A stretch of DNA of 64,000 nucleotides from Arenibacter sp. P308M17 (GTDB lineage: Bacteria > Bacteroidota > Bacteroidia > Flavobacteriales > Flavobacteriaceae): positions 310,001 to 374,000 of the forward strand of contig NZ_QVON01000001.1 in the NCBI RefSeq assembly GCF_003426735.1. Direction: 5' to 3'. The notes beneath the pieces were generated by a model, which was not told the origin of the DNA, searched no databases, and was given only the letters and a program-made list of their open reading frames with translations. The position numbers and the translations under genes are program-made. Numbering within the stretch: the stretch's first letter is position 1; the number at the start of each line of letters is the position of its first letter. This document shows, piece after piece, positions 1-64,000 of this stretch.

Positions 1-1660
1 CAATAAAGTCGCCCAAGAAGCCGTATTGCCCATACAGTTTCGTGTATTTTTTTACATTTTCTGGGATGGGGTAGTATTCTTTTAGAAATCCGCTGCCCAT
101 GGCATTTTGTGCCTCCAGAAAGGTCTTGTGGATTCCCGAAGCTACCGCTGCTGCCATGGCGGCGCCAAGGGCACAGGTCTGTTCCGATTTAATTATCCGG
201 ATGGGGAAGTTGAGGACGTCGGCCAAGATCTGCATTACGAATTCCGACTTTTGGGCCACCCCGCCAATGGCGATAATACCGTCTATGCGGACCCCTTCTG
301 CCTGAAATTGTTCTACTATTTTTTTGGAACCAAAGGCGGTAGCTTCCACCAGGGCCCTAAAGATATGTGGGGCCGTAGTTCCCAAGGTAAGGCCTTGAAT
401 GGCTCCTTTAAGACTTTGGTTGGAGTCCGGCGTTCTCCTCCCGTTCATCCAGTCGAGCGCAATTATTCCAGAGGTATCTATTTCTATTTTACTGGCGGCC
501 AATGTCAATTCGTTAAGGATGCCATCGGCCATTTCTTCCAATAATTTGGTTTTGGTTTCAGCATCCAAAAGGGTACTGTTTCCAATAATTTTGTTGGAGG
601 GCCACAGCAACATTTCCCTGAACCAGGCATACAGGTCGCCAAAGGCGGCTTGGCCGGCTTCCAGCCCTATCATGTTTGGAATAATGGAGCCATCTACCTG
701 TCCACAGATACCGCGGATCGCCTTTTTTCCTATTTCCTCCTTGGGAGCAACGATCATATCACAGGTTGAGGTACCTATCACTTTTACCATTTGATAGGGT
801 TTTATGGCACTGCCAATGGCCCCTATATGGGCGTCTATGGATCCGGCACCGATAATTACCTCTTTGGGCAGCCCCAGTATTTGTGCCCATTCTTCGGAAA
901 TAGTGCCTACGGCATGATCGGAAGTATAGGTATCGGTGTACAATCGGTCTCTTAATCCGGAGAGGAGGGGGTCCAAGCCGGACCAAAAGGTATCTGGGGG
1001 CAGTCCATTCCAATCAGTGTGCCACATGGCTTTATGCCCTGCCGCACATCGACTTCTTTTTAGGGTCAGGGGATCGGTATTTCCCGTGAGCAGTGCCGGA
1101 ATCCAATCGCAGTGTTCTACCCAGGAATAGGCCGCTTTGCGGACAGCTTCATCTACTCTCAGGGTATGTAATATTTTCGACCAAAACCATTCCGAGGAGT
1201 ATTCCCCACCGCTAAATACGGTATAGTCCTTGCCATTTTCACGATGTGCCAGTTGATTAATTTCCTTGGCTTCTACAATGGCCGTATGGTCTTTCCACAG
1301 GATGAACATGGCATTGGGATTTTCTTCAAAACCGGGAAGCATTGCCAAGGGGGTACCTTCCTTATTAATGGCAATGGGTGTGGAGCCTGTGGCGGCCACG
1401 GAAATAGCGGCTATATTGTTTACAATTTCTTGGGAAAGGGGGGCAATGGTCTCCTTAACGGCTTTTTTTAGGCCTTCTATGTAATCCAAGGGATGCTGTC
1501 TAAATTGGTTGGTCTCCGGTTGGCAGTAGAGGCCCTGGCCCCATCTTTCGTAAAGGGCAACGGCCTGACCCATAATCTGGCCATTGGTGGTATCTACGAT
1601 CATGGTCCTTACGGAATCCGTTCCATAGTCGATTCCAAGGGTGTATTTCCGTTTTTGCAT
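1..1660 (-). CDS. araB: Ribulokinase (FGGY family), 3' end cut by window edge
   Basis: Phosphorylates L-ribulose to L-ribulose 5-phosphate in cytoplasmic arabinose catabolism. 553 codons are present. E. coli AraB has about 566 residues, so only the extreme C-terminus is missing. The N-terminus has the FGGY phosphate-binding signature LGIDYGTDSVR. Further in are VIGTSTCDM and GSIDAHIGAIGSA, the ribulokinase-type substrate and ATP-site motifs. C-terminal parts include IAIGGVAQKS and ALGAAMAA. The start is the ATG at 1658-1660, immediately followed by MQKRKYTLGID, which is the expected kinase N-terminus. A palindromic candidate operator and a −7-like box lie just upstream. Other arabinose genes, if present, lie outside the window to the left. 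Xylulokinase is the main alternative, but GTSTCD favours ribulokinase. Confidence 0.87.
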   Translation of the reverse strand, partial: MQKRKYTLGIDYGTDSVRTMIVDTTNGQIMGQAVALYERWGQGLYCQPETNQFRQHPLDYIEGLKKAVKETIAPLSQEIVNNIAAISVAATGSTPIAINKEGTPLAMLPGFEENPNAMFILWKDHTAIVEAKEINQLAHRENGKDYTVFSGGEYSSEWFWSKILHTLRVDEAVRKAAYSWVEHCDWIPALLTGNTDPLTLKRSRCAAGHKAMWHTDWNGLPPDTFWSGLDPLLSGLRDRLYTDTYTSDHAVGTISEEWAQILGLPKEVIIGAGSIDAHIGAIGSAIKPYQMVKVIGTSTCDMIVAPKEEIGKKAIRGICGQVDGSIIPNMIGLEAGQAAFGDLYAWFREMLLWPSNKIIGNSTLLDAETKTKLLEEMADGILNELTLAASKIEIDTSGIIALDWMNGRRTPDSNQSLKGAIQGLTLGTTAPHIFRALVEATAFGSKKIVEQFQAEGVRIDGIIAIGGVAQKSEFVMQILADVLNFPIRIIKSEQTCALGAAMAAAVASGIHKTFLEAQNAMGSGFLKEYYPIPENVKKYTKLYGQYGFLGDFI

Positions 1661-1689
1661 AGGTGGTATAGTGAGTAATTTAATCTAAT

Positions 1690-1714
1690 TTAAACGTTTA
1701 AGCAAGCAAAGTAA
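1690..1714 (-). promoter_or_regulatory. Candidate araB promoter and operator
   Basis: On the minus strand a −7-like box TTACTTTG (1707-1714, one mismatch to TAnnTTTG) is followed 5 bp later by a perfect 12-bp palindrome TTAAACGTTTAA (1690-1701). The palindrome therefore covers the expected transcription start and sits about 30 bp before the araB ATG. The CG-centred form resembles LacI-family operators. The regulator is not identified in this window. Confidence 0.45.
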
Positions 1715-1911
1715 AAAAATATCCCCAGACTCTTGTTACAAATTTGACTTTTTAACAATTGTGGGAATTGGTTAATGATTTCGGTATTTTGTGGCTTAGA
1801 TACAGGATTTACAGCGTCTTTTTATTGGAAAAGGACGCGATAAAATCGCCCCCTCTTACAATTATTCAAAAACAATCCATAAAGTATCGAGTTTTTTTAT
1901 CAAATAAATTT

Positions 1912-1919
1912 TACTTTTG
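1912..1919 (+). promoter_or_regulatory. −7 box of the tRNA-Arg promoter
   Basis: TACTTTTG is a perfect match to the Bacteroidota housekeeping −7 consensus TAnnTTTG. It lies 31 bp before the mature tRNA 5' end. A T-rich tract near 1892-1898 is a weak −33 candidate. Confidence 0.55.
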
Positions 1920-1950
1920 CAGCCGCGGTTTAAAATATTGAATTGCGAAT

Positions 1951-2022
1951 GGCCTCATAGTTCAACGGATAGAATAGAAGTTTCCTAAACTTTAGATCCA
2001 AGTTCGATTCTTGGTGAGGTCA
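1951..2022 (+). tRNA. tRNA-Arg (anticodon CCT)
   Basis: A 72-nt cloverleaf folds by eye. The acceptor stem is GGCCTCA/TGAGGTC, the D stem GTTC/GAAT, the anticodon stem GAAGT/ACTTT with loop TTCCTAA, the variable loop has 4 nt, and the T arm is CCAAG-TTCGATT-CTTGG. The discriminator base is A and no CCA is encoded. Anticodon CCT reads AGG codons. It is followed by a run of T, a tandem repeat, and then the end of the metal-efflux operon. tRNA 3' ends are common integration sites, but I saw no second copy of the 3' end in the window. Confidence 0.93.
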
Positions 2023-2088
2023 CTTTTTAACTAGTAAATCAGTATAATTTGATATAAATTTAACTGATTTACAGTGTTTTAGATAAAT

Positions 2089-2140
2089 TTTGATATCAAA
2101 TGGGTTTATTTGATATCAAATGGGTTTATTTGATATCAAA
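2089..2140. repeat. 20-bp tandem repeat, 2.5 copies
   Basis: The unit TGATATCAAATGGGTTTATT occurs at 2091-2110 and 2111-2130, followed by a half unit at 2131-2140. Each unit with its preceding TT contains the 12-bp palindrome TTTGATATCAAA. It lies between the tRNA and the 3' end of the efflux operon. The three evenly spaced palindromes could be protein-binding sites or simple slippage products. Confidence 0.85.
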
Positions 2141-2233
2141 GGATAGAGTTCACAAATCGTCAACATTTTTGTCAAATGTTTTCGTAACTTAAGGCTACTT
2201 GTTTCAAATTGATTAGGCTTAATAATATGAATC

Positions 2234-3505
2234 CTAGTTCATACCATCATGCCCTTCATGGCTAGTCAATGTTTTTCCACTTTCTTTATTCATCATTGAC
2301 TTTTTGCCCTGCAATTGTGCTGCTGCATCTATAGTGAATGTGCCATTGGTGACTATTTCATCATCCATGTCCAAACCATTTAAAACTTCATAATTTTCTC
2401 CAATGGTTTTACCTAATTTAACTTCTCGCATTTCGAAAACAGGTTCATCAGGGCTGCTTTTTAGATATACGACCGAACGTTCCCCAGTCCAAAGGACCGC
2501 TGTTGATGGTATATTTAGGGAGTGTTTTTTTTCCGACGAAGAATCCTCAATTTTCCCCTCAACAAACATACCCGGTTTAAAAATGGCCTCTTTATTATTT
2601 AAGACCACACGCAACTTAACCGTACGCGTTTTGGTATTTAAAACAGGATCGATAAAATCTACCGTTCCTATAAATTCTTGATTTGGATATGCATTTGTTC
2701 TTGCAATAACCTCCTGGCCCCTTTTAAATAAGTCTATTTGATTTTCATACACATCAAAATTTGCCCAAACCGTAGTTAGATTAGCAATTTTAAGCAAGGG
2801 TTGCCCTTGCTTTATGTAATCGCCTTGTGCTACCAATTTTTCTGTTACCGTACCAGATACGGTAGCGTATACAGGAAAATTCTCAAGTACTTTACCTGAG
2901 GTTTCAATTTTATTTATTTGGATTTCTGTTAGTTTCCAAAGTTTCAATTTGTTCCTTACAGCCTCGTACAAAGCTGGTTGGGATTCTTTTAAGGTAACTG
3001 CCGTAATCAGCTCTTGTTGGGCAGCATAAAGTTCTGGGGAATAAATAGTGGCCAATAATTGTCCCTTGCGAATCTCCTCTCCTGTAAAACTCACATTCAA
3101 GCGCTCTATTCTTCCTGAAAAATAACTCACTTGGACCACATTGGCTTCTTCGTTTTCAACAATTTTACCTGATAGCTTTACAGTATTATTTTCGGTTGTT
3201 CCATTACCAACTACAGTGGTTTGTATATTTGCCAATCCCATAGCATTAGGGGTTAATTTAAATTGGTCTGCTGTTAAACCATCTACACCTGCCTCTGCAG
3301 GAATCAGATCCATCCCGCAAATAGGGCAATCCCCCGGTTCTGCTTGCATAATTTGTGGGTGCATGGAACAGGTCCACATCTGACTGTGTTCGGCCACTTC
3401 ATTATGATTATGTTCTGTTTCGTTATTGGAAGAATTGCCAAAGAACAGCCTACCTATGAGAAACCCCAGCGCTAATATTCCGAAATATATAATATACTTT
3501 TTCAT
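2234..3505 (-). CDS. cusB: Cu/Ag efflux periplasmic adaptor (CusB-like)
   Basis: Membrane-fusion subunit linking the inner-membrane RND pump to the outer-membrane channel. It has 423 residues. An N-terminal membrane anchor (about residues 1-23) is followed by a heavy-metal-binding domain (about 43-70) with motifs CSMHP and CPICGMDLIP, and then the usual hairpin, lipoyl and beta-barrel parts (for example GKIVENEEANV, GTVTEKLVAQGDYI). The C-terminus ends in a His/Met-containing tail (SHEGHDGMN), plausible for metal binding. It is the last gene of the six-gene efflux operon, 5 bp after the DUF305 gene. The metal-binding domain and the methionine-bearing CusA partner favour Cu(I)/Ag(I) over Zn/Cd/Co. 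Confidence 0.85.
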   Translation of the reverse strand: MKKYIIYFGILALGFLIGRLFFGNSSNNETEHNHNEVAEHSQMWTCSMHPQIMQAEPGDCPICGMDLIPAEAGVDGLTADQFKLTPNAMGLANIQTTVVGNGTTENNTVKLSGKIVENEEANVVQVSYFSGRIERLNVSFTGEEIRKGQLLATIYSPELYAAQQELITAVTLKESQPALYEAVRNKLKLWKLTEIQINKIETSGKVLENFPVYATVSGTVTEKLVAQGDYIKQGQPLLKIANLTTVWANFDVYENQIDLFKRGQEVIARTNAYPNQEFIGTVDFIDPVLNTKTRTVKLRVVLNNKEAIFKPGMFVEGKIEDSSSEKKHSLNIPSTAVLWTGERSVVYLKSSPDEPVFEMREVKLGKTIGENYEVLNGLDMDDEIVTNGTFTIDAAAQLQGKKSMMNKESGKTLTSHEGHDGMN

Positions 3506-3510
3506 CGTTC

Positions 3511-3993
3511 CTAATTTGTTTCATTTTCCATTCGTTTTATCATGGCTTTCATTTCTTCAATCTCCTTTTGTTGAGCTTTAATGATGTCATCTGCCAATTT
3601 TTTAACTTCTGGATCTTTAATATCTGCTCTTTTACTTGTTAAAATGGCAATGGAATGGTGGGGAATCATCGCTTTCATCCATAGGACATCACCTATTATT
3701 GGTCTTTGTGTCCTTACAAGAACTAAAGCTCCGGTAAAAAGGATAAGGCTACCCATTAGAATAGCGATATTCTTTTTTTTGTTTTTGTACATTTTTAGCA
3801 TAAAGAGCAGCATTATAACTGCCATTGCCGAAATACCTAAACAGGTCATGTAAAACCGTGTCAAACTAAAATACACATGGTCAATAGTATATGTATTTAA
3901 GTACATAGTAATATACATTGCTATAAATGAACCTCCTAACATTAAAAAAAATGTGGTGTAATTGTTTTTTGTTTTTTGTTGTGAATTTTCCAT
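3511..3993 (-). CDS. DUF305 membrane protein
   Basis: 160 residues. Three hydrophobic helices (about residues 13-31, 45-67 and 75-92) are followed by a cytosolic or periplasmic DUF305 segment with the family signature MKAMIPHHSIAI and a helix rich in Met, Glu and Lys ending in MKAMIKRM. DUF305 proteins belong to the ferritin-like fold and recur beside copper-resistance genes. The HH pair and methionines are the likely metal ligands. It sits in the efflux operon between the DUF3347 and cusB genes (12-bp and 5-bp gaps). A role in periplasmic copper handling is inferred from context. Confidence 0.75.
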   Translation of the reverse strand: MENSQQKTKNNYTTFFLMLGGSFIAMYITMYLNTYTIDHVYFSLTRFYMTCLGISAMAVIMLLFMLKMYKNKKKNIAILMGSLILFTGALVLVRTQRPIIGDVLWMKAMIPHHSIAILTSKRADIKDPEVKKLADDIIKAQQKEIEEMKAMIKRMENETN

Positions 3994-4005
3994 AACGATA
4001 TGGTT

Positions 4006-4602
4006 TTATAGTTTTTCAATTGTCTCTGTAATCGTACCGCATTTTAACATCTTTTGTCCATAATACGGATTTTGGATTAACTTGTCATTGGAAAGCCAAT
4101 ATCCTCCAGCATTGTTAAATGCCATAGGGCAAAATTGTTTGTAGATTTCCCCGGATGACAACGATTTTTTAAGGAGCGGCTCTATTTGGGCAGTAACTTC
4201 AGAAAATGCTTTTCGCTGTATTTCTATATCATCGGTATCTGCAATAGACGAGGCGGTGGATTTCAATGCAACGTTGTCCGTATTTTCAATGAGCATCCTT
4301 GCACCCGATTGTGCCTCGGCAATATCGGAATTTACCAAGGCGGTCTTAATATGAATATAATGCTGAAATATTGCCTCGGTTTCTACATCGTTAAAGTTGG
4401 CCTTGGTATTTACTTGTTCCGGATTGTCCGTTTCTGAACGCAAGGTATTATCCTGTGGGTTTTCTTTTTTTGCTTCTTTACAAGACATCGTAATTAGTCC
4501 AATAATAACCATTCCCATAATTGTTGTAGTTAATCTTACTTTTTTACTCACAACATTTTTATTGTTGTTTTTGTGTCCGTGATTTTTCTTTGAAAAGTTC
4601 AT
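4006..4602 (-). CDS. DUF3347 periplasmic protein
   Basis: 198 residues. The basic N-terminus rich in His/Asn/Lys (residues 1-22) precedes a hydrophobic segment ending in the lipobox-like LITMSC, so it is probably a lipoprotein or anchored periplasmic protein. The body matches DUF3347: ALVNSDIAEAQ, QFCPMAFNNAGGYWLS and QNPYYGQKMLKCG. The CPMA and MLKCG motifs supply Cys/Met residues suited to Cu(I). DUF3347 domains are found fused to or beside CusB adaptors in Bacteroidota. It is encoded between the TolC-type channel and DUF305 genes. The exact function is unknown. Confidence 0.75.
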   Translation of the reverse strand: MNFSKKNHGHKNNNKNVVSKKVRLTTTIMGMVIIGLITMSCKEAKKENPQDNTLRSETDNPEQVNTKANFNDVETEAIFQHYIHIKTALVNSDIAEAQSGARMLIENTDNVALKSTASSIADTDDIEIQRKAFSEVTAQIEPLLKKSLSSGEIYKQFCPMAFNNAGGYWLSNDKLIQNPYYGQKMLKCGTITETIEKL

Positions 4603-4630
4603 TGTTATTAATTTTAGATTAAACTTGATT

Positions 4631-5869
4631 TTAGTTACTTAAATAATTGATTATTGTAGTTTGTAAATAGTAGGTTTTAACAGATTCGATTTGGTTGATC
4701 TGAAATTTTAATTGTAATTCCTGAATATCCAGAACATCCTTAAAATCAATTGTTCCAGTTTCATAACTTTTGATTAGAATTTCTTCGGCATCATTGGCCT
4801 GTTTTAAGTTTTTGGTTTGAGTATTGTAGCTGATTCTTGCAGAAATCCTATCATTTACAGCTTTATCCAAAAGTGTTTCCAAATTGTTTAGGCGTTCTTG
4901 TTTCTGTGAAGTTATTTCCTGCTGTTGCAATTCGTTTTGCTTGCTTTGGGAATTGTATTTTTTATTAAAAATGGGTATTGATACCGACACCATTGGCATT
5001 ACGATATCTTTTCCGTTATCGCTAAAACTCATATCTGGGCGTTCATCAACATTGATATAATCCAATCCGAAGCCAATCATAGGAAGGCTTTCTTTTTGGT
5101 TCAATAGTTCGGACTGCTCAACAGATTGGTAGAGTTTGTCATATTTAACCAATTCGGGATGTAGGAGTAAATTTTCTGTTTTGATCAGGTCGTCGATTTC
5201 CGATGGAATAGTTAGTTTGTCAACCACGATCACAGCTATATCCTTATCACGGTTTAAAAGTTTATTGAGAGCTGTTTGTTCAGCCAAGTATTGTTGGCCC
5301 AATACTGCTTTCAATTGTTCCAACTCATTTTGGCGCATTTGTAACTGCAAGACATCCACTGCCGAAGCTTTGCCAACTTCCAAGGAGGTCAAGGCCAAAG
5401 TTTCATAGGTTTTTAACAATTCAATGTTGTCAATCAATATCCTTTGTTTTGCCCTGTTTGCATATAGATTAAAGTAGGTTTGTGATACGGAAGCCATTAG
5501 TTTTCTTTTGGCAATCACTATGTCTTCATACTTTACATCTGCCAAAGAACTTACATAGTTTTCTCTTGCCGTAATGTTTCCAAACCAAGGTAACATTTGT
5601 TTAACGGAGACTTTGAAGCGTTGGGGCCCTGTCCTGGTCTCTGGTTCGCTCACAAAATAACCAACACCCAGTTCAGTATTTGGAATCGCGTTTACTTCAT
5701 TTAATTTTTCCGAAGCTATACCATATTGCAATTCAAATTTTTGAATTTCTGGACTATTGGAAATAGCCTCATCAATATAGGTTTGCAAATTTTGGCCATG
5801 ACTGTTTAATACAAAGAATAACATGCCTGGGAGCAAGACCAACTTTATATGTGTTTTATGTTTTATCAT
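4631..5869 (-). CDS. TolC-family outer-membrane channel of the Cu/Ag efflux system
   Basis: 412 residues with an N-terminal signal peptide (hydrophobic to about residue 25, ending HGQN). Two long alpha-helical halves typical of outer-membrane efflux proteins follow. Motifs include LLHPELVKYDKLYQ, PMVSVSIPIFN and a coiled coil around QSKQNELQQQEITSQKQE. It would form the CusC-equivalent exit duct for the CusA pump encoded 10 bp upstream in the same operon. Slightly short for the family (usually 420-480), but both repeats are present. Confidence 0.85.
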   Translation of the reverse strand: MIKHKTHIKLVLLPGMLFFVLNSHGQNLQTYIDEAISNSPEIQKFELQYGIASEKLNEVNAIPNTELGVGYFVSEPETRTGPQRFKVSVKQMLPWFGNITARENYVSSLADVKYEDIVIAKRKLMASVSQTYFNLYANRAKQRILIDNIELLKTYETLALTSLEVGKASAVDVLQLQMRQNELEQLKAVLGQQYLAEQTALNKLLNRDKDIAVIVVDKLTIPSEIDDLIKTENLLLHPELVKYDKLYQSVEQSELLNQKESLPMIGFGLDYINVDERPDMSFSDNGKDIVMPMVSVSIPIFNKKYNSQSKQNELQQQEITSQKQERLNNLETLLDKAVNDRISARISYNTQTKNLKQANDAEEILIKSYETGTIDFKDVLDIQELQLKFQINQIESVKTYYLQTTIINYLSN

Positions 5870-5879
5870 CCTTCAATAT

Positions 5880-8800
5880 TTAGGGTATCAGAATCTTTTT
5901 TAATCTTCTTTTGGCAATCCGTTCTTTTCTCCAACTATAGAGCACCGGAACAAGGAAGTAAGAGGTGGTGTCCAGTAACATTCCTCCGAAAATAGGGATT
6001 GACATCGGGATCATAATATCACTCCCTTTACCCGTAGAGGTCAAAACTGGCAAAAGAGCTAAAATAGTGGTTACGGTAGTCATCAGGCATGGCCGTATGC
6101 GCTTGGAAGCTGCTTCCAAAGTAGATTTTCTTATTTCCCCTAGATCTGTAGGGTCGTTTTTATCAAAGGTCTGCGTGAGGTAGGTGGCCATAACCACACC
6201 ATCATCGGTAGCGATACCGAAAAGGGCAATAAAACCAACCCAAACTGCCACGCTCAAATTGACGGTTTTAATATTGAAGAGTTCCCGAAGGTTTTCGCCA
6301 AAGAAATTGAAATTCAGAAACCAGTCCTGTCCATAGAGCCATATCATGACGAAACCACCGGCAAATGCCACGGCAATTCCGGTAAAGACCATAAAGGTTG
6401 TAGAAACCGACCGGAACTGGAAATAAAGAATTAAGAATATAATCAACAAGGCCAAAGGAACAATGATCGATAGCGTTTTTTCGGCACGCAATTGATTTTC
6501 ATAGGTTCCGGTGAATTTATAACTGATCCCTTTAGGAACTGTTAATTCTCCATTATCAATCTTATGCTGAATAAGCGCTTGGGCATTTTCAACCACGTTC
6601 ACTTCCGCAAAACCGTCCAATTTGTCGAACAACACATAGCCCATCAAAAAAGTATCCTCACTTTTTATGACTTGCGGACCTTGTTCGTAACGAATGTTTG
6701 CCAGCTCACTCAATGGCACTGGGTTGTTCTTTTCTACAGGCACATATATACGTTCTAAATCGGATGGGTTTGCCCGCAATTCCCTTGGGTAACGAATTCG
6801 AACACCATAGCGTTCCCTGCCTTCCACAGTTTGCGTCAACGACATTCCTCCAACAGCTACTTTTAGAACATTCTGTACTTCCTCGATAGATACCCCATAG
6901 CGCGCCAGCTTTTCCCTGTCAATGTCAATAAGAAGGTATGGCTTGCCTACGATTCGGTCGGCGAAAACAGCTTCTTTTTTTACGCCTTCGGCCTGTTTCA
7001 GTATATTTTCCAATTCGAGTCCAAAATTTTCTATCTTTTTTAAATCCTGACCTTTAACTTTGATTCCCATTGGTGCGCGCATTCCCGTTTGAAGCATTAC
7101 CAAACGGGTTTCTATGGGTTGTAATTTTGGAGCGGAGGTTACACCTGGTAGTTTGGTGACCTTCACAATTTCAGTCCAAATATCATCTGGGGAATTGATT
7201 TCTGGTCGCCAGTTTCGGAAGAATTCGCCATCCTTATCAGGAATTAGATTATTGGGCGATTCGTCAACGGTTGTCAGAACCTTTTTGCCATTTTTTCGTG
7301 CATTTTCAATTTTTTCCGATTCCAGTGAATGATTAGGGTTATCAACCAAACTACTGTCCTTTAGAATAAATAATCCATCATCGTTCACTTTATAGCGTTG
7401 GCGATTTCCTTTTTCATTCAATATATATTCTGATTTGTACTGGATTATATTTTCGTACATAGATAAGGGAGCTGGATCCAATGCAGATTCCGTTCTTCCG
7501 GCTTTTCCGACCACGGTCTCAATTTCGGGAATGCTTGCAACAGCCATATCCAACTGTTGCAATACCCGTTTGTTTTCTTCAACCCCTGCATGTGGCATCG
7601 AGGTGGGCATCAAAAGAAATGAACCTTCATTTAGTGATGGCATAAACTCCTTCCCGGTGTTCTTATAAATGATGAAACCAAGGATAAGAAGTGATGTGGG
7701 AATGGTTAAAAAAAGGAACCGGTTTGCCAAGGCCCATTTAAGGATATGTGAGTAGTAATTTTTGAAAATTGAAAAGCTTGCCAACAGGCCAAAGCAGATA
7801 ATACCCACGAAAATCAGATTCCAGAAAACGCTTTTGTCAACTCCCAATGGCCGCCAATATTCTGCCAATAAGAATACAATGGCCACTGCCGAAAGGGAGA
7901 TGCTGTATTTACTGGAGCGTTCTTTAGACCAATTGCCACGTAGTTTCGCGAATGCCAGAAAACTAAAACCCATCAGAATAAGTCCTAGCCAATGCCCGAA
8001 AATTGTCACAATAAACCCGGCAACCAACAATAGGCCGTTGATGCCATAATTGGTACTTCTCCTTATTTTTCTATTCTTGAACAAAAATGCCGCAAATGGT
8101 GGAATCAAAAACAAGGCAATAATAATGGATGCCGTAAGTGCAAATGTTTTGGTAAATGCCAGGGGTCGGAAAAGTTTTCCTTCTGCCCCGATCATCGTAA
8201 ATACAGGTATGAAGCTTATTATCGTTGTCATCACTGCTGTTACAATAGCTCCAGAAACCTCGGCTGTGGCGTTGTAGACTATTGTATTAATAGGAAGTTT
8301 ATGGTCATCTTCATCCAAATGCCTTATGATATTTTCAGAAAGGATAATTCCTACGTCTACCATTGTACCAATGGCAATAGCAATACCGGAAAGTGCCACA
8401 ATATTAGCATCAACACCAAATATTTTCATGGCTATGAACACCATCAAAACCGCAACGGGTAGAAGTCCGGATATAAGTACTGAAGCACGAAGATTGAAAA
8501 CCATTATAATGATGACCAAAATGGTAATCAGTATTTCTAAAGTTAGCGCTTCGTTAAGTGTTCCCAGGGTTTCTTGGATAAGCTCAGTTCTGTCATAAAA
8601 AGGAACAATGGTCACTTGGGACGTTCTTCCATCACTTAATACTTTAGATGGTAAACCTGCACTCAATTCTGTTATTTTATCCTTTACATTATTGATGACC
8701 TCCAATGGGTTTGCTCCATAGCGGGCAACAACAACGGCCCCAACGACTTCCGCACCTTCTTTGTCCAACAACCCCCTGCGGGATGCCGGACCTAAATTCA

Positions 8801-9644
8801 CTTTCGCAATATCTTTGATCTTGATAGAAGTATAATCCTCAGAGGTGACCACTGTATTTTCAATGTCCGCAACAGATTTGACATAACCCAGGCCACGAAC
8901 CAAATACTCTACTTTATTTATTTCCAAGGTCTGTGCACCAATATCTTTATTGCTTTCCTTGACCGCTTTTACAACTTGGTTCAGGCCAATATTGTATTGG
9001 CGCATCAATTCTGGATTTACATCAATTTGATATTCCTGAACATAGCCGCCAATGGATGCTACCTCGGAAACACCACTTGCCGCTGACAGTGCGTATTTTA
9101 CGTAGTAGTCCTGAATGCTTCTCAATTCCTGCAAATCCCAACCACCGGTTACATTGCCATCTGTATCCCTGCCTTCGAGGGTATACCAGAAAATTTGCCC
9201 CAAGCCAGTGGCATCTGGACCTAAAGCAGGATTTACCCCTTCAGGGAGCAATCCACTGGGTAAGGAGTTTAGTTTTTCAAGAATCCGACTGCGGCTCCAA
9301 TAAAATTCTATGTCCTCTTCGAATATAATATAGATGCTGGAAAACCCGAACATAGACGAACTACGTATGGTTTTTACACCGGGGATACCTAAAAGCGATG
9401 TGGTTAAGGGATAAGTGATCTGGTCTTCTATATCCTGAGGCGAACGACCATCCCATTTAGTAAATACGATTTGTTGGTTCTCACCGATGTCCGGAATTGC
9501 ATCTACAGCAACCGGATTGCGGGGCAAAAATCCAATATCCCAATTGAAAGGTGCGTTTATAATGCCCCATCCAACAAACAATACGAGCATGAGTACCGCA
9601 ACCAATTTATTCTCGATAAGAAATTTAATTCCTTTGTTGAGCAT
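5880..9644 (-). CDS. cusA: Heavy-metal efflux RND pump (CusA/CzcA family)
   Basis: Proton-driven inner-membrane pump of 1254 residues. DVGIILSEN in TM4 matches the Cu/Ag (HME4) form of the RND signature. Three methionines align with the CusA copper site: M679 (LLMPTSMP), M729 (APLSMYEN) and M850 (LVMLQTGM). The first two keep CusA's 50-residue spacing. The gap to the third is about 72 residues longer than in E. coli, a hydrophilic periplasmic insertion. Extra hydrophobic segments follow TM6 (about residues 533-640), explaining the length over the usual ~1040. Late motifs FGIATDDGVVMATY and RIRPCLMTT are family-typical. Second gene of the operon. Confidence 0.93.
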   Translation of the reverse strand: MLNKGIKFLIENKLVAVLMLVLFVGWGIINAPFNWDIGFLPRNPVAVDAIPDIGENQQIVFTKWDGRSPQDIEDQITYPLTTSLLGIPGVKTIRSSSMFGFSSIYIIFEEDIEFYWSRSRILEKLNSLPSGLLPEGVNPALGPDATGLGQIFWYTLEGRDTDGNVTGGWDLQELRSIQDYYVKYALSAASGVSEVASIGGYVQEYQIDVNPELMRQYNIGLNQVVKAVKESNKDIGAQTLEINKVEYLVRGLGYVKSVADIENTVVTSEDYTSIKIKDIAKVNLGPASRRGLLDKEGAEVVGAVVVARYGANPLEVINNVKDKITELSAGLPSKVLSDGRTSQVTIVPFYDRTELIQETLGTLNEALTLEILITILVIIIMVFNLRASVLISGLLPVAVLMVFIAMKIFGVDANIVALSGIAIAIGTMVDVGIILSENIIRHLDEDDHKLPINTIVYNATAEVSGAIVTAVMTTIISFIPVFTMIGAEGKLFRPLAFTKTFALTASIIIALFLIPPFAAFLFKNRKIRRSTNYGINGLLLVAGFIVTIFGHWLGLILMGFSFLAFAKLRGNWSKERSSKYSISLSAVAIVFLLAEYWRPLGVDKSVFWNLIFVGIICFGLLASFSIFKNYYSHILKWALANRFLFLTIPTSLLILGFIIYKNTGKEFMPSLNEGSFLLMPTSMPHAGVEENKRVLQQLDMAVASIPEIETVVGKAGRTESALDPAPLSMYENIIQYKSEYILNEKGNRQRYKVNDDGLFILKDSSLVDNPNHSLESEKIENARKNGKKVLTTVDESPNNLIPDKDGEFFRNWRPEINSPDDIWTEIVKVTKLPGVTSAPKLQPIETRLVMLQTGMRAPMGIKVKGQDLKKIENFGLELENILKQAEGVKKEAVFADRIVGKPYLLIDIDREKLARYGVSIEEVQNVLKVAVGGMSLTQTVEGRERYGVRIRYPRELRANPSDLERIYVPVEKNNPVPLSELANIRYEQGPQVIKSEDTFLMGYVLFDKLDGFAEVNVVENAQALIQHKIDNGELTVPKGISYKFTGTYENQLRAEKTLSIIVPLALLIIFLILYFQFRSVSTTFMVFTGIAVAFAGGFVMIWLYGQDWFLNFNFFGENLRELFNIKTVNLSVAVWVGFIALFGIATDDGVVMATYLTQTFDKNDPTDLGEIRKSTLEAASKRIRPCLMTTVTTILALLPVLTSTGKGSDIMIPMSIPIFGGMLLDTTSYFLVPVLYSWRKERIAKRRLKKILIP

Positions 9645-9755
9645 TTTAAGTGATTTTTAAACATTTTGAAATTGAATTGGCCTAAACCCAACGTACAACA
9701 GGTTTAGCCCTTAAACAACAATGGTCGTTGGGCTTTAATTTCTATTGTTTATAAA

Positions 9756-10196
9756 TCAAATAAGGAAGATCTGATCCAGAATTTGGATATCACGTATCAG
9801 AGGTGGAGGAGAGTAATCCCCAAAAGGAATAATATTTTTGTCAAATCCTTCAAATAAGTTTATGTAGGTATGAACAAATGAGGTGAGAAATAGTTGTTGG
9901 TCAAAAGAAATGTGGTCGAATGTAATTTTTAAATCATCCTGTCCATCCTGTAAAAATTGAACGTCAGTACAACAATCCATATCCATTTTCACAATTGAAC
10001 ATTCACTGCCTGAAGTTAAATTGTCTGCCTTCATCAAACAGGCGTCAGCCTCTTCAAAGAAGCTGAAATCTACCAAATGGTCGCCACAATAGTGCATATC
10101 CACAGAAAAGGACATCGTGGAAAACAGCACTATAAAGGCTATTACAATGGATACTATTTTTCGAAAAAATGCTAACATTACTTTGTAAAAGTACAA
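9756..10196 (-). CDS. HYC_CC_PP family protein, first gene of the efflux operon
   Basis: 146 residues with the three signature elements of this Bacteroidota family: HYC (in DMHYCGDHLVDFSFF), a CC pair (DMDCCTD) and a proline motif (YSPPPLI). An N-terminal hydrophobic segment (about residues 8-32) should export or anchor it. Family members sit beside copper-efflux genes. The Cys/His residues suggest periplasmic Cu binding, but the role is not established. The listed start gives MYFYKVMLAFF. The ATG at 10176-10178 (MLAFFRK) may be the real one, because TACTTTTA overlapping the first codons resembles a −7 box and would put transcription start downstream of the first ATG. Confidence 0.75.
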   Translation of the reverse strand: MYFYKVMLAFFRKIVSIVIAFIVLFSTMSFSVDMHYCGDHLVDFSFFEEADACLMKADNLTSGSECSIVKMDMDCCTDVQFLQDGQDDLKITFDHISFDQQLFLTSFVHTYINLFEGFDKNIIPFGDYSPPPLIRDIQILDQIFLI

Positions 10197-10507
10197 AATT
10201 TATAGGTCTATTGTGATTTTTAACAGAAGATTAGAATTATCAATTTTTAGAAGTAGGACTATCCCACCTTCTGGGTTCTGTACTTTCTTTTGTTTGTTCT
10301 TAGGTGTTTGATGTTGTAGATAGGGAGGCAGCTATTGATCAATTATTTCAGGAAAACCTTCGCAGCCAATGTTGCATTGACGCATGGAGTATCTTTTATG
10401 TTGTTTAAATGTGCTCTACAATCTTATAACGTTAATTATAAAATATTTAGAGCAAAGATAACAATGCTAACTTCGTTACATTTCATTGTAATTAAAATTA
10501 TGTTGAA
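10197..10507. other. Divergent intergenic region
   Basis: This AT-rich stretch separates the minus-strand efflux operon from the plus-strand gene at 10508 and must hold both promoters. I see no convincing TAnnTTTG box for the plus strand and no metal-regulator palindrome. No gene is supported. Confidence 0.4.
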
Positions 10508-10864
10508 ATGATTACAGAAAATAAAAATCAAGATAAAAATTCCGGATCCAAGGGCTTGAATAATGAGGTGCAACAAAATCGAGGCTTGAACCTACAAAGA
10601 AGCCCTAGTGAGGATTCTGATGAAGGGATTGGCAAACCTGTTGATAATGGCGGCGTTGTAACTTCAGAATATGATGTTCATTTGGAAAAACAATGGTTGG
10701 CCGTACGTGATGATTATCTCGCAAATTTTCCAGAGCTAAACGATTTGGATACTAGGTATGACAAAAACAGCTTTGGTACTTTAATCGCGAACTTGGCCAA
10801 AAGACGTCAGCAAACATCTGCCCAAGTACAAGAGGAAATAATGAACTGGCCTTCTTCAGAATAA
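10508..10864 (+). CDS. Hypothetical protein, distantly CsbD-like C-terminus
   Basis: 118 residues. The first ~50 are hydrophilic and low-complexity, rich in Asn/Lys/Ser/Asp (ENKNQDKNSGSKG). The C-terminal half (about 58-115) has the pattern W-x-x-x-x-x-x-Y with FPELNDLDTRYDKNSFGTL and later ANLAKRRQQTSAQVQEEI and MNWP. This layout (Trp, a helix, a loop with L-x-D-L/Y, a second helix ending in Trp) recalls the CsbD-like stress protein fold, but the match is weak. No signal peptide. Single gene, no operon partner. Confidence 0.6.
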   Translation: MITENKNQDKNSGSKGLNNEVQQNRGLNLQRSPSEDSDEGIGKPVDNGGVVTSEYDVHLEKQWLAVRDDYLANFPELNDLDTRYDKNSFGTLIANLAKRRQQTSAQVQEEIMNWPSSE

Positions 10865-11045
10865 TAGCTGTTTGGCTTACTTCCTTTTAAGGTGTTTTTT
10901 AAAGTTGTTTTCCAGTATTGAAAATGAAATAATATTGGGATTATACTTTGAAATAGCTATGGGTTTTCCCATCAAAAAAACAAGGAAACCCAAGAGATGT
11001 CTCATTTAATTTAAAATCAAATATAAGATACATTAAAATAGAACC

Positions 11046-11219
11046 ATGTTACATAAACTACACCCTTTACTACTCCAATTGCCCATAGGTACCCGTAACC
11101 CGGACGACAATAGTCCCATTGATCTTACAAGCACATTTGATATTGTTGTATATATTATCCTGCCTATACTAATGATCATCTTTTATATTCTTTGGAGGAA
11201 GAAAAATAAGAAGGACTAG
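11046..11219 (+). CDS. Small single-pass membrane protein (57 aa)
   Basis: The ATG at 11046 opens a 57-codon frame ending at TAG 11217-11219. It encodes a short N-terminus (LHKLHPLLLQLPIGTRNPDD), then SPIDLTSTFD, one strongly hydrophobic helix (about residues 32-49, VVYIILPILMIIFYILW) and a basic tail RKKNKKD, giving a positive-inside anchor. The clear helix plus basic stop-transfer pattern argues for a real gene despite its size. Function unknown. No partner gene adjoins it. Confidence 0.6.
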   Translation: MLHKLHPLLLQLPIGTRNPDDNSPIDLTSTFDIVVYIILPILMIIFYILWRKKNKKD

Positions 11220-11363
11220 AATTAAAATTTTGTCAGGGATTATTCCAAACCGTCCCATTATATCCTGTTTTCTTCATATAAAAACCCCATCCCCAAAATT
11301 GGGAATGAGGTTTGGGGCTCTCATTTCTAGGAAGAAAATTAACTTAGTAATCCTAGTGTTAAG

Positions 11364-11466
11364 TTAACCGTGAAATAACTTCTCGACTGCCCGCCCGAAC
11401 GGGCCGTTCGGTACGGGCGGGCGCTCCAAGTGACGATAGATTGTCTGGTCGAGCGGAGTCGAGACC
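11364..11466. repeat. Composite interspersed repeat (family 1 carrying a GC-rich family 2 insert)
   Basis: The outer part (TTAACC..TGAAAT.ACTTCTCGACT and AAGTGACGAT.GAT.GTCTGGTCGAGC) matches, in inverse orientation, the element at 29147-29220. Between the two halves lies a GC-rich palindromic segment (GCCCGCCCG ... CGGGCGGGC, about 11389-11423) absent from the other copy but resembling 39091-39139 and 21531-21553. The end 11447-11466 is the 20-bp palindrome-like GGTCGAGCGGAGTCGAGACC that also brackets the GIY-YIG gene. Confidence 0.8.
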
Positions 11467-11499
11467 TGAATTCAATACCATAATATCCTCAACATAACA

Positions 11500-12327
11500 C
11501 TAGGAAACAATAAAGAGACTGGCAATGGCAACGGCATCATCGCCGGACAAGGGCTCGTCATACGCCTCTGTAGAGGCTTCCATACTGAAAGCAGCGCTAT
11601 TTCCCAAAGTAGTGACATCCAAACCTCCCTGAACCACATTTTCTTCCCCGTTATATACGGCCTGGGTTGCTTCGGGCATGCCTTCCCCTCTTTCCTTATT
11701 CGTGATCCAACCTTTAAGACTTCTCAGTCTTCTAATCTCCGAAGCGTGCATGGCCTCTACGGCATGGATCTGTAAGGCTGCCGTTAAAAACGGAGATCCC
11801 AAAAGATTACCTGCCTGGCCTTTGTAGGCCCTCACACCGGTATCCTCAAAGGCCTGTGCCAATGCCAATAATTGTGCATAGGCGGTTTCCTGGCCTATTC
11901 CATTTTCATTAAATGGATCGAACGTACCGCCAACGGTAAAATCGAATGTAGGTTTTTCCACAGGGGTAACACCTGCGCCTTCCAGGCCTGCAATTAGAAA
12001 ATCCACATGTGCCTGTTCGTGCTTTGAAATCTGCATGTATACGGTTTCCGGTCTTCCGCTGGGCAGTACTCCGGACTGCAGGGCCAGGTCATAGAATTCG
12101 TCCTCCAAGTACTCTAAGGTCAACGCCAATTGAAGTGCGGCTACAGGGTCATTTCCCATATCCTGGGCAAAGGTTTTTTGGGGCATTGTAGCCAATCCAA
12201 GTGGTACCGCAGCAAGGGCCGCTTTTTTGCCCAAAATGCCCAAGGCGCCAAATATTTCTCGTCTGGACGACCTTCCGGTCAGCATCGACTGGTTTGTAAA
12301 TTCGTCTAAAAATTTTATAATGCTCAT
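11500..12327 (-). CDS. Exported ferritin-like domain protein
   Basis: 275 residues. The N-terminus has a twin-arginine-like motif SSRREIFGALG followed by a hydrophobic stretch ending PQKTFAQ, suggesting Tat export. The body is a four-helix ferritin-like domain with candidate metal ligands: LEYLEDEFYDLAL, SKHEQAHVDFLIAGL and IHAVEAMHASEIRRL carry the expected E/E-x-x-H pattern. It is the downstream member of a pair with 12349-13095 (21-bp gap), to which it is distantly similar. Such pairs are frequent in Bacteroidota. No substrate is established. Iron binding is inferred from the fold. Confidence 0.8.
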   Translation of the reverse strand: MSIIKFLDEFTNQSMLTGRSSRREIFGALGILGKKAALAAVPLGLATMPQKTFAQDMGNDPVAALQLALTLEYLEDEFYDLALQSGVLPSGRPETVYMQISKHEQAHVDFLIAGLEGAGVTPVEKPTFDFTVGGTFDPFNENGIGQETAYAQLLALAQAFEDTGVRAYKGQAGNLLGSPFLTAALQIHAVEAMHASEIRRLRSLKGWITNKERGEGMPEATQAVYNGEENVVQGGLDVTTLGNSAAFSMEASTEAYDEPLSGDDAVAIASLFIVS

Positions 12328-12348
12328 AATTTTATTTCTTTTAAGTTA

Positions 12349-13095
12349 TTAAGGCAAGTTGTTTGCCGTGAAAGCTGTTTTTATAAATCCTGTGGCACCA
12401 ACCGCCGCAAGTATTTCCGATGGATCCAGGGCGGCACTCAGTCCGGTATCCGTGGTTACATAATCATCCCCTGCAAAATCCGCGGATCCGGGGTTCAGCA
12501 ATGATCTAATGGCCGATGCATGCCTTGCTTCTACAGAAACAATTTTGCCGGCCAATAGTAAATATCCTGGATCGGTTATAAGTTTTCCGGCACCATTGTA
12601 AGCGGCTACCCCGGTATCTTCCAGAACCCGGGCCGTACCAAGGACCATTTCCCTGTTCCCAAAATCGAGACTTCCGTAGTCAAATTCCAAGGTAGGGAGT
12701 ACCAAGTCGGTATTTCCATCCACGGCAGCGGTAATAGCGGCCTTAAAAAAGTCCCTATGATTCACCTCATGGTAGTACAGGTCCGTCAATACCTGCATTT
12801 CTTCATCGGATATGTTTCCATAAAATGAATTGACCACTTTAGTGTAGAAATCGGCTTCCAACTGTTCAAGTGCATAGGCATAATTAAGTACACCAAGATC
12901 TCCCTTTCCCAAATCGAAAATACCATTTCCGGGATCTACGGGAGGATCTCCCCCCATATCGTCGTCGTTGCTACATGCTACCAAAAGACCGGCTCCTACA
13001 ACGCCCAGCCCCCCTATTTTAAGGAATTGGCGCCTATGGTTAAGGTTGCTGATAGGTGCTATCCTAATACGTTTTTTGTTCATAAGGCATATCAT
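12349..13095 (-). CDS. Ferritin-like domain protein, Tat-type lipoprotein
   Basis: 248 residues. The twin-arginine motif HRRQFLKIGG is followed by a hydrophobic segment ending in lipobox LLVACS, then a flexible Asp/Gly/Pro linker (DDDMGGDPPVDPG). A ferritin-like domain follows with helices containing YALEQLEADFYTKV, YYHEVNHRDFFKAA and KIVSVEARHASAI, which carry E and ExxH-type ligands. It would be anchored in the periplasmic face of a membrane. The second Met (ATG 13081-13083, MNKKRIR) is an equally good start and gives a more usual Tat n-region. First gene of a two-gene operon with 11500-12327. Confidence 0.8.
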   Translation of the reverse strand: MICLMNKKRIRIAPISNLNHRRQFLKIGGLGVVGAGLLVACSNDDDMGGDPPVDPGNGIFDLGKGDLGVLNYAYALEQLEADFYTKVVNSFYGNISDEEMQVLTDLYYHEVNHRDFFKAAITAAVDGNTDLVLPTLEFDYGSLDFGNREMVLGTARVLEDTGVAAYNGAGKLITDPGYLLLAGKIVSVEARHASAIRSLLNPGSADFAGDDYVTTDTGLSAALDPSEILAAVGATGFIKTAFTANNLP

Positions 13096-13551
13096 TTTTA
13101 AGGTTAATACAGCCTTACCTACGAGAAAAGAAAGGGGAGGTTTTAATTAAAATGTTAAAAAAATGTTAAAACAAGTGATGGGATAAGCTAATAGCAGGCC
13201 AAGATGAAATCATTTTGTTTTAATGATAAACAGTATCCCATAGAAATAAGGAGGTTGTATTAAATGGGGCGGCATCAAATATGTCATGGATTAACCCAAA
13301 AGTTGGAGTATTCTTTAATCTCCGTTTCAATTTAAACAATACCATTCATAACCATTTGATTACATTTGTAATGAGGAAGGAATAATCCATCTAAAAGCTC
13401 ATGGATCGGGGTCTGTTAGGGGCTCGGTCAAGATGGGCAGGAGCATGTAGAGGCCCTAATAGGATACATGAACAGACCTTTCACTTTGGTTGTGGGGTGC
13501 ATATGGCCATTGATGCTTACAATTGTTTTGGCTTGCTTAAATTTGCTGATT
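13096..13551. other. Intergenic region between divergent genes
   Basis: About 450 bp separate the ferritin-like pair (minus) from moaE (plus). Open frames here are short or are upstream extensions of moaE. No repeat, tRNA or clear −7 consensus is seen. A promoter for moaE-moaC must lie here but I cannot place it. Confidence 0.4.
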
Positions 13552-13995
13552 ATGGAGAAAAACAAAATAAAGAACGTATTTGTACAAGGGGCTATTGGCC
13601 CGGAGTTCATTGCCAGTTCCATTGCCAAGCACCAGTCCAAGACTTCTATTGGGGCCCACGATATTTTTTTGGGCCAGGTTAGGGCGGATCTAATTGACGG
13701 GCAGGAAGTTGCCGCCATAGAATATACGGCCTATGAGGAAATGGCCAATGTAAAATTTCATGAAATTAGGGAGGCCACCTTTGCCAAGTACAACTTGAGC
13801 TGTATGCATATTTATCACAGTTTGGGAAGGGTAAGGGCTGGAGAAATATGCCTGTTTGTCTTTGTGTCATCACCGCATCGTAACCAAGTTTTTGAAGCCC
13901 TGCAGTATGTTGTGGAAGAAATAAAAAATCTGGTCCCTGTTTTTGGCAAGGAATTGTTTAAGGATGATTCCTATCAATGGAAAGTTAATAAATAA
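13552..13995 (+). CDS. moaE: Molybdopterin synthase catalytic subunit
   Basis: The large subunit of molybdopterin synthase, transferring sulfur from MoaD to cyclic pyranopterin monophosphate. 147 residues, normal for MoaE. Family motifs: GAHDIFLGQVRAD, IEYTAYEEMA, HSLGRVRAGEI, FVSSPHRNQVFEA and PVFGKELF. The start was set at the ATG at 13552 (MEKNKIKNVFVQGAI). The frame opens 84 bases earlier, but that extension encodes a spurious hydrophobic segment not expected of a cytoplasmic enzyme. moaC follows after 2 bp. The MoaD partner and the other moa genes are not in the window. Confidence 0.92.
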   Translation: MEKNKIKNVFVQGAIGPEFIASSIAKHQSKTSIGAHDIFLGQVRADLIDGQEVAAIEYTAYEEMANVKFHEIREATFAKYNLSCMHIYHSLGRVRAGEICLFVFVSSPHRNQVFEALQYVVEEIKNLVPVFGKELFKDDSYQWKVNK

Positions 13996-13997
13996 AG

Positions 13998-14429
13998 ATG
14001 GTAGATATTACCCATAAAAAAGCTACGCTCCGCACTGCCATTGCCCAGGCTATAGTCCAGGTAAGTTCGGAAGATACCATAATGGCCATAAGAAACCATA
14101 CGGTACCCAAGGGCGATGTGTTTGCAATGAGCAAGGCTGCAGGCCTATTGGGGGTCAAAAAGACAGCAGACCTTTTGCCGGACTGTCACCCATTGCCCAT
14201 AGAATTTACCGATATCTCCTATTCCATAGAAGGGTTGCGGATAAAGGTTTTGATAACGGTGAAGACCATTTACAAGACCGGGGTAGAAGTAGAGGCTATG
14301 CACGGTGCCAGTATAGTGGCCCTGAATATTTACGATATGCTAAAGCCGATAGACAAGGGGATTGAGATTCAAAGTATTAAACTGCTAAAGAAAACAGGGG
14401 GCAAGTCGGACATTGGTATAAGCGAATAA
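13998..14429 (+). CDS. moaC: Cyclic pyranopterin monophosphate synthase
   Basis: Converts the MoaA product into cyclic pyranopterin monophosphate in molybdenum cofactor synthesis. 143 residues, within the short end of the family (about 150-160). Motifs are MVDITHK at the start, RNHTVPKGDVFAMSKAAG, LLPDCHPLPI (active-site His), TGVEVEAM, NIYDMLKPIDKGIEI (active-site Asp/Lys) and the C-terminal KKTGGKSD. Translationally close to moaE (2-bp gap), so co-transcribed. Substitution of the usual LCHP by DCHP and of DMCKA by DMLKP are minor departures. Confidence 0.92.
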   Translation: MVDITHKKATLRTAIAQAIVQVSSEDTIMAIRNHTVPKGDVFAMSKAAGLLGVKKTADLLPDCHPLPIEFTDISYSIEGLRIKVLITVKTIYKTGVEVEAMHGASIVALNIYDMLKPIDKGIEIQSIKLLKKTGGKSDIGISE

Positions 14430-14486
14430 TCTTTGAACGAGTTCTCCAACTATATTTTTTAACAAATCTTTTAGAATAACTCTATA

Positions 14487-14494
14487 TATCTTTG
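14487..14494 (+). promoter_or_regulatory. −7 box directly before the gene at 14499
   Basis: TATCTTTG is a perfect TAnnTTTG box and ends 4 bp before the ATG at 14499. Transcription should therefore begin at or within a few bases of the start codon, giving a leaderless mRNA. Confidence 0.6.
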
Positions 14495-14498
14495 TGGT

Positions 14499-14876
14499 AT
14501 GAATGTATCAAGCTGCTTACATTTTCTGAGGTTATTGGCCTTTGTACTCTTGTTCGGGATAGGACAGGTGCAATTGGCAGCCGCCAAAGAGGTAATAGAG
14601 GCTAAGGCCAAGGTGGGTGGTGAGATCCAAACAGATCATCATTTAACCTATAAGGCACCGTACTCCGGGTATAGTATGCTCCTTGCCCAAGGCAATTATA
14701 AATTGCCATCGGTCAATGAGTTGAGGCCTTATCTTAATTTGTTTTCCACAAATGTTATTATAAGTTACCGGTCCGAACTTAAGGAAAGGGAGCTTATCTT
14801 CTTAAAGAGGAAGGTCCAAATTATTGCTAGTCTGGACGCACTTACCATTATATATCCCTTTCACACCTTTTTTTAA
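14499..14876 (+). CDS. Hypothetical exported protein
   Basis: 125 residues. An N-terminal signal peptide is visible (basic SCLHFLR, hydrophobic LLAFVLLFGIGQVQLAAA, cleavage near AAAKE). The mature part is a small mixed alpha/beta protein with no motif I recognise (for example YSGYSMLLAQGNYKLPSVNEL, IISYRSELKERELIFLKR). The promoter abuts the start codon, so it is transcribed separately from moaEC although it lies 69 bp behind them. Confidence 0.6.
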   Translation: MNVSSCLHFLRLLAFVLLFGIGQVQLAAAKEVIEAKAKVGGEIQTDHHLTYKAPYSGYSMLLAQGNYKLPSVNELRPYLNLFSTNVIISYRSELKERELIFLKRKVQIIASLDALTIIYPFHTFF

Positions 14877-15201
14877 TTTTTTCCATTTTTTAGCCTGAAC
14901 AATCCCCAGGACGGCTTTTCCAAGCCTTTATGTGGCCATTTTCTGCACAAAGCCTTGCGGTTTTCTTTGCACCTCTCTTGTAGAGGAGTTAAAGCTGCTT
15001 TTTCTGCTGTTCAAAGGAGGCTAAATAACCAATTTTGGAGTTTCCCCCATGCCCTATATTAATTCGGCAGGGAAAAGTAATTAGTAAAATACCTCGGGGC
15101 AAGCCTGTCTGTCCGATAGGCAGGCCCACGAGGCATTGAAAGGAAATTCAAGTTTAAATCTCGATTATCGAGTAAATGGAATAATTTTAAAAATATATAC
15201 A
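14877..15201. other. Intergenic region with a short palindromic repeat
   Basis: No gene is supported. At 15103-15125 lies GCCTGTC...GGCAGGC, a member of the CCTGCC/GGCAGG palindrome family also found at 18500-18520 and 21620-21639. The rest has no recognisable structure. Confidence 0.6.
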
Positions 15202-15711
15202 ATGAATACATCAATGTTATTGGTATCGGCTTTATTGGTGCTTTGCACCGTCATACCATTTGTAATCCTCAATAAATCAGGAAAAGGGGATTTGAAAATA
15301 ATGTCCAAGGAAGTTAAAAAGTTATTGGTCGAATCCCAATTGAAATTTGATCTAAAGGAAAGTTGGGGCAATTCCTTCATCGGCCTGGATTCAAATAATA
15401 GGAAACTTGTTTTTTCCAAAGTGTTTGATGGCGTTGTGGCACTAGAAAATATTGATCTTGAGGAGGTGTCCAATGTCAAGATCGAAAAGAAAACCCAGCT
15501 GGTCAAGTCAAACAATAGGAAAGAGACGGTTTTGGAGAAATTGGATCTGGAGATTAGTTTTTTAGATCATGAAAGGGAGGCTAAGACGCTTAATTTCTAT
15601 GACATCAACAGTATTTACATGGAAGATTATGAACTTGTCCGGGCAGAAAAATGGAATACTGCTATAAATAATATATTAAAAGGAAATATTAAAACTGCCA
15701 AAGTCGCTTAG
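15202..15711 (+). CDS. Hypothetical membrane-anchored protein
   Basis: 169 residues from the ATG at 15202 (MNTSMLLVSALL). A TTG 66 bases upstream opens the same frame but adds sequence reading through the palindromic repeat flank, so it was rejected. One N-terminal hydrophobic helix (about residues 4-24) is followed by a soluble alpha/beta domain (KEVKKLLVESQLKFDLKES, SFIGLDSNNRKLVFSK, ALENIDLEEVSNVKI). The alternation of strands and the LDSNNRKLVF pattern suggest a PH-like beta fold, but this is only a guess. A terminator follows at 15761-15811. Confidence 0.6.
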   Translation: MNTSMLLVSALLVLCTVIPFVILNKSGKGDLKIMSKEVKKLLVESQLKFDLKESWGNSFIGLDSNNRKLVFSKVFDGVVALENIDLEEVSNVKIEKKTQLVKSNNRKETVLEKLDLEISFLDHEREAKTLNFYDINSIYMEDYELVRAEKWNTAINNILKGNIKTAKVA

Positions 15712-15760
15712 GGTTGACCCGAACCTAGTTTTTTAGGCCTTATTGATCGGTAAGCTAAGG

Positions 15761-15811
15761 AGCCATCTGTATTATGAAAATAGACCTTTCGTAATGCAGA
15801 TGGCTTTTTTT
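15761..15811 (+). terminator. Rho-independent terminator
   Basis: The arms AGCCATCTGTATTA and TAATGCAGATGGCT form a stem with one mismatch, followed by an uninterrupted T run. It lies 50 bp after the stop of the gene at 15202-15711. Confidence 0.85.
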
Positions 15812-15865
15812 GTACGAAACCAAGATGGGTTCATAAAATATTTTTTACGGATAATAGACCTTGAA

Positions 15866-16588
15866 TTACTCCCGTATGGTCCAAATTTCGTTTAAGGGAT
15901 CGCCCTTACTACTTTTGCCGCTATGGTACCAATCCTTGCCATTTACTTTGTAATTGAAGGACAATGCGGCCCCTACCCGGGAATTATCCCTGGAGAAGTA
16001 GCCTATATTTTCTGTGTATTTGCCATTGCCGGCCTTGTAAGTGCCGCCCCCGCTACCAAAAAATTCAAAAGTTTCGGTATTGTAGGCAATCCATTGAAAA
16101 TGTCCGTTCAATAAATACTTCATGGTCTTTCTTGGTCGGGAGGTATCCCTTCTTTCCTCACCCTGGTCCGTTATCCTGCCGGCCATCAGCCACTTGCCGT
16201 CCAGATCCTGGGGGCCATTCGTGGCGGGTGTAAATGTCATTGGACTGTCCCCTTCAAGGATTAGGTTTCCATTTTTTAGCTTAAAGGGTACATTGATATT
16301 TGTAATTTTGTCTTCTTTGTGGTTGGAATTAAACTCAAGGTCTACCAAAAGATTGTTCCCGGAGATGGTGTAGAAGCCCCCCATTGTTTTAATAAATTCT
16401 GCGGGCGACTCTTTATAAATAGTATGTACATAATAATCTGTGTCCAATTTCAACTCATGGTGCAGATTTCCTTCCTTGTTTTTTTCCACAAAATGATAGA
16501 CATTGGCAGGAATTTGGGCCTTGATCGTATCAAAAAAAACGAAGCAGGATACAAGACCTATAAAAACGCTAATTTTTGTTAGTTTCAT
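15866..16588 (-). CDS. Hypothetical secreted protein
   Basis: 240 residues with a signal peptide ending near TIKAQ. The body is beta-rich with a C-terminal region of conserved look: NGHFQWIAYNTETFEFFGSGGGTY, TENIGYFSRDNSRVGAALSF and WYHSGKSSKGDPLNEIW. Bacteroidota genomes carry many secreted proteins with this QWIA(F/Y)N...FFGTGGG...GKYTENI pattern, annotated only as membrane or secreted protein. It may be a lipocalin-like barrel. Single gene, convergent with 15202-15711. Confidence 0.7.
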   Translation of the reverse strand: MKLTKISVFIGLVSCFVFFDTIKAQIPANVYHFVEKNKEGNLHHELKLDTDYYVHTIYKESPAEFIKTMGGFYTISGNNLLVDLEFNSNHKEDKITNINVPFKLKNGNLILEGDSPMTFTPATNGPQDLDGKWLMAGRITDQGEERRDTSRPRKTMKYLLNGHFQWIAYNTETFEFFGSGGGTYKAGNGKYTENIGYFSRDNSRVGAALSFNYKVNGKDWYHSGKSSKGDPLNEIWTIRE

Positions 16589-17053
16589 GAATAGCTGGGT
16601 TTTGTTTAAAAATAGTCAATAGAAGGTTAAAAATCAATTGTTTAAGTTTAATTTTTAGTTAATTATTTACATTTGGGAAAATTCATTTTTTACTTCGGCG
16701 TAAAATTTCTCAAAACGCTTGTTTTTTCATTTTTTTTGTTTTCATTTGTCACATTAATTTAGCCTTAAATTTCATCTTGTTAAAAGCATCTAGTTGAGTA
16801 CAATGAACCATATTTGTAAATTTGGTCTTCTGGCAAAAGAAAGATTCGGGCAACTGATATTTGAAGGAATAGGTAGCCATAATTTACTTTGTATTCCAAA
16901 TTTTTCTTCTATAACCGTGTGCAGTCAACACGACTATTTTTTTATGCCCACTACCGAAAAGCAGATAATTGTATAGGGATTTAGTTATTATTTCCAATAA
17001 TATTTGCATTTGGCGATGCTATTTACTTATTTACAATTCATATATTTATTTAA
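16589..17053. other. Divergent intergenic region upstream of the polyamine operon
   Basis: Very AT-rich and holding promoters for the minus-strand gene at 15866-16588 and the plus-strand operon from 17054. No exact TAnnTTTG box was found near 17054 and no hairpin leader stands out. Small frames here have no coding character. Confidence 0.4.
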
Positions 17054-18508
17054 ATGAACACGAAGTACATTAATCTTATAGATCAAACCTACTATTTCCC
17101 GCAGGAGGAATTTACCTTGGATGGTGAAAACCTAAAGTTCCATGGTATTCCACTTATGGATTTGGTGGAGAAATACGGTAGTCCTTTGAAGTTTACCTAT
17201 TTGCCCAAAATTTCCGAAAATATTAATAAGGCAAAGGAATGGTTTAAAATAGCCATGGAAAAGAATAACTACAAAGGCAAATACCATTATTGCTATTGTA
17301 CCAAGAGTTCCCATTTTAAGCCGGTTTTGAACGAGGCCTTAAAGAACGATATCCATATAGAAACCTCTTCCGCCTTTGATATCAATATCGTTGAAAAATT
17401 AAAGGAAAAGGGTAGGATCAAGGACAATACCTATATCATATGTAATGGATTTAAACGGGATCAATATATTGACAACATAGCCAATCTCATAAACGGGGGG
17501 CATCAGAACTGTATTCCTATCATTGATAACTACGAGGAAATAGATCTTCTGTCCGATGCCATTAACGATACTTTTAAAGTGGGGATCAGGATTGCGTCGG
17601 AAGAGGAGCCAAAGTTTGAATTTTATACCTCGCGGCTAGGAATCGGATATAAAAATATTGTACCCTTTTATGAGAATCAAATTAAGGATAATGACAAGGT
17701 AGAGTTAAAAATGCTGCACTTTTTCATTAATACCGGTATTCGGGACAATGCTTATTATTGGAACGAGTTGGTGAAATGTTTAAAAGTGTACGTGAGGCTC
17801 AAAAAGATTTGTCCCTCTTTGGACAGCCTAAATATAGGGGGTGGTTTTCCCATAAAAAACTCTTTGGCTTTTGATTACGATTACCAATACATGATAGATG
17901 AGATCATCAATCAAATTAATATTGCCTGTCAGGAAGCAGATGTGGCAGTGCCAAATATATTTACCGAATTTGGGAGTTTTACGGTAGGTGAGAGTGGTGG
18001 GGCCATTTATGAAATCCTATATCAGAAGCAGCAGAACGATCGAGAAAAGTGGAATATGATCGATTCTTCCTTCATTACCACCTTGCCGGATACCTGGGCC
18101 ATAAATAAACGATTTATTATGTTGGCCATTAACCGTTGGCAGGATGAATATGAGCGGGTGCTGTTGGGGGGATTAACCTGCGATAGTGATGATTATTACA
18201 ATAGTGAACAAAATATGAATGCCATTTATTTGCCCAAATACAGAAAGGATAAGCCGCTGTATATAGGGTTTTTCAATACAGGGGCCTATCAGGAAACTAT
18301 TGGAGGTTATGGTGGGTTGCAGCACTGTTTAATACCACATCCAAAACATATTTTAATTGATAAGGACGAAAACGGAAATATAACCACCAAATTATTTAGC
18401 GAAGAACAAAAGGCAGAGGACCTGCTTAAAATTTTAGGATATGAAATGAATCTTAACGGCAATATTGAAGTGAGCAAATCCGTGAAGCGGAAAATAAAAC
18501 CTGCCTGA
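17054..18508 (+). CDS. speA: Arginine decarboxylase (fold III PLP enzyme)
   Basis: Decarboxylates L-arginine to agmatine, the first step of the agmatine route to putrescine. 484 residues, shorter than E. coli SpeA (~650) and typical of the Bacteroidota form. The PLP lysine is probably K84 in YCTKSSHF. Other signatures are ETSSAFDI, SRLGIGYKN, LNIGGGFPI, EFGSFTVGESGG and a late LLGGLTCDSDDYY. The ATG at 17054 directly precedes the conserved N-terminus. It leads an operon with agmatinase (45-bp gap) and the DHS-like gene, which supports arginine over diaminopimelate as substrate. The last two codons and stop lie inside a palindromic repeat (18500-18520). Confidence 0.88.
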   Translation: MNTKYINLIDQTYYFPQEEFTLDGENLKFHGIPLMDLVEKYGSPLKFTYLPKISENINKAKEWFKIAMEKNNYKGKYHYCYCTKSSHFKPVLNEALKNDIHIETSSAFDINIVEKLKEKGRIKDNTYIICNGFKRDQYIDNIANLINGGHQNCIPIIDNYEEIDLLSDAINDTFKVGIRIASEEEPKFEFYTSRLGIGYKNIVPFYENQIKDNDKVELKMLHFFINTGIRDNAYYWNELVKCLKVYVRLKKICPSLDSLNIGGGFPIKNSLAFDYDYQYMIDEIINQINIACQEADVAVPNIFTEFGSFTVGESGGAIYEILYQKQQNDREKWNMIDSSFITTLPDTWAINKRFIMLAINRWQDEYERVLLGGLTCDSDDYYNSEQNMNAIYLPKYRKDKPLYIGFFNTGAYQETIGGYGGLQHCLIPHPKHILIDKDENGNITTKLFSEEQKAEDLLKILGYEMNLNGNIEVSKSVKRKIKPA

Positions 18509-18520
18509 TGGCTAGGCAGG
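18500..18520. repeat. CCTGCC/GGCAGG palindromic repeat over the speA stop codon
   Basis: CCTGCCTGA...TAGGCAGG is an inverted repeat of the family also at 15103-15125 and 21620-21639. Its left arm supplies the final codons and the TGA stop of the arginine decarboxylase, so a repeat has become the gene's 3' end. Confidence 0.7.
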
Positions 18521-18553
18521 CCTGACCTTTAAAAATCAATAAACTTTAAACAA

Positions 18554-19498
18554 ATGAACACAACTAACAATTACGCTGGCATACCAGACGAGTTTGCGCA
18601 ATTGGAAAAGGCAAAGGTAGTTTTAATACCTGTGCCTTATGATGGAACCAGTACTTGGGGCAAAGGTGCGGACAAAGGGCCGCAGGCTTTTTTGGAGGCC
18701 TCGGAAAATATGGAATGGTATGATATAGAGACCGATACGGAGGTTTACCAGCAAGGAATATATTTGGCGAATCCCATAGAGGAAGGCAGTTCTCCGGAGG
18801 CTATGGTAAATGCGGTTCACAAGGTCACCAAGGAGTACATTAAACGAAATAAGTTCGTTACCCTTTTCGGAGGTGAACATTCCATTTCCATAGGCACCAT
18901 TAGGGCCTTTAACGAGTGTTTTGACAACCTTACCGTATTGCATATAGACGCCCATGCAGATATTAGGAAATCTTATAATGGCAGTAGGTTTAATCACGCC
19001 TGTGCGGTTCACGAGGCAAGTCAGACTACCAACCTTATCCAAGTAGGGATACGAAGTATGGATGCCATTGAAAAAACCTTCATGGATGAGGAGAAAACAT
19101 TTTTCGCACATGATATGGTGAACGATGAGTATTGGACGGATAAGGTCATAGATCTTATGACGGACAATGTTTTTATCACTTTTGATCTGGATGTGTTGGA
19201 TCCGTCCATTATGCCATCTACCGGAACTCCCGAACCGGGAGGTTTGTTCTATTATGAGACCTTGGAGTTTTTAAAACAGGTGTTTGAGGATAAAAACGTT
19301 GTAGGGTTTGATATTGTAGAACTTTGTCCCAATAAAACGGATAGGACTTCCGATTACCTAGCGGCCAAATTATATTATAAAATGCTTAGCTATAAGTTTA
19401 TGGGCGAGGCAGTAGAGGACGAATACGACAATACATATGATGTTGATTCCAAAGTGGGAGCCAATAATAATTTAAAATTCGACGATGACGAAGACTAA
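18554..19498 (+). CDS. speB: Agmatinase (ureohydrolase family)
   Basis: Hydrolyses agmatine to putrescine and urea in the cytoplasm. 314 residues, normal length. All six binuclear manganese ligands of the arginase fold are present: H109 (GGEHS), D132, H134 and D136 (IDAHADIR), D211 and D213 (FDLDVLDPS). PSTGTPEPGG and the ending ELCP are also family-typical. It follows speA by 45 bp and overlaps the DHS-like gene by 14 bp, so all three are co-translated. Arginase or formimidoylglutamase are alternatives, but the arginine decarboxylase next door makes agmatine the natural substrate. Confidence 0.9.
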   Translation: MNTTNNYAGIPDEFAQLEKAKVVLIPVPYDGTSTWGKGADKGPQAFLEASENMEWYDIETDTEVYQQGIYLANPIEEGSSPEAMVNAVHKVTKEYIKRNKFVTLFGGEHSISIGTIRAFNECFDNLTVLHIDAHADIRKSYNGSRFNHACAVHEASQTTNLIQVGIRSMDAIEKTFMDEEKTFFAHDMVNDEYWTDKVIDLMTDNVFITFDLDVLDPSIMPSTGTPEPGGLFYYETLEFLKQVFEDKNVVGFDIVELCPNKTDRTSDYLAAKLYYKMLSYKFMGEAVEDEYDNTYDVDSKVGANNNLKFDDDED

Positions 19499-20462
19499 AG
19501 GGGAAATTTCCAACTTTATTGAAAAGTACTATTTACATTTTAATGCGGCCGCCTTGGTGGATGCCGCAAAGGGTTATGAGGATCAGCTAAAGCAGGGTTC
19601 CAAAATGCTGGTTTCGTTGGCAGGAGCCATGAGTACGGCAGAATTGGGAAAGATATTTGCGGAGGTGATCCGTCGGGATAAGGTGCATATCATCTCCTGT
19701 ACAGGTGCCAATTTGGAAGAGGATATCATGAATCTTGTAGCCCACTCCCATTATAAGCGTGTGCCCAATTACCGGGATCTAACGCCACAAGATGAGTGGG
19801 ATTTGTTGGAGAAGGGATTAAATAGGGTAACGGATACCTGTATTCCGGAACATGAAGCTTTCCGAAGGCTGCAAAAGCATATTTTTGAAATTTGGAAAAA
19901 GGCCGAGGACGATGGGGAAAGGTATTTACCACATGAGTTTATGTACAAATTGTTGCTTTCCGGGGTTTTGGAAGAGTATTATGAGATAGATATCAAGGAT
20001 TCTTGGATGTATGCCGCGGCCGAAAAGAATTTACCAATAGTTTGCCCAGGTTGGGAAGACAGTACTATGGGGAATATCTTTGCCTCCTATGTGGTAAAAG
20101 GGGAGTTAAAGGCCAGTACCATGAAGTCCGGAATTGAATATATGACCTTTCTGGCCGATTGGTATACCGCCAATTCCGAAAAAGGGATCGGATTTTTTCA
20201 GATAGGCGGTGGTATTGCCGGAGATTTCCCAATTTGCGTGGTGCCTATGTTGTACCAGGATCTTGAAAGGACAGATACACCGTTTTGGAGTTATTTTTGC
20301 CAAATCAGCGACTCTACCACAAGTTATGGTTCCTACTCCGGTGCTGTGCCGAATGAGAAAATTACTTGGGGAAAATTGGATATAAACACCCCTAAGTTTA
20401 TTGTTGAAAGTGATGCAACCATTGTTGCGCCCTTAATTTTTGCGTACCTATTAGACATGTAG
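19485..20462 (+). CDS. Deoxyhypusine-synthase-like protein
   Basis: 325 residues of the DHS fold (NAD-dependent aminobutyl transfer). The catalytic lysine of human DHS (in SWGKI) corresponds to K297 in ITWGKL, preceded by the conserved SGAVPNE. Other matches are VSLAGAMSTAELG, ISCTGANLEEDI, PIVCPGWEDSTMG and FFQIGGGIAGDFPI. Bacteria lack the eIF5A substrate. Bacterial homologues such as cyanobacterial SpeY are linked to homospermidine synthesis. Here the gene overlaps agmatinase by 14 bp (start ATG 19485 inside speB), which supports a polyamine substrate. Whether it makes homospermidine or another aminobutyl polyamine cannot be read from sequence. Confidence 0.85.
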   Translation: MTKTKGEISNFIEKYYLHFNAAALVDAAKGYEDQLKQGSKMLVSLAGAMSTAELGKIFAEVIRRDKVHIISCTGANLEEDIMNLVAHSHYKRVPNYRDLTPQDEWDLLEKGLNRVTDTCIPEHEAFRRLQKHIFEIWKKAEDDGERYLPHEFMYKLLLSGVLEEYYEIDIKDSWMYAAAEKNLPIVCPGWEDSTMGNIFASYVVKGELKASTMKSGIEYMTFLADWYTANSEKGIGFFQIGGGIAGDFPICVVPMLYQDLERTDTPFWSYFCQISDSTTSYGSYSGAVPNEKITWGKLDINTPKFIVESDATIVAPLIFAYLLDM

Positions 20463-20465
20463 TAT

Positions 20466-20780
20466 ATGGACAATTTAAAAAGAGTAATTGTAGACTTTAA
20501 AAAACTTACGCCCGAAGTTTTGAAACTTTTGGTAGAGAAGTACCCGGATGGGTACGACGATCTTAATATTATCTCCTTTAAAAACGCACAAGGGGAGCGT
20601 ATCGAGGCCGTTGAAGTGACCACTGAGGATACCAAATATTTGGTAAAGATCAGCGCCAAGTTGGAAAAGACGATGGCCAATTACGATGAGGATGATTATG
20701 AGGATTTTGATGATGACGATCCGGAGGCCATTCCAGATGTGGATTTGGAAGGGGTAGAGGGAGATGATGACGATGATTAA
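20466..20780 (+). CDS. Small acidic protein of the polyamine operon
   Basis: 104 residues, 3 bp after the DHS-like gene. The first ~70 residues look like a compact alpha/beta domain (LKRVIVDFKKLTPEVLKLLVEKYPDGYDDLN, ERIEAVEVTTEDTKYLVKI). The remainder is an extremely acidic tail of Asp/Glu (YDEDDYEDFDDDDPE and a final GDDDDD). No enzymatic motif. The tight spacing predicts co-translation. The polyanionic tail could bind a basic partner or polyamines, which is speculation. Conserved-looking but uncharacterised. Confidence 0.7.
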   Translation: MDNLKRVIVDFKKLTPEVLKLLVEKYPDGYDDLNIISFKNAQGERIEAVEVTTEDTKYLVKISAKLEKTMANYDEDDYEDFDDDDPEAIPDVDLEGVEGDDDDD

Positions 20781-20989
20781 CGCGGAATGTTTGAGGTTGT
20801 TGCCTTTCATATAGCATCATCGATCAATATAAGGCAATGTAAATCGCAATTGCCTTTAAAAATATTGTTTTCGGACAGTGATGAGCTCTATTTGAAAAGC
20901 GGCGATGAAAAATTCGTTTATATCTTTCAATACGGTCTGGTGTCCTTTTTTAATCGAATTTTAAGAATTAAATATAAACGTGTAAACGT

Positions 20990-21406
20990 ATGAAAAATGC
21001 ACCCTTCCATATGTCGTTGCCCTGCCTTAGCATAAGCAAAACAGAAGATTTCTATGTAGATGTCATTGGTGCCGAATTGGGAAGGCATTCTTCCCGATGG
21101 CTGGATATTAATCTGTACGGAAACCAGATTACGTTCACCAAGGCCGGTATTTTTAATTTCACCTTTAAAACCTATAAGTTTGAAGATACCGTGCTGCCTT
21201 CTTTTCACTTTGGGATCATTGTGGATGAAATCACCTGGAGTAATTTACATGCCAAATTGACAAAGTCGGAATATGAACTTACTACCGAGGTAGTATTTTT
21301 AAAGGATAGGATAGGTGAGCATAAGTCCTTTTTTATTCAGGATCCCAATGGACATATGGTAGAGTTTAAATCTTTCAAAAAGCCAGAAGAGATTTTTTTA
21401 TCCTGA
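20990..21406 (+). CDS. VOC-superfamily protein
   Basis: 138 residues with the paired beta-alpha-beta-beta-beta modules of the vicinal-oxygen-chelate fold. PFHMSLPCLSISKTEDFYVDVIGAELG is the first module and FHFGIIVDEITW and FIQDPNGHMVEFKSF the second. Candidate metal ligands are the early His (H7), the His of FHFGI and the Glu of HMVEFK. This resembles glyoxalase/dioxygenase-like proteins without identifying a substrate. A near-consensus −7 sequence TATCTTTC lies about 65 bp upstream. Separate from the polyamine operon by a 209-bp gap. Confidence 0.75.
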   Translation: MKNAPFHMSLPCLSISKTEDFYVDVIGAELGRHSSRWLDINLYGNQITFTKAGIFNFTFKTYKFEDTVLPSFHFGIIVDEITWSNLHAKLTKSEYELTTEVVFLKDRIGEHKSFFIQDPNGHMVEFKSFKKPEEIFLS

Positions 21407-21732
21407 TTTTTAGGACTGTTTTTGGAAACCCTTGTTATTTAATAAATTAATAATCGATTATTCTTGATTCCCAAGGGTCAAGTGATTATTTTGCAATTGA
21501 AGTGATTTAAACTTTTAGGATTGTAGCGAACCCGCCCGATCCGGTACGGGCAGGAATTAGCGATTTTGTGCCCAGTTGAAGGCTTTTTTAAGTTGCATAG
21601 CAGGGCTACGGAAAGAAAACCTGCCTACCGGCAGGCAGGAAAGACAAAAAGCGGGTGCAAAAGGGAAATTTTTTAGCCAATTTTAAAACTTTAAATCACT
21701 TCATTAATTAAAAAGTAAAATTATATAGCGCA
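21407..21732. other. Intergenic region with two palindromic repeats
   Basis: Holds CCCGCCCGATCCGGTACGGGCAGG-like family 2 repeat (21531-21553) and a perfect-armed CCTGCC...GGCAGG family 3 repeat (21620-21639). No gene. The region must also carry the promoter of the ATP-grasp gene at 21733, which I cannot place. Confidence 0.6.
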
Positions 21733-23109
21733 ATGAAGTATAAGGACCTGGATATTATTGGGAGTGAGGAATGGTGTGTGTTCGACGATTTGGAGATTCC
21801 TGCAATAAAGGCCAGGGTAGATTCCGGGGCAAAAACCTCGTCCATACAGGCCAATAATATAAAGGTTTATACCAAAGGCGCCCACGAATGGGTAAAGTTC
21901 GAGGTTAACCCCCTACAGGACAATAGGGGCATTAATATAGACTGCAAGGCGCGTTTGGTAGACCGTAGAACGGTAAAGAGTTCTTCAGGGATATCCGAGG
22001 AGCGTTATGTTATAAAGACCCCGGTACGTGTGGGCAACCTTGTTTTTGAGATAGAGCTCACCTTGGCCAATAGGGATACCATGGAATACCGTATGCTTTT
22101 GGGCAGGGAGGCGTTAAATGAACGTTTTGTGGTCAACCCTGCGGTAAGTTTTAATCTGGGCGAGTTTACAGCAACGGAAATCAGTCAGAGATATGCCTCC
22201 CATTTTAAAGAAAAAACAGGCCTTAAAATTGCATTGTTGGCCAGTAACCCCTTGTTGTACAGCAATAAGCGAATTATGGAGGCCGGTGAGGCCTTGGGCC
22301 ATGATATGGTGTTCTTAAATGTAGAGCACGCCTATATGAAATTGGATGCCAATTCCCCGGAGATCAGATATAGGGGAGGCAACATATTAAATGAGTTCGA
22401 TGCCATTATTCCTAGGATAAAACCTGCGGTTACCTTTTATGGCTGTGCCCTGATCAGGCAATTCGACAATCTTGGGGTGTACTGTTTAAATTCGGCAGAA
22501 GCCATTACCCAGTCCCGGGATAAATTGTTTGCATCCCAGCTTTTTTCCAAAAATGACATACATATCCCTATTACCGGATTTGCCAAATCCCCTATGGATA
22601 CCAAAGATCTTATCCGCATGGTCAACGGGGCGCCCCTTATTATAAAGTTATTGGAAAGTACCCAAGGTAAGGGAGTGGTGTTGGCGGAAACAAACAAGGC
22701 AGCAGAAAGTGTTATCAACGCCTTTAAAAGTGTGCAGACCAATATTTTGGTACAGGAGTTCATAAAGGAAGCAAACGGTCAGGATATCCGCTGTTTTGTG
22801 GTTAATGGAAAAGTGGTGGCCTCCATTCAGCGCCAGGCCGAAAAGGGAGAATTCCGTGCAAACCTGCATCAAGGGGGAAAGGCATCCATCATAAGAATAA
22901 CTTCCGAAGAAAGGAAATTGGCCGTAAAGGCGGCCAAGGTTTTAAATTTGGCCGTTGCCGGGGTAGACATCATTCGTTCCAACAAGGGTCCTTTATTACT
23001 TGAGGTAAATTCATCCCCGGGACTGGAAGGGATAGAAAATGCCACTGGAAAGGATATTGCCAGTATAATGATCCAGGCCATAGAGAGTAAGATTAAATTT
23101 AGTGTGTAA
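21733..23109 (+). CDS. Retropepsin-like domain fused to RimK-type ATP-grasp ligase
   Basis: 458 residues, two domains. Residues ~1-145 form an aspartic-protease-like domain of the RimB/ATP-dependent zinc protease family, with [12 protein letters not shown] as the D-S/T-G motif and MLLGREAL near its end. Residues ~163-455 are an ATP-grasp ligase of the RimK type ([60 protein letters not shown]), which in RimK adds glutamates to protein C-termini. In many bacteria these are separate neighbouring genes. The target and amino acid added are unknown. No operon partner is evident. Confidence 0.85.
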
Positions 23110-23253
23110 TCCTTGGTCCCAATAGAAAATACCATTAATTGTGTAGGGCCTGCCCATTGTTCACGCTTTGCCCCTATGGTCAAAACCGGTTTTTGCCTTA
23201 AAACCTAGTTAAATATAAAAACCGGCGTTTATTAAAATTTGTACCTTCGCCCC

Positions 23254-23748
23254 ATGGGAAGAATATTGTTTTACGTCATTGCTTTCATATGGATGGGCTC
23301 CTGTAAGCAGCAGGGAACCAAGGAAGTGCTCGAGGAAAAGACCGAGGAGTTTTTTAGTGTGGATTCGCTACCCAAGCCCAATCAAATAAATGAAGAGGCC
23401 CTGGCAATTTTAAAGGAATGGCAGGAGTTCAACGGTTTGGAAACTTCTTTTGAATCCTTGTACAGGGTTGCTAATAGGGAAGATTTGGAATTGGTTATAG
23501 AAGATTTGGTGGAAAAACAGAAAACACTGGAAGCATCTACCTATCCAGAAACTTTTGATAAGCCTCAGATTAAGAGTAGGCAGAAGGTCTTTAAGACCTA
23601 TATTCTTAAAACCAAGGGAAATTTGGAGTACAGGGATGGTACCAAAGCGGCCACGGTAGAAATGATCAATGCGTACAATGCATTTAGGAACCAGTTCAAT
23701 GTTCTTGTCAATAGTAAGTTGGACACTATATTAATTTTAAATGAGTAG
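23254..23748 (+). CDS. Hypothetical lipoprotein
   Basis: 164 residues from the ATG at 23254. The signal peptide GRILFYVIAFIWMGSC ends in a lipobox with Cys. The mature protein is helical and charged (EEKTEEFFSVDSLPKPNQINEEAL, DLELVIEDLVEKQKTLEAS), ending with NAFRNQFNVLVNSKLDTI. The frame opens at a TTG 15 bases upstream, but that TTG falls in TACCTTCG (23242-23249), a one-mismatch −7 box, so the ATG is preferred and the mRNA may be leaderless. Function unknown. Confidence 0.65.
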   Translation: MGRILFYVIAFIWMGSCKQQGTKEVLEEKTEEFFSVDSLPKPNQINEEALAILKEWQEFNGLETSFESLYRVANREDLELVIEDLVEKQKTLEASTYPETFDKPQIKSRQKVFKTYILKTKGNLEYRDGTKAATVEMINAYNAFRNQFNVLVNSKLDTILILNE

Positions 23749-23843
23749 GGTCCCGGTGTTTATATTAACGGTTCTTTATCCCTACTTCTAAAGTCCCAAA
23801 TACAAGTGGATAAGTTGGAATGCTTTTTCGAAGCCGGTCATTG

Positions 23844-23898
23844 TCCATAGATACTCCATAGATACTCCATAGTTAGTCCATAGTTAGTCCATAGTTAG
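23844..23898. repeat. Five-copy 11-bp tandem repeat
   Basis: Two copies of TCCATAGATAC (23844-23865) are followed by three of TCCATAGTTAG (23866-23898), then a degenerate start of a sixth. It lies between convergent genes. The two unit versions are grouped, as expected of repeat expansion by slippage. Confidence 0.9.
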
Positions 23899-24004
23899 TC
23901 AGTATATGAAAATACAGAAAAACAGGCTGGATCCACCCCTTTTTGGCGCGCTAAAATAGCTCTGTTTGCAAGGAAGCAAAAATCAGGGAGGGGAAATTAA
24001 TGGA

Positions 24005-24709
24005 CTATTCCTTAGTTTCCTTATTCTCTTGTTTCTCTTTTCTGGATTGTAGCGCTTGTTTACTAAGACTGGCCAAATTAAAATTGGGGTCTATTTTTAA
24101 AGCTTCATCTATGGTAGCCAGGGCACCATCTATATCGGTTTGATCCTTATTGAATTCTACCAGGGCCTTCAAATGGATAAATGCCGCCTTTAAAGCAACT
24201 TCGTAAGGTTGTTGCCTTTCGTAGAATGCATATTTCATATCGTCTTTCGCATTGGCAATACCATATTCGATATTGGCCGCCGCCCCTTCATTGTCGCCGG
24301 TCTGAATTTTTAGATCTGCCAATTCGTACGCCAAATACGGATTAGGCTCTCTCTTGTTTAGAATTTCAAATTGCTCCAAGGCCCTTTTGGGTTGGTTCAA
24401 TGCCTTTAAGGAAATGGCTTTTACCTGTACGGCCAAATCCGAGTCCGATTCGTTTTTTTCAACCCCAATGGTGTTCAAAGCCTGTAAATGCTGATTGTCC
24501 GTGGTGTAAATGTACGCCAGGGTGTCATTGCGCTCCTTACTGGGGGAAAGTATGTTTAGGTGGGTTATGGCACTAATGACGCCATTGATATCACCTTGCT
24601 GTCTCATTTGGTCATAATAGGCCTCATAATGTTTAAGTAACTCACTTTTTGTCTGTGAATTTGCTGTAAATCCTGCCATTAGCAGTAGGATCAGTACTAT
24701 TTTCTTCAT
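24005..24709 (-). CDS. Secreted tetratricopeptide-repeat protein
   Basis: 234 residues with a signal peptide (KKIVLILLLMAGFTANSQ). The mature part is a helical array of TPR-like units: DINGVISAITHLNILSPS, LALNQPKRALEQFEILNKREPNPYLAYELADLKIQTGDNEG-type segments and GALATIDEALKIDPNFNLASL. The C-terminal tail is rich in Lys/Glu. It probably scaffolds protein contacts in the periplasm. No partner is suggested by the neighbours. Confidence 0.75.
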   Translation of the reverse strand: MKKIVLILLLMAGFTANSQTKSELLKHYEAYYDQMRQQGDINGVISAITHLNILSPSKERNDTLAYIYTTDNQHLQALNTIGVEKNESDSDLAVQVKAISLKALNQPKRALEQFEILNKREPNPYLAYELADLKIQTGDNEGAAANIEYGIANAKDDMKYAFYERQQPYEVALKAAFIHLKALVEFNKDQTDIDGALATIDEALKIDPNFNLASLSKQALQSRKEKQENKETKE

Positions 24710-24793
24710 TGTTCTAATTTTTGGTGTGCCAAAACTAGTAAATTATTTCTAACGATTTGTTAAGGAATGTCTTAAACCTTGGAAAGGCAATAA

Positions 24794-24821
24794 AAAAGGA
24801 TGCCGAGCGGCATCCTTTTGT
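24794..24821 (-). terminator. Rho-independent terminator
   Basis: A GGATGCC/GGCATCC stem with a tight loop is flanked by A and T runs. On the minus strand it is followed by TTTTTTATT, so it ends the gene at 24841-25215. The A run on the other side gives some T-run support for the plus strand as well. Confidence 0.85.
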
Positions 24822-24840
24822 ACAATATGGTTGGTCTTGT

Positions 24841-25215
24841 TTAAACAACGCTGAGCGTAACATTCCTATTGTCATAGGCCCGAATAAGTCTGGCATAAAA
24901 TGCAATACTTACATTGTCCTTGTCCAAGCTAGAACTTAAAAATTCCTTTAAATTCTTAAAAAGTAAATTGGCCCTGAGAGTGGGAAGGGCGGAGTTTACC
25001 TTATTTGGGTCATAACAGCTGTCGTCCATAACAATATCCATAATGACTCGCTTTCGGTGATAATCAATGGATACATCTGCGGCATTGTAATGTTTTTTCA
25101 AGATGGCCACATGCAGATTTTGAAATTTTTGGGACATTTTGCTTTTGGAGCAACTTTTGGAAATTAAATTTTCAATTTCGGTAAGTACCCTAGTTTTTAG
25201 ACCTGAATTTTCCAT
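24841..25215 (-). CDS. Hypothetical protein
   Basis: 124 residues, soluble and basic. No signal peptide and no motif I recognise. Predicted pattern is helix (GLKTRVLTEIENLISKSCSK), strand-turn-strand (VSIDYHRKRVIMDIVMDDSCYDP) and helix (LFKNLKEFLSSSLDKD), ending with short strands (VSIAFYARLIRAYDNRNVTLSVV). It is followed by a strong terminator and lies alone. Confidence 0.55.
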   Translation of the reverse strand: MENSGLKTRVLTEIENLISKSCSKSKMSQKFQNLHVAILKKHYNAADVSIDYHRKRVIMDIVMDDSCYDPNKVNSALPTLRANLLFKNLKEFLSSSLDKDNVSIAFYARLIRAYDNRNVTLSVV

Positions 25216-25337
25216 GATAATCTGATTTATTCGTTTACTTAAAGGTACGGACTTAACTATAAATGGTTAATAATCAGGGGTATAATTTAACCAAAAGCAG
25301 ATGTTTTTGTTGTGAAAGCATAAAAAAGTGTGGTGTA

Positions 25338-26147
25338 TTAACTTATAATTGAAGTTTTAAAAGGGTATATTTTAACATTTAAATACTTACTTTTAATGCT
25401 TTTGTTTTCTGATCTATCCAGTTTATTCGTGTAAATGGGAGACAGAAGCCCTCTTTTAATGGCTTCCGAGGTATAATAAGACTCCTTTGTAGGATGTAGG
25501 GGATACACGCCATTTATCACTTTATTTTTCCAGTTCCCATTCATGATCAGCTTGATAATTCCTATACAATCATTAAGATGGATTAGATTCACCGGGTCAT
25601 TGCCGTTGGTAAGATCGCTTTTCCCGGCAAGAAATGTTACCGGGTGCCGGGAAGGACCAATTAGTCCCCCAAATCTTATAATCGTGGTATTCAGTTCCCT
25701 ATCGTTCAACCATATATTTTCCGCTGCCAGAAGTTGCCTGCCCGACTCGGTATTTGGCCGGGTAGGGGAATCCTCTGTGACCACTCCGGTGATGTCCCCA
25801 TATACAGAGGTACTGCTTATAAAGATTACACACCGCAGGGAGGTATTTTTTATTTTATCGTACAAAAGGAGCATTTTTTTAATATAGCTCTCCTTGGGAT
25901 CCGAACGCAGCTGGGGAGGAACGTTTATGACCAATAGATCCAATTCCGCCAGGAAGTCTTCAATATTACCTTCAATCCCGTTCTCTCTTAGAGCAATGGT
26001 AAAGGGGATGATATTGGCTTTTTGCAATAACTCTATTTTGGAATCGGAAGTAGTTGTCCCCCTCACGGTATGCTGGTCCCGGATAAGGGACGTGGCCAAG
26101 GGCAATCCCAGCCATCCACAACCTAGAATGCCAATCTTTTTGTTCAA
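25338..26147 (-). CDS. NAD-dependent epimerase/dehydratase-like protein (YeeZ type)
   Basis: 269 residues of an extended short-chain dehydrogenase fold. The N-terminal nucleotide-binding motif is GILGCGWLGLPLA. ISSTSVYGDITG supplies the catalytic-region Ser and Tyr, and RFGGLIGPSRHP and INGVYPLHPTK are typical of the YeeZ-like subgroup. The substrate is unknown. Its start overlaps the end of the M28 peptidase gene by 4 bp (ATGA-type junction), so the two are co-translated, though I see no metabolic link. Confidence 0.78.
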   Translation of the reverse strand: MNKKIGILGCGWLGLPLATSLIRDQHTVRGTTTSDSKIELLQKANIIPFTIALRENGIEGNIEDFLAELDLLVINVPPQLRSDPKESYIKKMLLLYDKIKNTSLRCVIFISSTSVYGDITGVVTEDSPTRPNTESGRQLLAAENIWLNDRELNTTIIRFGGLIGPSRHPVTFLAGKSDLTNGNDPVNLIHLNDCIGIIKLIMNGNWKNKVINGVYPLHPTKESYYTSEAIKRGLLSPIYTNKLDRSENKSIKSKYLNVKIYPFKTSIIS

Positions 26148-28426
26148 AATTTTATTTTTTTACTGATCAAAATGGCGTCGTTCAGGACAAATGGCATAGG
26201 AATATTGTCTTCCGGTCTTGGCGGAACAGTGAATAAGGGATTGTTCAATAGATCATTTGATGCTTCGTACAAGCTTAGTTCCAGGGTACTCTCCCTAGGA
26301 ATGGTGATCTGTAATTCGGTATAATCGTTATTGCTTACATAGTGGGTAACCAACTTTCGGTTTTTTCTATTTTTAAGATAGTGGTCGGAAAATTCAATTT
26401 TATTTATACTGGCCTTAATAATTTCCACTTCATTCGTAAATATTTCCAAACGGTTGGTATTGCGTTGGGGCATAATACATATTTCCAAGTTTCTTTGGTC
26501 CCCAATTATGGTATCCATAGTAGTTTCTATGATTGGGGGGGCAATATTTTTTACAGGGGCTTCGGACGTATAGCTAATCCCTGTTCCATATTTACTACTC
26601 TGGGCATCAAAACTGGGATCAATAGGCTGTGCCTGTTTAACGTCTACGTACTGGGATGTCCAACTGGATAGTACTTTGTCATAGGTGGCCCATTGTGCAG
26701 TGTTTTTATCCACATCAAGAATATAGACCAAACTGGTGGGTTTTGCATTCTCCTTATTAAAACCTGAAGAAAAGTGTGCGGACAAAAGAAATCCGAAACA
26801 GAGCAATAGAAATATATAGGCCAAACGTTTTTTGTTTTTTATGGGACCAAAAACCGGGAGCAAAAGAAAAAAGGTCAAGGAGGTCAATAGGGTAGTGGTA
26901 ATCATCATTTTAAGGCCAAGACCCACGGGAAACATTTTAATGAGGGGAGAATAGATCCAAATGGCGGGCAAGGCCAAAAATAGGAGCAGGTACGGATTTG
27001 GCAATTTTTGATGTGTTAGGATAAGCAATGATGCGAGCAATGCAAATACCGGTATAATAAAGAAGCTGGCACCTTTTAAATATACGGCAACTAGGGTGCA
27101 AAGAATTAGCCATAGAAACAATGGGGCAATTATGAGATTTTGTGTCCGGGCCTTTCCAAATTTGTGATAGGCCCAAAAACCAACTGCCACTGAAAATAGG
27201 ACAAAAGCCGCTATGTAGGTATAGCCATTATAAGTGAAACCATGAAGTATATCCTGGTATTGCGGGTAGATATTTTTAAGTACGGTCCAGCCAAAATAAC
27301 CTACGGCCCCATTAATGGCCAAAATTAGGAATGGGGGAAGAAAACCCCTTCCAATTTCTTTAATTTCTAAAGAACTATTTTTAAGACCGAGGAAAAATAG
27401 TACCAAAAAGCCTATTATGGCAAGTGCCAGCATAGGTAAAATCCAATCGAAGGGATAGGAGACCAATCCAAAGAATGGCATATTGAAATATATGGAATCG
27501 TTTGGACTCTTTAAGCTGCCAAGGTCTGCATCGCCAAAATGCTTCATCAGCGGCATTAGATAACTGCCCTGGTGGGCAAGGGTATTGCGGTCCAAACGCT
27601 CATAATTGTCGCGTACGGTATGATAGTCATAATGGTCGTCAATAAAGGCAAAATTGAGCCCTTCTATGTCCATATCCTCCCGGAACACAGTAAGGTCCGT
27701 ATCATTTGGGAGCATTTTGTAAACACTATAGACCAAGGAATTGGCTGCAGGGTATTTCGGATTTGCCTTAATAAATTCTTCTATTACCCTGGCGTTGCCC
27801 CTATTGGTCTCCAATAACATATAGGAGGGGCCGCCACTTCCCCGGGCCTCAAAATTTAAAACCAATCCTACTTCCCTTACCCATGGGTGATTGTTCACAA
27901 AGAAATCCGCTCCGTTAAGCCCCAGTTCCTCGGCATCGGAAATTAGAATAATGATATCGTTTTTAGGGGCGGTGTTTTGCTTGAGAAAGGCCCGCACACC
28001 TTCCAATATGGTTGCCACCCCACTTCCGGCATCACTGGCGCCCAAAGAGGAATGGGGGCTGCTATCGTAATGCGAAAGTAAAAGAAGGGCCTTTCCCTTT
28101 TCACTGCCCTTTATTCTGGCCAATATATTGGTTGCGCTACTAAAATTACCCCAGTCCCCGGAAGTATAGCCTTGTTGGGTGGTTGTTTCCAGTCCTAGTT
28201 GGGTCAATTCCGATATGATATACTCCCTAACCTGCGAATGTGCTTTAAATCCAACAGCATGCGGCTTTTCGGACATATTTTTTACATGGACGAGGGCCCT
28301 GTCCGTTGAAAATGAAGTATCATCCACATTGGCATCCGGGGCATAGCTTGGCATAGCGCCTTTGAAGCTCCAATATATGGCCAGTAGAAGAATTAGAAGG
28401 ATTATGGAAGAAGAATATGGCTTCAT
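26144..28426 (-). CDS. M28-family membrane metallopeptidase
   Basis: 760 residues. An N-terminal anchor helix (residues 5-22) precedes an M28 aminopeptidase domain (about 40-300). Zinc-ligand motifs are LLSHYDSSP, GASDAGSGV, SDAEELGLNG, LNFEARG and DYHTVRDNYE. The second half contains about eight hydrophobic helices (from residue ~320) and a C-terminal soluble beta domain. This layout matches ER-type Fxna/ERMP1-like peptidases found in Bacteroidota, with the catalytic domain outside the cytoplasm. Likely exopeptidase. Natural substrate unknown. Confidence 0.88.
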   Translation of the reverse strand: MKPYSSSIILLILLLAIYWSFKGAMPSYAPDANVDDTSFSTDRALVHVKNMSEKPHAVGFKAHSQVREYIISELTQLGLETTTQQGYTSGDWGNFSSATNILARIKGSEKGKALLLLSHYDSSPHSSLGASDAGSGVATILEGVRAFLKQNTAPKNDIIILISDAEELGLNGADFFVNNHPWVREVGLVLNFEARGSGGPSYMLLETNRGNARVIEEFIKANPKYPAANSLVYSVYKMLPNDTDLTVFREDMDIEGLNFAFIDDHYDYHTVRDNYERLDRNTLAHQGSYLMPLMKHFGDADLGSLKSPNDSIYFNMPFFGLVSYPFDWILPMLALAIIGFLVLFFLGLKNSSLEIKEIGRGFLPPFLILAINGAVGYFGWTVLKNIYPQYQDILHGFTYNGYTYIAAFVLFSVAVGFWAYHKFGKARTQNLIIAPLFLWLILCTLVAVYLKGASFFIIPVFALLASLLILTHQKLPNPYLLLFLALPAIWIYSPLIKMFPVGLGLKMMITTTLLTSLTFFLLLPVFGPIKNKKRLAYIFLLLCFGFLLSAHFSSGFNKENAKPTSLVYILDVDKNTAQWATYDKVLSSWTSQYVDVKQAQPIDPSFDAQSSKYGTGISYTSEAPVKNIAPPIIETTMDTIIGDQRNLEICIMPQRNTNRLEIFTNEVEIIKASINKIEFSDHYLKNRKNRKLVTHYVSNNDYTELQITIPRESTLELSLYEASNDLLNNPLFTVPPRPEDNIPMPFVLNDAILISKKIKF

Positions 28427-28640
28427 AGTATTTGGTAAAGACTTAAAAGTAAGAAATTATCCTTTTTATTATATTACAATGTGAAGTATAACCAATAATT
28501 TGAAGGTACAAGAATATTTCGGAATTGAACAATACGCAATAATTTAAATAAATAATTATCAATACAACTGATTAAATATTAAATAGTTGTGTAATTATCC
28601 AAAAAAGACTATCTTTCAAATTAACCTAAAAATAAACGAT

Positions 28641-29105
28641 ATGGGAATAAAAAGTTTTCAGGGAGTACGCAGGGTCGTAAAAAAGGAATTTGATGCTCCC
28701 ATTTTAGTTGAGGACTATATGACAAAAAAACTGATCACCTTTAGTCCTGATCAATCTATTTTGACGGTTATGGAGCACTTGGCCAAATACCATATCTCTG
28801 GAGGTCCCGTATTGGACAACAACGGATTTTTGGTCGGGATTATCTCCGAAGCGGATTGTATGAAACAGATTTCCGAAAGCCGTTATTTCAATCAGCCTAT
28901 CTTGGACAAAAGTGTGGAGCGGTTTATGACGAAAGAGGTAGAGACCATACCCCATGATATGTCCATATTTGATGCCGCTGGTATTTTTGACAAGCATAAA
29001 AGAAGGAGATTACCGGTGATGAAAAGTGGAATATTGGTGGGGCAGATTAGCCGAAAGGATATTGTGATAGCGGCCCTTAAACTAAGCGGACATAACTATA
29101 AATAG
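28641..29105 (+). CDS. Paired CBS-domain protein
   Basis: 154 residues from the ATG at 28641 (MGIKSFQGVRR). The frame is open 54 bases further but that segment overlaps the likely promoter (TATCTTTC box near 28610 with TTGTG upstream). It contains two CBS motifs: MTKKLITFSPDQSILTVMEHL with GGPVLDNNGFLVGIIS, and MTKEVETIPHDMSIFDAAGIF with RRRLPVMKSGILVGQIS. Such stand-alone CBS pairs bind adenine nucleotides and regulate partner proteins. No partner is adjacent. Confidence 0.85.
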   Translation: MGIKSFQGVRRVVKKEFDAPILVEDYMTKKLITFSPDQSILTVMEHLAKYHISGGPVLDNNGFLVGIISEADCMKQISESRYFNQPILDKSVERFMTKEVETIPHDMSIFDAAGIFDKHKRRRLPVMKSGILVGQISRKDIVIAALKLSGHNYK

Positions 29106-29146
29106 GAAACTCCTGTTATGTTAAGCATGTTTTGCCATTGAATTTA

Positions 29147-29220
29147 GGTCTCAACTCCGCTCGACCAGACCATCGATCGTCACTTCAAGAACCAAGTCGA
29201 GAAGTCATTTCAAGGTTAAG
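29147..29220. repeat. Family 1 interspersed repeat
   Basis: In inverse orientation this matches the outer part of the element at 11364-11466. It starts with GGTCTCAACTCCGCTCGACC, one substitution from the palindrome at 36313, 36676 and 36882, and continues with a GACGATCGATGGTCTGG-type arm and CTTCTCGACT. It lies between the CBS gene and its terminator. Confidence 0.8.
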
Positions 29221-29284
29221 ATAACACTACCTTCACTTTTCTATCTGGTGGCTGATAGCTTATAAAACAACGATACTTGATTTT

Positions 29285-29328
29285 TGCCCTTGAACGTTTT
29301 CTATAAGCTGTTCAAGGGCATTCTTTTA
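29285..29328 (+). terminator. Rho-independent terminator
   Basis: TGCCCTTGAAC and GTTCAAGGGCA form an 11-bp perfect stem, with a 14-nt loop and a T-rich run after it. It terminates plus-strand transcription from the CBS gene. Confidence 0.8.
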
Positions 29329-29341
29329 TTTAGGCAGCCTC

Positions 29342-29692
29342 CTATTCCCTTTTCACGATCATATAATAATCATTGTCCAACGGAAGATACCCCAGGTCAT
29401 ATACAAAATAGTAGGTGGTTCCTTTTTTGGTGGTATATAAATTGGTGATGTACTCAAAATCGAAACCCTTGTCCATTAATCGGGTCTTGGTAGTTTTGGT
29501 CTTGCCATCGGTAAGGGGGTAGCTATCCAAGATCCTGTAATTCTTGCGCAGGCGGTTATTGATATTCCTGACCAGGTTTTTACTGTCTTTGTTCAGCTTA
29601 TTGTTGTAGGCATTTCTGCAATGGTCCGTACAGAACTTTTTGTCTATCCTGCCCAAAATCTTATCTCCGCATTCCAAGCATTTTTTTTCCAT
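29342..29692 (-). CDS. Small zinc-ribbon protein
   Basis: 116 residues. The N-terminus has CLECG and CTDHC, giving CxxC-x13-CxxxC, a zinc ribbon like that of DUF2116-type proteins. The rest is basic (VRNINNRLRKNYRILDSYPL) with a C-terminal beta part (TTYYFVYDLGYLPL). It could bind nucleic acid, but no regulator family is clear. It lies 7 bp after the hexapeptide-repeat gene, so it is probably the third gene of an operon with 29700-30308 and 30305-30691. Confidence 0.65.
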   Translation of the reverse strand: MEKKCLECGDKILGRIDKKFCTDHCRNAYNNKLNKDSKNLVRNINNRLRKNYRILDSYPLTDGKTKTTKTRLMDKGFDFEYITNLYTTKKGTTYYFVYDLGYLPLDNDYYMIVKRE

Positions 29693-29699
29693 GGTCCAT

Positions 29700-30308
29700 T
29701 TAGTTGTTTTGTTCCAAAAGCTCCAATCGCTTTACTACGGATTTCCTTTGCAATATGGTGCCAGGGGAAAGTACGGCATTTGCCCCTATTTTGGAATGGT
29801 CCCCTACCAGGGCCCCAAATTTAATGACTCCGGTATTTGTCCTTATACCATTTATTTGGATCCAAATGGTCTTGTCGGACCTTTCGTTATAGTGGTTGGC
29901 AATAAGTGCTCCCGCTTCAAAATTTACATGGTCACCAATAAGACTATCCCCAATAAAATTAAAATGGGCCGTGGCCGAATGGTCCCCAATAATGCTGGAT
30001 TTGATCTCACATCCCGGACCTATCCGCGTTCCCTTGCCCAAAAACACGCCACCTCGCAGATAGGCGTGGCTGGCTACAAAGCAGTTTTCCGATATGATCA
30101 GGGGTTCTTTTAAAATGACCCCTTTTTCAATTACCGCAGTTTTATGGATGGCAATTCCGCCCGTAACCGTATAATCGTCAGGATTCAATTCCAGGATCTT
30201 CATGGATATTAGGGAGGTTATATCTTGGGTTATTTCCCATGGCGGCATTTCTTTCAGGTTTGGAAATTGGGTGTAAAAATGTGCTAGGAAATTAGGTATG
30301 TCCGTCAT
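29700..30308 (-). CDS. Left-handed beta-helix (hexapeptide repeat) protein
   Basis: 202 residues. After an alpha-helical N-terminus (LAHFYTQFPNLKEMPPWEI) come repeated hexapeptide-type turns: IHKTAVIEKGVILKEPLII, ASHAYLRGGVFLGKGTRIG, EIKSSIIGDHSA, HVNFEAGALIANH and GALVGDHSKIGANAVLSPG. The fold is that of the acyl/nucleotidyl-transferase C-terminal domain of GlmU-like enzymes. There is no pyrophosphorylase domain. Acyltransferase activity is plausible. Overlaps the VOC gene by 4 bp. Confidence 0.8.
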   Translation of the reverse strand: MTDIPNFLAHFYTQFPNLKEMPPWEITQDITSLISMKILELNPDDYTVTGGIAIHKTAVIEKGVILKEPLIISENCFVASHAYLRGGVFLGKGTRIGPGCEIKSSIIGDHSATAHFNFIGDSLIGDHVNFEAGALIANHYNERSDKTIWIQINGIRTNTGVIKFGALVGDHSKIGANAVLSPGTILQRKSVVKRLELLEQNN

Positions 30309-30691
30309 TTTTGGTATAGTTCTATGGGTAAATTGTCCGGGTCGAATATAAAGGTGAACTTTTTCTGGTTATGCTCGTCAATGCGAACAGGTTCTGCCAC
30401 AATTCCTTTTTTGGACAGTTCCACGAGGCTGGATGTTAGATGGTCCACTTCAAAGGCCAAGTGCCTTAAACCGGTGGCTTCCGGTCTGGTGGATCTGGGA
30501 GGCGGTGTTGGAAACGAGAAGAGTTCAATAATGTAATTTCCGTTCATTGCCAAATCCAATTTATAGGAGTCCCGGTCTTCCCTATAAATTTCTTGCAGGG
30601 GTTCCAGGCCTAAATCCTCTACATAGAATTTTTTGGATTTTTTATAGTCCGAACATATAATGGCAATATGGTGTATTTTATTTAAGATCAT
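30305..30691 (-). CDS. VOC-family protein (glyoxalase/YaeR-like)
   Basis: 128 residues. HHIAIICSDYKKSKKFYVEDLGLEP and HLAFEVDHLTSS with IFDPDNLPIELYQK give the metal ligands (His, His, Glu) and the two-module layout of the SMU1112c/YaeR group of VOC proteins. A substrate is not known for this group. It leads a probable operon with the beta-helix gene (4-bp overlap) and the zinc-ribbon gene. Confidence 0.85.
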   Translation of the reverse strand: MILNKIHHIAIICSDYKKSKKFYVEDLGLEPLQEIYREDRDSYKLDLAMNGNYIIELFSFPTPPPRSTRPEATGLRHLAFEVDHLTSSLVELSKKGIVAEPVRIDEHNQKKFTFIFDPDNLPIELYQK

Positions 30692-30775
30692 TTTTTATAA
30701 TGAAAACAAATCTTCTCGTTGAAACCAATAAGGTACAAATTATCCGATTACAAACGATTAATTCTTTACGGTAGT

Positions 30776-31348
30776 TCAGGTTATTTGGATGCGGTACTTC
30801 TGTAAGAGGCCCAAAGCACCTTCCTTGGAGAATTTGGCTTTGGTCATTTTATTTTTTTCGGGATCCAGGCTAAAGTTGTAGGCTGTACTGAAATCGGCCT
30901 TTTCCAGATTGCAGTTTTCGAAGAGTGCACTTTCAAGATTACAGGAATCGAATATGGCTTCGGTCAGGTTGGTTTCCGTAAAATCGACCGAAATCATTTT
31001 GCAGTTTTGGAAGAGGGTATGCTTCAGTTTCAATTTATAAAAAGAGGATAGGTCCAGGGTACAATCATAAAAATTGAAGGACAGAAGAAAATCATTGCAG
31101 TGGTCAAAACGGATGCCCAAAAGCTTACTCCTTTTAAAGACACTTTCCTTAAAGGTGGTGTTTTTTAGGTTTACATTGCTAAGGTCGCAATCGGTAAAAA
31201 CGCATTCCATAAACACCATATTGGATATATCGCCTTTGGAAAAGGTACAGGAGTCGAAAACGCAATTCTCGTATTCCCCTTTGGGCAAGGGTTGGGAGCT
31301 AAAATCGGTTCCCTTTAAGGTTTTATCGGTGATAAATGTATGGTTCAT
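30776..31348 (-). CDS. Pentapeptide-repeat protein
   Basis: 190 residues, built of A(D/N)LXX-type repeats: YENCVFDSCTFSKGD, FMECVFTDCDLSNVN, LKNTTFKESVFKRSK, AIFDSCNLESALFENCNLEKADFS. It should form a right-handed quadrilateral beta-helix. Members of this fold include the Qnr/MfpA DNA-gyrase protectors. Nothing here proves that role. Length is close to Qnr (218). It has no signal peptide. Confidence 0.85.
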   Translation of the reverse strand: MNHTFITDKTLKGTDFSSQPLPKGEYENCVFDSCTFSKGDISNMVFMECVFTDCDLSNVNLKNTTFKESVFKRSKLLGIRFDHCNDFLLSFNFYDCTLDLSSFYKLKLKHTLFQNCKMISVDFTETNLTEAIFDSCNLESALFENCNLEKADFSTAYNFSLDPEKNKMTKAKFSKEGALGLLQKYRIQIT

Positions 31349-31437
31349 TTAGGGGGACAATTTTTGGGGATTTAATATTCCTTACCTCGATTGTAGGGCA
31401 AAGGAAACAATAATTTATTATGGTTAGATCGTTTAAA

Positions 31438-31818
31438 CTATAAAAGGGAGGAAGAAGATAACAAAATTAGGAACAGCGTAATGAGCGCTGGCAGGGCCTG
31501 GACCACAAATATTTTTTTGCTAGCGGTGAGTGCTCCATAAATGCCGGCAATTGCCACACAGCTAAGAAAGAAAATGGCGATGTTGGTACTCCAGAACAGG
31601 TCTTGGATAAAAAAGGTCCAGACAAGGCCTACAGCCAGAAAGCCGTTGTAGAGGCCTTGGTTGGCGGCCAACCCTTTGGTAGGCTTGAACAAATGCTCCG
31701 GAAGCGCCTTTCCAAAGGTCCTTTTGCCCAGGGTTTCCCAGGCAAACATTTCCATGTATAGGATATAAAGGTGTTCCAGGGCGATAATGCCGATAAGGAT
31801 GTTTATTAAGGTCTGCAT
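31438..31818 (-). CDS. DUF1304 membrane protein
   Basis: 126 residues with four hydrophobic helices (about 3-22, 55-75, 78-97, 103-124). Family signature visible in ALEHLYILYMEMFAW, GKALPEHLF and NQGLYNGFLAVGL. DUF1304 proteins are small inner-membrane proteins of unknown function. Solitary gene, divergent from ssb across a 270-bp region holding a hairpin and phased repeats. Confidence 0.85.
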   Translation of the reverse strand: MQTLINILIGIIALEHLYILYMEMFAWETLGKRTFGKALPEHLFKPTKGLAANQGLYNGFLAVGLVWTFFIQDLFWSTNIAIFFLSCVAIAGIYGALTASKKIFVVQALPALITLFLILLSSSSLL

Positions 31819-31907
31819 ATAATTCTTGGTTTATCGTACTGTAGGTAAGGTACCTTATAAAATTAAGGATATTATTGAATCTGGGATTAATATTTATGTG
31901 AAATGCC

Positions 31908-31939
31908 TATATAGATGCCTATGAGAGGGCATCTATATA
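31908..31939. promoter_or_regulatory. 12-bp perfect hairpin between the DUF1304 and ssb genes
   Basis: TATATAGATGCC and GGCATCTATATA pair perfectly across an 8-nt loop. No T run follows, so it is not a normal terminator. It could be an operator or mRNA structure. Confidence 0.6.
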
Positions 31940-31944
31940 CATTT

Positions 31945-31972
31945 ACAAACGACTACAAACGATAACAAACGA
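31945..31972. repeat. Three ACAAACGA direct repeats with a 10-bp period
   Basis: ACAAACGA occurs at 31945-31952, 31955-31962 and 31965-31972, exactly one helical turn apart. This is the arrangement used by response regulators that bind same-face direct repeats. It lies ~117 bp before ssb and ~127 bp before the divergent DUF1304 gene. A fourth ACAAACGA occurs at about 30751, upstream of 30305-30691. Confidence 0.6.
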
Positions 31973-32013
31973 AATTAAATACTTTCCAACCGAATAATCT
32001 TTGGAGGGGCCGC

Positions 32014-32021
32014 TAAGTTTG
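32014..32021 (+). promoter_or_regulatory. Candidate −7 box of ssb
   Basis: TAAGTTTG is a perfect TAnnTTTG match 68 bp upstream of the ssb ATG. A −33 element is not obvious. Confidence 0.4.
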
Positions 32022-32088
32022 TTCCATCAAAAATCATTAACTGTTTAACCATTCCCGAAATGGATTCGGGATTTAAAAATTATGTATT

Positions 32089-32421
32089 ATGAACGCACTT
32101 AGAAACAAAGTACAGTTGATCGGAAACCTGGGCAGCGATCCAGAAATTATTAATCTGGACGGGGGCGGTAAATTGGCCAAATTCGCCATCGCCACCAATG
32201 AGACCTACAAGAACGGCAAAGGGGAAAAAGTCACGGATACCCAATGGCACAATGTGGTGGCATGGGGCAAGACCGCGGAAATCGTGGAAAGTTATTTAAA
32301 CAAAGGCAAGGAAGTTGCCGTGGAAGGGAAATTGACCACCCGGTCTTACGAAACCAAGGAAGGGGAAAAAAGGTACATCACCGAAATTCGATGTAATGAA
32401 CTCCTGATGTTGGGGAAATAA
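32089..32421 (+). CDS. ssb: Single-stranded DNA-binding protein, short form
   Basis: 110 residues. The whole chain is an OB fold (NKVQLIGNLGSDPEI, KLAKFAIATNETYKNGKGE, TQWHNVVAWGKTAEIVESYL, KEVAVEGKLTTRSYETKEGEKRYIT). It stops at MLGK and therefore lacks the flexible linker and acidic C-terminal tip (DDDIPF-like) that recruits replication proteins. It may be a second SSB of the cell, specialised for recombination or repair. The ATG at 32089 gives the standard N-terminus MNALRNKVQLIG. Confidence 0.88.
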   Translation: MNALRNKVQLIGNLGSDPEIINLDGGGKLAKFAIATNETYKNGKGEKVTDTQWHNVVAWGKTAEIVESYLNKGKEVAVEGKLTTRSYETKEGEKRYITEIRCNELLMLGK

Positions 32422-33685
32422 ACCGTCCTGCCATATCCGGGCATCTAAACTGGATATGGGCTATTGGCTAGAAGTAATCTGTTGGGTCCATATTCGGATC
32501 TATTGGGTTGCTTCTAATGCTTTTGTAAACATGTCATCTTGAGGTACCTTAGTAACGAAGCAATCTTGCACTAATGGTGGATCAATCTCAAAAGTTGTGT
32601 GTGTATTGAAAAAAGATAGAATTTTATATCCCAAATTCATCTTCTGTTCATTTTTTGCATCGCCCAAATGCAGCGCATTCATGAATACCAATAAAAACAA
32701 TAGACAAACTGATGAATAAAAAACGACCAGGGCCGAACAACCAAGGTACAGTGTACCTTGGCTTGGAGGAGCCGGCAGTAGCCAAGGCCAACTTTGCAAC
32801 ACTTACAATTAAAAGAGCCGAACAACCGCCGCAGCGTCCAGACCGCTTTCACTTGGGTGAGATGCTCTTTGGACGCCTGCCTGGCGGACAGACAGGGCTT
32901 CCATTGCCCAATGTGGAAACCACTTGATTTAAGACGAAATCGAAGATTCACGAAAACCGTTAAAAAACAATAGAAACCAATTGAGTAAAATGAAAGAATA
33001 ATTTGATCATTGATCTTCGTAGATACTTCTTTGTATAAAAAACTTTATATCAAAAAACATGTCTATTCTAATTATTTCCGATTTTTTGAATAAACACAAC
33101 AATTAGTCATGATCCCTAATGGTATTATCCAAATTCCCCTCTTGAGAGCGCCTGTCCCGCTTTTTTGCGGGAGGTTAGGGGTGTGTTATTGGAGGACTAA
33201 ACCAAAGTCCCATCTCCGGTTTCATCCTAAATCCTGAACGTTCAAATCCCTCCGTCTTCTCCTTCTGCGAAGCCACCTACCTTTGGCTAAAGGGAGGAGC
33301 TTTTTATTATTATCGTTATGGGAACGGATGCGGATACGGGTGTTTGCCACTGGACCGAAATGTTCACAATGATGGAAACTTGGTTTAAAATTATAATAGA
33401 CATCGTCATTACGAGTTCACCTACCGTTAGGTAGGCCTGCCTAGTTGGACGAGACAGGGAACGAAAGTGACGTGGTAATCTGTTTGTTGGGAGCATGCAA
33501 TAAAGGGATTGCTTCACATGGCCTGTCTATTGACAGTCCCGTTCGCAATGACGGAAATGTAAACAGGAAACGTCATTGCGAGGAGCCTAAGCGACGAAGC
33601 AATCTATTGGTTGGGAACATGTATATTGGGAATACTTCACTGACCGGTCCGGCAACAACCAAGGTGGTACAGGCAGTAAATTATG
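32422..33685. other. Gene-poor, repeat-rich region
   Basis: 1.26 kb without a supported gene. It holds a perfect 21-bp palindrome at 32741-32761 (arms CCAAGGTACA/TGTACCTTGG), a CCCCTCTTGAGAG...GCGGGAGGTTAGGGG element at 33129-33192, and two degenerate copies of a CGTCATTGCGAGG-type repeat at 33405-33555 and 33571-33605. A fragment of the last (AACGAAGCAATCTTGC) is at about 32550. Frames here look like translated repeats. Confidence 0.7.
33571..33605. repeat. CGTCATTGCGAGGAG interspersed repeat
   Basis: CGTCATTGCGAGGAGCCTAA followed by GCGACGAAGCAATCT is the common intergenic repeat of this form in Bacteroidota genomes. The matching distal arm GCAATGACGG occurs at 33545-33554, belonging to an adjacent degenerate copy. 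Confidence 0.75.
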
Positions 33686-33871
33686 TTACGCCACTTTCTG
33701 AATCAGATCAAAACACGGACAACGGTTGCATCTTTTGGATTCCGACTTTTTGTATTTTTCGCAGCATTTGGTCTTACAGCCAGTGGGGACCATTTTCTTT
33801 AGAGCGGCTTTGTGCTCCTTTTTTAAAGCTTTTTTTAGCTTTTTCTTTTCCTGTTTCTTTTTTTTGCCCAC
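33686..33871 (-). CDS. Small Cys/Lys-rich protein (61 aa)
   Basis: A GTG start gives 61 residues. The N-terminal 30 are almost all Lys/Glu/Ala (GKKKKQEKKKLKKALKKEH). The C-terminal half has CKTKCCEKYKKSESKRC and CNRCPCFDL, a dense Cys pattern that could hold zinc. No in-frame ATG is present. The Cys spacing and the ending resemble small proteins I recall from Flavobacteriaceae, which is why I think it is real. A lysine-rich frame in poly-A DNA is the alternative explanation. Confidence 0.55.
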   Translation of the reverse strand: MGKKKKQEKKKLKKALKKEHKAALKKMVPTGCKTKCCEKYKKSESKRCNRCPCFDLIQKVA

Positions 33872-34027
33872 TGGATATTGGAATAATAATTGGGCAAAAA
33901 TATTTATTTTAATTAAATCTAAATAAGATTAAATGTTAAATTATTTGAGGGAACAGTATTTTCTTTGGCAACGGGCGTAATAAAGGGAAAGGATTCCCAT
34001 CACCGACCCTTAATTTACGATTTAGGG

Positions 34028-36151
34028 TTATTTGTGCAAAGCCAGTTGGATCCGTTTTCTGGGAATGTCCACCTCCAGCACTTTAACAATGATTTGTTGG
34101 TGCAGGCTCACATGTTCGTTCACATCTTTTACGAAGCTATCCGCCAAGTTGGAGATATGGATCAGTCCACTTTCCTTGATACCTACATCTACAAAACAGC
34201 CAAAATTGGTAATATTGTTCACTATTCCGGGCAATAACTGTCCCTCCTTAAGATCGGAAATGGTCCTGATGTTCTGGTTAAAGGTAAATACCTTTGCCTT
34301 TTTCCTTACGTCCAGACCTGGTTTCTCCAATTCCTTTACAATATCCTGTAGCGTGGGCAATCCCACATCTTCGGTACAGTATTTTTTTAGATCGATTTTT
34401 TTTAGGACTTCCCTGTTTCCTATTATTTCGGAAAGGGGAACGCCCTGGTCTTTCAACATTTTTTGTACCAAGGAATAGCTTTCCGGGTGAACCGCCGAAT
34501 CATCCAAAGGGTTTTTTGCCTGCCGGATACGTAAAAATGCCGCCCCCTGTTCAAAGGCCTTTTCTCCCAAACGGGGTACTTTTTTAATTTCGTTCCTATT
34601 AGTAAAGGCACCGTTTTCGTTCCTGTAGGCCACAATATTTTCCGCAAGTTTTGGGCCAATTCCCGATACATAGCTCAGTAAGGGAACACTGGCCGTATTA
34701 ATGTTTACGCCTACGGTATTTACACAACTTTCCACTACCGTGTCCAGTGAGTTTTTTAATAGGCTCTGGTCTACGTCATGCTGATATTGTCCCACCCCAA
34801 TAGATTTGGCATCTATTTTCACCAATTCCGCCAAGGGATCTGCAAGCCGCCTTCCTATGGATACGGCGCCCCTTACGGTAACATCGTAATTGGGGAATTC
34901 TTCCCGGGCAATTTTAGAGGCGGAATAAATGGAGGCGCCGGCCTCGCTCACCACAAACACCTCGATATGGTTCTTGAATTGGATCCGCTTTATTAATTGC
35001 TCCGTTTCCCTGGAGGCGGTACCGTTTCCTATGGCTATCGCCTCAATCTTGTAGGCATCTGCCAAAGAACTGATTTTCTTTATAGCGCCTGTACTGTCGT
35101 TTTGCGGTGAGTGTGGATAAATGGTCTCGTTGTGCTCCAAATCGCCCTGAGCGCTCAGGCAGACCACTTTACAGCCTGTTCTGAAGCCAGGGTCTATGGC
35201 CAAAATACGCTTTTCCCCCAAAGGCGACCCCAACAAGAGCTGTTTCAAGTTTTTGGAAAATACCTGTATGGCCGACCCATCCGCTTTTTCCTTGGCCGAT
35301 TTTAGGATTTCATTGGACAGGGAAGGGAACAGTAATCTCTTATAGGCATCCTGTATGGCCAGTTTAAGATGGGGGGCAGTGCCATTATTGTTTTTGATGA
35401 TCCTGTACTCCATATTGGAGATGGCCTTCTCCTCGTCTATTTCAATTTTAACACGGATAAAGCCTTCATTTTCCGCCCGAAAGATGGCCAGGAGTCGGTG
35501 CGATGGACATCGGTTCAATGGCTCGCTCCATTCAAAGTAATCCCTGAATTTTTGTGCTTTTTCATCCTCTATCTTAGTGGAAATTACCTTGGTGGAAATA
35601 AGGGCAAATTTTTCCAACTGGGACCTGATCTGGTTTCGAATATCACTGCGTTCGTTAATCCATTCCGCAATGATATGCCGGGCCCCCTCCAGGGCTTCAT
35701 CTTCGTTGGGAACGGCATCATTGATATATTTTGAGGCCTCAAAATCGATTTCATCGGTCCGCTGGGCCAGTATAATTTTCGCCAGAGGCTCCAAGCCATT
35801 TTTTTTAGCGGTTTCCGCTTTGGTCTTTCGCTTTTTCTTGAAGGGCAGATAAAGGTCCTCCAATGTGGTGAGGTCCTCTGCATCAGTTATTTTTTTGGCC
35901 AACTCCGGGCTTAGTTCCTCCTGTTCCGCTATGGATTTCAGGATGGCCTCCTTGCGTTTTTCCAAGGCTTCAAACTGCGATTTGTACTGTACAATGGCAC
36001 CAATTTGTACCTCGTCCAAATTTCCGGTCCGTTCCTTTCTGTAGCGGGAAATAAAGGGTACTGTACAGTCCTCGTTTAATAGGGCAACCGTATTTTCTAT
36101 GCCTTTTACCGGGAGTTGGGTGTTTTTTGCGATGTAGGATATAAGATTCAT
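34028..36151 (-). CDS. tex: Tex-family RNA-binding transcription accessory protein
   Basis: 707 residues. Domains in order: Tex N-terminal helical part (TVPFISRYRKERTGNL), YqgF-like nuclease-fold domain (RILAIDPGFRTGCKV), helix-hairpin-helix (LSYVSGIGPKLAENIVAYRN) and a C-terminal S1 domain (GQLLPGIVNNITNFGCFVDVG). It binds nucleic acid and is associated with transcription and stress tolerance in other bacteria. Length and order match the family. Single gene. Confidence 0.93.
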   Translation of the reverse strand: MNLISYIAKNTQLPVKGIENTVALLNEDCTVPFISRYRKERTGNLDEVQIGAIVQYKSQFEALEKRKEAILKSIAEQEELSPELAKKITDAEDLTTLEDLYLPFKKKRKTKAETAKKNGLEPLAKIILAQRTDEIDFEASKYINDAVPNEDEALEGARHIIAEWINERSDIRNQIRSQLEKFALISTKVISTKIEDEKAQKFRDYFEWSEPLNRCPSHRLLAIFRAENEGFIRVKIEIDEEKAISNMEYRIIKNNNGTAPHLKLAIQDAYKRLLFPSLSNEILKSAKEKADGSAIQVFSKNLKQLLLGSPLGEKRILAIDPGFRTGCKVVCLSAQGDLEHNETIYPHSPQNDSTGAIKKISSLADAYKIEAIAIGNGTASRETEQLIKRIQFKNHIEVFVVSEAGASIYSASKIAREEFPNYDVTVRGAVSIGRRLADPLAELVKIDAKSIGVGQYQHDVDQSLLKNSLDTVVESCVNTVGVNINTASVPLLSYVSGIGPKLAENIVAYRNENGAFTNRNEIKKVPRLGEKAFEQGAAFLRIRQAKNPLDDSAVHPESYSLVQKMLKDQGVPLSEIIGNREVLKKIDLKKYCTEDVGLPTLQDIVKELEKPGLDVRKKAKVFTFNQNIRTISDLKEGQLLPGIVNNITNFGCFVDVGIKESGLIHISNLADSFVKDVNEHVSLHQQIIVKVLEVDIPRKRIQLALHK

Positions 36152-36312
36152 GGGGTAATTTGTTTTAAGGAGGTCTCTACTTCGACCGGATATAATAGTT
36201 TTTAAACTTTGGTTGATCTTTTTATAGAGTATTATTGTTATTTACTTTATAACGTACATGGTTTGTTGGTTCGTGCCTATCTTTCGGTTTTCAAGTCATT
36301 CATGATTTGTCA

Positions 36313-36332
36313 GGTCGAGCGGAGTCGAGACC
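36313..36332. repeat. 20-bp repeat, left bracket of the GIY-YIG gene
   Basis: GGTCGAGCGGAGTCGAGACC in plus orientation, 26 bp beyond the stop of the GIY-YIG gene. The same sequence in inverse orientation lies at 36676-36695, 17 bp upstream of the start codon, so the gene sits between inverted copies. Confidence 0.9.
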
Positions 36333-36358
36333 TATTCATCTTCATTTTTGGGTTTATA

Positions 36359-36658
36359 CTATGCATGGGTGGCGTTATTACATTCCGATAAAATTTGCAG
36401 AAGATCAAACTGGCCATTTGCCAAAGCCAATTTCTTTTTTCCGCTCCATTTCTTAATTTTTTTCTCAAAATAGATGGCCTGGATAACATCATTGAATTCC
36501 TGTTGAAAGATTAATTTAACCGGTCTTCTTTTAAAGGTGAAGCAAGTCTTGTTTAATCCCATGAGGTGTTCTTGAAATCTTCTTTCGATATCATTGGTGA
36601 TACCTGTATAGGTTAATCCGTCAGAGCATAATAGTATATATACATAATAGAACTTCAT
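36359..36658 (-). CDS. Small GIY-YIG nuclease domain protein
   Basis: 99 residues from the ATG at 36656-36658. The frame extends upstream, but those codons are the palindromic repeat read as protein (CPVERSRD), so the short start is used. The GIY-YIG module is complete: KFYYVYILLCSDGLTYTGIT (GIY and YIG equivalents), the Arg of NDIERRFQEH, and a late Glu in AIYFEKKIKKW. The C-terminus continues KKLALANGQFDLLQILSE. It is close to the UPF0213/YhbQ-like stand-alone nucleases. Inverted repeat copies on both sides and a decayed second copy upstream suggest a mobile or repeat-associated gene. Confidence 0.85.
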   Translation of the reverse strand: MKFYYVYILLCSDGLTYTGITNDIERRFQEHLMGLNKTCFTFKRRPVKLIFQQEFNDVIQAIYFEKKIKKWSGKKKLALANGQFDLLQILSECNNATHA

Positions 36659-36711
36659 AATATTGAACTTAAGGAAGTCTCGACTCCGCTCGACCGGACA
36701 TTTCGATGAGT
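36644..36711. repeat. 68-bp repeat copy 1 (GIY-YIG start region plus palindrome)
   Basis: This segment covers the start codon of the GIY-YIG gene and the 20-bp palindrome at 36676-36695, followed by GGACATTTCGATGAGT. It aligns without gaps to 36850-36917 at an offset of 206 bp, with 8 differences. Confidence 0.85.
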
Positions 36712-36849
36712 AGGACTCTCTCGATAGAGCCATCGGAATCCACTCTAACGGATATTCCGACTCCAAGAATTATGGTGCTTTATTTAAATAGCACTGTTTC
36801 TAAGACCATATAGTTTTATGCAAAATAGTTATTTTAACCCAATTGTAGT

Positions 36850-36917
36850 ATAATAGAATTTCATGATATAGTACTAGAGGAGGTCTCGACTCCGCTCGAC
36901 CGGACATTTCAATGAGT
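36850..36917 (-). pseudogene. Decapitated second GIY-YIG copy with its palindrome
   Basis: Second copy of the 68-bp repeat. On the minus strand, after the palindrome (36882-36901), an ATG at 36862-36864 begins ATGAAATTCTATTAT, encoding MKFYY, the same five residues as the intact gene, then diverges and meets a stop (TAA) after about six more codons. The 3' body of the gene is gone, leaving only the start and its repeat. Confidence 0.75.
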
Positions 36918-36936
36918 GATAACCTTAGGGAGAGAC

Positions 36937-39021
36937 CTAATTTATAGTCTCCCCATTCCCAACTCCATCTTCATCGGGATTGATGAAGACGAGTTTGCCA
37001 TCCGTATTTTCGGTCATAAGGATCATACCCTCGCTATCCACGCCACGCAAGGCCCTTGGGGCCAAATTGACTAATACGGTCACCTTTTTTCCAATGATGT
37101 CCTCTGGGGAAAAGCTCTCAGCAATGCCGGATACAATGGTTCTTACGTCCAGTCCGGTATCTACCTTTAAGACCAAAAGTTTTTTTGCTTTCGGCATTTT
37201 TTGGGCTTCAATAATGCTACCTACGCGCATATCCAACTTGGTGAAATCATCGAAGGTAATGGTGTCTTTTTGCGGGTCGATTTCTTTGTTCATAATTTCA
37301 TTTTCTTTTTTGGTAGCTTCCAATTTGTCCAATTGTGCCTGTATGGTTTCGTCCTCTACTTTACTGAACAAGAGCTCGGCTTCATTTATCCGATGTGCTG
37401 CCGGAAGCAATATTTCTTTTTCTGATATGTCTCCCCATTCCAGGGAGCCTTTGGTCGAACTTGCGGATATATTTAGAATTTGTTTCAGCTTGGCGGCGGT
37501 AAACGGCAGGAAAGGCTCACTTAAAACGGCCAAAGCGGATGCTATTTGAAGGGACACAAACATAATGGTTCTTACTCTTTCCTCATCCTGCTTAATTACT
37601 TTCCACGGCTCTTCATCGGCCAAATATTTATTGCCCAGTCGAGCCAAATTCATTACCTCCTGTCCCGCTTCACGGAAACGGTATCTTTCTATGGAACTGC
37701 CAATGATCCCGGGATATTTTTTAAGCGCTGCCAGGGTGTCCCTATCCACTTGGCTATAGGTGCCAGGGGATGGAACAGCTCCCTGGTAATACTTGTTGGT
37801 AAGCACTACTACACGATTGATGAAATTGCCGTAAATGGCCACCAATTCATTGTTGTTCCTGGCCTGGAAGTCCTTCCAGGTAAAATCATTGTCCTTGGTC
37901 TCGGGGGCATTGGCGGTGAGGGTATATCTAAGAACGTCCTGCATATTGGGAAATTCTTCCAAATACTCATGCAGCCACACGGCCCAATTCTTGGAAGTGG
38001 AGAGTTTATTGCCTTCCAAATTTAAAAATTCGTTCGCAGGAACGTTTTCAGGTAAAATAAAATCGCCATGAGCTTTTAGCATGCTCGGGAATATAATACA
38101 ATGGAACACAATATTATCCTTGCCGATAAAATGTACCATTTTAGTGTCCTTGGCCTTCCAATATGGTTCCCAATCCTTGCCTTCCCTTGCTGCCCATTCC
38201 TTGGTAGAGGAAATATAGCCTATCGGGGCATCGAACCACACGTACAATACCTTGCCTTCCCCGCCTTCTACCGGGACCGGGATCCCCCAGTCAAGATCAC
38301 GGGTAACCGCCCTGGGTTTTAGTCCGTCATCTATCCATGATTTACACTGCCCGTATACATTGGGTTTCCAATCATTTTTATGGCCTTCCAAAATCCATTT
38401 CCTTAAGAAATCCTCGTACCTATCCAATGGTAAAAACCAGTGCTTTGTTTCTTTTAGGGAGGGTACTGCTCCGGAAATGGTAGATTTCGGGTTGATCAGG
38501 TCAGTGGCATTCAAAGTGGAGCCACAATTTTCACACTGATCCCCATAAGCCTCTTCATGGCCACATTTGGGGCATGTACCGATTACAAAACGATCGGCCA
38601 AAAATTGTTTTGCCTCTTCGTCATATAATTGTTCGGTAGTTTCCTCAATAAAATCTCCTTGTCCGTACAGTTTTACAAAGAAATCGGAGGCCGTCTTATG
38701 GTGTACTTCCGCGGATGTCCTGGAATAGTTATTGAAGGTAATTCCAAAATCCTGGAAGGATTGTTTTATGATACCGTGGTATTTATCGATGATGTTTTGG
38801 GGGCTTACACCTTCTTTTTTGGCTTTCATGGAAATAGCAACCCCATGTTCATCGCTTCCGCAAACGAAGGCCACGTCATTTCCGTTTAATCTCAAGTATC
38901 TGGCATAGATATCCGCCGGCACATAAACTCCTGCCAAATGCCCTATATGTATGGGGCCGTTGGTATAAGGAAGGGCTGCGGTTATGGTATATCTTGCTGG
39001 CTTCTGAGTGTTCTGCGACAT
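36937..39021 (-). CDS. metG: Methionine-tRNA ligase
   Basis: 694 residues from the ATG at 39019-39021 ([19 protein letters not shown]). A TTG 21 bases further gives a longer frame, but the ATG is the usual start. [11 protein letters not shown] holds the HIGH motif, [18 protein letters not shown] is the zinc knuckle, and the KMSKS site is NKLSTSKNW. The C-terminal ~110 residues (from [12 protein letters not shown]) form an EMAPII/tRNA-binding domain with [17 protein letters not shown], used for dimerisation and tRNA capture. Single gene flanked by repeats. Confidence 0.95.
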
Positions 39022-39090
39022 TATTTTTGGATTAGGCAGCAAAAATAAAGATTTTTACTCGATAATCGAGATTTGAATGCTCCGACGCTT

Positions 39091-39139
39091 GCCCGCCCGT
39101 ATCCGTTCGGACGGGCCTGCCCGTTCCGTTCAGGCGGGT
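39091..39139. repeat. GC-rich palindromic repeat (family 2)
   Basis: GCCCGCCCGTATCCGTTCGG, ACGGGCCTGCCCGTTCC and CAGGCGGGTG form overlapping inverted arms. It is related to the insert in 11364-11466 and to 21531-21553. Confidence 0.7.
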
Positions 39140-39220
39140 GTCGAAAGGTTATTAGTAGTTTCCTTCCTATTTATCAAGTGCTTGCCCTTAGGTAATTGAC
39201 TTGCAGCTGGCCAATTCCTT

Positions 39221-39272
39221 TAAAAAATAAGCCTTCGTTAGCCTGAAAAGAATTCAGAATTTACGAAGGCTT
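39221..39272 (-). terminator. Rho-independent terminator of the DUF1501 gene
   Basis: AAGCCTTCGT and ACGAAGGCTT pair, with a second small stem (CTGAA/TTCAG) in the loop. On the minus strand a T run follows. It lies 26 bp past the stop of the gene at 39298-41013. Confidence 0.82.
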
Positions 39273-39297
39273 GCTCACATAGTAAGTAGGGGTGATT

Positions 39298-41013
39298 TTA
39301 AGCTACCATTATGGATTTACTCAGTTTTTTATCCTGTACCTGTATCCTATATATATATTTTCCGGTAGCCAAATAGGTTTTAAGTCGCTCCCTAATATTG
39401 ATCTCAATGGAACCTTCGAACATTATTTCGTTATATACCGATCCCAAATATTGGCCCATAATATTGAACAGTTGTATGTCTACATGTGCGCTAAAGGGCA
39501 TTTCCAGATAAATGTGGGGCGTTGAATCCGTTGGGTAAAAAGGTTTGTGTACAATGGCATTCAACAATTCCGGGTTTGGATTTTCCTCAACTGGATCTGT
39601 GGGCGTTGGGGGAGTGGGCTCACCATCGCTATATACAATATCCGGAAAATCCACTCCACTGCAATTAAAGCCTAAGTTTACAGGGGTGTATGTATACCCG
39701 TCCATGATATGTTGTTCTACGAGGGGGATGTCCACACATAGCCATTCCGCCAGTACGGTAGCATACAGGTTTCTGAAGTCCATAGTGTACTCCAGGTTTC
39801 CCCTACTATTGGGCTCGTCCAAGGAGGGGTGGTCTCCCACAAAGGCACTTCCGTTTAATCCGGAACCAAAAAATAAGGTGGGAGCAGCTTTTCCATGGTC
39901 AGTTCCATTGGATCCGTTTTCGAAAATCCTTCTACCAAACTCGGAAAAAGTCATGCTCAATACCTTGTCGTCCTGCTGGGTAAAGGCAAGGTCATCATAG
40001 AAATTATCCACTGCTATGGATAGTTGGGTCATTAGACGTTCGTGTACCAAAGGTTGATTTCCGTGGGTATCAAAACCTCCCATACTGATCATGTAGACCT
40101 TGGTGCCAAGGTTTCCTTTGATCAATCTGGCCAATAGGGCCAACTGTCTGGCAAAACCATTGTCCTGATACTCAATTTGGTTGGCACCCCGCATATAGGC
40201 CTCATGTATAGTGCCGGCATACTCATTGGTTACATTGGATACCCCTCTTAGAAATTTAATCTGATCACTGTACATGCAATTGTCGAACAGTTCATCATTT
40301 ACCGGATATTGTAAGCCTGTTTGCGCAATTTGCTCCAACTGATCAATATTGTTGGTTACAAAGGCATAATTGGTCTCTTCTCCTTCAAAAACCAAACTTC
40401 CGTAGTTTCCAACTTGTATCGCGGCAGGACCCTCTGGTCTGCTACCGGGAAAATCCGATAAATAATCGGGGTATAGGTATTCAAAATGCCTTCCCATCCA
40501 GCCGGTATTCCTTCCACTGAAACCTGTGGTACTTAGGTCGGTATTGGCAAAAATATCGGAACCTGTAAAATGGGACAGGCTTTGGTTTTCATAGCCTACG
40601 CCATGAACCGCTTTAAATTGGCCTTCGCCCCACATGGGCTCCAAAGATTTCATATAGGTAGGGACACCAAATTCGTCGGTAAGTCTTAGGATCTTGCTTT
40701 CCGGCAGATAAATATTGGGGCGCGCATTGGCGTAAATGTCGTATTGTTCAATGGGAATAATAGTACTAAGACCATCGTTCCCACCTGACAAACGAATTAA
40801 TATCAAGATATTATCAGTTTCCGCCATTGCTATTGCCGAGGTTAATGGGGATGGCGCGGATGCCGTTAGAAAATTACTGCCCAGCATCATAGATCCTGAA
40901 CCGGCAATACCCAAGGCTTGAAGAAAGGAGCGTCTGCTCCAGGTCTTGTGCTCCAGATCATGGCCATCATGGTCTTTGCCTTTATGGGGTGATTTATGGT
41001 GATTATCGCACAT
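39298..41013 (-). CDS. DUF1501 protein with T9SS C-terminal domain
   Basis: 571 residues. The N-terminus is rich in His/Lys/Asp (CDNHHKSPHKGKDHDGHDL), then a twin-arginine motif SRRSFLQALG. The DUF1501 domain covers about residues 65-440 (ILIRLSGGNDGLSTIIP, TMSFSEFGRRIFENGSNGTDHG). A Pro/Thr-rich linker and a C-terminal ~80-residue segment (FSAHVDIQLFNIMGQYLGSVY, KYIYRIQVQDKKLSKSIMVA) have the features of a type A T9SS sorting domain. It pairs with the DUF1800 gene 11 bp upstream, as in many Bacteroidota and Planctomycetota. Confidence 0.85.
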   Translation of the reverse strand: MCDNHHKSPHKGKDHDGHDLEHKTWSRRSFLQALGIAGSGSMMLGSNFLTASAPSPLTSAIAMAETDNILILIRLSGGNDGLSTIIPIEQYDIYANARPNIYLPESKILRLTDEFGVPTYMKSLEPMWGEGQFKAVHGVGYENQSLSHFTGSDIFANTDLSTTGFSGRNTGWMGRHFEYLYPDYLSDFPGSRPEGPAAIQVGNYGSLVFEGEETNYAFVTNNIDQLEQIAQTGLQYPVNDELFDNCMYSDQIKFLRGVSNVTNEYAGTIHEAYMRGANQIEYQDNGFARQLALLARLIKGNLGTKVYMISMGGFDTHGNQPLVHERLMTQLSIAVDNFYDDLAFTQQDDKVLSMTFSEFGRRIFENGSNGTDHGKAAPTLFFGSGLNGSAFVGDHPSLDEPNSRGNLEYTMDFRNLYATVLAEWLCVDIPLVEQHIMDGYTYTPVNLGFNCSGVDFPDIVYSDGEPTPPTPTDPVEENPNPELLNAIVHKPFYPTDSTPHIYLEMPFSAHVDIQLFNIMGQYLGSVYNEIMFEGSIEINIRERLKTYLATGKYIYRIQVQDKKLSKSIMVA

Positions 41014-41024
41014 AATGGTCGGTT

Positions 41025-42533
41025 TTATTTAAGTTGAAATTCGGGTTGTCTGGAAAGGTGTCTTAACAATAGCTGTACCTGAAGAGGTACTGATGGCCAC
41101 ATGCTCAAGACCCAAGTTGAATCTCCGCCAGCGTAAAAATCCGGGCTATAATATTCTTCTGGAACATCCTCTATTAGAAAGGACGACATGGCATTGTCAA
41201 AATCCTGTTGGGTAAACAATCCTTTTGGGGTAATTTTATCCACAATGGCCTGTACAACGATCTGTGGATTACTGGTATTGCTGTTGGCAGGTCCAACCGC
41301 ATCCATGGCAAATGTCCTGAATTGTTCCGAATTGTCCTGGTAAAAACCATCAATGATGGTTTCCATGGTCAGCCAACGTCCAATCATGAAATTGGTATTG
41401 ATCCAATCCCTATTTCGTTGCCATCCCGCAACATCAAAGGGATCGAACAGATCCTGGCCCAGCATTCCACTATAATTTATGGCACTCCCAATGGTTGTAG
41501 TGTTGTGGGAAAAACCTGTTTCTTTAATGAGGTTTAGATATAGGTCGAACGGGCTTTTAATGATAACGCCTATGGCCTCATCGTCAAAAAAGTGTTGACT
41601 TTTAAAAAGTTGGCCCAAGACTGGTGCCAATTCAAAATTATTGTTGATAAAAGTGGTGGTTAGGCCGTCAATGATGGTCTTTGCGTTGTTGGCCTCATCG
41701 GTTGAATCCGGGTGTACAAAAAATTCGTATAGCTTTTTACAGATGAAATAACCTATTTCGTTGGCCCTTTCTTCAAAAAGAATGTCGATAACGTCATCAT
41801 ATCCCCAGTTTCCAGTGCGTCCAAAAATTGTTTTGTTCTCCGTATTGAAATTGGAAGCATCAAATACAACCTGCTCACAGCCCAATTCTCCCCTTTCAAC
41901 ATAACCGGAAAGTGCTTTGGCCGTTTCAATGATATCCTGTTCTGTATATCCGTTTCCCTCTCCTAATGTAAATAGCTCATAAAGCTCGCGGGCATAATTC
42001 TCATTGGGGTTTTCGCCATTGTTGTAAACGCCGTCCAAATAATAGAGCATGGCACTGGTAAGGCCAATTTCACTCACAAAGGTCTTAAAATTGCCAATAG
42101 CGTTGCGCTGTAGGCAGTTGATATAATAATAAAGGAAAGAATTACAATTGTACACGTCCAGTTCCGTTACAAAATGATTGCTCCAAAAAAAACTGAGTCG
42201 GTCCCGGAGGTTATTTTCAAGTAAGGAATTGGTATAGGCCAACTTGAATTCTTCTTGTTGCGATCTTATTATTTGTCCACGCTGCTCATCATCCTCGGGA
42301 TAATTGCTGTTGTTCCAGTCCGCCCATAGGGGGGCGGCCAAGAGGGGCATATTTTGCGCTTCGGAAATGAGGGAATCAACCAAGGCACCGGCAGTTTGGC
42401 CAGTGGCTTGATCAATGGTTGGGACCGAGGCGCTAAAACCCAATCTTCTATATAGATGTTGGGCCCTTTGTACATTCAATGGAGTGGTATAGGGGGCCAA
42501 ACCAGAAGTATTACAGTTTACGAAAAATTCCAT
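41025..42533 (-). CDS. DUF1800 family protein
   Basis: 502 residues. Family features: QRAQHLYRRLGFSASV near the N-terminus, DRLSFFWSNHF, NENYARELYELFTLGEGNGYTEQDI, KKLYEFFVHP, and a C-terminal half with NWAWW-type WQRNRDWINTNFMIGRW. No signal peptide is evident from MEFFVNCN, unusual for a partner of an exported DUF1501 protein; an unrecognised start could exist, but the frame has no upstream extension with one. Its function is unknown. First gene of a two-gene operon with 39298-41013. Confidence 0.85.
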   Translation of the reverse strand: MEFFVNCNTSGLAPYTTPLNVQRAQHLYRRLGFSASVPTIDQATGQTAGALVDSLISEAQNMPLLAAPLWADWNNSNYPEDDEQRGQIIRSQQEEFKLAYTNSLLENNLRDRLSFFWSNHFVTELDVYNCNSFLYYYINCLQRNAIGNFKTFVSEIGLTSAMLYYLDGVYNNGENPNENYARELYELFTLGEGNGYTEQDIIETAKALSGYVERGELGCEQVVFDASNFNTENKTIFGRTGNWGYDDVIDILFEERANEIGYFICKKLYEFFVHPDSTDEANNAKTIIDGLTTTFINNNFELAPVLGQLFKSQHFFDDEAIGVIIKSPFDLYLNLIKETGFSHNTTTIGSAINYSGMLGQDLFDPFDVAGWQRNRDWINTNFMIGRWLTMETIIDGFYQDNSEQFRTFAMDAVGPANSNTSNPQIVVQAIVDKITPKGLFTQQDFDNAMSSFLIEDVPEEYYSPDFYAGGDSTWVLSMWPSVPLQVQLLLRHLSRQPEFQLK

Positions 42534-42730
42534 AATTTATTCCGCATTTGATAGGTTACTGGTAAAGTAAGGGGGTCATTGAATAACGCAGATTATAATA
42601 AGAAATTATCGCTCTTATGAAATTTTCGTTATACTGCTTAATAAATTACGTGGTTTGTAGAAATTTGGACGACAATATGTGAGGTTTTTCGATAAAATAC
42701 ACGTTTTTTGGTAATTAGAATGGAATTGAT

Positions 42731-43090
42731 ATGGCAAAGCATAATGAGTTTGGAAAAAAGGGAGAGCAATTGGCGGTCGACTATTTAACTGAAAATGGCT
42801 ATAGGGTAGTTCATAGAAATTATAGGTATTTGAAGGCTGAGATAGATATAATTGCAAGAAAAGGAGATATTTTGGCAATTGTAGAGGTCAAATCAAGAAG
42901 TTCGGATTATATGCAATCGATAGCGGAAACGGTGACCGAAGCCAAAATAAAACGTTTGGTAAAGGCAACAAATTACTATGTGATTGCCAATAATCTTGAT
43001 GTTGAGGTTAGGTTCGATATCATTACCATACATAAAAATGGCACAACATTTAGTATGGAACATTTGGAAAATGCGTTTTATCATTTTTAA
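42731..43090 (+). CDS. yraN: YraN (UPF0102) nuclease-fold protein
   Basis: 119 residues, full length. PD-(D/E)XK-like motif: KAEIDIIARKGDILAIVEVKSR, with GKKGEQLAVDYLTENGYRVV at the N-terminus. The family is predicted to act on DNA (Holliday junction-resolvase-like) but is not functionally settled. It lies 52 bp upstream of the ACT-like gene on the same strand. Confidence 0.92.
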   Translation: MAKHNEFGKKGEQLAVDYLTENGYRVVHRNYRYLKAEIDIIARKGDILAIVEVKSRSSDYMQSIAETVTEAKIKRLVKATNYYVIANNLDVEVRFDIITIHKNGTTFSMEHLENAFYHF

Positions 43091-43141
43091 TTATTTGTTT
43101 TATTTGTAACAATTTGTTATTTTTACCAAAAGTTTAGGAAA

Positions 43142-43801
43142 ATGAAGACTATTTCGTCGGTCGTGGAAGACTACATTAAGAAGAAACCATTTTTGCAAAG
43201 TGCTTTAGCTCAAGGAATTATAAATTTAACATCACTTTCCAGAATAGTAAAACCGGAAATAGAAGGGGAATTGGGCAAGGATATTCGCAATGGTGCTATT
43301 GTAATGGCCTTGAAACGTCTTTCCGATGATTTGGAGTTCCGGGCTACCCATAAAATCATTAAGGTCCTAAAAAATATTGGGGAAATTACCGTAAGGTCAT
43401 CATTGACCGATTTTACCTTTTTGGTATCGGAATCCATTTTGGAAAATCAGACGGTTTTGTTAAAGGAGGTAAATAGGAACAAGGATGTTTTCTATACCTC
43501 GTCAAGAGGGGTCAACGAGCTCAATATAGTTGTCAGTAATATTTTGGATGGGGCAGTGGAAGAGTTGTTCAAGAACGAGAAGTGCACACAAAAGGCAGAA
43601 AACCTTTCTTCCATTACCGTAAAATTACCCGCGGAAAACGTTTCCGTACCCGGTATCTATTACTTTATTTTTCAACGTTTGGCATGGGAGGGTATCGTGC
43701 TTTATGAAGTGATATCCACCACCAATGAATTTACCATCATCGTAAATGATGAGCAGGTAGATGTTGCCTTTAAGACCATTAAGGATCTTAAAACATTGTA
43801 A
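43142..43801 (+). CDS. ACT-like regulatory-domain protein (aspartate-kinase-C-terminal type)
   Basis: 219 residues, soluble. The N-terminal part is helical (SVVEDYIKKKPFLQSALAQGIINLTSLSRIVKPEIEGELG). The rest has two beta-alpha-beta repeats (LTDFTFLVSESILEN..., ENVSVPGIYYFIFQRLAWEGIVLYEVISTTNEFTIIV), the layout of paired ACT domains of aspartate kinases, but no kinase domain is present. It is probably a stand-alone small-molecule-binding regulator. Ligand unknown. Confidence 0.7.
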   Translation: MKTISSVVEDYIKKKPFLQSALAQGIINLTSLSRIVKPEIEGELGKDIRNGAIVMALKRLSDDLEFRATHKIIKVLKNIGEITVRSSLTDFTFLVSESILENQTVLLKEVNRNKDVFYTSSRGVNELNIVVSNILDGAVEELFKNEKCTQKAENLSSITVKLPAENVSVPGIYYFIFQRLAWEGIVLYEVISTTNEFTIIVNDEQVDVAFKTIKDLKTL

Positions 43802-43904
43802 TGTTTCAATGTAACAATGTAATAATTGACTAATGTATCAATGTATTAAATGGTTCATGTGAAAATAGGGCGATTTAAAATTACATCAACTCCATTAATG
43901 TATG

Positions 43905-45236
43905 TTATTTCCCCTCTTTTAAAAAATTCAATACCCCTAGGTAATCATCCGGTCTTGCAACAATGCGCTTTTCAGGGTCCAAAATATAATAGGTGGGGGT
44001 TTGGTGAACATCATAGAGGTCTACATACGGACTTTCCCATTTCCCCACAGCAATGCCATGAATAAAATCAGGGAGTTTGGACGATTCCTCTTTCCAGGTG
44101 ATATCATCGTCCTCTAGGCCTATGGCCAGTACCTTGGTACCGGAAATGTCCTTTAATGCCCTATGGAATTCAGGAAGTTGCTGTAGACAGTGCGAACAGG
44201 TGCTGCTCCAAAAAACAATAACATAATTTTTTGCCCCTGTAAGACTACTGAGCTTTTTGGTGATATTGCCCACGTTCCAAGTAATTTCCGGGGCTACGGC
44301 TCCCAATCTAAGGCGGTTTTGGATTTCTATATTCTTTAAGAGTTCGGATTTATTGGTTTGGGTGGCCAGGGCTTTTAGGTGGTTATGGTAAATAAAATCG
44401 GCCACCACATTTAAATTATCATTGGACGCCCGTGTCCATAGACTGTTGAACAATTGCACCTTGTTGGTGGCGCTTATATTTTGCAATAGTCGGGCCAATT
44501 CCTTTACATTCCCAATCATTACCGGTTCTTTTTCTTTAGGGGAATCTTGATCTTGTGGCAGGGCCGTAAATACATAGTTCACTACCTTGTCCGTTAAAAA
44601 GTCGGACCCCAAAAGCAGGCTGTCGTTAAAGTCGATGGCATCAAAATAATGATCCCTTTTATGTTGCACATAGGTTTCCATATCCTCATATTCAGAAGGA
44701 ATATAGGGTCTGTTTGCAGAAATGAAATGTCCGCTGAGCAAACCTTGCGATTGGCTCTCAAATGATTTTTGGACCGTGGCCAACTCCTTGTTGAGGTTCA
44801 AAAACAGCTTAGGGTCCTTCTTTTGTTCCGAATAGAATTGGGCAATTTGTTTCTCCAACCCATATATTTCCTTAAAATAGTTTACATACAATAGGTTTTC
44901 GATGGAGGAAATAAAGGACAATCCTTTTTGGGAATCAAAGGAAAGTATAATATCCTCTTTGCCATTATAGATAAAATCAAAATAGAATTCCTCCTGTGGC
45001 ACTGCATATACCAGTCTGTACATGCCCGTCTGGGCATCTGAAGGAATATTTAAGGAGAAAGCCCCATTTTCAACGGCGGTATCGGCTATATAATTCTGAT
45101 GGTCGGGATTTAATTTATAGGCAATTAACCATTGGTAATCTTCCGCAGGGGATAAATTACCCGAAACACTGTGCTGGGCCTCCGAGAATAGGGAAAAACA
45201 TAGGCTTAAAACGAAAAATATATTTTTCAGGTCCAT
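43905..45236 (-). CDS. TlpA-type thioredoxin-like periplasmic protein
   Basis: 443 residues. Signal peptide to about residue 21 (KNIFFVLSLCFSLFSEAQ). A large N-terminal region (to ~305) of unknown fold contains LFLNLNKELATVQKSFES. The C-terminal thioredoxin domain (about 310-440) has the redox pair C347-SH-C350 in FWSSTCSHCLQQLPEF and a late cis-Pro motif HQTPTYYILDP. It presumably reduces disulfides in periplasmic proteins, perhaps in cytochrome c maturation. It lies 14 bp downstream of mfd, probably co-transcribed with it. Confidence 0.82.
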   Translation of the reverse strand: MDLKNIFFVLSLCFSLFSEAQHSVSGNLSPAEDYQWLIAYKLNPDHQNYIADTAVENGAFSLNIPSDAQTGMYRLVYAVPQEEFYFDFIYNGKEDIILSFDSQKGLSFISSIENLLYVNYFKEIYGLEKQIAQFYSEQKKDPKLFLNLNKELATVQKSFESQSQGLLSGHFISANRPYIPSEYEDMETYVQHKRDHYFDAIDFNDSLLLGSDFLTDKVVNYVFTALPQDQDSPKEKEPVMIGNVKELARLLQNISATNKVQLFNSLWTRASNDNLNVVADFIYHNHLKALATQTNKSELLKNIEIQNRLRLGAVAPEITWNVGNITKKLSSLTGAKNYVIVFWSSTCSHCLQQLPEFHRALKDISGTKVLAIGLEDDDITWKEESSKLPDFIHGIAVGKWESPYVDLYDVHQTPTYYILDPEKRIVARPDDYLGVLNFLKEGK

Positions 45237-45250
45237 TTTTCAAGGGGATT

Positions 45251-48200
45251 TTATGGGACTGTTATTTCCGGTTTGGCGATAAGTGCATTGAAGGGTTGGA
45301 TAGATTTATAGGCCTTGTCCATAGAATCAATATGTTCAAAGACCAACAATAGGCGCAAGCCATTGCGGGTCTGCTTTTCCTTTAGTTGGGCCAGTTTGGG
45401 GTGGGTCTGTACAAACTGCATTACGGCTGTAAAGGAACTGCTTTGATAAAAATCCGATTGTTGGTCCGCAATGAAATAGCCGATCATTTTGCCCTTCTTC
45501 ATTACTATTTTCTCCAGGCCGATACTATTGGCGATCCACTTGATACGGACCGAGTTCAATAAATCCACTGCCTGGGTGGGGAGTCCCCCGAACCTGTCTA
45601 CCAACTCCATCTCAAATTTTTGTAGACCTTCCTCATCGGAAACCTGGTTCAGTTCGGTATAGAGATTTAGACGTTCGGTAATATTGTTGATATAATCATC
45701 AGGGAACAACAATTCAAAATCCGAATCTATTTGGGTATCCTTTACAAAGATTTTTTGTTTGCCGCCCACTTCCTCGTACAGTTCCTTGAATTCGTTTTCT
45801 TTGAGTTCGTCTATGGCTTCGGCCAATATTTTCTGATAGGCATCAAAGCCGATTTCATTGATAAAACCACTTTGTTCGCCTCCCAACAAATCCCCGGCAC
45901 CCCTAATTTCCAGATCTTTCATAGCAATATTGAAACCGCTGCCCAGATCGGTAAATTGCTCCAAGGCCTGAATTCTTTTTCTGGCATCGTTGGTCATTAC
46001 ATCATAGGGAGGGGTAATAAAATAACAGAAGGCCTTTTTATTGCTTCGCCCTACACGCCCCCTCATTTGATGCAGGTCACTTAGGCCAAAATTATTGGCA
46101 TTGTTAATGAAAATGGTGTTTGCATTGGAAACATCCAGGCCACTTTCCACTATGGTGGTAGAAATCAATACATCGAATTCCCCGTTCATAAAGGCCATCA
46201 TAAGGGTTTCCAATTTTTTGCCCTCCATTTGTCCGTGCCCTATACCGATCTTGGCATCCGGTACCAGTCTTTGGACCATTCCGGCAACTTCCTTAATATT
46301 TTCAATCCTATTGTGTATAAAGAAAACCTGTCCCCCTCGTTGTATTTCATAGGAAATGGCATCGCGAACGGTCTCTTCATTGAATCGGATCACCTCGCTT
46401 TCTATGGGGTATCTGTTTGGGGGTGCCGTATTGATTACCGATAGGTCCCTGGCCGCCATTAAACTAAATTGGAGCGTTCTTGGGATAGGGGTGGCCGTAA
46501 GCGTTAGGACATCTACATTTTCCTTTATGGCCTTTAATTTGTCCTTTACCGATACGCCAAATTTCTGTTCCTCATCCACTACCAACAAGCCCAGATCCTT
46601 GAACTTCACGTTCTTGTTCACCAACTGATGGGTACCTATAATGATGTCTACCTTGCCGGATGCCAAATTTTCCAAGGTCTCTTTTTTCTCCTTGGCCGTT
46701 CTAAAGCGGTTTAAATAGTCTACGGTGACCGGCATATCTTTTAAGCGCTCGGAAAATGTCCTGTAGTGCTGAAATGCCAAAATGGTAGTGGGTACCAATA
46801 CGGCCACCTGCTTGCCATTGTCTACGGCCTTGAAAGCGGCCCTGATGGCCACTTCGGTCTTTCCGAAACCTACATCCCCACAAACGAGTCGGTCCATAGG
46901 CCGTTCGCTTTCCATATCCTTTTTTATGTCTTCGGTAGACTTGCTTTGGTCCGGGGTGTCTTCATATATAAACGACGCCTCCAATTCGTGCTGCAGATAG
47001 GTGTCCGGGCCGTATTGAAACCCTTTTTCCAATCGGCGTTTGGCATACAATTGGATTAGGTCGAAGGCAATTTTTTTAACACGTGATTTTGCCTTGTCCT
47101 TAATTTTCTTCCAAGCCCCGGAACCTAGTTTGTATATTTTTGGGGGAGCACCGTCCTTCCCATTGAACTTCGAAATTTTGTGCAGGGAATGTATGCTTAC
47201 ATAAAGGATGTCCCTTTCGCCGTACATCAGTTTTATGGCCTCCTGTTTCTTGCCCTCAACGTCTATCTTTTGGAGGCCGCCAAATTTCCCAATGCCGTGG
47301 TCTATATGGGTAACATAGTCGCCAATTTCCAATTTGTTCAGATCCTTTAGGGTAATGGCCTGTTTTTTGGCGTAGCCATTTTTTAAATGGAATTTTAGAT
47401 ACCGCTCAAAGATCTGATGATCCGTATAACAGGCTATCTTTAAATCATTGTCCAAAAAGCCTTGGTACAGGGGGAGGACAATGGTCTTGTAATGGACCTC
47501 TTTTCCCACTTCATCAAAAATATCGTGAAACCGTTTGGCCTGCTGGTCGGTGGCGCAAAATAGATAATTGGTAAACCCGTTTTTGTAATTTTCATTTAGG
47601 TTTTCAATCAACAGGTCAAATTTTTTATTGAAGGAGGGTTGCGGTTTTGTATTGAATACTATGGTTTCCGAATCCCTTGCTGCTTTAGGGCTTCCATCAA
47701 TCTCTATCACACCAAAATTGGCCAGCTGATGCTTTAAAACATGGGAATTGGCAAACAATTCCTGAGGTTCGGAATGTTTTATTTCTTTGGACAGTTTGCT
47801 AAATGCCTCTTCCGCCTTTTCAAAAAAAGAATCCAGCCTAGCGTAGACCAAACTCAGGTCTTTGCTAAAAATCAGGGTGTTTGGAGAGATGTATTTAAGA
47901 AAGCTTTCCCGGTTTTCGTCCAGGAACTTGTTTTCCACATTGGGGATGATGGTAATCTTATTCACCTTTTGGGTAGACAATTGGGTTTCTACGTCAAAGG
48001 TTCTGATACTGTCTACCTCGTCCCCAAAAAATTCAATCCTATAAGGTTCGTCGTGGGAAAAGGAAAATACGTCCATGATACCGCCCCGGACCGAAAATTC
48101 ACCCGGTTCGGTAACAAAATCGACCCTTTTAAATTTGTATTCGAACAAAACCTCATTTAAAAAATCCAGGGAAAGGGTATCGTCCAATTTAATTTTTAGG

Positions 48201-48634
48201 GTATTTTTCTCCAGTTCCTTTCTGGTCACCACTTTCTCAAAAAGGGCGTCGGCATAGGTAACGATGATGGCCGGTTTTTTTCTTGAGTTGATGCGGTTCA
48301 GTACTTCGGCACGTAAAAGCACGTTGGCATTGTCCGTTTCCTCAATCTGGTAGGGCCTTCTGTAACTCCCGGGATAAAATAGGACATCATTATCGCCAAT
48401 AAGCTGTTCCAGGTCGTTTAAATAATAGGCGGCTTCTTCCTTATCGGTCAAAATAAACAGAAATGGAACTTCGGACTTATGGAATAATTCTGCTATTACA
48501 AAGGACAGGGCAGACCCTGTTAGTCCTTTTAAATTCGTTTTTGGTCTGGAGTCTGCTGAGGCATTTTCTTGAAAACCGGCAATAGTGCCCTTCAGTTTTC
48601 CCAGTTGGGGAGACTGTGCCAACAGTTGTAACAT
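45251..48634 (-). CDS. mfd: Transcription-repair coupling factor
   Basis: 1127 residues. Releases stalled RNA polymerase and recruits UvrAB. Domains: UvrB-homology N-terminus (about 40-480), RNA polymerase interaction domain (DYVTHIDHGIGKFGG), SF2 helicase (Walker A GDVGFGKTEVA, DEEQKFGV box, TATPIPRTL, QMRGRVGRS) and a C-terminal TRCF domain. The start is the ATG at 48632-48634 (MLQLLAQSPQLGKL). A TTG 33 bases upstream extends the frame, but it lies inside the −7 promoter box, so it cannot be translated from that promoter. Confidence 0.94.
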   Translation of the reverse strand: MLQLLAQSPQLGKLKGTIAGFQENASADSRPKTNLKGLTGSALSFVIAELFHKSEVPFLFILTDKEEAAYYLNDLEQLIGDNDVLFYPGSYRRPYQIEETDNANVLLRAEVLNRINSRKKPAIIVTYADALFEKVVTRKELEKNTLKIKLDDTLSLDFLNEVLFEYKFKRVDFVTEPGEFSVRGGIMDVFSFSHDEPYRIEFFGDEVDSIRTFDVETQLSTQKVNKITIIPNVENKFLDENRESFLKYISPNTLIFSKDLSLVYARLDSFFEKAEEAFSKLSKEIKHSEPQELFANSHVLKHQLANFGVIEIDGSPKAARDSETIVFNTKPQPSFNKKFDLLIENLNENYKNGFTNYLFCATDQQAKRFHDIFDEVGKEVHYKTIVLPLYQGFLDNDLKIACYTDHQIFERYLKFHLKNGYAKKQAITLKDLNKLEIGDYVTHIDHGIGKFGGLQKIDVEGKKQEAIKLMYGERDILYVSIHSLHKISKFNGKDGAPPKIYKLGSGAWKKIKDKAKSRVKKIAFDLIQLYAKRRLEKGFQYGPDTYLQHELEASFIYEDTPDQSKSTEDIKKDMESERPMDRLVCGDVGFGKTEVAIRAAFKAVDNGKQVAVLVPTTILAFQHYRTFSERLKDMPVTVDYLNRFRTAKEKKETLENLASGKVDIIIGTHQLVNKNVKFKDLGLLVVDEEQKFGVSVKDKLKAIKENVDVLTLTATPIPRTLQFSLMAARDLSVINTAPPNRYPIESEVIRFNEETVRDAISYEIQRGGQVFFIHNRIENIKEVAGMVQRLVPDAKIGIGHGQMEGKKLETLMMAFMNGEFDVLISTTIVESGLDVSNANTIFINNANNFGLSDLHQMRGRVGRSNKKAFCYFITPPYDVMTNDARKRIQALEQFTDLGSGFNIAMKDLEIRGAGDLLGGEQSGFINEIGFDAYQKILAEAIDELKENEFKELYEEVGGKQKIFVKDTQIDSDFELLFPDDYINNITERLNLYTELNQVSDEEGLQKFEMELVDRFGGLPTQAVDLLNSVRIKWIANSIGLEKIVMKKGKMIGYFIADQQSDFYQSSSFTAVMQFVQTHPKLAQLKEKQTRNGLRLLLVFEHIDSMDKAYKSIQPFNALIAKPEITVP

Positions 48635-48664
48635 TGAAGATTTGGTCAACCGTAAATTTTTATG

Positions 48665-48696
48665 CAAATATAAAGCTTGATTATTCTTTTTACAAA
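48665..48696 (-). promoter_or_regulatory. mfd promoter
   Basis: On the minus strand TTTG (48693-48696) is followed by 20 bp and then a perfect TAnnTTTG box TATATTTG (48665-48672). Transcription should start about 24 bp before the ATG at 48634, ruling out the upstream TTG as start codon. Confidence 0.75.
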
Positions 48697-48726
48697 GAAT
48701 GGTGGGATTTAAAAAATCTGTTTGGA

Positions 48727-49431
48727 CTAATGAACCAATTCTATAATTTTGGATATCGTTTCTTTATTGTTAACCCCTAGTCCCTCCTGTTGATAGGCCA
48801 ATTCCCCTCCTTGATCAAAAACGCTTATGATGTTGGAATGTGAGAAATCCATGGGGGATATTTTTTTATAGTTGACCGCCAGGACTGCTGAAAATTCCCT
48901 AGTGTCCTCTTCGGATCCCCTAAGAAATACCCAATTATCAGTATCCATTTGGTTTTCCTTTGCGAATTCCTTAAGGCGTTGAGGGGTGTCCGTTTCCGGG
49001 TCGATGCTTACAAAAACAAGGGTAACGTCGTCTTTTTTATCGGCAGGGATCTGTTCTTCTATGCCGCGCATATCGGCCACCAATCTAGGGCATGCTGTTT
49101 TACAGGAAGTATAGATCATGACCATGACCAGGACATCCCCTTGCATGGCCTTAAGTTGTATTTCCTCATTGTTCTGATTGGTCCATTTGGACGGGAGATT
49201 AAAAATGGATAGCCCAGAGATTTCCCCGGTTTTTTTATTGTTCATGGCCAGAGGCTGAAGTTCCATTTTACAAACGTCACATTTTCCAGGTTGATTGTAA
49301 GTCTTGTCGCCTTCACAATGCATGGGACATTGATATTTTTCCGCCGTTGTTTTATTGGAATTCTTGGTATTACATGCCATTAGATTAATGAGCATAAGGC
49401 ATAACAATACGGCATTGGGAATTTTTTTCAT
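48727..49431 (-). CDS. SCO-family copper chaperone with an N-terminal metal-binding domain
   Basis: 234 residues. A lipoprotein-type signal ends in MACNTKN. Residues ~33-60 form a metal-binding domain (YQCPMHCEGDK, CDVCKMELQPL) like that on CusB. The SCO/SenC domain has the Cu ligands C110 and C114 (SCKTACPRL) and H198 (FSHSN). SCO proteins deliver Cu to cytochrome oxidases, and here the gene sits 4 bp after the SUMF1 gene in the nirK operon, so NirK is a likely recipient. The tail lacks a membrane anchor beyond the lipid. Confidence 0.85.
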   Translation of the reverse strand: MKKIPNAVLLCLMLINLMACNTKNSNKTTAEKYQCPMHCEGDKTYNQPGKCDVCKMELQPLAMNNKKTGEISGLSIFNLPSKWTNQNNEEIQLKAMQGDVLVMVMIYTSCKTACPRLVADMRGIEEQIPADKKDDVTLVFVSIDPETDTPQRLKEFAKENQMDTDNWVFLRGSEEDTREFSAVLAVNYKKISPMDFSHSNIISVFDQGGELAYQQEGLGVNNKETISKIIELVH

Positions 49432-49435
49432 ATCC

Positions 49436-50233
49436 TTAATAAGTTAGGTTTTTATTATTCGATTCCTTTGTTTGTACACATCGGAACCCTAAGTTCCGTA
49501 TGGAATAATTGGCTTTTAGGCTTCCTCTAAAGGCATAGCGCATAAAGGCGGCATAGTTCATTAAGTCCGATGCTCCAACCGCCGCACTTCCACAAAAGAG
49601 ATTACTGTCCTTGTCCACATCTTTTCTGGATTCACCGGAAATAAGGACCGAATTGAAGTCTATGGTCCACTCCCAAACAAGTCCATGTAGATCGTATATT
49701 CCCCAATAATTCTTAAAGGTGGAACCTATGGAATTGTTAAATGTTCTAGGAGCTTCGTACCAGTCCAATATTAGTTGGTTGTAGGTTTCCTTTTTACGGG
49801 CATCCGGACTATTTTGATCTGCCATTGCCGCGTATTCCCATTCATCTACGGTCGGTAATCTTTTTCCTTGGCATTCACAGTATTTCTTGGCGGCAAACCA
49901 AGAAACGTTGGTGACTGCTGCATCGGGGGCCAACTGGTTTCCAAAGAAATCATCCCCCTCCCAATTCACCAAGTAATTACCGTCTGCAAACAATCGTTTG
50001 ACCTTACTTCTTTTCCATTCAGGATTTTCCCGAACAAACTTTAAATACTGTTTGTTGGTTATGGGATATACGTCCATTTTAAATGCGCCAACCGTTATGC
50101 TGGTCGAATCCACTCCGTAAAGTGGAATATAAGTCCCTCCTTTTACAGTAACCATTTGTTCCGCTTGTGCAAAAGTGCTACTGGTGGCAATAATACCCAA
50201 AAGGGAAAGTGCTACTTTAAATAAGGGACTCAT
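49436..50233 (-). CDS. SUMF1-type (formylglycine-generating enzyme) domain protein
   Basis: 265 residues. Signal peptide (FKVALSLLGIIATSSTFAQ). The FGE-sulfatase fold is visible in GGTYIPLYG, NVSWFAAKKYCECQGKRLPTVDEWEYAA, GIYDLHGLVWEWTID and the ending IRNLGFRC. The two catalytic cysteines of true formylglycine-generating enzymes cannot be placed with confidence. No sulfatase is nearby. In several flavobacterial nirK clusters such a gene accompanies nirK, and the present one lies between the NirK and SCO genes (12-bp and 4-bp gaps), hinting at a maturation role. Confidence 0.8.
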   Translation of the reverse strand: MSPLFKVALSLLGIIATSSTFAQAEQMVTVKGGTYIPLYGVDSTSITVGAFKMDVYPITNKQYLKFVRENPEWKRSKVKRLFADGNYLVNWEGDDFFGNQLAPDAAVTNVSWFAAKKYCECQGKRLPTVDEWEYAAMADQNSPDARKKETYNQLILDWYEAPRTFNNSIGSTFKNYWGIYDLHGLVWEWTIDFNSVLISGESRKDVDKDSNLFCGSAAVGASDLMNYAAFMRYAFRGSLKANYSIRNLGFRCVQTKESNNKNLTY

Positions 50234-50245
50234 ATTTTTTTGATT

Positions 50246-51706
50246 CTATTTGTTCCTTACGCTTTTGACCATAGCCGGAGTTATATCTTTTTTGGAATTG
50301 CCCCAACTATTGTATACATAGGTAAGTACATTGGCCACCTCTTCATCAGTTAAGGTTTGCGCCGTCATTACACTATTATATTTTTGTCCGTTTACCGTTA
50401 TTTCGCCCGTTTTTCCATGTAGAACAATGTCTATGGCGCGATTGACATCGGCATTTAAGTAATCCGACTTGGCCAAAGGAGGGAATGCATTGGCAATTCC
50501 CTGTCCCTCTCCTTGGTGACAGGCAAAACAGGTCTGCATATAGGTGGCTTTTCCAAATTCCATCTTTTCTTCCAAGGATTTGGCGGGGATTTCGGACTCC
50601 ACCACTCCGTTTTCAGAGGGCATTTTTTGAATTCCACTACCTTCGGGCTGGTAAATACCGTCTTCCAGTTCCCCGGAATAAATAGTCTTGTTTTCCTCCC
50701 CTTCTACTTTTAACATTCCCAATGCTCCCTTGTTAAAGGCCCTGAATATGGAGTGGTCAACCAAAATAAAAGTTCCGGGCACATCAACTTTAAATTCTAC
50801 TATAGCCGCTCCACCTGCAGGGATTAGGGTTGTTTGTACATTTTCGTTGATCAAATCACCTCCTTCTACATGTACTTTATCGAATATTTCGCCAATAACA
50901 TGAAATGAGGAAACCAGGTTGGGCCCCCCATTGCCCACAAACAGGCGAACTGTCTCACCTACTTTGGCGGTAATGGCATTGTCCCCTGTCAAAGCTCCCA
51001 TTTTGCCATTAAATACTACATAATCTGCCTTTTCATCCACTGCTTTTTGCATATCGAAGGGTTGTAGACCTCTGTCACCGTTGGCGCCTTTGGTGTAAAA
51101 ATCGCCCTGCATAATATAGTATTCCTTATCCACCAAGGGCAGGCCCCCTTCCGGTTCAACCAAAATTAAACCGTACATACCGTTGGCTATGTGCATCCCT
51201 ACGGGTGCTGTGGCACAGTGGTACACATATAGGCCGGGGTTTAGGGTCTTAAAGGAAAAAACCTTTTCGTGACCTGGTGCTACAAAAGAGGATTCTGCAC
51301 CGCCCCCGGGACCGGTAACGGCATGCAGATCAATATTATGCGGTAATTTATTGTCGGGGTGATTTTTTAGGTGAAATTCAACCTCATCGCCAACCCTTGT
51401 TCTTATAAAACTGCCCGGTACCGAACCTCCAAATGTCCAATATACATATCGCACCCCATTGGTCATCTCCCCTTCCTGTTCCAGGATTTCCATATCTACT
51501 TTCAGCAACTTGGCCTTTCTATCCCCAACAGGTGTAGGCACATGCGGGGGAGCGGTTAGTTCTGCGGTCATTTCGCGATTTGCAGGAATATCTGCGGTGT
51601 TCTCATAAACAATTTTTTCCTTTTTTCTACAGGAGAAGTTAATGATGCCCGTTCCTATCGTCAGTATTAGGAGTAGTAATACTTTTTTTGTCGATTTTGT
51701 ATTCAT
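50246..51706 (-). CDS. nirK: Copper nitrite reductase fused to a cytochrome c domain
   Basis: Periplasmic reduction of nitrite to NO. 486 residues: lipoprotein-type signal (IINFSC), two cupredoxin domains and a C-terminal cytochrome c domain. Type 1 ligands: H123, C164, H172 and M177. Type 2 ligands: H128, H163 and H318. Catalytic pair: D126 and H269. The numbering matches AfNiR with one residue missing between C164 and H172. The heme motif CFACH is at C393/C396/H397. NirK normally takes electrons from a separate protein; the fused domain makes it its own donor. First gene of an operon with SUMF1 and SCO. Confidence 0.93.
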
Positions 51707-51739
51707 AATGTGTTGTTTTGGTTGTATATCTTATCAATA

Positions 51740-51756
51740 TAGGATTTTTTATCCTA
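51740..51756 (-). promoter_or_regulatory. Inverted repeat over the nirK transcription start
   Basis: TAGGAT-N5-ATCCTA is a 6-5-6 perfect inverted repeat just downstream of the −7 box and ~34 bp before the nirK ATG. A protein bound there would block initiation or early elongation. It resembles dyads of Rrf2-type repressors but no regulator is in the window. Confidence 0.55.
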
Positions 51757-51764
51757 ATATGGGG

Positions 51765-51808
51765 CAAAAATAATGGTGATCGTTATATGAAAACATGACA
51801 TCTGTCAT
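51765..51808 (-). promoter_or_regulatory. nirK promoter with upstream Crp/Fnr-like box
   Basis: A perfect −7 box TATTTTTG (51765-51772, minus strand) is preceded by ATGAC-N4-GTCAT (51795-51808). The centres are 33 bp apart, placing the box near −40, the class II activator position. The 5-4-5 geometry is that of Crp/Fnr-family sites. Confidence 0.7.
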
Positions 51809-51880
51809 ATTCACTATTTCTATATAAATGGGATTGATTAGGCATTGGTATCCGTGTCCATGGTTAAACTTTTCTTTGGA

Positions 51881-53143
51881 TCAATCCTTATTTGAGAACA
51901 AAACAGGATTAATCGTCAACATGATCCAACCCCAGTTATTGGTGTTCCCGTCTGTATTCCCTTTAACGTTTTCCATACCTTGTGAGGCAAAAAGATGGGA
52001 GTATCCGGCACTGATACCAATTTCCTTTTGTATTTCATAGCCGTAAACCATATCCAGCTCCGCCCCTAACAGTTTATTGCTGTTCGGACCTATTTTTGCT
52101 GCAGCGGCGAATTTATGAACCGCTAAATTAAGGTTGGATTTTTCATTTAGAACTATTTTGGCGTGGGTGTATATGTCCAATAAGCCTACGTTGTTTGCAT
52201 GGTTACCAACATAGAAATAGTCCATGAGTCCATTAAACTTATGATTGGTGCCATAAAGTGGGCTAAAGGCTTTGTTTTTATGGTTGGAAGGCGATCCGTT
52301 ATCATTACCGCTTATTAGTTCTGCCCCGAGCCCTAAATTGGTTTTGGGAGTAATTTTATAGCTCCCTTCCAAGGATAGGAGATATGCGGTTAAATTGTTA
52401 TTGGCCATATCGTTTCCAAACTGATAATAAATATTTGAGGTCATTTTCAAATTATTTGCCATATAATTTAAATGGGTCCCAAGGGTTTGGCTATACCTGG
52501 TTTCGTTGTTGTTGGAATTGATATCATCAATAAATTGTAGGCCATTGTTCAAAAAAAGTAAACTGGCCGAGAATTTGTTACCTTGCTTATGGATCCAAAT
52601 ATATTGAATGCTCTTATAAGTTCCGGGCGTGGCCAAGGTGGTCCCGGTTAAATTCTCCTCATTTTGGTTAAATGCAAACCCAAGGTTTATGGTGTATTTT
52701 GAATCGTCATAATTTACTAAAAGTGCATCATGACTTCTGGCCTGTTGGGCCCAATCTACATTGCCAAAAATTCGCTGGTCGTCGTAAATTATTTCTTGTC
52801 GTCCCACCTTGAGGGAGAAATTTGGATCCAATCGTATTTTTCCCCAGGCCTGATGAATCCCAACCCCATTTTTATCCGTGCTGTTTAGTTGAGGTACATC
52901 TCCCCATATCCGGATGTCCTGTAAGCTAAGATGGAAAGACAATTTTTCAATGTCATAAACACTGTTCAATCTGGTACGTTGTGAAACGAAGGCCGCTGGG
53001 TCTTCATTGTCGGGGAAAAGGGTTTTGAAACCGTGCCTGTATTCGAACCTTGGGCGTAATTCGGCATTTATGCTTAATTGTGCCTTTGCTTGGGTGGATA
53101 AAAGAATAAACAGAAGAACGTTAAGAAGTTTCTTTAGTTTCAT
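51881..53143 (-). CDS. Outer-membrane porin, alginate-export-like
   Basis: 420 residues with a signal peptide ending AQA. The rest is a repeated beta-strand pattern ending in a phenylalanine-type terminal strand (WIMLTINPVLFSNKD). The motif RPRFEYRHGF, SQRTRLNSVYDIEKLS and LKVGRQEIIYDDQRIFG near the N-terminus match the alginate-export porin family. It lies upstream of nirK on the same strand but has its own promoter with the same Crp/Fnr-like box, so it may admit a substrate of the nitrite pathway. Substrate unknown. Confidence 0.8.
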   Translation of the reverse strand: MKLKKLLNVLLFILLSTQAKAQLSINAELRPRFEYRHGFKTLFPDNEDPAAFVSQRTRLNSVYDIEKLSFHLSLQDIRIWGDVPQLNSTDKNGVGIHQAWGKIRLDPNFSLKVGRQEIIYDDQRIFGNVDWAQQARSHDALLVNYDDSKYTINLGFAFNQNEENLTGTTLATPGTYKSIQYIWIHKQGNKFSASLLFLNNGLQFIDDINSNNNETRYSQTLGTHLNYMANNLKMTSNIYYQFGNDMANNNLTAYLLSLEGSYKITPKTNLGLGAELISGNDNGSPSNHKNKAFSPLYGTNHKFNGLMDYFYVGNHANNVGLLDIYTHAKIVLNEKSNLNLAVHKFAAAAKIGPNSNKLLGAELDMVYGYEIQKEIGISAGYSHLFASQGMENVKGNTDGNTNNWGWIMLTINPVLFSNKD

Positions 53144-53169
53144 AATTGTTTTGGTTGATTTTTCTTGGA

Positions 53170-53213
53170 CAAAATTCAGACGGTATTAATTAATATTTTA
53201 TGACTTATGTCAT
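53170..53213 (-). promoter_or_regulatory. Porin promoter with the same Crp/Fnr-like box
   Basis: A −7 box GAATTTTG (53170-53177, one mismatch) lies 33 bp (centre to centre) from ATGAC-N4-GTCAT at 53200-53213. Sequence of the arms and spacing are identical to those before nirK. Confidence 0.68.
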
Positions 53214-53298
53214 TTAGGAATGTTGGTATTCAAGTAATTATTCCTTTATTGGGATATTATTTTTTCCGGTATTTAGCTTCTGACACTTTGAAAACCAT

Positions 53299-53395
53299 AT
53301 GTCCCAATGATAATTGGGACATTATTATGGCCAAAAATAGTGCCATATTATTTTTATAGGTCGATTGGCGGGGATAGTTGCCCTATTCTTGTTTT
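53299..53395 (+). repeat. Duplicated promoter cassette, copy 1
   Basis: 97 bp that recur at 56281-56377 with no gaps (offset 2982) and about 9 mismatches, four of which are in a hairpin loop. Contents are TGTCCCAAT-GATA-ATTGGGACA (53300-53321), an AT-rich part, then an identical ~35-bp 3' end including a near-consensus −7 box TATTCTTG (53384-53391). It lies 180 bp before the GH-like gene at 53575. Confidence 0.88.
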
Positions 53396-53574
53396 AACTT
53401 TCCGTGGAATAGGCGATAAACGGGTAGCAATTAAAAATGAAGATAGAAAATAGAAATGTGGAAAATAAAATAAAAGTAGAGGTTACCATCCTTGCCAATT
53501 CCTTTTAGCAGTGGATATAGGAGGGATGGTCAAAATAGATTATGTCTGAACGGATATTAAGTTTTCAATGAAAA

Positions 53575-55911
53575 ATGAAACAAATGAGCATCAGTTTTGT
53601 AAAACATTATATTAGCTTTCTTTATTTTAAAAGTATTTATTCAATTTGGTTCAATTATAGGGGAAGTTTACTTTTAATACCCTTTTTAATCTTAAGTTGT
53701 TCCAAGAATGACCAAACCAATTTTAAGACCAAGTATTTAGATGTTGGTTTGAATGGTCAAGGGCGCATTTACAGCTTAAAAGATATCACAAAGCAACAAG
53801 CTCGGGAATTAAGTCCATCCGATAAGAAATCATCATTGTTGTCCTTGTATAACAGTAAACTTGACACCATTTATGAGTCACAAAGTGCCGTATATAACAA
53901 GTTCGAGAATACAATCAAGCTTACTTATCCCAACAATTCCGTAGCTGAAATCAAGGTAGAGCCCAAAGACAAGTACCTTAAATTCACTTTACTTTCATTG
54001 ACTAACCGTGAAGATATTGAGGGCGTGCAATGGGGCTCAATCCACACCAATATAACCAATCTTTTTGGTGAAATAATTGGGGTGGCCCGTGATACTAGTG
54101 AAACTATCAATTATGCCCTAGGGATGCTCGCCCTAAACGACAATACCCTTGGTGGAACTTCAAGGACCATAGCCGACGCTGCACCTTTTCAATATGTAAT
54201 CCACTCCCCTGATACTATTCAATACCCATTGCCTAATGACCTTCATGAAGGACAGGTTTTTACCCTAGGTGGAAATGGAATCAGTGATGTGGCTTTTTAT
54301 GCCCATAAGGAACCTTATTATAGGATTGTGTATGGCAATGCCGCTGAAGTAGATGATAAGGGAAGGATATCCATTACCTATAATTCCAGGGATAGGTCAA
54401 AGAAAAGGGAAGTATATTTTTCGTTAATTCCCAATATGCCTGCCAACATACCCAATCATATTGATGTTGAACCGATACCCGAGGTGGATTATATTGGGTC
54501 GTCGGTAGCATTATGGGGTAGTCCGGATCATACAGCGCTTATGGACGTTATTCAAGACATAGTAAAAGAAGAAAACTTGCCATACCCTACCATAAAGGAT
54601 AAATGGGTAAAAGATCCTACTGCCTTTGTACCTGATGTACTTACTTACGGCAACTTATATGATAGTATTATTTCATATACCCACCAACTTGGTTTTAAAA
54701 CAATTAGTTTATATGATCAAGGATTTGTTCGTGCAGATCGGGGTAACAAGGGATATTTGGATGGGTTTAATTTTGAAAAGAAACCAATACGTTTAACTGC
54801 AGGCAATGTATCTCACAAAGAATATGCGGATATGGCCGCAAAATACGGAATTACGATCGGTAGAACCCCTATTACCACAGCATTGGCTCCTGGTACTAAA
54901 GATGCAAGTCCCATTCCAAGTGATAGTTTGTGTTATCAGCAAAAACGCTTGTTGGTGAAAGGCATCAGTCCAACCGATACCATTATAATTGTAGACTACC
55001 CTAAATATATGGATGAGATTGCCAGTTGGGAGGGCCATGCCGAAAACTTGAATATGATAAAAATAGGGAAGGAGCTAATCCATTATTTGGGTATTTCCCA
55101 AGAGGAACCATACCGACTTTTAAATGTTAAGCGTGGCTATTGGGGCACAACCCCTAGCAACCACCAAGAAAATGATACCATTTATAAACTACAAGTAACA
55201 ATTAATTATGGGTACGACGGGCTGATACCAAATCTGGCATTACAAGATGAAATTGCAGAATATTACGCCGATGTATGTAAGATAAATGGTCTTGGATATT
55301 ACGATTTTGATGGACAGGAATTTCTATTCAATAACGGTCACGGTTATTACTCAGTGAAACGCTTTTTTGGTAAAATGTTTAACAAAGCCAAGGAGTATGG
55401 TTTGCCTTCCATTCGTTTTACCGGAGCTACCTTATCCGAAGGCTCATGGCACTACCAAAGCATCTGGAATGTTGGTGGAGGTACTAACCTATATGATTTA
55501 GATACTAGGGAATGGGGAAGTTCAACAAGTCAAGGTAAAGATTTGAGGGATGTTACCTATGCTAACTTCTTTCCTGTCGGTGTAGGGGGCAATTTTCCTA
55601 TTACGGCCAGTTCTACAGTTGAACAATACGAGCACATTATGGCCATATCCTGTGGTATTGGCATGACATTTAGTTTAAAGCTAAATCAAAACGATGTGGA
55701 GAGTTGTCCCCAGAAATATGATATTTTTAAAGTGATTAGAACCTGGCAGGAGGCCCGGGAAGCAAATGCCTTTCCCAGGGATATAAAAAAACTTTTGGTA
55801 AAACCGGATAGAGACTGGCAGTTGGAGAAAGTAGATGATAATAATTGGGATCTATTTCCAATAACAAACAATACCAGGGGCGCCGTTATAAAATTATCCA
55901 GGGGGGATTAA
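53575..55911 (+). CDS. Putative secreted glycoside hydrolase, family not recognised
   Basis: 778 residues. A long N-terminus (about 30 residues) precedes a hydrophobic segment and lipobox LILSC at C44-45, so it is likely a surface or periplasmic lipoprotein. After a beta-rich N-terminal domain (to ~300), the middle (about 300-700) has a TIM-barrel look: strands ending ISLYDQGF, GLGYYDFDGQE (D577, D579 as candidate acids) and GLPSIRFTGATLSEGS. A short beta domain closes the chain. This layout recalls clan GH-D and related families without a clear match. The duplicated promoter cassette is shared with the GH-like gene at 56491. Confidence 0.6.
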   Translation: MKQMSISFVKHYISFLYFKSIYSIWFNYRGSLLLIPFLILSCSKNDQTNFKTKYLDVGLNGQGRIYSLKDITKQQARELSPSDKKSSLLSLYNSKLDTIYESQSAVYNKFENTIKLTYPNNSVAEIKVEPKDKYLKFTLLSLTNREDIEGVQWGSIHTNITNLFGEIIGVARDTSETINYALGMLALNDNTLGGTSRTIADAAPFQYVIHSPDTIQYPLPNDLHEGQVFTLGGNGISDVAFYAHKEPYYRIVYGNAAEVDDKGRISITYNSRDRSKKREVYFSLIPNMPANIPNHIDVEPIPEVDYIGSSVALWGSPDHTALMDVIQDIVKEENLPYPTIKDKWVKDPTAFVPDVLTYGNLYDSIISYTHQLGFKTISLYDQGFVRADRGNKGYLDGFNFEKKPIRLTAGNVSHKEYADMAAKYGITIGRTPITTALAPGTKDASPIPSDSLCYQQKRLLVKGISPTDTIIIVDYPKYMDEIASWEGHAENLNMIKIGKELIHYLGISQEEPYRLLNVKRGYWGTTPSNHQENDTIYKLQVTINYGYDGLIPNLALQDEIAEYYADVCKINGLGYYDFDGQEFLFNNGHGYYSVKRFFGKMFNKAKEYGLPSIRFTGATLSEGSWHYQSIWNVGGGTNLYDLDTREWGSSTSQGKDLRDVTYANFFPVGVGGNFPITASSTVEQYEHIMAISCGIGMTFSLKLNQNDVESCPQKYDIFKVIRTWQEAREANAFPRDIKKLLVKPDRDWQLEKVDDNNWDLFPITNNTRGAVIKLSRGD

Positions 55912-56061
55912 TTGTACCGGGTATGTTATAATTTAAAAATACATAAGAATCACAGATTGATGAAACTTGCATTAGGACAATACAAGATATAGAGCCAGAA
56001 TTCAGGTTAATAACGGTTGCAAAAACAGGAATTTTCTTAGCGATCATTATGAGTTAGGGCC
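55912..56061. other. Intergenic region between the two GH-like genes, left part
   Basis: Short AT-rich stretch after the stop at 55911. No gene, no terminator with a T run. The rest of the 579-bp gap holds a candidate mobile element (56062-56236) and the second promoter cassette (56281-56377). Confidence 0.5.
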
Positions 56062-56236
56062 ATTTTGAAATTTTAGTACATGACAAAATTCAATTTGGCA
56101 AGATTTTCCTCAATTTTTGACCCCGACCCTAAAGGGAGGAATCGAGGAAAATCAGGCTCCCTTTAGGGCTTGGGGTAAAACGGATTTTCCAAAAACCTTG
56201 TTAGTGTGATTTTTGTCATGTATTGAATTTTGAAAT
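56062..56236. mobile_element. Candidate small non-autonomous element
   Basis: 12-bp inverted repeats TACATGACAAAA (56077-56088) and TTTTGTCATGTA (56211-56222) bound the unit. A 10-bp direct repeat ATTTTGAAAT flanks them (56062-56071 and 56227-56236), as a target duplication would. The interior holds a strong hairpin (ACCCC..CCCTAAAGGGAG ... CTCCCTTTAGGG..GGGGT, 56120-56176). No ORF, so any movement would need a helper. Confidence 0.5.
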
Positions 56237-56280
56237 ATAAAACGTAACAATTCAATTTTGACTAGGTAAAGGAGAAATTA

Positions 56281-56377
56281 ATGTCCCAATTATCATTGGG
56301 ACATTGTTATGGCCAAAAATAATCCCTTATTATTTTTTTAGGTCGATTGGCGGGGATAGTTGCCCTATTCTTGTTTT
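56281..56377 (+). repeat. Duplicated promoter cassette, copy 2
   Basis: Matches 53299-53395. The hairpin here is TGTCCCAAT-TATC-ATTGGGACA (56282-56303), the exact reverse complement of copy 1's, while the flanks keep the same direction. The shared 3' end carries the −7 box TATTCTTG. It lies 114 bp before the ATG at 56491. Confidence 0.88.
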
Positions 56378-56490
56378 TTTACTTTTCATCCGATTTGCAT
56401 TATTAGGGTTTTTAATAAATGGAACGGATAATTGTTTAATATTGGGAAGAGTTGGAAGTAGAATAAATTGTTTATAGAAAATAGTAAGGT

Positions 56491-59292
56491 ATGAATGGTC
56501 TTATGAATTTGAAAGGGACAGTATTGGCATTAGCTTATATGGTTTTTTCCTGCTTGGTTGGAAACGCCCAAAAAATAATGGAAGTTGGTGAAATGCAGAT
56601 TTCATTGGCGTTGCAGACCTATAGTGCTCCGATCAAGAATAAATCTATAACGGGAGAACTATTGTCCGTAGCCGGGGAGCGGTTCCAAAAAGGAATCGGA
56701 GTCCATTCCGCATCAAAAATCAAAATTAAAATCAATGATGGACAGCGGTTTACCGCAAAAGTGGGGGTGAACGATTCCAAAATAGATTATAGTTCGGAGC
56801 AGATCACATCCATTCCCTTGACCGATGGAAAACGTATGTTTTATGAGATTTCCGATACTAAAAAACAATTTGTAGGAGTAGAAGGAAACGAAGGGGGGGT
56901 AAGTAATGGAAGTGTGAAATTTATTTTGCTTCACAATGGTAAAGAAGTGTACAATAGCGGAATCATGAGGAAGGGCCAACCTTTCAAGGAGGTCGACATT
57001 ACGGTAAAAGGCGGAATGTTGGAAATGATAGTGGACGATGCAGGAGACGGGGAGAGCGGGGACCACGCGGTTTGGGCAGATCCGAAAATTACTTATTTTG
57101 AGGTACCTCCCATTATGGTAGCCTATGATTACCAAGGGGAAAGGCCGGAACAATCAAAAGAAATCAGTTCAGGGCTTAAAGATTTAATCTCCTATTTGCC
57201 GGAAATAAAAATGCCTTTACCGGAGCCTGAATATGATTGGCTTATCAATAACGAACAGGCAAAAGCCTCTGTGTATAGGTCCGGTACGGGAAAGGATATT
57301 GTGTTGACCAATGGTTTGGTGGCGCGGGTCTTTCGCCTTTTGCCCAATTTGGCAACTATTGATTATGTGAATCAAATGACAGGGGAAAGCCTCTTGCGCA
57401 GTGTTTCCAATGAGGGAACCTTGGTATTGGACGGGAAGGAATATACCATTGGCGGGTTAAGCGGTCAACCCGAATTTGGATATACCTTAATGGAGTGGTT
57501 GGATACTATGTTGGTGGCCCCAAATTCTTTTATGATCCAGGATTTTGAGGTCAAGGATATTAGTGACCGCTTGGAATGGAAACGGGTACGATGGGCATCC
57601 AATACACAAATGCCCAGTGGCAAAGAGCTCATCTTTACATTGGCCAAAAATGACATTTTGGTAAAGGTCCATTACGCCTTGTACGATGGTATCCCGACCC
57701 TTAGTAAGTGGATAGAGGTCATCAATAAGGGGGATATTATGGTTCAATTAAATGAATTTAAATTGGAGCAATTGGCCATGGTTGAGGGAGAAAGCCTGGT
57801 AGACGTGCCCCAGTATTTCGAAAAGCCGAATATCCATATTGAAACGGATTATGCCTTTGGTGCTATGCAACAAAAAACATCGGATAAGACTACCTTCTGG
57901 GAAACGGACCCGCGCTACACATCCCAGACCAATTATGCCATGCAATTACCGGCAATGTTGGAGGTGAAACCCCCGTTGGGCCCCAATACGGCCATTGCCA
58001 TTGGGGATACCCTTACCACTTTTAGGGTATGGGAGACACCATTTGATAGTTATGATAAGGAGCGGAATGGCCTGTTCATTAGAAAGATGTACAGGACCAT
58101 TTCTCCTTGGGCTACCGAGAACCCTATTTTTCTTCATCTTACTTCTACAGACACCAAAAAAATAAAAGAGGCAGTGGATCAATGTGCCGAAGTGGGTTAT
58201 GAGATGATCATTTTGAGTTTCGGCAGTGGCTTGGATATGGAGAAGGAATCAGCCGAATATTATAAAAAATTTAAGAAATATGTGGATTATGCAAAATCCA
58301 AAGGAATAGAATTGGGAGGGTATTCACTACTGTCCAGTAGGTGGATCAGTGATGAGGTAGATGTAATAAATCCGGAAACCGGGAAGCGTGGGGGAATGAT
58401 ATTTGGATCCTCCCCATGTCTGAGTTCGGATTGGGGGTATAATTATTTTAGAAAGATCAAGACATTTTTTAATGAAACGGGGATGAGCGTTTTTGAAAAC
58501 GATGGTTCCTACCCAGGAAATGTATGCGCTTCTACTACCCATGCACACCATAACGGTTTGGAGGATTCGCAATGGAAACAATACGCCCAGATCCAGGGAT
58601 TATACAAGTGGATGAGGGCTAAGGGGATTTACATGAACGTACCGGATTTTTATATAAATTCTGGCACCAATAAAACAGGCATAGGGTACAGGGAGGTAAA
58701 TTGGTCCCTACCCAGGGCAAGACAATTGGTCTTGGGCAGGCAGAACTTATATGATGGTTTATGGAAAACAATTCCGAGTATGTCATGGACCTTTGTACCG
58801 CTTACGGAATACCATGGTGGCGGTGAGGAGGCCACTTTGGAGCCTTTAAAGGATCACCTGGTTGAATATGAAAGCCATATGATGCAAAATTATGGGGCAG
58901 GCGTGCAGGCCTGTTATAGGGGGCCAAGGCTATATGATACCCCGGAGACAAAGGCTGTAGTGACCAAGGTTATTAACTGGTACAAAAAGTATAGGGATAT
59001 TTTGAATAGTGACGTAGTTCATTTAAAAAGACCTTCGGGCAAGGATTGGGACGGATTTTTACATGTCAACCCCAAATTGAAGGAGAAGGGATTTGTTATG
59101 GTTTTCAATCCTTTGGACAAGGATGTGGTCAGGGAGATAAAACTCCCCTTGTACTATACGGGAATAAGCAAGACAGCGTATGTTCGGGAAAAGGAAGGGC
59201 CGGGGAAAAAGTATAATTTGGATAGGGAGTATGAAATAAACGTTAAGGTAACAATTCCCGCAAACTCATATACCTGGTTGGTTGTGGAATAA
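56491..59292 (+). CDS. NPCBM-domain secreted glycoside hydrolase-like protein
   Basis: 933 residues. Signal peptide (LMNLKGTVLALAYMVFSCLVGNAQ). Residues ~32-205 form an NPCBM/NEW2-type carbohydrate-binding domain (FQKGIGVHSASKIKIKI, GESGDHAVWADPKI). A beta-sandwich region (~240-540) and a TIM-barrel-type catalytic part (~540-870) follow, with VFENDGSYPG (D671 candidate nucleophile) and a C-terminal beta domain. The arrangement is GH36/GH27-like (alpha-galactosidase type), but the exact family is uncertain. The shared promoter cassette implies co-expression with the 53575 gene. Confidence 0.7.
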   Translation: MNGLMNLKGTVLALAYMVFSCLVGNAQKIMEVGEMQISLALQTYSAPIKNKSITGELLSVAGERFQKGIGVHSASKIKIKINDGQRFTAKVGVNDSKIDYSSEQITSIPLTDGKRMFYEISDTKKQFVGVEGNEGGVSNGSVKFILLHNGKEVYNSGIMRKGQPFKEVDITVKGGMLEMIVDDAGDGESGDHAVWADPKITYFEVPPIMVAYDYQGERPEQSKEISSGLKDLISYLPEIKMPLPEPEYDWLINNEQAKASVYRSGTGKDIVLTNGLVARVFRLLPNLATIDYVNQMTGESLLRSVSNEGTLVLDGKEYTIGGLSGQPEFGYTLMEWLDTMLVAPNSFMIQDFEVKDISDRLEWKRVRWASNTQMPSGKELIFTLAKNDILVKVHYALYDGIPTLSKWIEVINKGDIMVQLNEFKLEQLAMVEGESLVDVPQYFEKPNIHIETDYAFGAMQQKTSDKTTFWETDPRYTSQTNYAMQLPAMLEVKPPLGPNTAIAIGDTLTTFRVWETPFDSYDKERNGLFIRKMYRTISPWATENPIFLHLTSTDTKKIKEAVDQCAEVGYEMIILSFGSGLDMEKESAEYYKKFKKYVDYAKSKGIELGGYSLLSSRWISDEVDVINPETGKRGGMIFGSSPCLSSDWGYNYFRKIKTFFNETGMSVFENDGSYPGNVCASTTHAHHNGLEDSQWKQYAQIQGLYKWMRAKGIYMNVPDFYINSGTNKTGIGYREVNWSLPRARQLVLGRQNLYDGLWKTIPSMSWTFVPLTEYHGGGEEATLEPLKDHLVEYESHMMQNYGAGVQACYRGPRLYDTPETKAVVTKVINWYKKYRDILNSDVVHLKRPSGKDWDGFLHVNPKLKEKGFVMVFNPLDKDVVREIKLPLYYTGISKTAYVREKEGPGKKYNLDREYEINVKVTIPANSYTWLVVE

Positions 59293-59426
59293 GGGCCAAT
59301 ATAGATTTTGCCCTATCAGATATAAAATTTTCCTAAATAAAAAAGTTCGCAAATATAGGGGTTGAATTAACCTTTTACATGTTTTGAAAATGCAATACAT
59401 ATTGTATCTTGTTTTCAAAAGTAAAT

Positions 59427-62315
59427 ATGAAGATGCCAAAAAACTATGCCGCTCTGATTTTTATTTTTTTTATAGCCTTCCTTGCCGGAAGGTCCCAAGA
59501 ATATAAATTTCAGCATATAACTACGGTAGAAGGGCTGTCCCACAATGAGGTTCGAAGAATTGTGAAGGACTCCCAGGGATTTTTATGGTTTGGCACCCAG
59601 AACGGACTCAACCGATATGATGGTTACCGATTCAAAATATTCAAGAATATTCCCGGTGATAGCACAACCATTGTTGGGGACAAGATATACTCTATGGTTG
59701 CTACCAAGGATAAATTGTGGGTAGGCACCATTACCGGACTTAGTATAATCAATACGGTTACCTTAGAGGTATTGCCAACCCCCACTATCCTAAAAACTGC
59801 AGGCGAAAAAGGTATGCTACAACTTTTTTCCGATGCATCGAATAAAGTTTGGGCCTCCACCGAGAATGAAAATTTTCTTATCGATGCAACCACTTTGGAG
59901 GTAAAGCCCATATTGGAAGATTATAAAGTAGCTACTGTGGCCAAGGGATTGGATAATGTGTACTGGATTGGGACGGATAAGGGGCTGTTGAAATTCGATG
60001 GCAAAAACAATTCCATAATCAAGACTTATGACATTGGGGCATTCAATGTTTATGGGCTGGATGAGATTTTTACCAATACCTACGGAGAGTTATGGATTAC
60101 CCTTGGGAGTACGATTCTGAGGTACCAATCCGAAAGGGATAGGTTTGTCGAGGTCTTTCGGTCCGATGCCTTAAATGCTATAGCACAGAACAAGAAGGGG
60201 GATATTTTCTTTGGCAGTTACGGGAGTGGGGTTTTAAGATATTCAAGGGATACCGGAATGTTCGTGCCCATTTTGGCCAATCCGGAAAACCACCTGTCCG
60301 TTAGTAGTAACGATGTGTACGAAATTTATGTGGATGAAGAAGACATTATATGGGTAGGCACTCAGGAAGGATTGGACTATTACGATAGTTCCAGGCACCG
60401 ATTCAATAGTTTGGTGCACCTGCCGGAGAATAGGAACAGTCTTCGCAGTAGTTTTGTCCAAAATGTTTTTCAGGATAGGGACGGCACTTTTTGGGTAGGG
60501 ACGAGAGAGGGAATAGACCATGTTGTTTTTGGGGAGGGTTATTCCAATCCTAAAATCACCCATATAGATATGGGAAGTATAGGCTTCGAATCCCTGAACA
60601 AGGATTATGTTACCAGCATATACAGGGATTCAAAAGATAGGTTGTGGATAGCCACCATGGGCAACGGACTTTTTATGATCCATGAAAAGCATAAGCACTA
60701 TAAGCATTTTATTCAAGATGATGGCAATGCCACCAGTTTAGCGTCTTCATCGGTCAGGGCCATCTTGGAAGACCATTTGGGGAGAATGTGGTTTGGCACT
60801 GGTGGCGGGCTGGCTTTGTTGAACGATCAAGGCAACAAAGATTATTCCTTTGAGAATTTTGGATATTCCAAGATGACCACCAATTCCGAACCCTTGAACG
60901 ATATTTATACCGTGTTTGAAGATAGCAAGCATAGGATTTGGATAGGGACCAATAGGGGCGGATTGAGTTTGTTACAGGAAGAGGGGGGCAGTACGGATTT
61001 TTTAAGATTTAACCATAATCCAACGGATCCTAAATCCATTAGTAACGACGAGGTTTTTGTTATTTATGAGGATAGTAAAAAGCGGGTTTGGTTCGGGACT
61101 TCGGCCGCTGGGCTAAATTTGTTAAAGGAAGATGGAAGGCCGGAAATAAATGAAGGTTACTACTTTCAAAGTTTCACTGAAAGTGATGGGCTTGCCGATA
61201 ATGAAATCAATTCCATATTGGAAGATGACGAAGGGGATCTATGGATTGCAACCAATACCGGTTTTTCTGAGTTCAACGCAAATACAGAAACCTTTACCAA
61301 TTATTCTACTTATGATGGGGTATTGAAGGGCAAGTTTAGGAAAAATGCAAGATGGAAAACGAAGGATGGGACTCTTTTTTTCGGTGGCGCAGCTGGAATA
61401 AATTATTTTAATCCCAATAACTTTAAACTTAACAAAGTTGTTCCGGAACCTGTTTTTTTGGATCTGTTGATAGACGGTAGGGTTATTGAAATTGGGCAGC
61501 AATTGGATGGTAGCGTCATCGTGGATAAGCCTTTAGGGTCTGGATCAGTGGTAAGACTGCCCGGAAAGGATAATCGATTTCAAATTGAATTTGCCTCCCT
61601 CACATATGCTTCCCCCATCAGGAATATATACGCCTATAAATTGGAGGGTTTGGATAAGGATTGGCGATTTACTACGGGAAATGATCCCAGTGCCCGCTAT
61701 TCCAAACTTAAGGCCGGAAATTACCGCTTTTATTTAAAGGCGTCGAACAATGATGGGGTTTGGAACAACGAACCCATATATCTCGATATCGTGGTTAGGG
61801 CCAATTTTATGGATAGAAATATCGTAAAGATCGGAATCGGAGTTTTATTGCTCTTAACACTGCTTTTAGGGATATTGGCCTTTAAAAAGTATAAGAACCA
61901 CACCAAACTAAAAGAAAGTAGCGCAAAAATAAAGAAATCCCATAAGCCCATTGATCCCGTATTGAATGAAGAGAATTTGGAAAAAATTAAGGAATTGGAC
62001 CAGTTGATGGAAATGGAAAAGGTGTATTTGGATTCAGAACTGGGGCTTGGTCAGTTGGCCGATAAAATTGAAGTGAGTGCCAATCATTTGTCCATGCTGC
62101 TCAATGATTATGTGGGTAAAAATTTCTATGATTATATAAATCATTACAGGGTGGAAGAGGTTAAAAAACGACTCAAGGATCCCAATTATCAGAAGCAGAC
62201 CCTTTCTTCCATTGGCGGGGATTGTGGCTTTAATTCCAAATCCGCTTTCAACAGGATTTTCAAAAACCTCACCGGGAAGACACCCAGTGAGTATCAAAAT
62301 ATGACCAAGGACTAA
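59427..62315 (+). CDS. Membrane-tethered propeller sensor with AraC-type DNA-binding domain
   Basis: 962 residues from the ATG at 59427 (MKMPKNYAALIF); a TTG 18 bases upstream is rejected. Signal segment, then about ten propeller repeats with the W-x-G-T...G-L pattern (FLWFGTQNGLNRYD, RMWFGTGGGLALL, RIWIGTNRGGL), a Y_Y_Y domain (IYAYKLEGLDKDW), one membrane helix (about 798-820) and a C-terminal AraC-type HTH (LGQLADKIEVSANHLSMLL, NFYDYINHYRVEEVKK). No histidine kinase or receiver domain is present, unlike classic hybrid two-component systems. It is a transmembrane one-component regulator next to the GH-like genes. Confidence 0.85.
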   Translation: MKMPKNYAALIFIFFIAFLAGRSQEYKFQHITTVEGLSHNEVRRIVKDSQGFLWFGTQNGLNRYDGYRFKIFKNIPGDSTTIVGDKIYSMVATKDKLWVGTITGLSIINTVTLEVLPTPTILKTAGEKGMLQLFSDASNKVWASTENENFLIDATTLEVKPILEDYKVATVAKGLDNVYWIGTDKGLLKFDGKNNSIIKTYDIGAFNVYGLDEIFTNTYGELWITLGSTILRYQSERDRFVEVFRSDALNAIAQNKKGDIFFGSYGSGVLRYSRDTGMFVPILANPENHLSVSSNDVYEIYVDEEDIIWVGTQEGLDYYDSSRHRFNSLVHLPENRNSLRSSFVQNVFQDRDGTFWVGTREGIDHVVFGEGYSNPKITHIDMGSIGFESLNKDYVTSIYRDSKDRLWIATMGNGLFMIHEKHKHYKHFIQDDGNATSLASSSVRAILEDHLGRMWFGTGGGLALLNDQGNKDYSFENFGYSKMTTNSEPLNDIYTVFEDSKHRIWIGTNRGGLSLLQEEGGSTDFLRFNHNPTDPKSISNDEVFVIYEDSKKRVWFGTSAAGLNLLKEDGRPEINEGYYFQSFTESDGLADNEINSILEDDEGDLWIATNTGFSEFNANTETFTNYSTYDGVLKGKFRKNARWKTKDGTLFFGGAAGINYFNPNNFKLNKVVPEPVFLDLLIDGRVIEIGQQLDGSVIVDKPLGSGSVVRLPGKDNRFQIEFASLTYASPIRNIYAYKLEGLDKDWRFTTGNDPSARYSKLKAGNYRFYLKASNNDGVWNNEPIYLDIVVRANFMDRNIVKIGIGVLLLLTLLLGILAFKKYKNHTKLKESSAKIKKSHKPIDPVLNEENLEKIKELDQLMEMEKVYLDSELGLGQLADKIEVSANHLSMLLNDYVGKNFYDYINHYRVEEVKKRLKDPNYQKQTLSSIGGDCGFNSKSAFNRIFKNLTGKTPSEYQNMTKD

Positions 62316-62747
62316 ACCCTGATCGGGACCTGTCAGTGCCCTTATTTAATATGCCATAGTTTTTTTGGAATTTTTTTAGCGGACAATATTCATGCATATA
62401 TTGAATATGAATCTAAATAATTCTTCGAGGATCTTTCCTTAGGAATAGTCTGATTCAATATGTAGATTTTCCTACCTCCTGAGTTGGGCCCAGCTTTGGC
62501 TTGTTCGTAAGGTAGGGTTTCCGATTCGCCCTTACCGGTGCGGACTATTTTACCTCTCCTTGGGAGAGGTCGGGACTGCTTTTTCAGCAGTCCCGGGTGA
62601 GGTAAAATATAAAGTTTCTTCAAATTTTTATTTCAGGTTTGTCCCATTCTTCATTTTAGGACGGTTATGATATAATTAATATTTATAATTGTTTATGGAT
62701 TGGTAGTTTCCCCAATAGTGGAACTTTTGCATTTAACGGTTTGTGTG
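62316..62747. other. Intergenic region with a nested palindromic element
   Basis: At 62546-62609 an outer 11-bp inverted repeat TATTTTACCTC/GAGGTAAAATA encloses two hairpins, ACCTCTCC/GGGAGAGGT and CGGGACTGC/GCAGTCCCG. It resembles the element at 33129-33192 in style. The minus-strand frame over it is a translated repeat, not a gene. The remainder holds no gene; an AACTTTTG box (one mismatch to TAnnTTTG) is at about 62722-62729. Confidence 0.65.
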
Positions 62748-64000
62748 ATGTATTTGAACAAGTTAAGATCAACGTTTTTATTTTTTTTGGTTTTTGCAAT
62801 ATGGCCTTTCTGTGCATGTTTTGGTCAAGAAAAACTTTCTATACCCAGAATAGATCGATCATTGATTAAAATTGATGGTTTAATTTGGGATCTGGATCTT
62901 CTTCAGCAAACACCGGGATTTACTTATGTGGATAGCACCTCCAATGTAAGAAAAATTCTTTTTGATGGACCCGACCATAATGGTGGGAGTACAAAAGTAT
63001 TTGCTTTTTATTCCAATCCGGATATTATAAGGACGGGTAAAAATCAAGGGAATACCTTTCCTGGAGTGGTTTTGATTTCAGGAGGTGATCAAGGCGCTAT
63101 GAGCGAGTGGGTGCAACGGTGGGCCCATGAAGGATATGCAGCAATTACCTGTGATTACGGAAACACTCAAATGGAGCTAGGGAGAGGGCCGATCTTGAAA
63201 AATTCAGAGGAGCGTTTGGCCATAATATATGATTCGATCGCAAAGGGTCCTAAAGCAGTAAGGGGCTATAGAACAGCAGCAATAGCTGTATTGGCCCATT
63301 CATTAATTCTTAGTTTTCCGGAGGTTGAGAAAAATAAGACTGCTGTTACCGGTATTAGCTGGGGAGGATTTCAAACTTGTATTGTTTCGGGAATTGACAA
63401 TCGTTTTAAGGCAGCTGCCCCGGTCTATGGCTGTGCATTTCATGACGAGATAATATTTAAAAGATATTTCAAGAATCTCACTAAGGAAGAAATGGCCCTT
63501 TGGATGGCTAAAATTGATCCTAAAAACTATCTGCCATTTTCACAATGTCCAACACTTTTTATTAATGGCAATAAAGATGGATGTTTTGATATATTGCCTT
63601 TTGATAAGACCACAAAGCTAATTCCGGAGAAAAACAGGTTCGTTAGGATAACCCCTAATATGGGCCATGACCATCCCGATGGATGGAGGCCCAGGGAAAT
63701 CGCCGTGTTCTTTAATTCCATTTTTAAAGATCAAATTCCTCTGGCAAAAATTACAGCTGTGGAAAGGACAGATAACATGATAAAATTTGATTATAAGAGC
63801 AAGGTGACTCTTAAAAATGCAAATTTTTATTATACCAATGATACCCTGAATATTAATGCAGACCGAACTTGGAATTCCATTCCAGCAGAGATTTCAGTGG
63901 GAGGCATAGAATGTACTGGACCTAAAGAGGGGTTTGTTATGGGTTTTCTTTATGTTACCGATATAATGGATTTAGGGGTGTCGAGTGAATTGATAATTAA
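62748..64000 (+). CDS. Secreted alpha/beta hydrolase (esterase-like), 3' end cut by window edge
   Basis: About 417 codons are visible from the ATG at 62748; no stop is reached. The signal peptide is STFLFFLVFAIWPFCACFG. The fold shows the nucleophile elbow GISWGGF (S204), FINGNKDGCFD with a candidate acid, and H307 in NMGHDHPDGW, completing a Ser-Asp-His triad. The glycine after the Ser and the length resemble acetyl-xylan-type or dienelactone-type esterases. A further beta domain follows the triad. The position behind the sensor and GH-like genes suggests removal of ester groups from a polysaccharide. Confidence 0.75.
   Translation, partial: MYLNKLRSTFLFFLVFAIWPFCACFGQEKLSIPRIDRSLIKIDGLIWDLDLLQQTPGFTYVDSTSNVRKILFDGPDHNGGSTKVFAFYSNPDIIRTGKNQGNTFPGVVLISGGDQGAMSEWVQRWAHEGYAAITCDYGNTQMELGRGPILKNSEERLAIIYDSIAKGPKAVRGYRTAAIAVLAHSLILSFPEVEKNKTAVTGISWGGFQTCIVSGIDNRFKAAAPVYGCAFHDEIIFKRYFKNLTKEEMALWMAKIDPKNYLPFSQCPTLFINGNKDGCFDILPFDKTTKLIPEKNRFVRITPNMGHDHPDGWRPREIAVFFNSIFKDQIPLAKITAVERTDNMIKFDYKSKVTLKNANFYYTNDTLNINADRTWNSIPAEISVGGIECTGPKEGFVMGFLYVTDIMDLGVSSELII

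Follow-up and report, generated by a model that had tools for sequence, protein, structure and literature searches.

GIY-YIG nuclease genes between inverted tagged palindromes: a candidate partner for scattered bacterial repeats

Introduction

Why should a small nuclease gene lie between inverted copies of a palindrome that is also scattered elsewhere in the same genome? The question is raised by a locus in a stretch of 64,000 nucleotides of Arenibacter sp. P308M17 (contig NZ_QVON01000001.1, positions 310,001 to 374,000; hereafter the window), whose host genome comprises 26 contigs and 5.04 Mb. An earlier note, made from the window alone, had likened this locus to REP elements and their RAYT transposases, with a GIY-YIG nuclease in the transposase's position, and had proposed that the nuclease spreads or maintains the repeat.

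A partner of this kind would matter for one group of repeats in particular. In the excerpts of Di Nocera 2013 (PMC3733652) used here, the CGTC REP superfamily, whose members include Rickettsia RPE-4/RPE-6 and Neisseria dRS3, is said to "apparently lack a dedicated transposase" and its repeats to be "not associated to transposase genes"; these carry a CGTC, often TGTC, tag, stems of 8–9 bp beginning with AT, loops of 4–5 and CCA tails.

Results

The window locus

The gene (36359–36658, reverse strand) encodes 99 amino acids and is flanked by tex and metG, as named from a reading of the open reading frames. GIY-YIG is the only Pfam match of the protein at E ≤ 0.001 (PF01541, 69.3 bits, E = 3.6e-19), with no second domain, and no NCBIfam model matched it at the same threshold. 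Residues Y7, Y17, R27 and E65, which we take to be catalytic, as in other GIY-YIG enzymes, are invariant in 12 diverse relatives. A fold search with the AlphaFold2 model (mean pLDDT 87) placed UPF0213 nearest (E = 1.3e-4), Slx1 being a weak match (E = 0.09 or worse), so that the protein shows both the fold and the conserved Tyr, Tyr, Arg and Glu of the GIY-YIG superfamily. To judge by the titles of the structure matches, Slx1 acts on branched DNA. The nearest solved relatives, by sequence and by fold, are UPF0213 proteins (Bacillus YazA; 1zg2, 1ywl); unlike the units described here, Bacillus yazA lies in an operon without palindromes.

Upstream of the gene, on the reverse strand, lies a palindrome (36676–36695, one mismatch) with the outer tag TGTCC (36696–36700), the two together spanning 36676–36700; downstream, on the forward strand, lies its inverted counterpart (36313–36332) with the outer tag TGTCA (36308–36312), together spanning 36308–36332. 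Both palindromes thus carry TGTC on their outer side. The palindrome coordinates, the spacings of 26 bp on the stop side and 17 bp on the start side, and the two further copies at 11447–11466 and 29147–29166 are exactly as first reported, while the outer tags, an older decayed palindrome and an element with terminal inverted repeats (TIRs) around the two distant copies had gone unmentioned. A gapless 68-bp duplicate (36850–36917, reverse strand), also seen earlier, is 60/68 identical to its counterpart, and the similarity ends at both its edges. It had been called decapitated, which is the wrong way round: it keeps the tag, the 5' palindrome (36882–36901), the ATG and MKFYY, then runs into unrelated sequence and lacks the body of the gene, and is therefore a head-only copy. 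The decayed palindrome (about 36171–36192, reverse strand), recognized by eye against L164, L166, L171 and L174, is probably a relic of an older palindrome pair that is found too in gene-less relatives.

Within the window, GGTCGAGCGGAGTCGAGACC gave five matches at up to three mismatches, as against none in 100 shuffles; the copy at 11447–11466 is on the forward strand and that at 29147–29166, with one mismatch, on the reverse strand. The whole genome contains 30 copies of GTCGAGCGNAGTCGAGAC, the reversed control giving none.

The same layout in the genus and the family

Relatives of the gene (E ≤ 1e-10) were found in 11 of the 18 genomes of the genus, in 16 copies altogether. By eye, 15 loci of the genus fall into three subtypes, each with palindromes of its own: subtype 1, that of the window, is flanked by inverted TGTC-tagged GGTCGAGCGSAGTCGAGACC; subtype 2 mostly by GTCACTTCGAG...TATCGAGAAG, with variants in some copies; and subtype 3 by GGCTTCGACTCCGCTCAGCC and GATTGAGCGTAGTCGAAATC. 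Each of the five subtype-1 copies in the genus is enclosed by inverted tagged palindromes, and its upstream palindrome ends 17 bp before the start; the downstream spacing shifts with the position of the stop. Three of these copies belong to one genome (G015), one of them interrupted by an internal stop.

A wider set of 299 genomes included 145 with a match at E ≤ 1e-8. The matches listed for these genomes, together with the loci of the genus, yielded 123 loci at which the gene was located. Two of them, in which the reading frame did not end inside the stretch, were discarded, so that 121 were used; three tRNA-associated copies (L032–L034) and L048, which overlaps L038, had been excluded beforehand. 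In two of the excluded loci, both in the window's own genome, L032 (G000:C22:104202-107420) and L034 (G000:C23:260632-263844), the 5' parts of tRNA-Pro and tRNA-Arg genes are, by eye, duplicated, and the GIY-YIG gene lies between the duplicates, ahead of the intact tRNA. This would fit another GIY-YIG type that inserts into tRNA genes and restores them.

Palindromes of the general form NNNN-GAG..TCGA-N'N'N'N' were sought within 150 bp of each of the 121 genes. A forward palindrome stands upstream at 84 loci, a reverse one downstream at 53, and both at 40; counted by orientation, there are 94 forward and 18 reverse upstream, and 32 forward and 60 reverse downstream. Within 150 bp of the gene there are 204 of them in 36,226 bp, as against 38 in the 140,515 bp that lie more than 450 bp away. 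A second set, the best 80 of 488 confirmed loci, which overlaps the first (L233/L103 and L286/L141 lie on contigs of equal length), has a forward palindrome upstream at 48 of 80 loci and a reverse one downstream at 41 of 80, an early stop having placed the downstream stretch inside the gene in at least three of them (L214, L233, L236). The density in this set of the best 80 is 133 in 23,882 bp near the gene and 23 in 159,724 bp far from it. It includes palindrome-bearing single loci from Spirochaetales, Delongbacteria, Chlorobiota, Nostoc and Gordonia.

As REPs are intergenic, the core GAGCGNAGTCGA was counted only outside open reading frames of at least 100 aa. Over 201 loci, taken from the window's own family, other Bacteroidota and a few other phyla, 217 cores were found in 41,657 bp near the gene and 26 in 42,458 bp far from it (5.21/kb versus 0.61/kb). 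At least one general-form palindrome lies within 150 bp at 166 of these loci and the core at 119; 35 have neither form. The arrangement of a GIY-YIG nuclease in the manner of a RAYT, first pointed out for a single locus, is real, and it recurs in the family and in other phyla.

One reading of this layout is that the palindromes regulate the nuclease gene, as RNA hairpins or operators, and that their dispersal is incidental. The upstream palindrome often ends about 5–25 nt before the start and could cover the ribosome site; however, the paired downstream copies, the dispersed copies and the presence or absence of the gene at palindromes are left unexplained, and we regard regulation as a very improbable account.

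Arm covariation

To compare the two arms, every core within 150 bp of a gene was taken with its arms unconditioned, giving 212 instances and 168 distinct 28-mers. In 134 of the 168, all four arm bases are complementary, and 32 stem types are represented, so that the arms evidently change together; when the 3' arms were redealt 1000 times, a shuffle that ignores relatedness, a mean of 12.4 and a maximum of 23 were fully paired. In 138 of the 168, GTC occurs among the six bases that precede the stem. Thus, the arms covary while core and tag remain constant.

This covariation may reflect either a hairpin or a duplex palindrome. As single DNA strands, three Bacteroidota palindromes folded no better than their shuffles (z = 0.77, 0.14 and −0.12), while one alphaproteobacterial REP folded strongly (z = −4.74). 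For the Bacteroidota, a hairpin substrate is therefore unproven, and recognition of the duplex palindrome fits equally well.

Loci beyond the Bacteroidota

A plasmid collection was searched with an alphaproteobacterial query whose sequence is approximate; of the 33 records returned, 12 were read, chosen for diversity. At seven of the eight alphaproteobacterial loci among them (Azospirillum, Sinorhizobium, Rhizobium CIAT894, Novosphingobium, Shinella, Sphingobium and Neorhizobium), a CGTC palindrome stands forward upstream and a CGTC or TGTC palindrome reverse downstream; the eighth, from Rhizobium tumorigenes, has no CGTC palindrome pair. The Aeromonas locus has one palindrome, upstream; the Neisseria locus has CGTC-1 type repeats in opposite orientation; the Spirosoma locus has, by eye, a TGTCATCCC-GAG..CGA palindrome; and the Photobacterium locus has none. 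Among five records read of the 19 from an earlier plasmid search, palindromes were seen by eye at the Methylobacterium, Sphingomonas and Planktothrix loci and were absent from the Bacillus yazA and Cupriavidus loci. The palindrome-flanked gene of Planktothrix (L359) lies between an MmeI-type restriction gene and the DISARM gene drmA.

Copy number and gene subtype

If the nuclease spreads the repeat, as the earlier note proposed, the number of copies should follow the presence of the gene. The window palindrome with the GGTC stem was counted in the 299 genomes, the reversed control giving 0 in every row, and the genomes were sorted by their best match to the gene, subtype 1a being defined as E ≤ 1e-42, a cut chosen after the table had been seen. 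The 29 genomes with subtype 1a have on average 7.8 copies (at least one in 28, at least five in 14), as against 1.3 in the 33 genomes with subtype 1b, whose loci mostly have other stems, 0.94 in 83 genomes with other relatives and 0.47 in 154 genomes with no relative (at least one copy in 26). A rank test of subtype 1a against the rest, in which phylogeny is not taken into account, gives p = 5e-19, and p = 6e-7, with the same proviso, when three local copies are deducted per carrier.

The association has exceptions in both directions. Genomes with a comparable repeat load and no gene, which the earlier note had held would refute the link, do occur in part: at least five copies are present in 12 of the 270 genomes without subtype 1a, and five of these 12 have no relative at E ≤ 1e-8 (G097 with 16 copies, G173 with seven, and G114, G238 and G298 with five each). 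Conversely, one carrier (G196) has the gene and no copies, and four of the 29 carriers have one or none.

Closely related genomes give a weaker signal. In seven genera sampled twice, with one subtype-1a carrier each, the carrier has more copies in all seven, but once three local copies are removed from the carrier it leads in one, ties in five and trails in one. Where places were given, the carriers' non-local copies number one (G281), two (G293) and at least 12 (G264). In the window's genus, the three carriers (G000, G015 and G017) have 30, 20 and 4 copies in total and 3, 12 and 3 at the gene loci, while the 15 other genomes have 0–4 each. As the excess in same-genus pairs is mostly local, copies at the gene itself, the dispersed copies co-vary with the gene clearly across the family and only weakly within genera.

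Dispersed copies and MITE-like elements

The two distant copies in the window show in what company the palindrome travels. That at 11447–11466 lies within a MITE-like element of about 120–150 bp, which we call type A (11353–11503), with the TIRs CTAGTGTTAAGTTAA and, inverted, CTAGTGTTATGTTGA; by eye, that at 29147–29166 lies inside what resembles a diverged type A element. Sorted by script, 12 of the 30 genome copies are in type A elements with TIRs like CTAGTGTTAAGTTAA, which L016 and L026 resemble by eye, and nine are in type B elements of about 230 bp with ends like TTAACGTGAGTTCGA, both ends being present in four and one in five. Three of the other copies are at the gene and the remainder are apparently solitary. 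At least 21 of the 27 non-local copies of the window's genome thus lie inside two MITE-like families, and the nuclease need not have spread those. Pairs of palindromes are carried by both families (11353–11503, about 29110–29235, L005 and L027). The gene next to the type A element (11500–12327), ferritin-like by a reading of its open reading frame, has no match at E ≤ 1e-60 in the other 17 genomes of the genus.

The palindromes might accordingly be moved by another enzyme, be it an HUH/RAYT protein or the transposase of the MITE-like elements, with the GIY-YIG gene a parasite that settles in them. Besides the 12 type A and nine type B copies, this reading draws on the 12 of 270 genomes that carry at least five copies without subtype 1a, on the largely local nature of the within-genus excess, on genes that adjoin palindromes already present in relatives (see below), and on G264, where five or more of the 12 copies read (L317, L319, L320, L325, L327) have, by eye, longer shared flanks and so lie in a larger repeat there too. 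On the other side, no such palindrome lies within 1.5 kb of any of the genome's three Y1_Tnp genes, which led us to reject a RAYT as the mover; no transposase frame was seen by eye in six short stretches with type A ends, drawn from 30 loci with 40 matches, so that a transposase inside the MITE-like elements was likewise discarded, although an autonomous element elsewhere may supply one; and copy number tracks the matching subtype over the 299 genomes, even when local copies are deducted. We consider another mover unlikely, though deserving of some weight. One of the Y1 transposase genes (L036) has its own unrelated 27-nt inverted repeats, and the repeat finder gave none for another.

Elsewhere, the palindromes form gene-less units of their own. 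Among 40 stretches from six other genomes (G264, G210, G173, G245, G123, G046), at least eight gene-less pairs were recognized by eye (L321, L336–L339, L346, L350, L356), built of a tag, a GGTC palindrome, a short spacer, an inverted CCTC (once CCCC) palindrome and a tag; some gene-bearing units (L068, L070, L073) are likewise bounded by CCTC upstream and GGTC downstream. Four copies in G245 (L343, L345, L347, L348) lie in open coding frames, where they encode VERSRD or VRSSAVET, like Rickettsia palindromic elements; with three others, they make up seven hits in open coding frames over 70 loci scanned. Relative to the best solved homologue, GltX has a net four and PrmC a net two extra residues, with no clean insert in either.

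Filled and empty sites

Whether the gene enters palindromes or arrives with them can be judged from sites that are filled in one genome and empty in another, which the earlier note had urged should be sought. Such sites were found in Sphingobium and Sinorhizobium; for the copy at 11447, whose neighbouring gene has no match in the rest of the genus, none was obtained.

Seven records of Sphingobium plasmids matched the whole gene-bearing locus, from fnrL to a response-regulator gene. The three filled loci (L367, L379, which has a one-base gap in the gene, and L380) form one clade with a support of 0.997 against four gene-less loci. Under most roots, this tree is read most simply as a single gain; as it is unrooted, the gene may instead have been lost. 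Two gene-less loci (L374, L375) have a single palindrome at the site, tagged at both ends (CGTC...GACG), and that of L374 can be assembled, in 29 of 29 bases, from the left part of the left REP and the right part of the right REP, as these stand in L379 and L380. Over 8 bp, starting at the tag and running towards the loop, the position of the junction is arbitrary, so that an 8-bp target duplication would describe the site equally well; the insert measures 353–354 bp. The other two gene-less loci (L376, L377) have no such palindrome there.

In Sinorhizobium, a truncated gene lies between two REPs in S. meliloti Ak57 where K101 has one palindrome, with a degenerate left tag (CTC), which agrees in 29 of 31 bases. 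On pSymB of Ak57 (L363), a truncated copy, the 3' part only, stands beside a full one, each between REPs. In both genera, then, the gene is placed inside what gene-less relatives have as a single palindrome, although the direction of change is not fixed.

Three more sites were compared within the window's genus. Between tex and metG, the gene is present only in the window's own genome (G000) of the 18; decayed palindrome pairs occupy the site in G008, G009, G013 and G016, a single palindrome or remnants in G010, G007 and G002, and 44–52 bp without a palindrome in six relatives. At two further sites (L180/L185 and L190/L193), the flanking palindrome is already present in the gene-less relative, but the junction falls at the palindrome's edge, not at its centre.

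These sites bear on the possibility that the GIY-YIG protein acts as a transposase in the manner of a RAYT, nicking at the tag and moving single-stranded REP and gene units without need of a target REP. The layout is that of REP-RAYT units, with the tag outside and the palindromes inverted; pairs that lack the gene and have ends of this kind are scattered in other genomes, as in at least eight of the 40 stretches read by eye; and a number of REPs occur within open coding frames, where a pre-existing REP would not be expected. As the Sphingobium junction can also be set exactly at the CGTC tag, RAYT-like transposition retains a place among the explanations. Strand transfer, however, has no obvious chemistry here, since GIY-YIG enzymes hydrolyse DNA and are not known to form a covalent protein-DNA intermediate; moreover, at all five gene sites compared, a palindrome or relic pair is present in at least one gene-less relative. 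We consider a transposase of this kind unlikely.

Discussion

We favour the explanation, to which we give a probability of about 0.5, that the gene is a homing-like mobile gene with the repeat as its target and boundary. The mobile unit would be some 350–400 bp long and consist of a tag and palindrome, the GIY-YIG gene, and an inverted palindrome and tag. The nuclease would recognize its own subtype of TGTC/CGTC-tagged palindrome and cut such a REP elsewhere; since both broken halves would match the outer ends of the gene-bearing unit, repair from the gene-bearing copy would lay the gene into the REP, as for a homing endonuclease gene. The gene-less miniature pairs, which are REPIN-like, would be internal-deletion derivatives or half-products that are still substrates, and gene-less REPs could thereby multiply. 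Of this, the architecture, the covarying arms, the pairing of subtypes, the copy-number association over the family and the filled and empty sites with a junction inside a palindrome are observed, while cutting of the palindrome by the protein, copying of the gene by repair and the multiplication of gene-less REPs are inferred. Against homing stand the copies borne by MITE-like elements (at least 21 of 27), the edge junctions at L180/L185 and L190/L193, and the 35 of 201 loci without either palindrome form. The proposal that the nuclease spreads or maintains the repeat is hence partly supported: copy number does track the cognate subtype over 299 genomes, but most dispersed copies in the window's own genome may owe their spread to other elements.

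In its working the unit resembles both REP-RAYT units and homing genes, and it fits neither definition completely. With REPtrons and REPINs (GTAG REPs with a RAYT), it shares a small nuclease gene enclosed by inverted palindromes with tags, the dispersal of gene-less dimers that have similar ends, and a pairing of enzyme subtype with repeat subtype. REPtrons, however, encode an HUH tyrosine transposase, whereas the enzyme here, with GIY-YIG as its only Pfam match and UPF0213 as its nearest fold, is unrelated in fold and chemistry and has sites consistent with homing; the tag, too, is of the TGTC/CGTC type instead of GTAG, GTC being present in 138 of 168 palindromes. Nor is the unit an IS200/IS605 element, which would have a Y1 transposase and subterminal hairpins: there is no Y1 match, and the palindromes are inverted. 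Free-standing GIY-YIG homing genes of the Seg type (for background, PMC1564403) are alike in domain, in lodging at a presumed target and in having filled and empty sites, but they target a unique gene, whereas the target here would be a dispersed repeat. Furthermore, a classical homing site is split by its gene, while here two whole palindromes flank the gene at the filled site, and the 99-aa protein of the window has no second Pfam domain.

The likeness to the CGTC REP superfamily is closer on the side of the repeat. As in the superfamily, in so far as the excerpts of PMC3733652 describe it, the palindromes have an unpaired CGTC, TGTC or CCTC motif at the 5' end, form dimers and are dispersed. 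Measured against the same excerpts, the repeats of Azospirillum, Sinorhizobium, Rhizobium CIAT894, Shinella and Neorhizobium fit the superfamily in full (PMC3733652). Those of Novosphingobium and Sphingobium have its stem and loop without the AT start or the CCA tail. In the Bacteroidota palindromes, including that of the window, the stem is short and variable and surrounds a conserved GAG...TCGA core, unlike the plain 8–9 bp stem of the CGTC REPs. Where the excerpts of PMC3733652 report no transposase gene, a GIY-YIG gene recurs here as partner. The titles and opening lines of abstracts of the open-access matches listed, a scope that excludes preprints, contain no apparent report of a pairing of GIY-YIG genes with REPs.

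That the CGTC REP superfamily, relatives of Rickettsia RPE and Neisseria dRS3 included, has its dedicated enzymes in the REP-associated GIY-YIG nucleases, and that these spread by homing into the dispersed palindrome, is a tentative reading that we rate at slightly less than an even chance. Neither this reading nor the preferred explanation is put higher because the same-genus signal is mostly local and the G264 copies lie in a longer repeat.

A large class of scattered repeats in bacteria appears to lack a partner enzyme, and the GIY-YIG nuclease is a good candidate for that role. If so, these units would represent a class of mobile element in which a repeat is target, boundary and cargo at once, and the lifestyle of a REP with its nuclease would have arisen twice, once with an HUH enzyme and once with a GIY-YIG enzyme. 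Many short genes now labelled just "GIY-YIG nuclease family protein" would thereby gain a function, and a recurrent nuclease partner of CGTC-type repeats makes the question open to direct test with one small protein.
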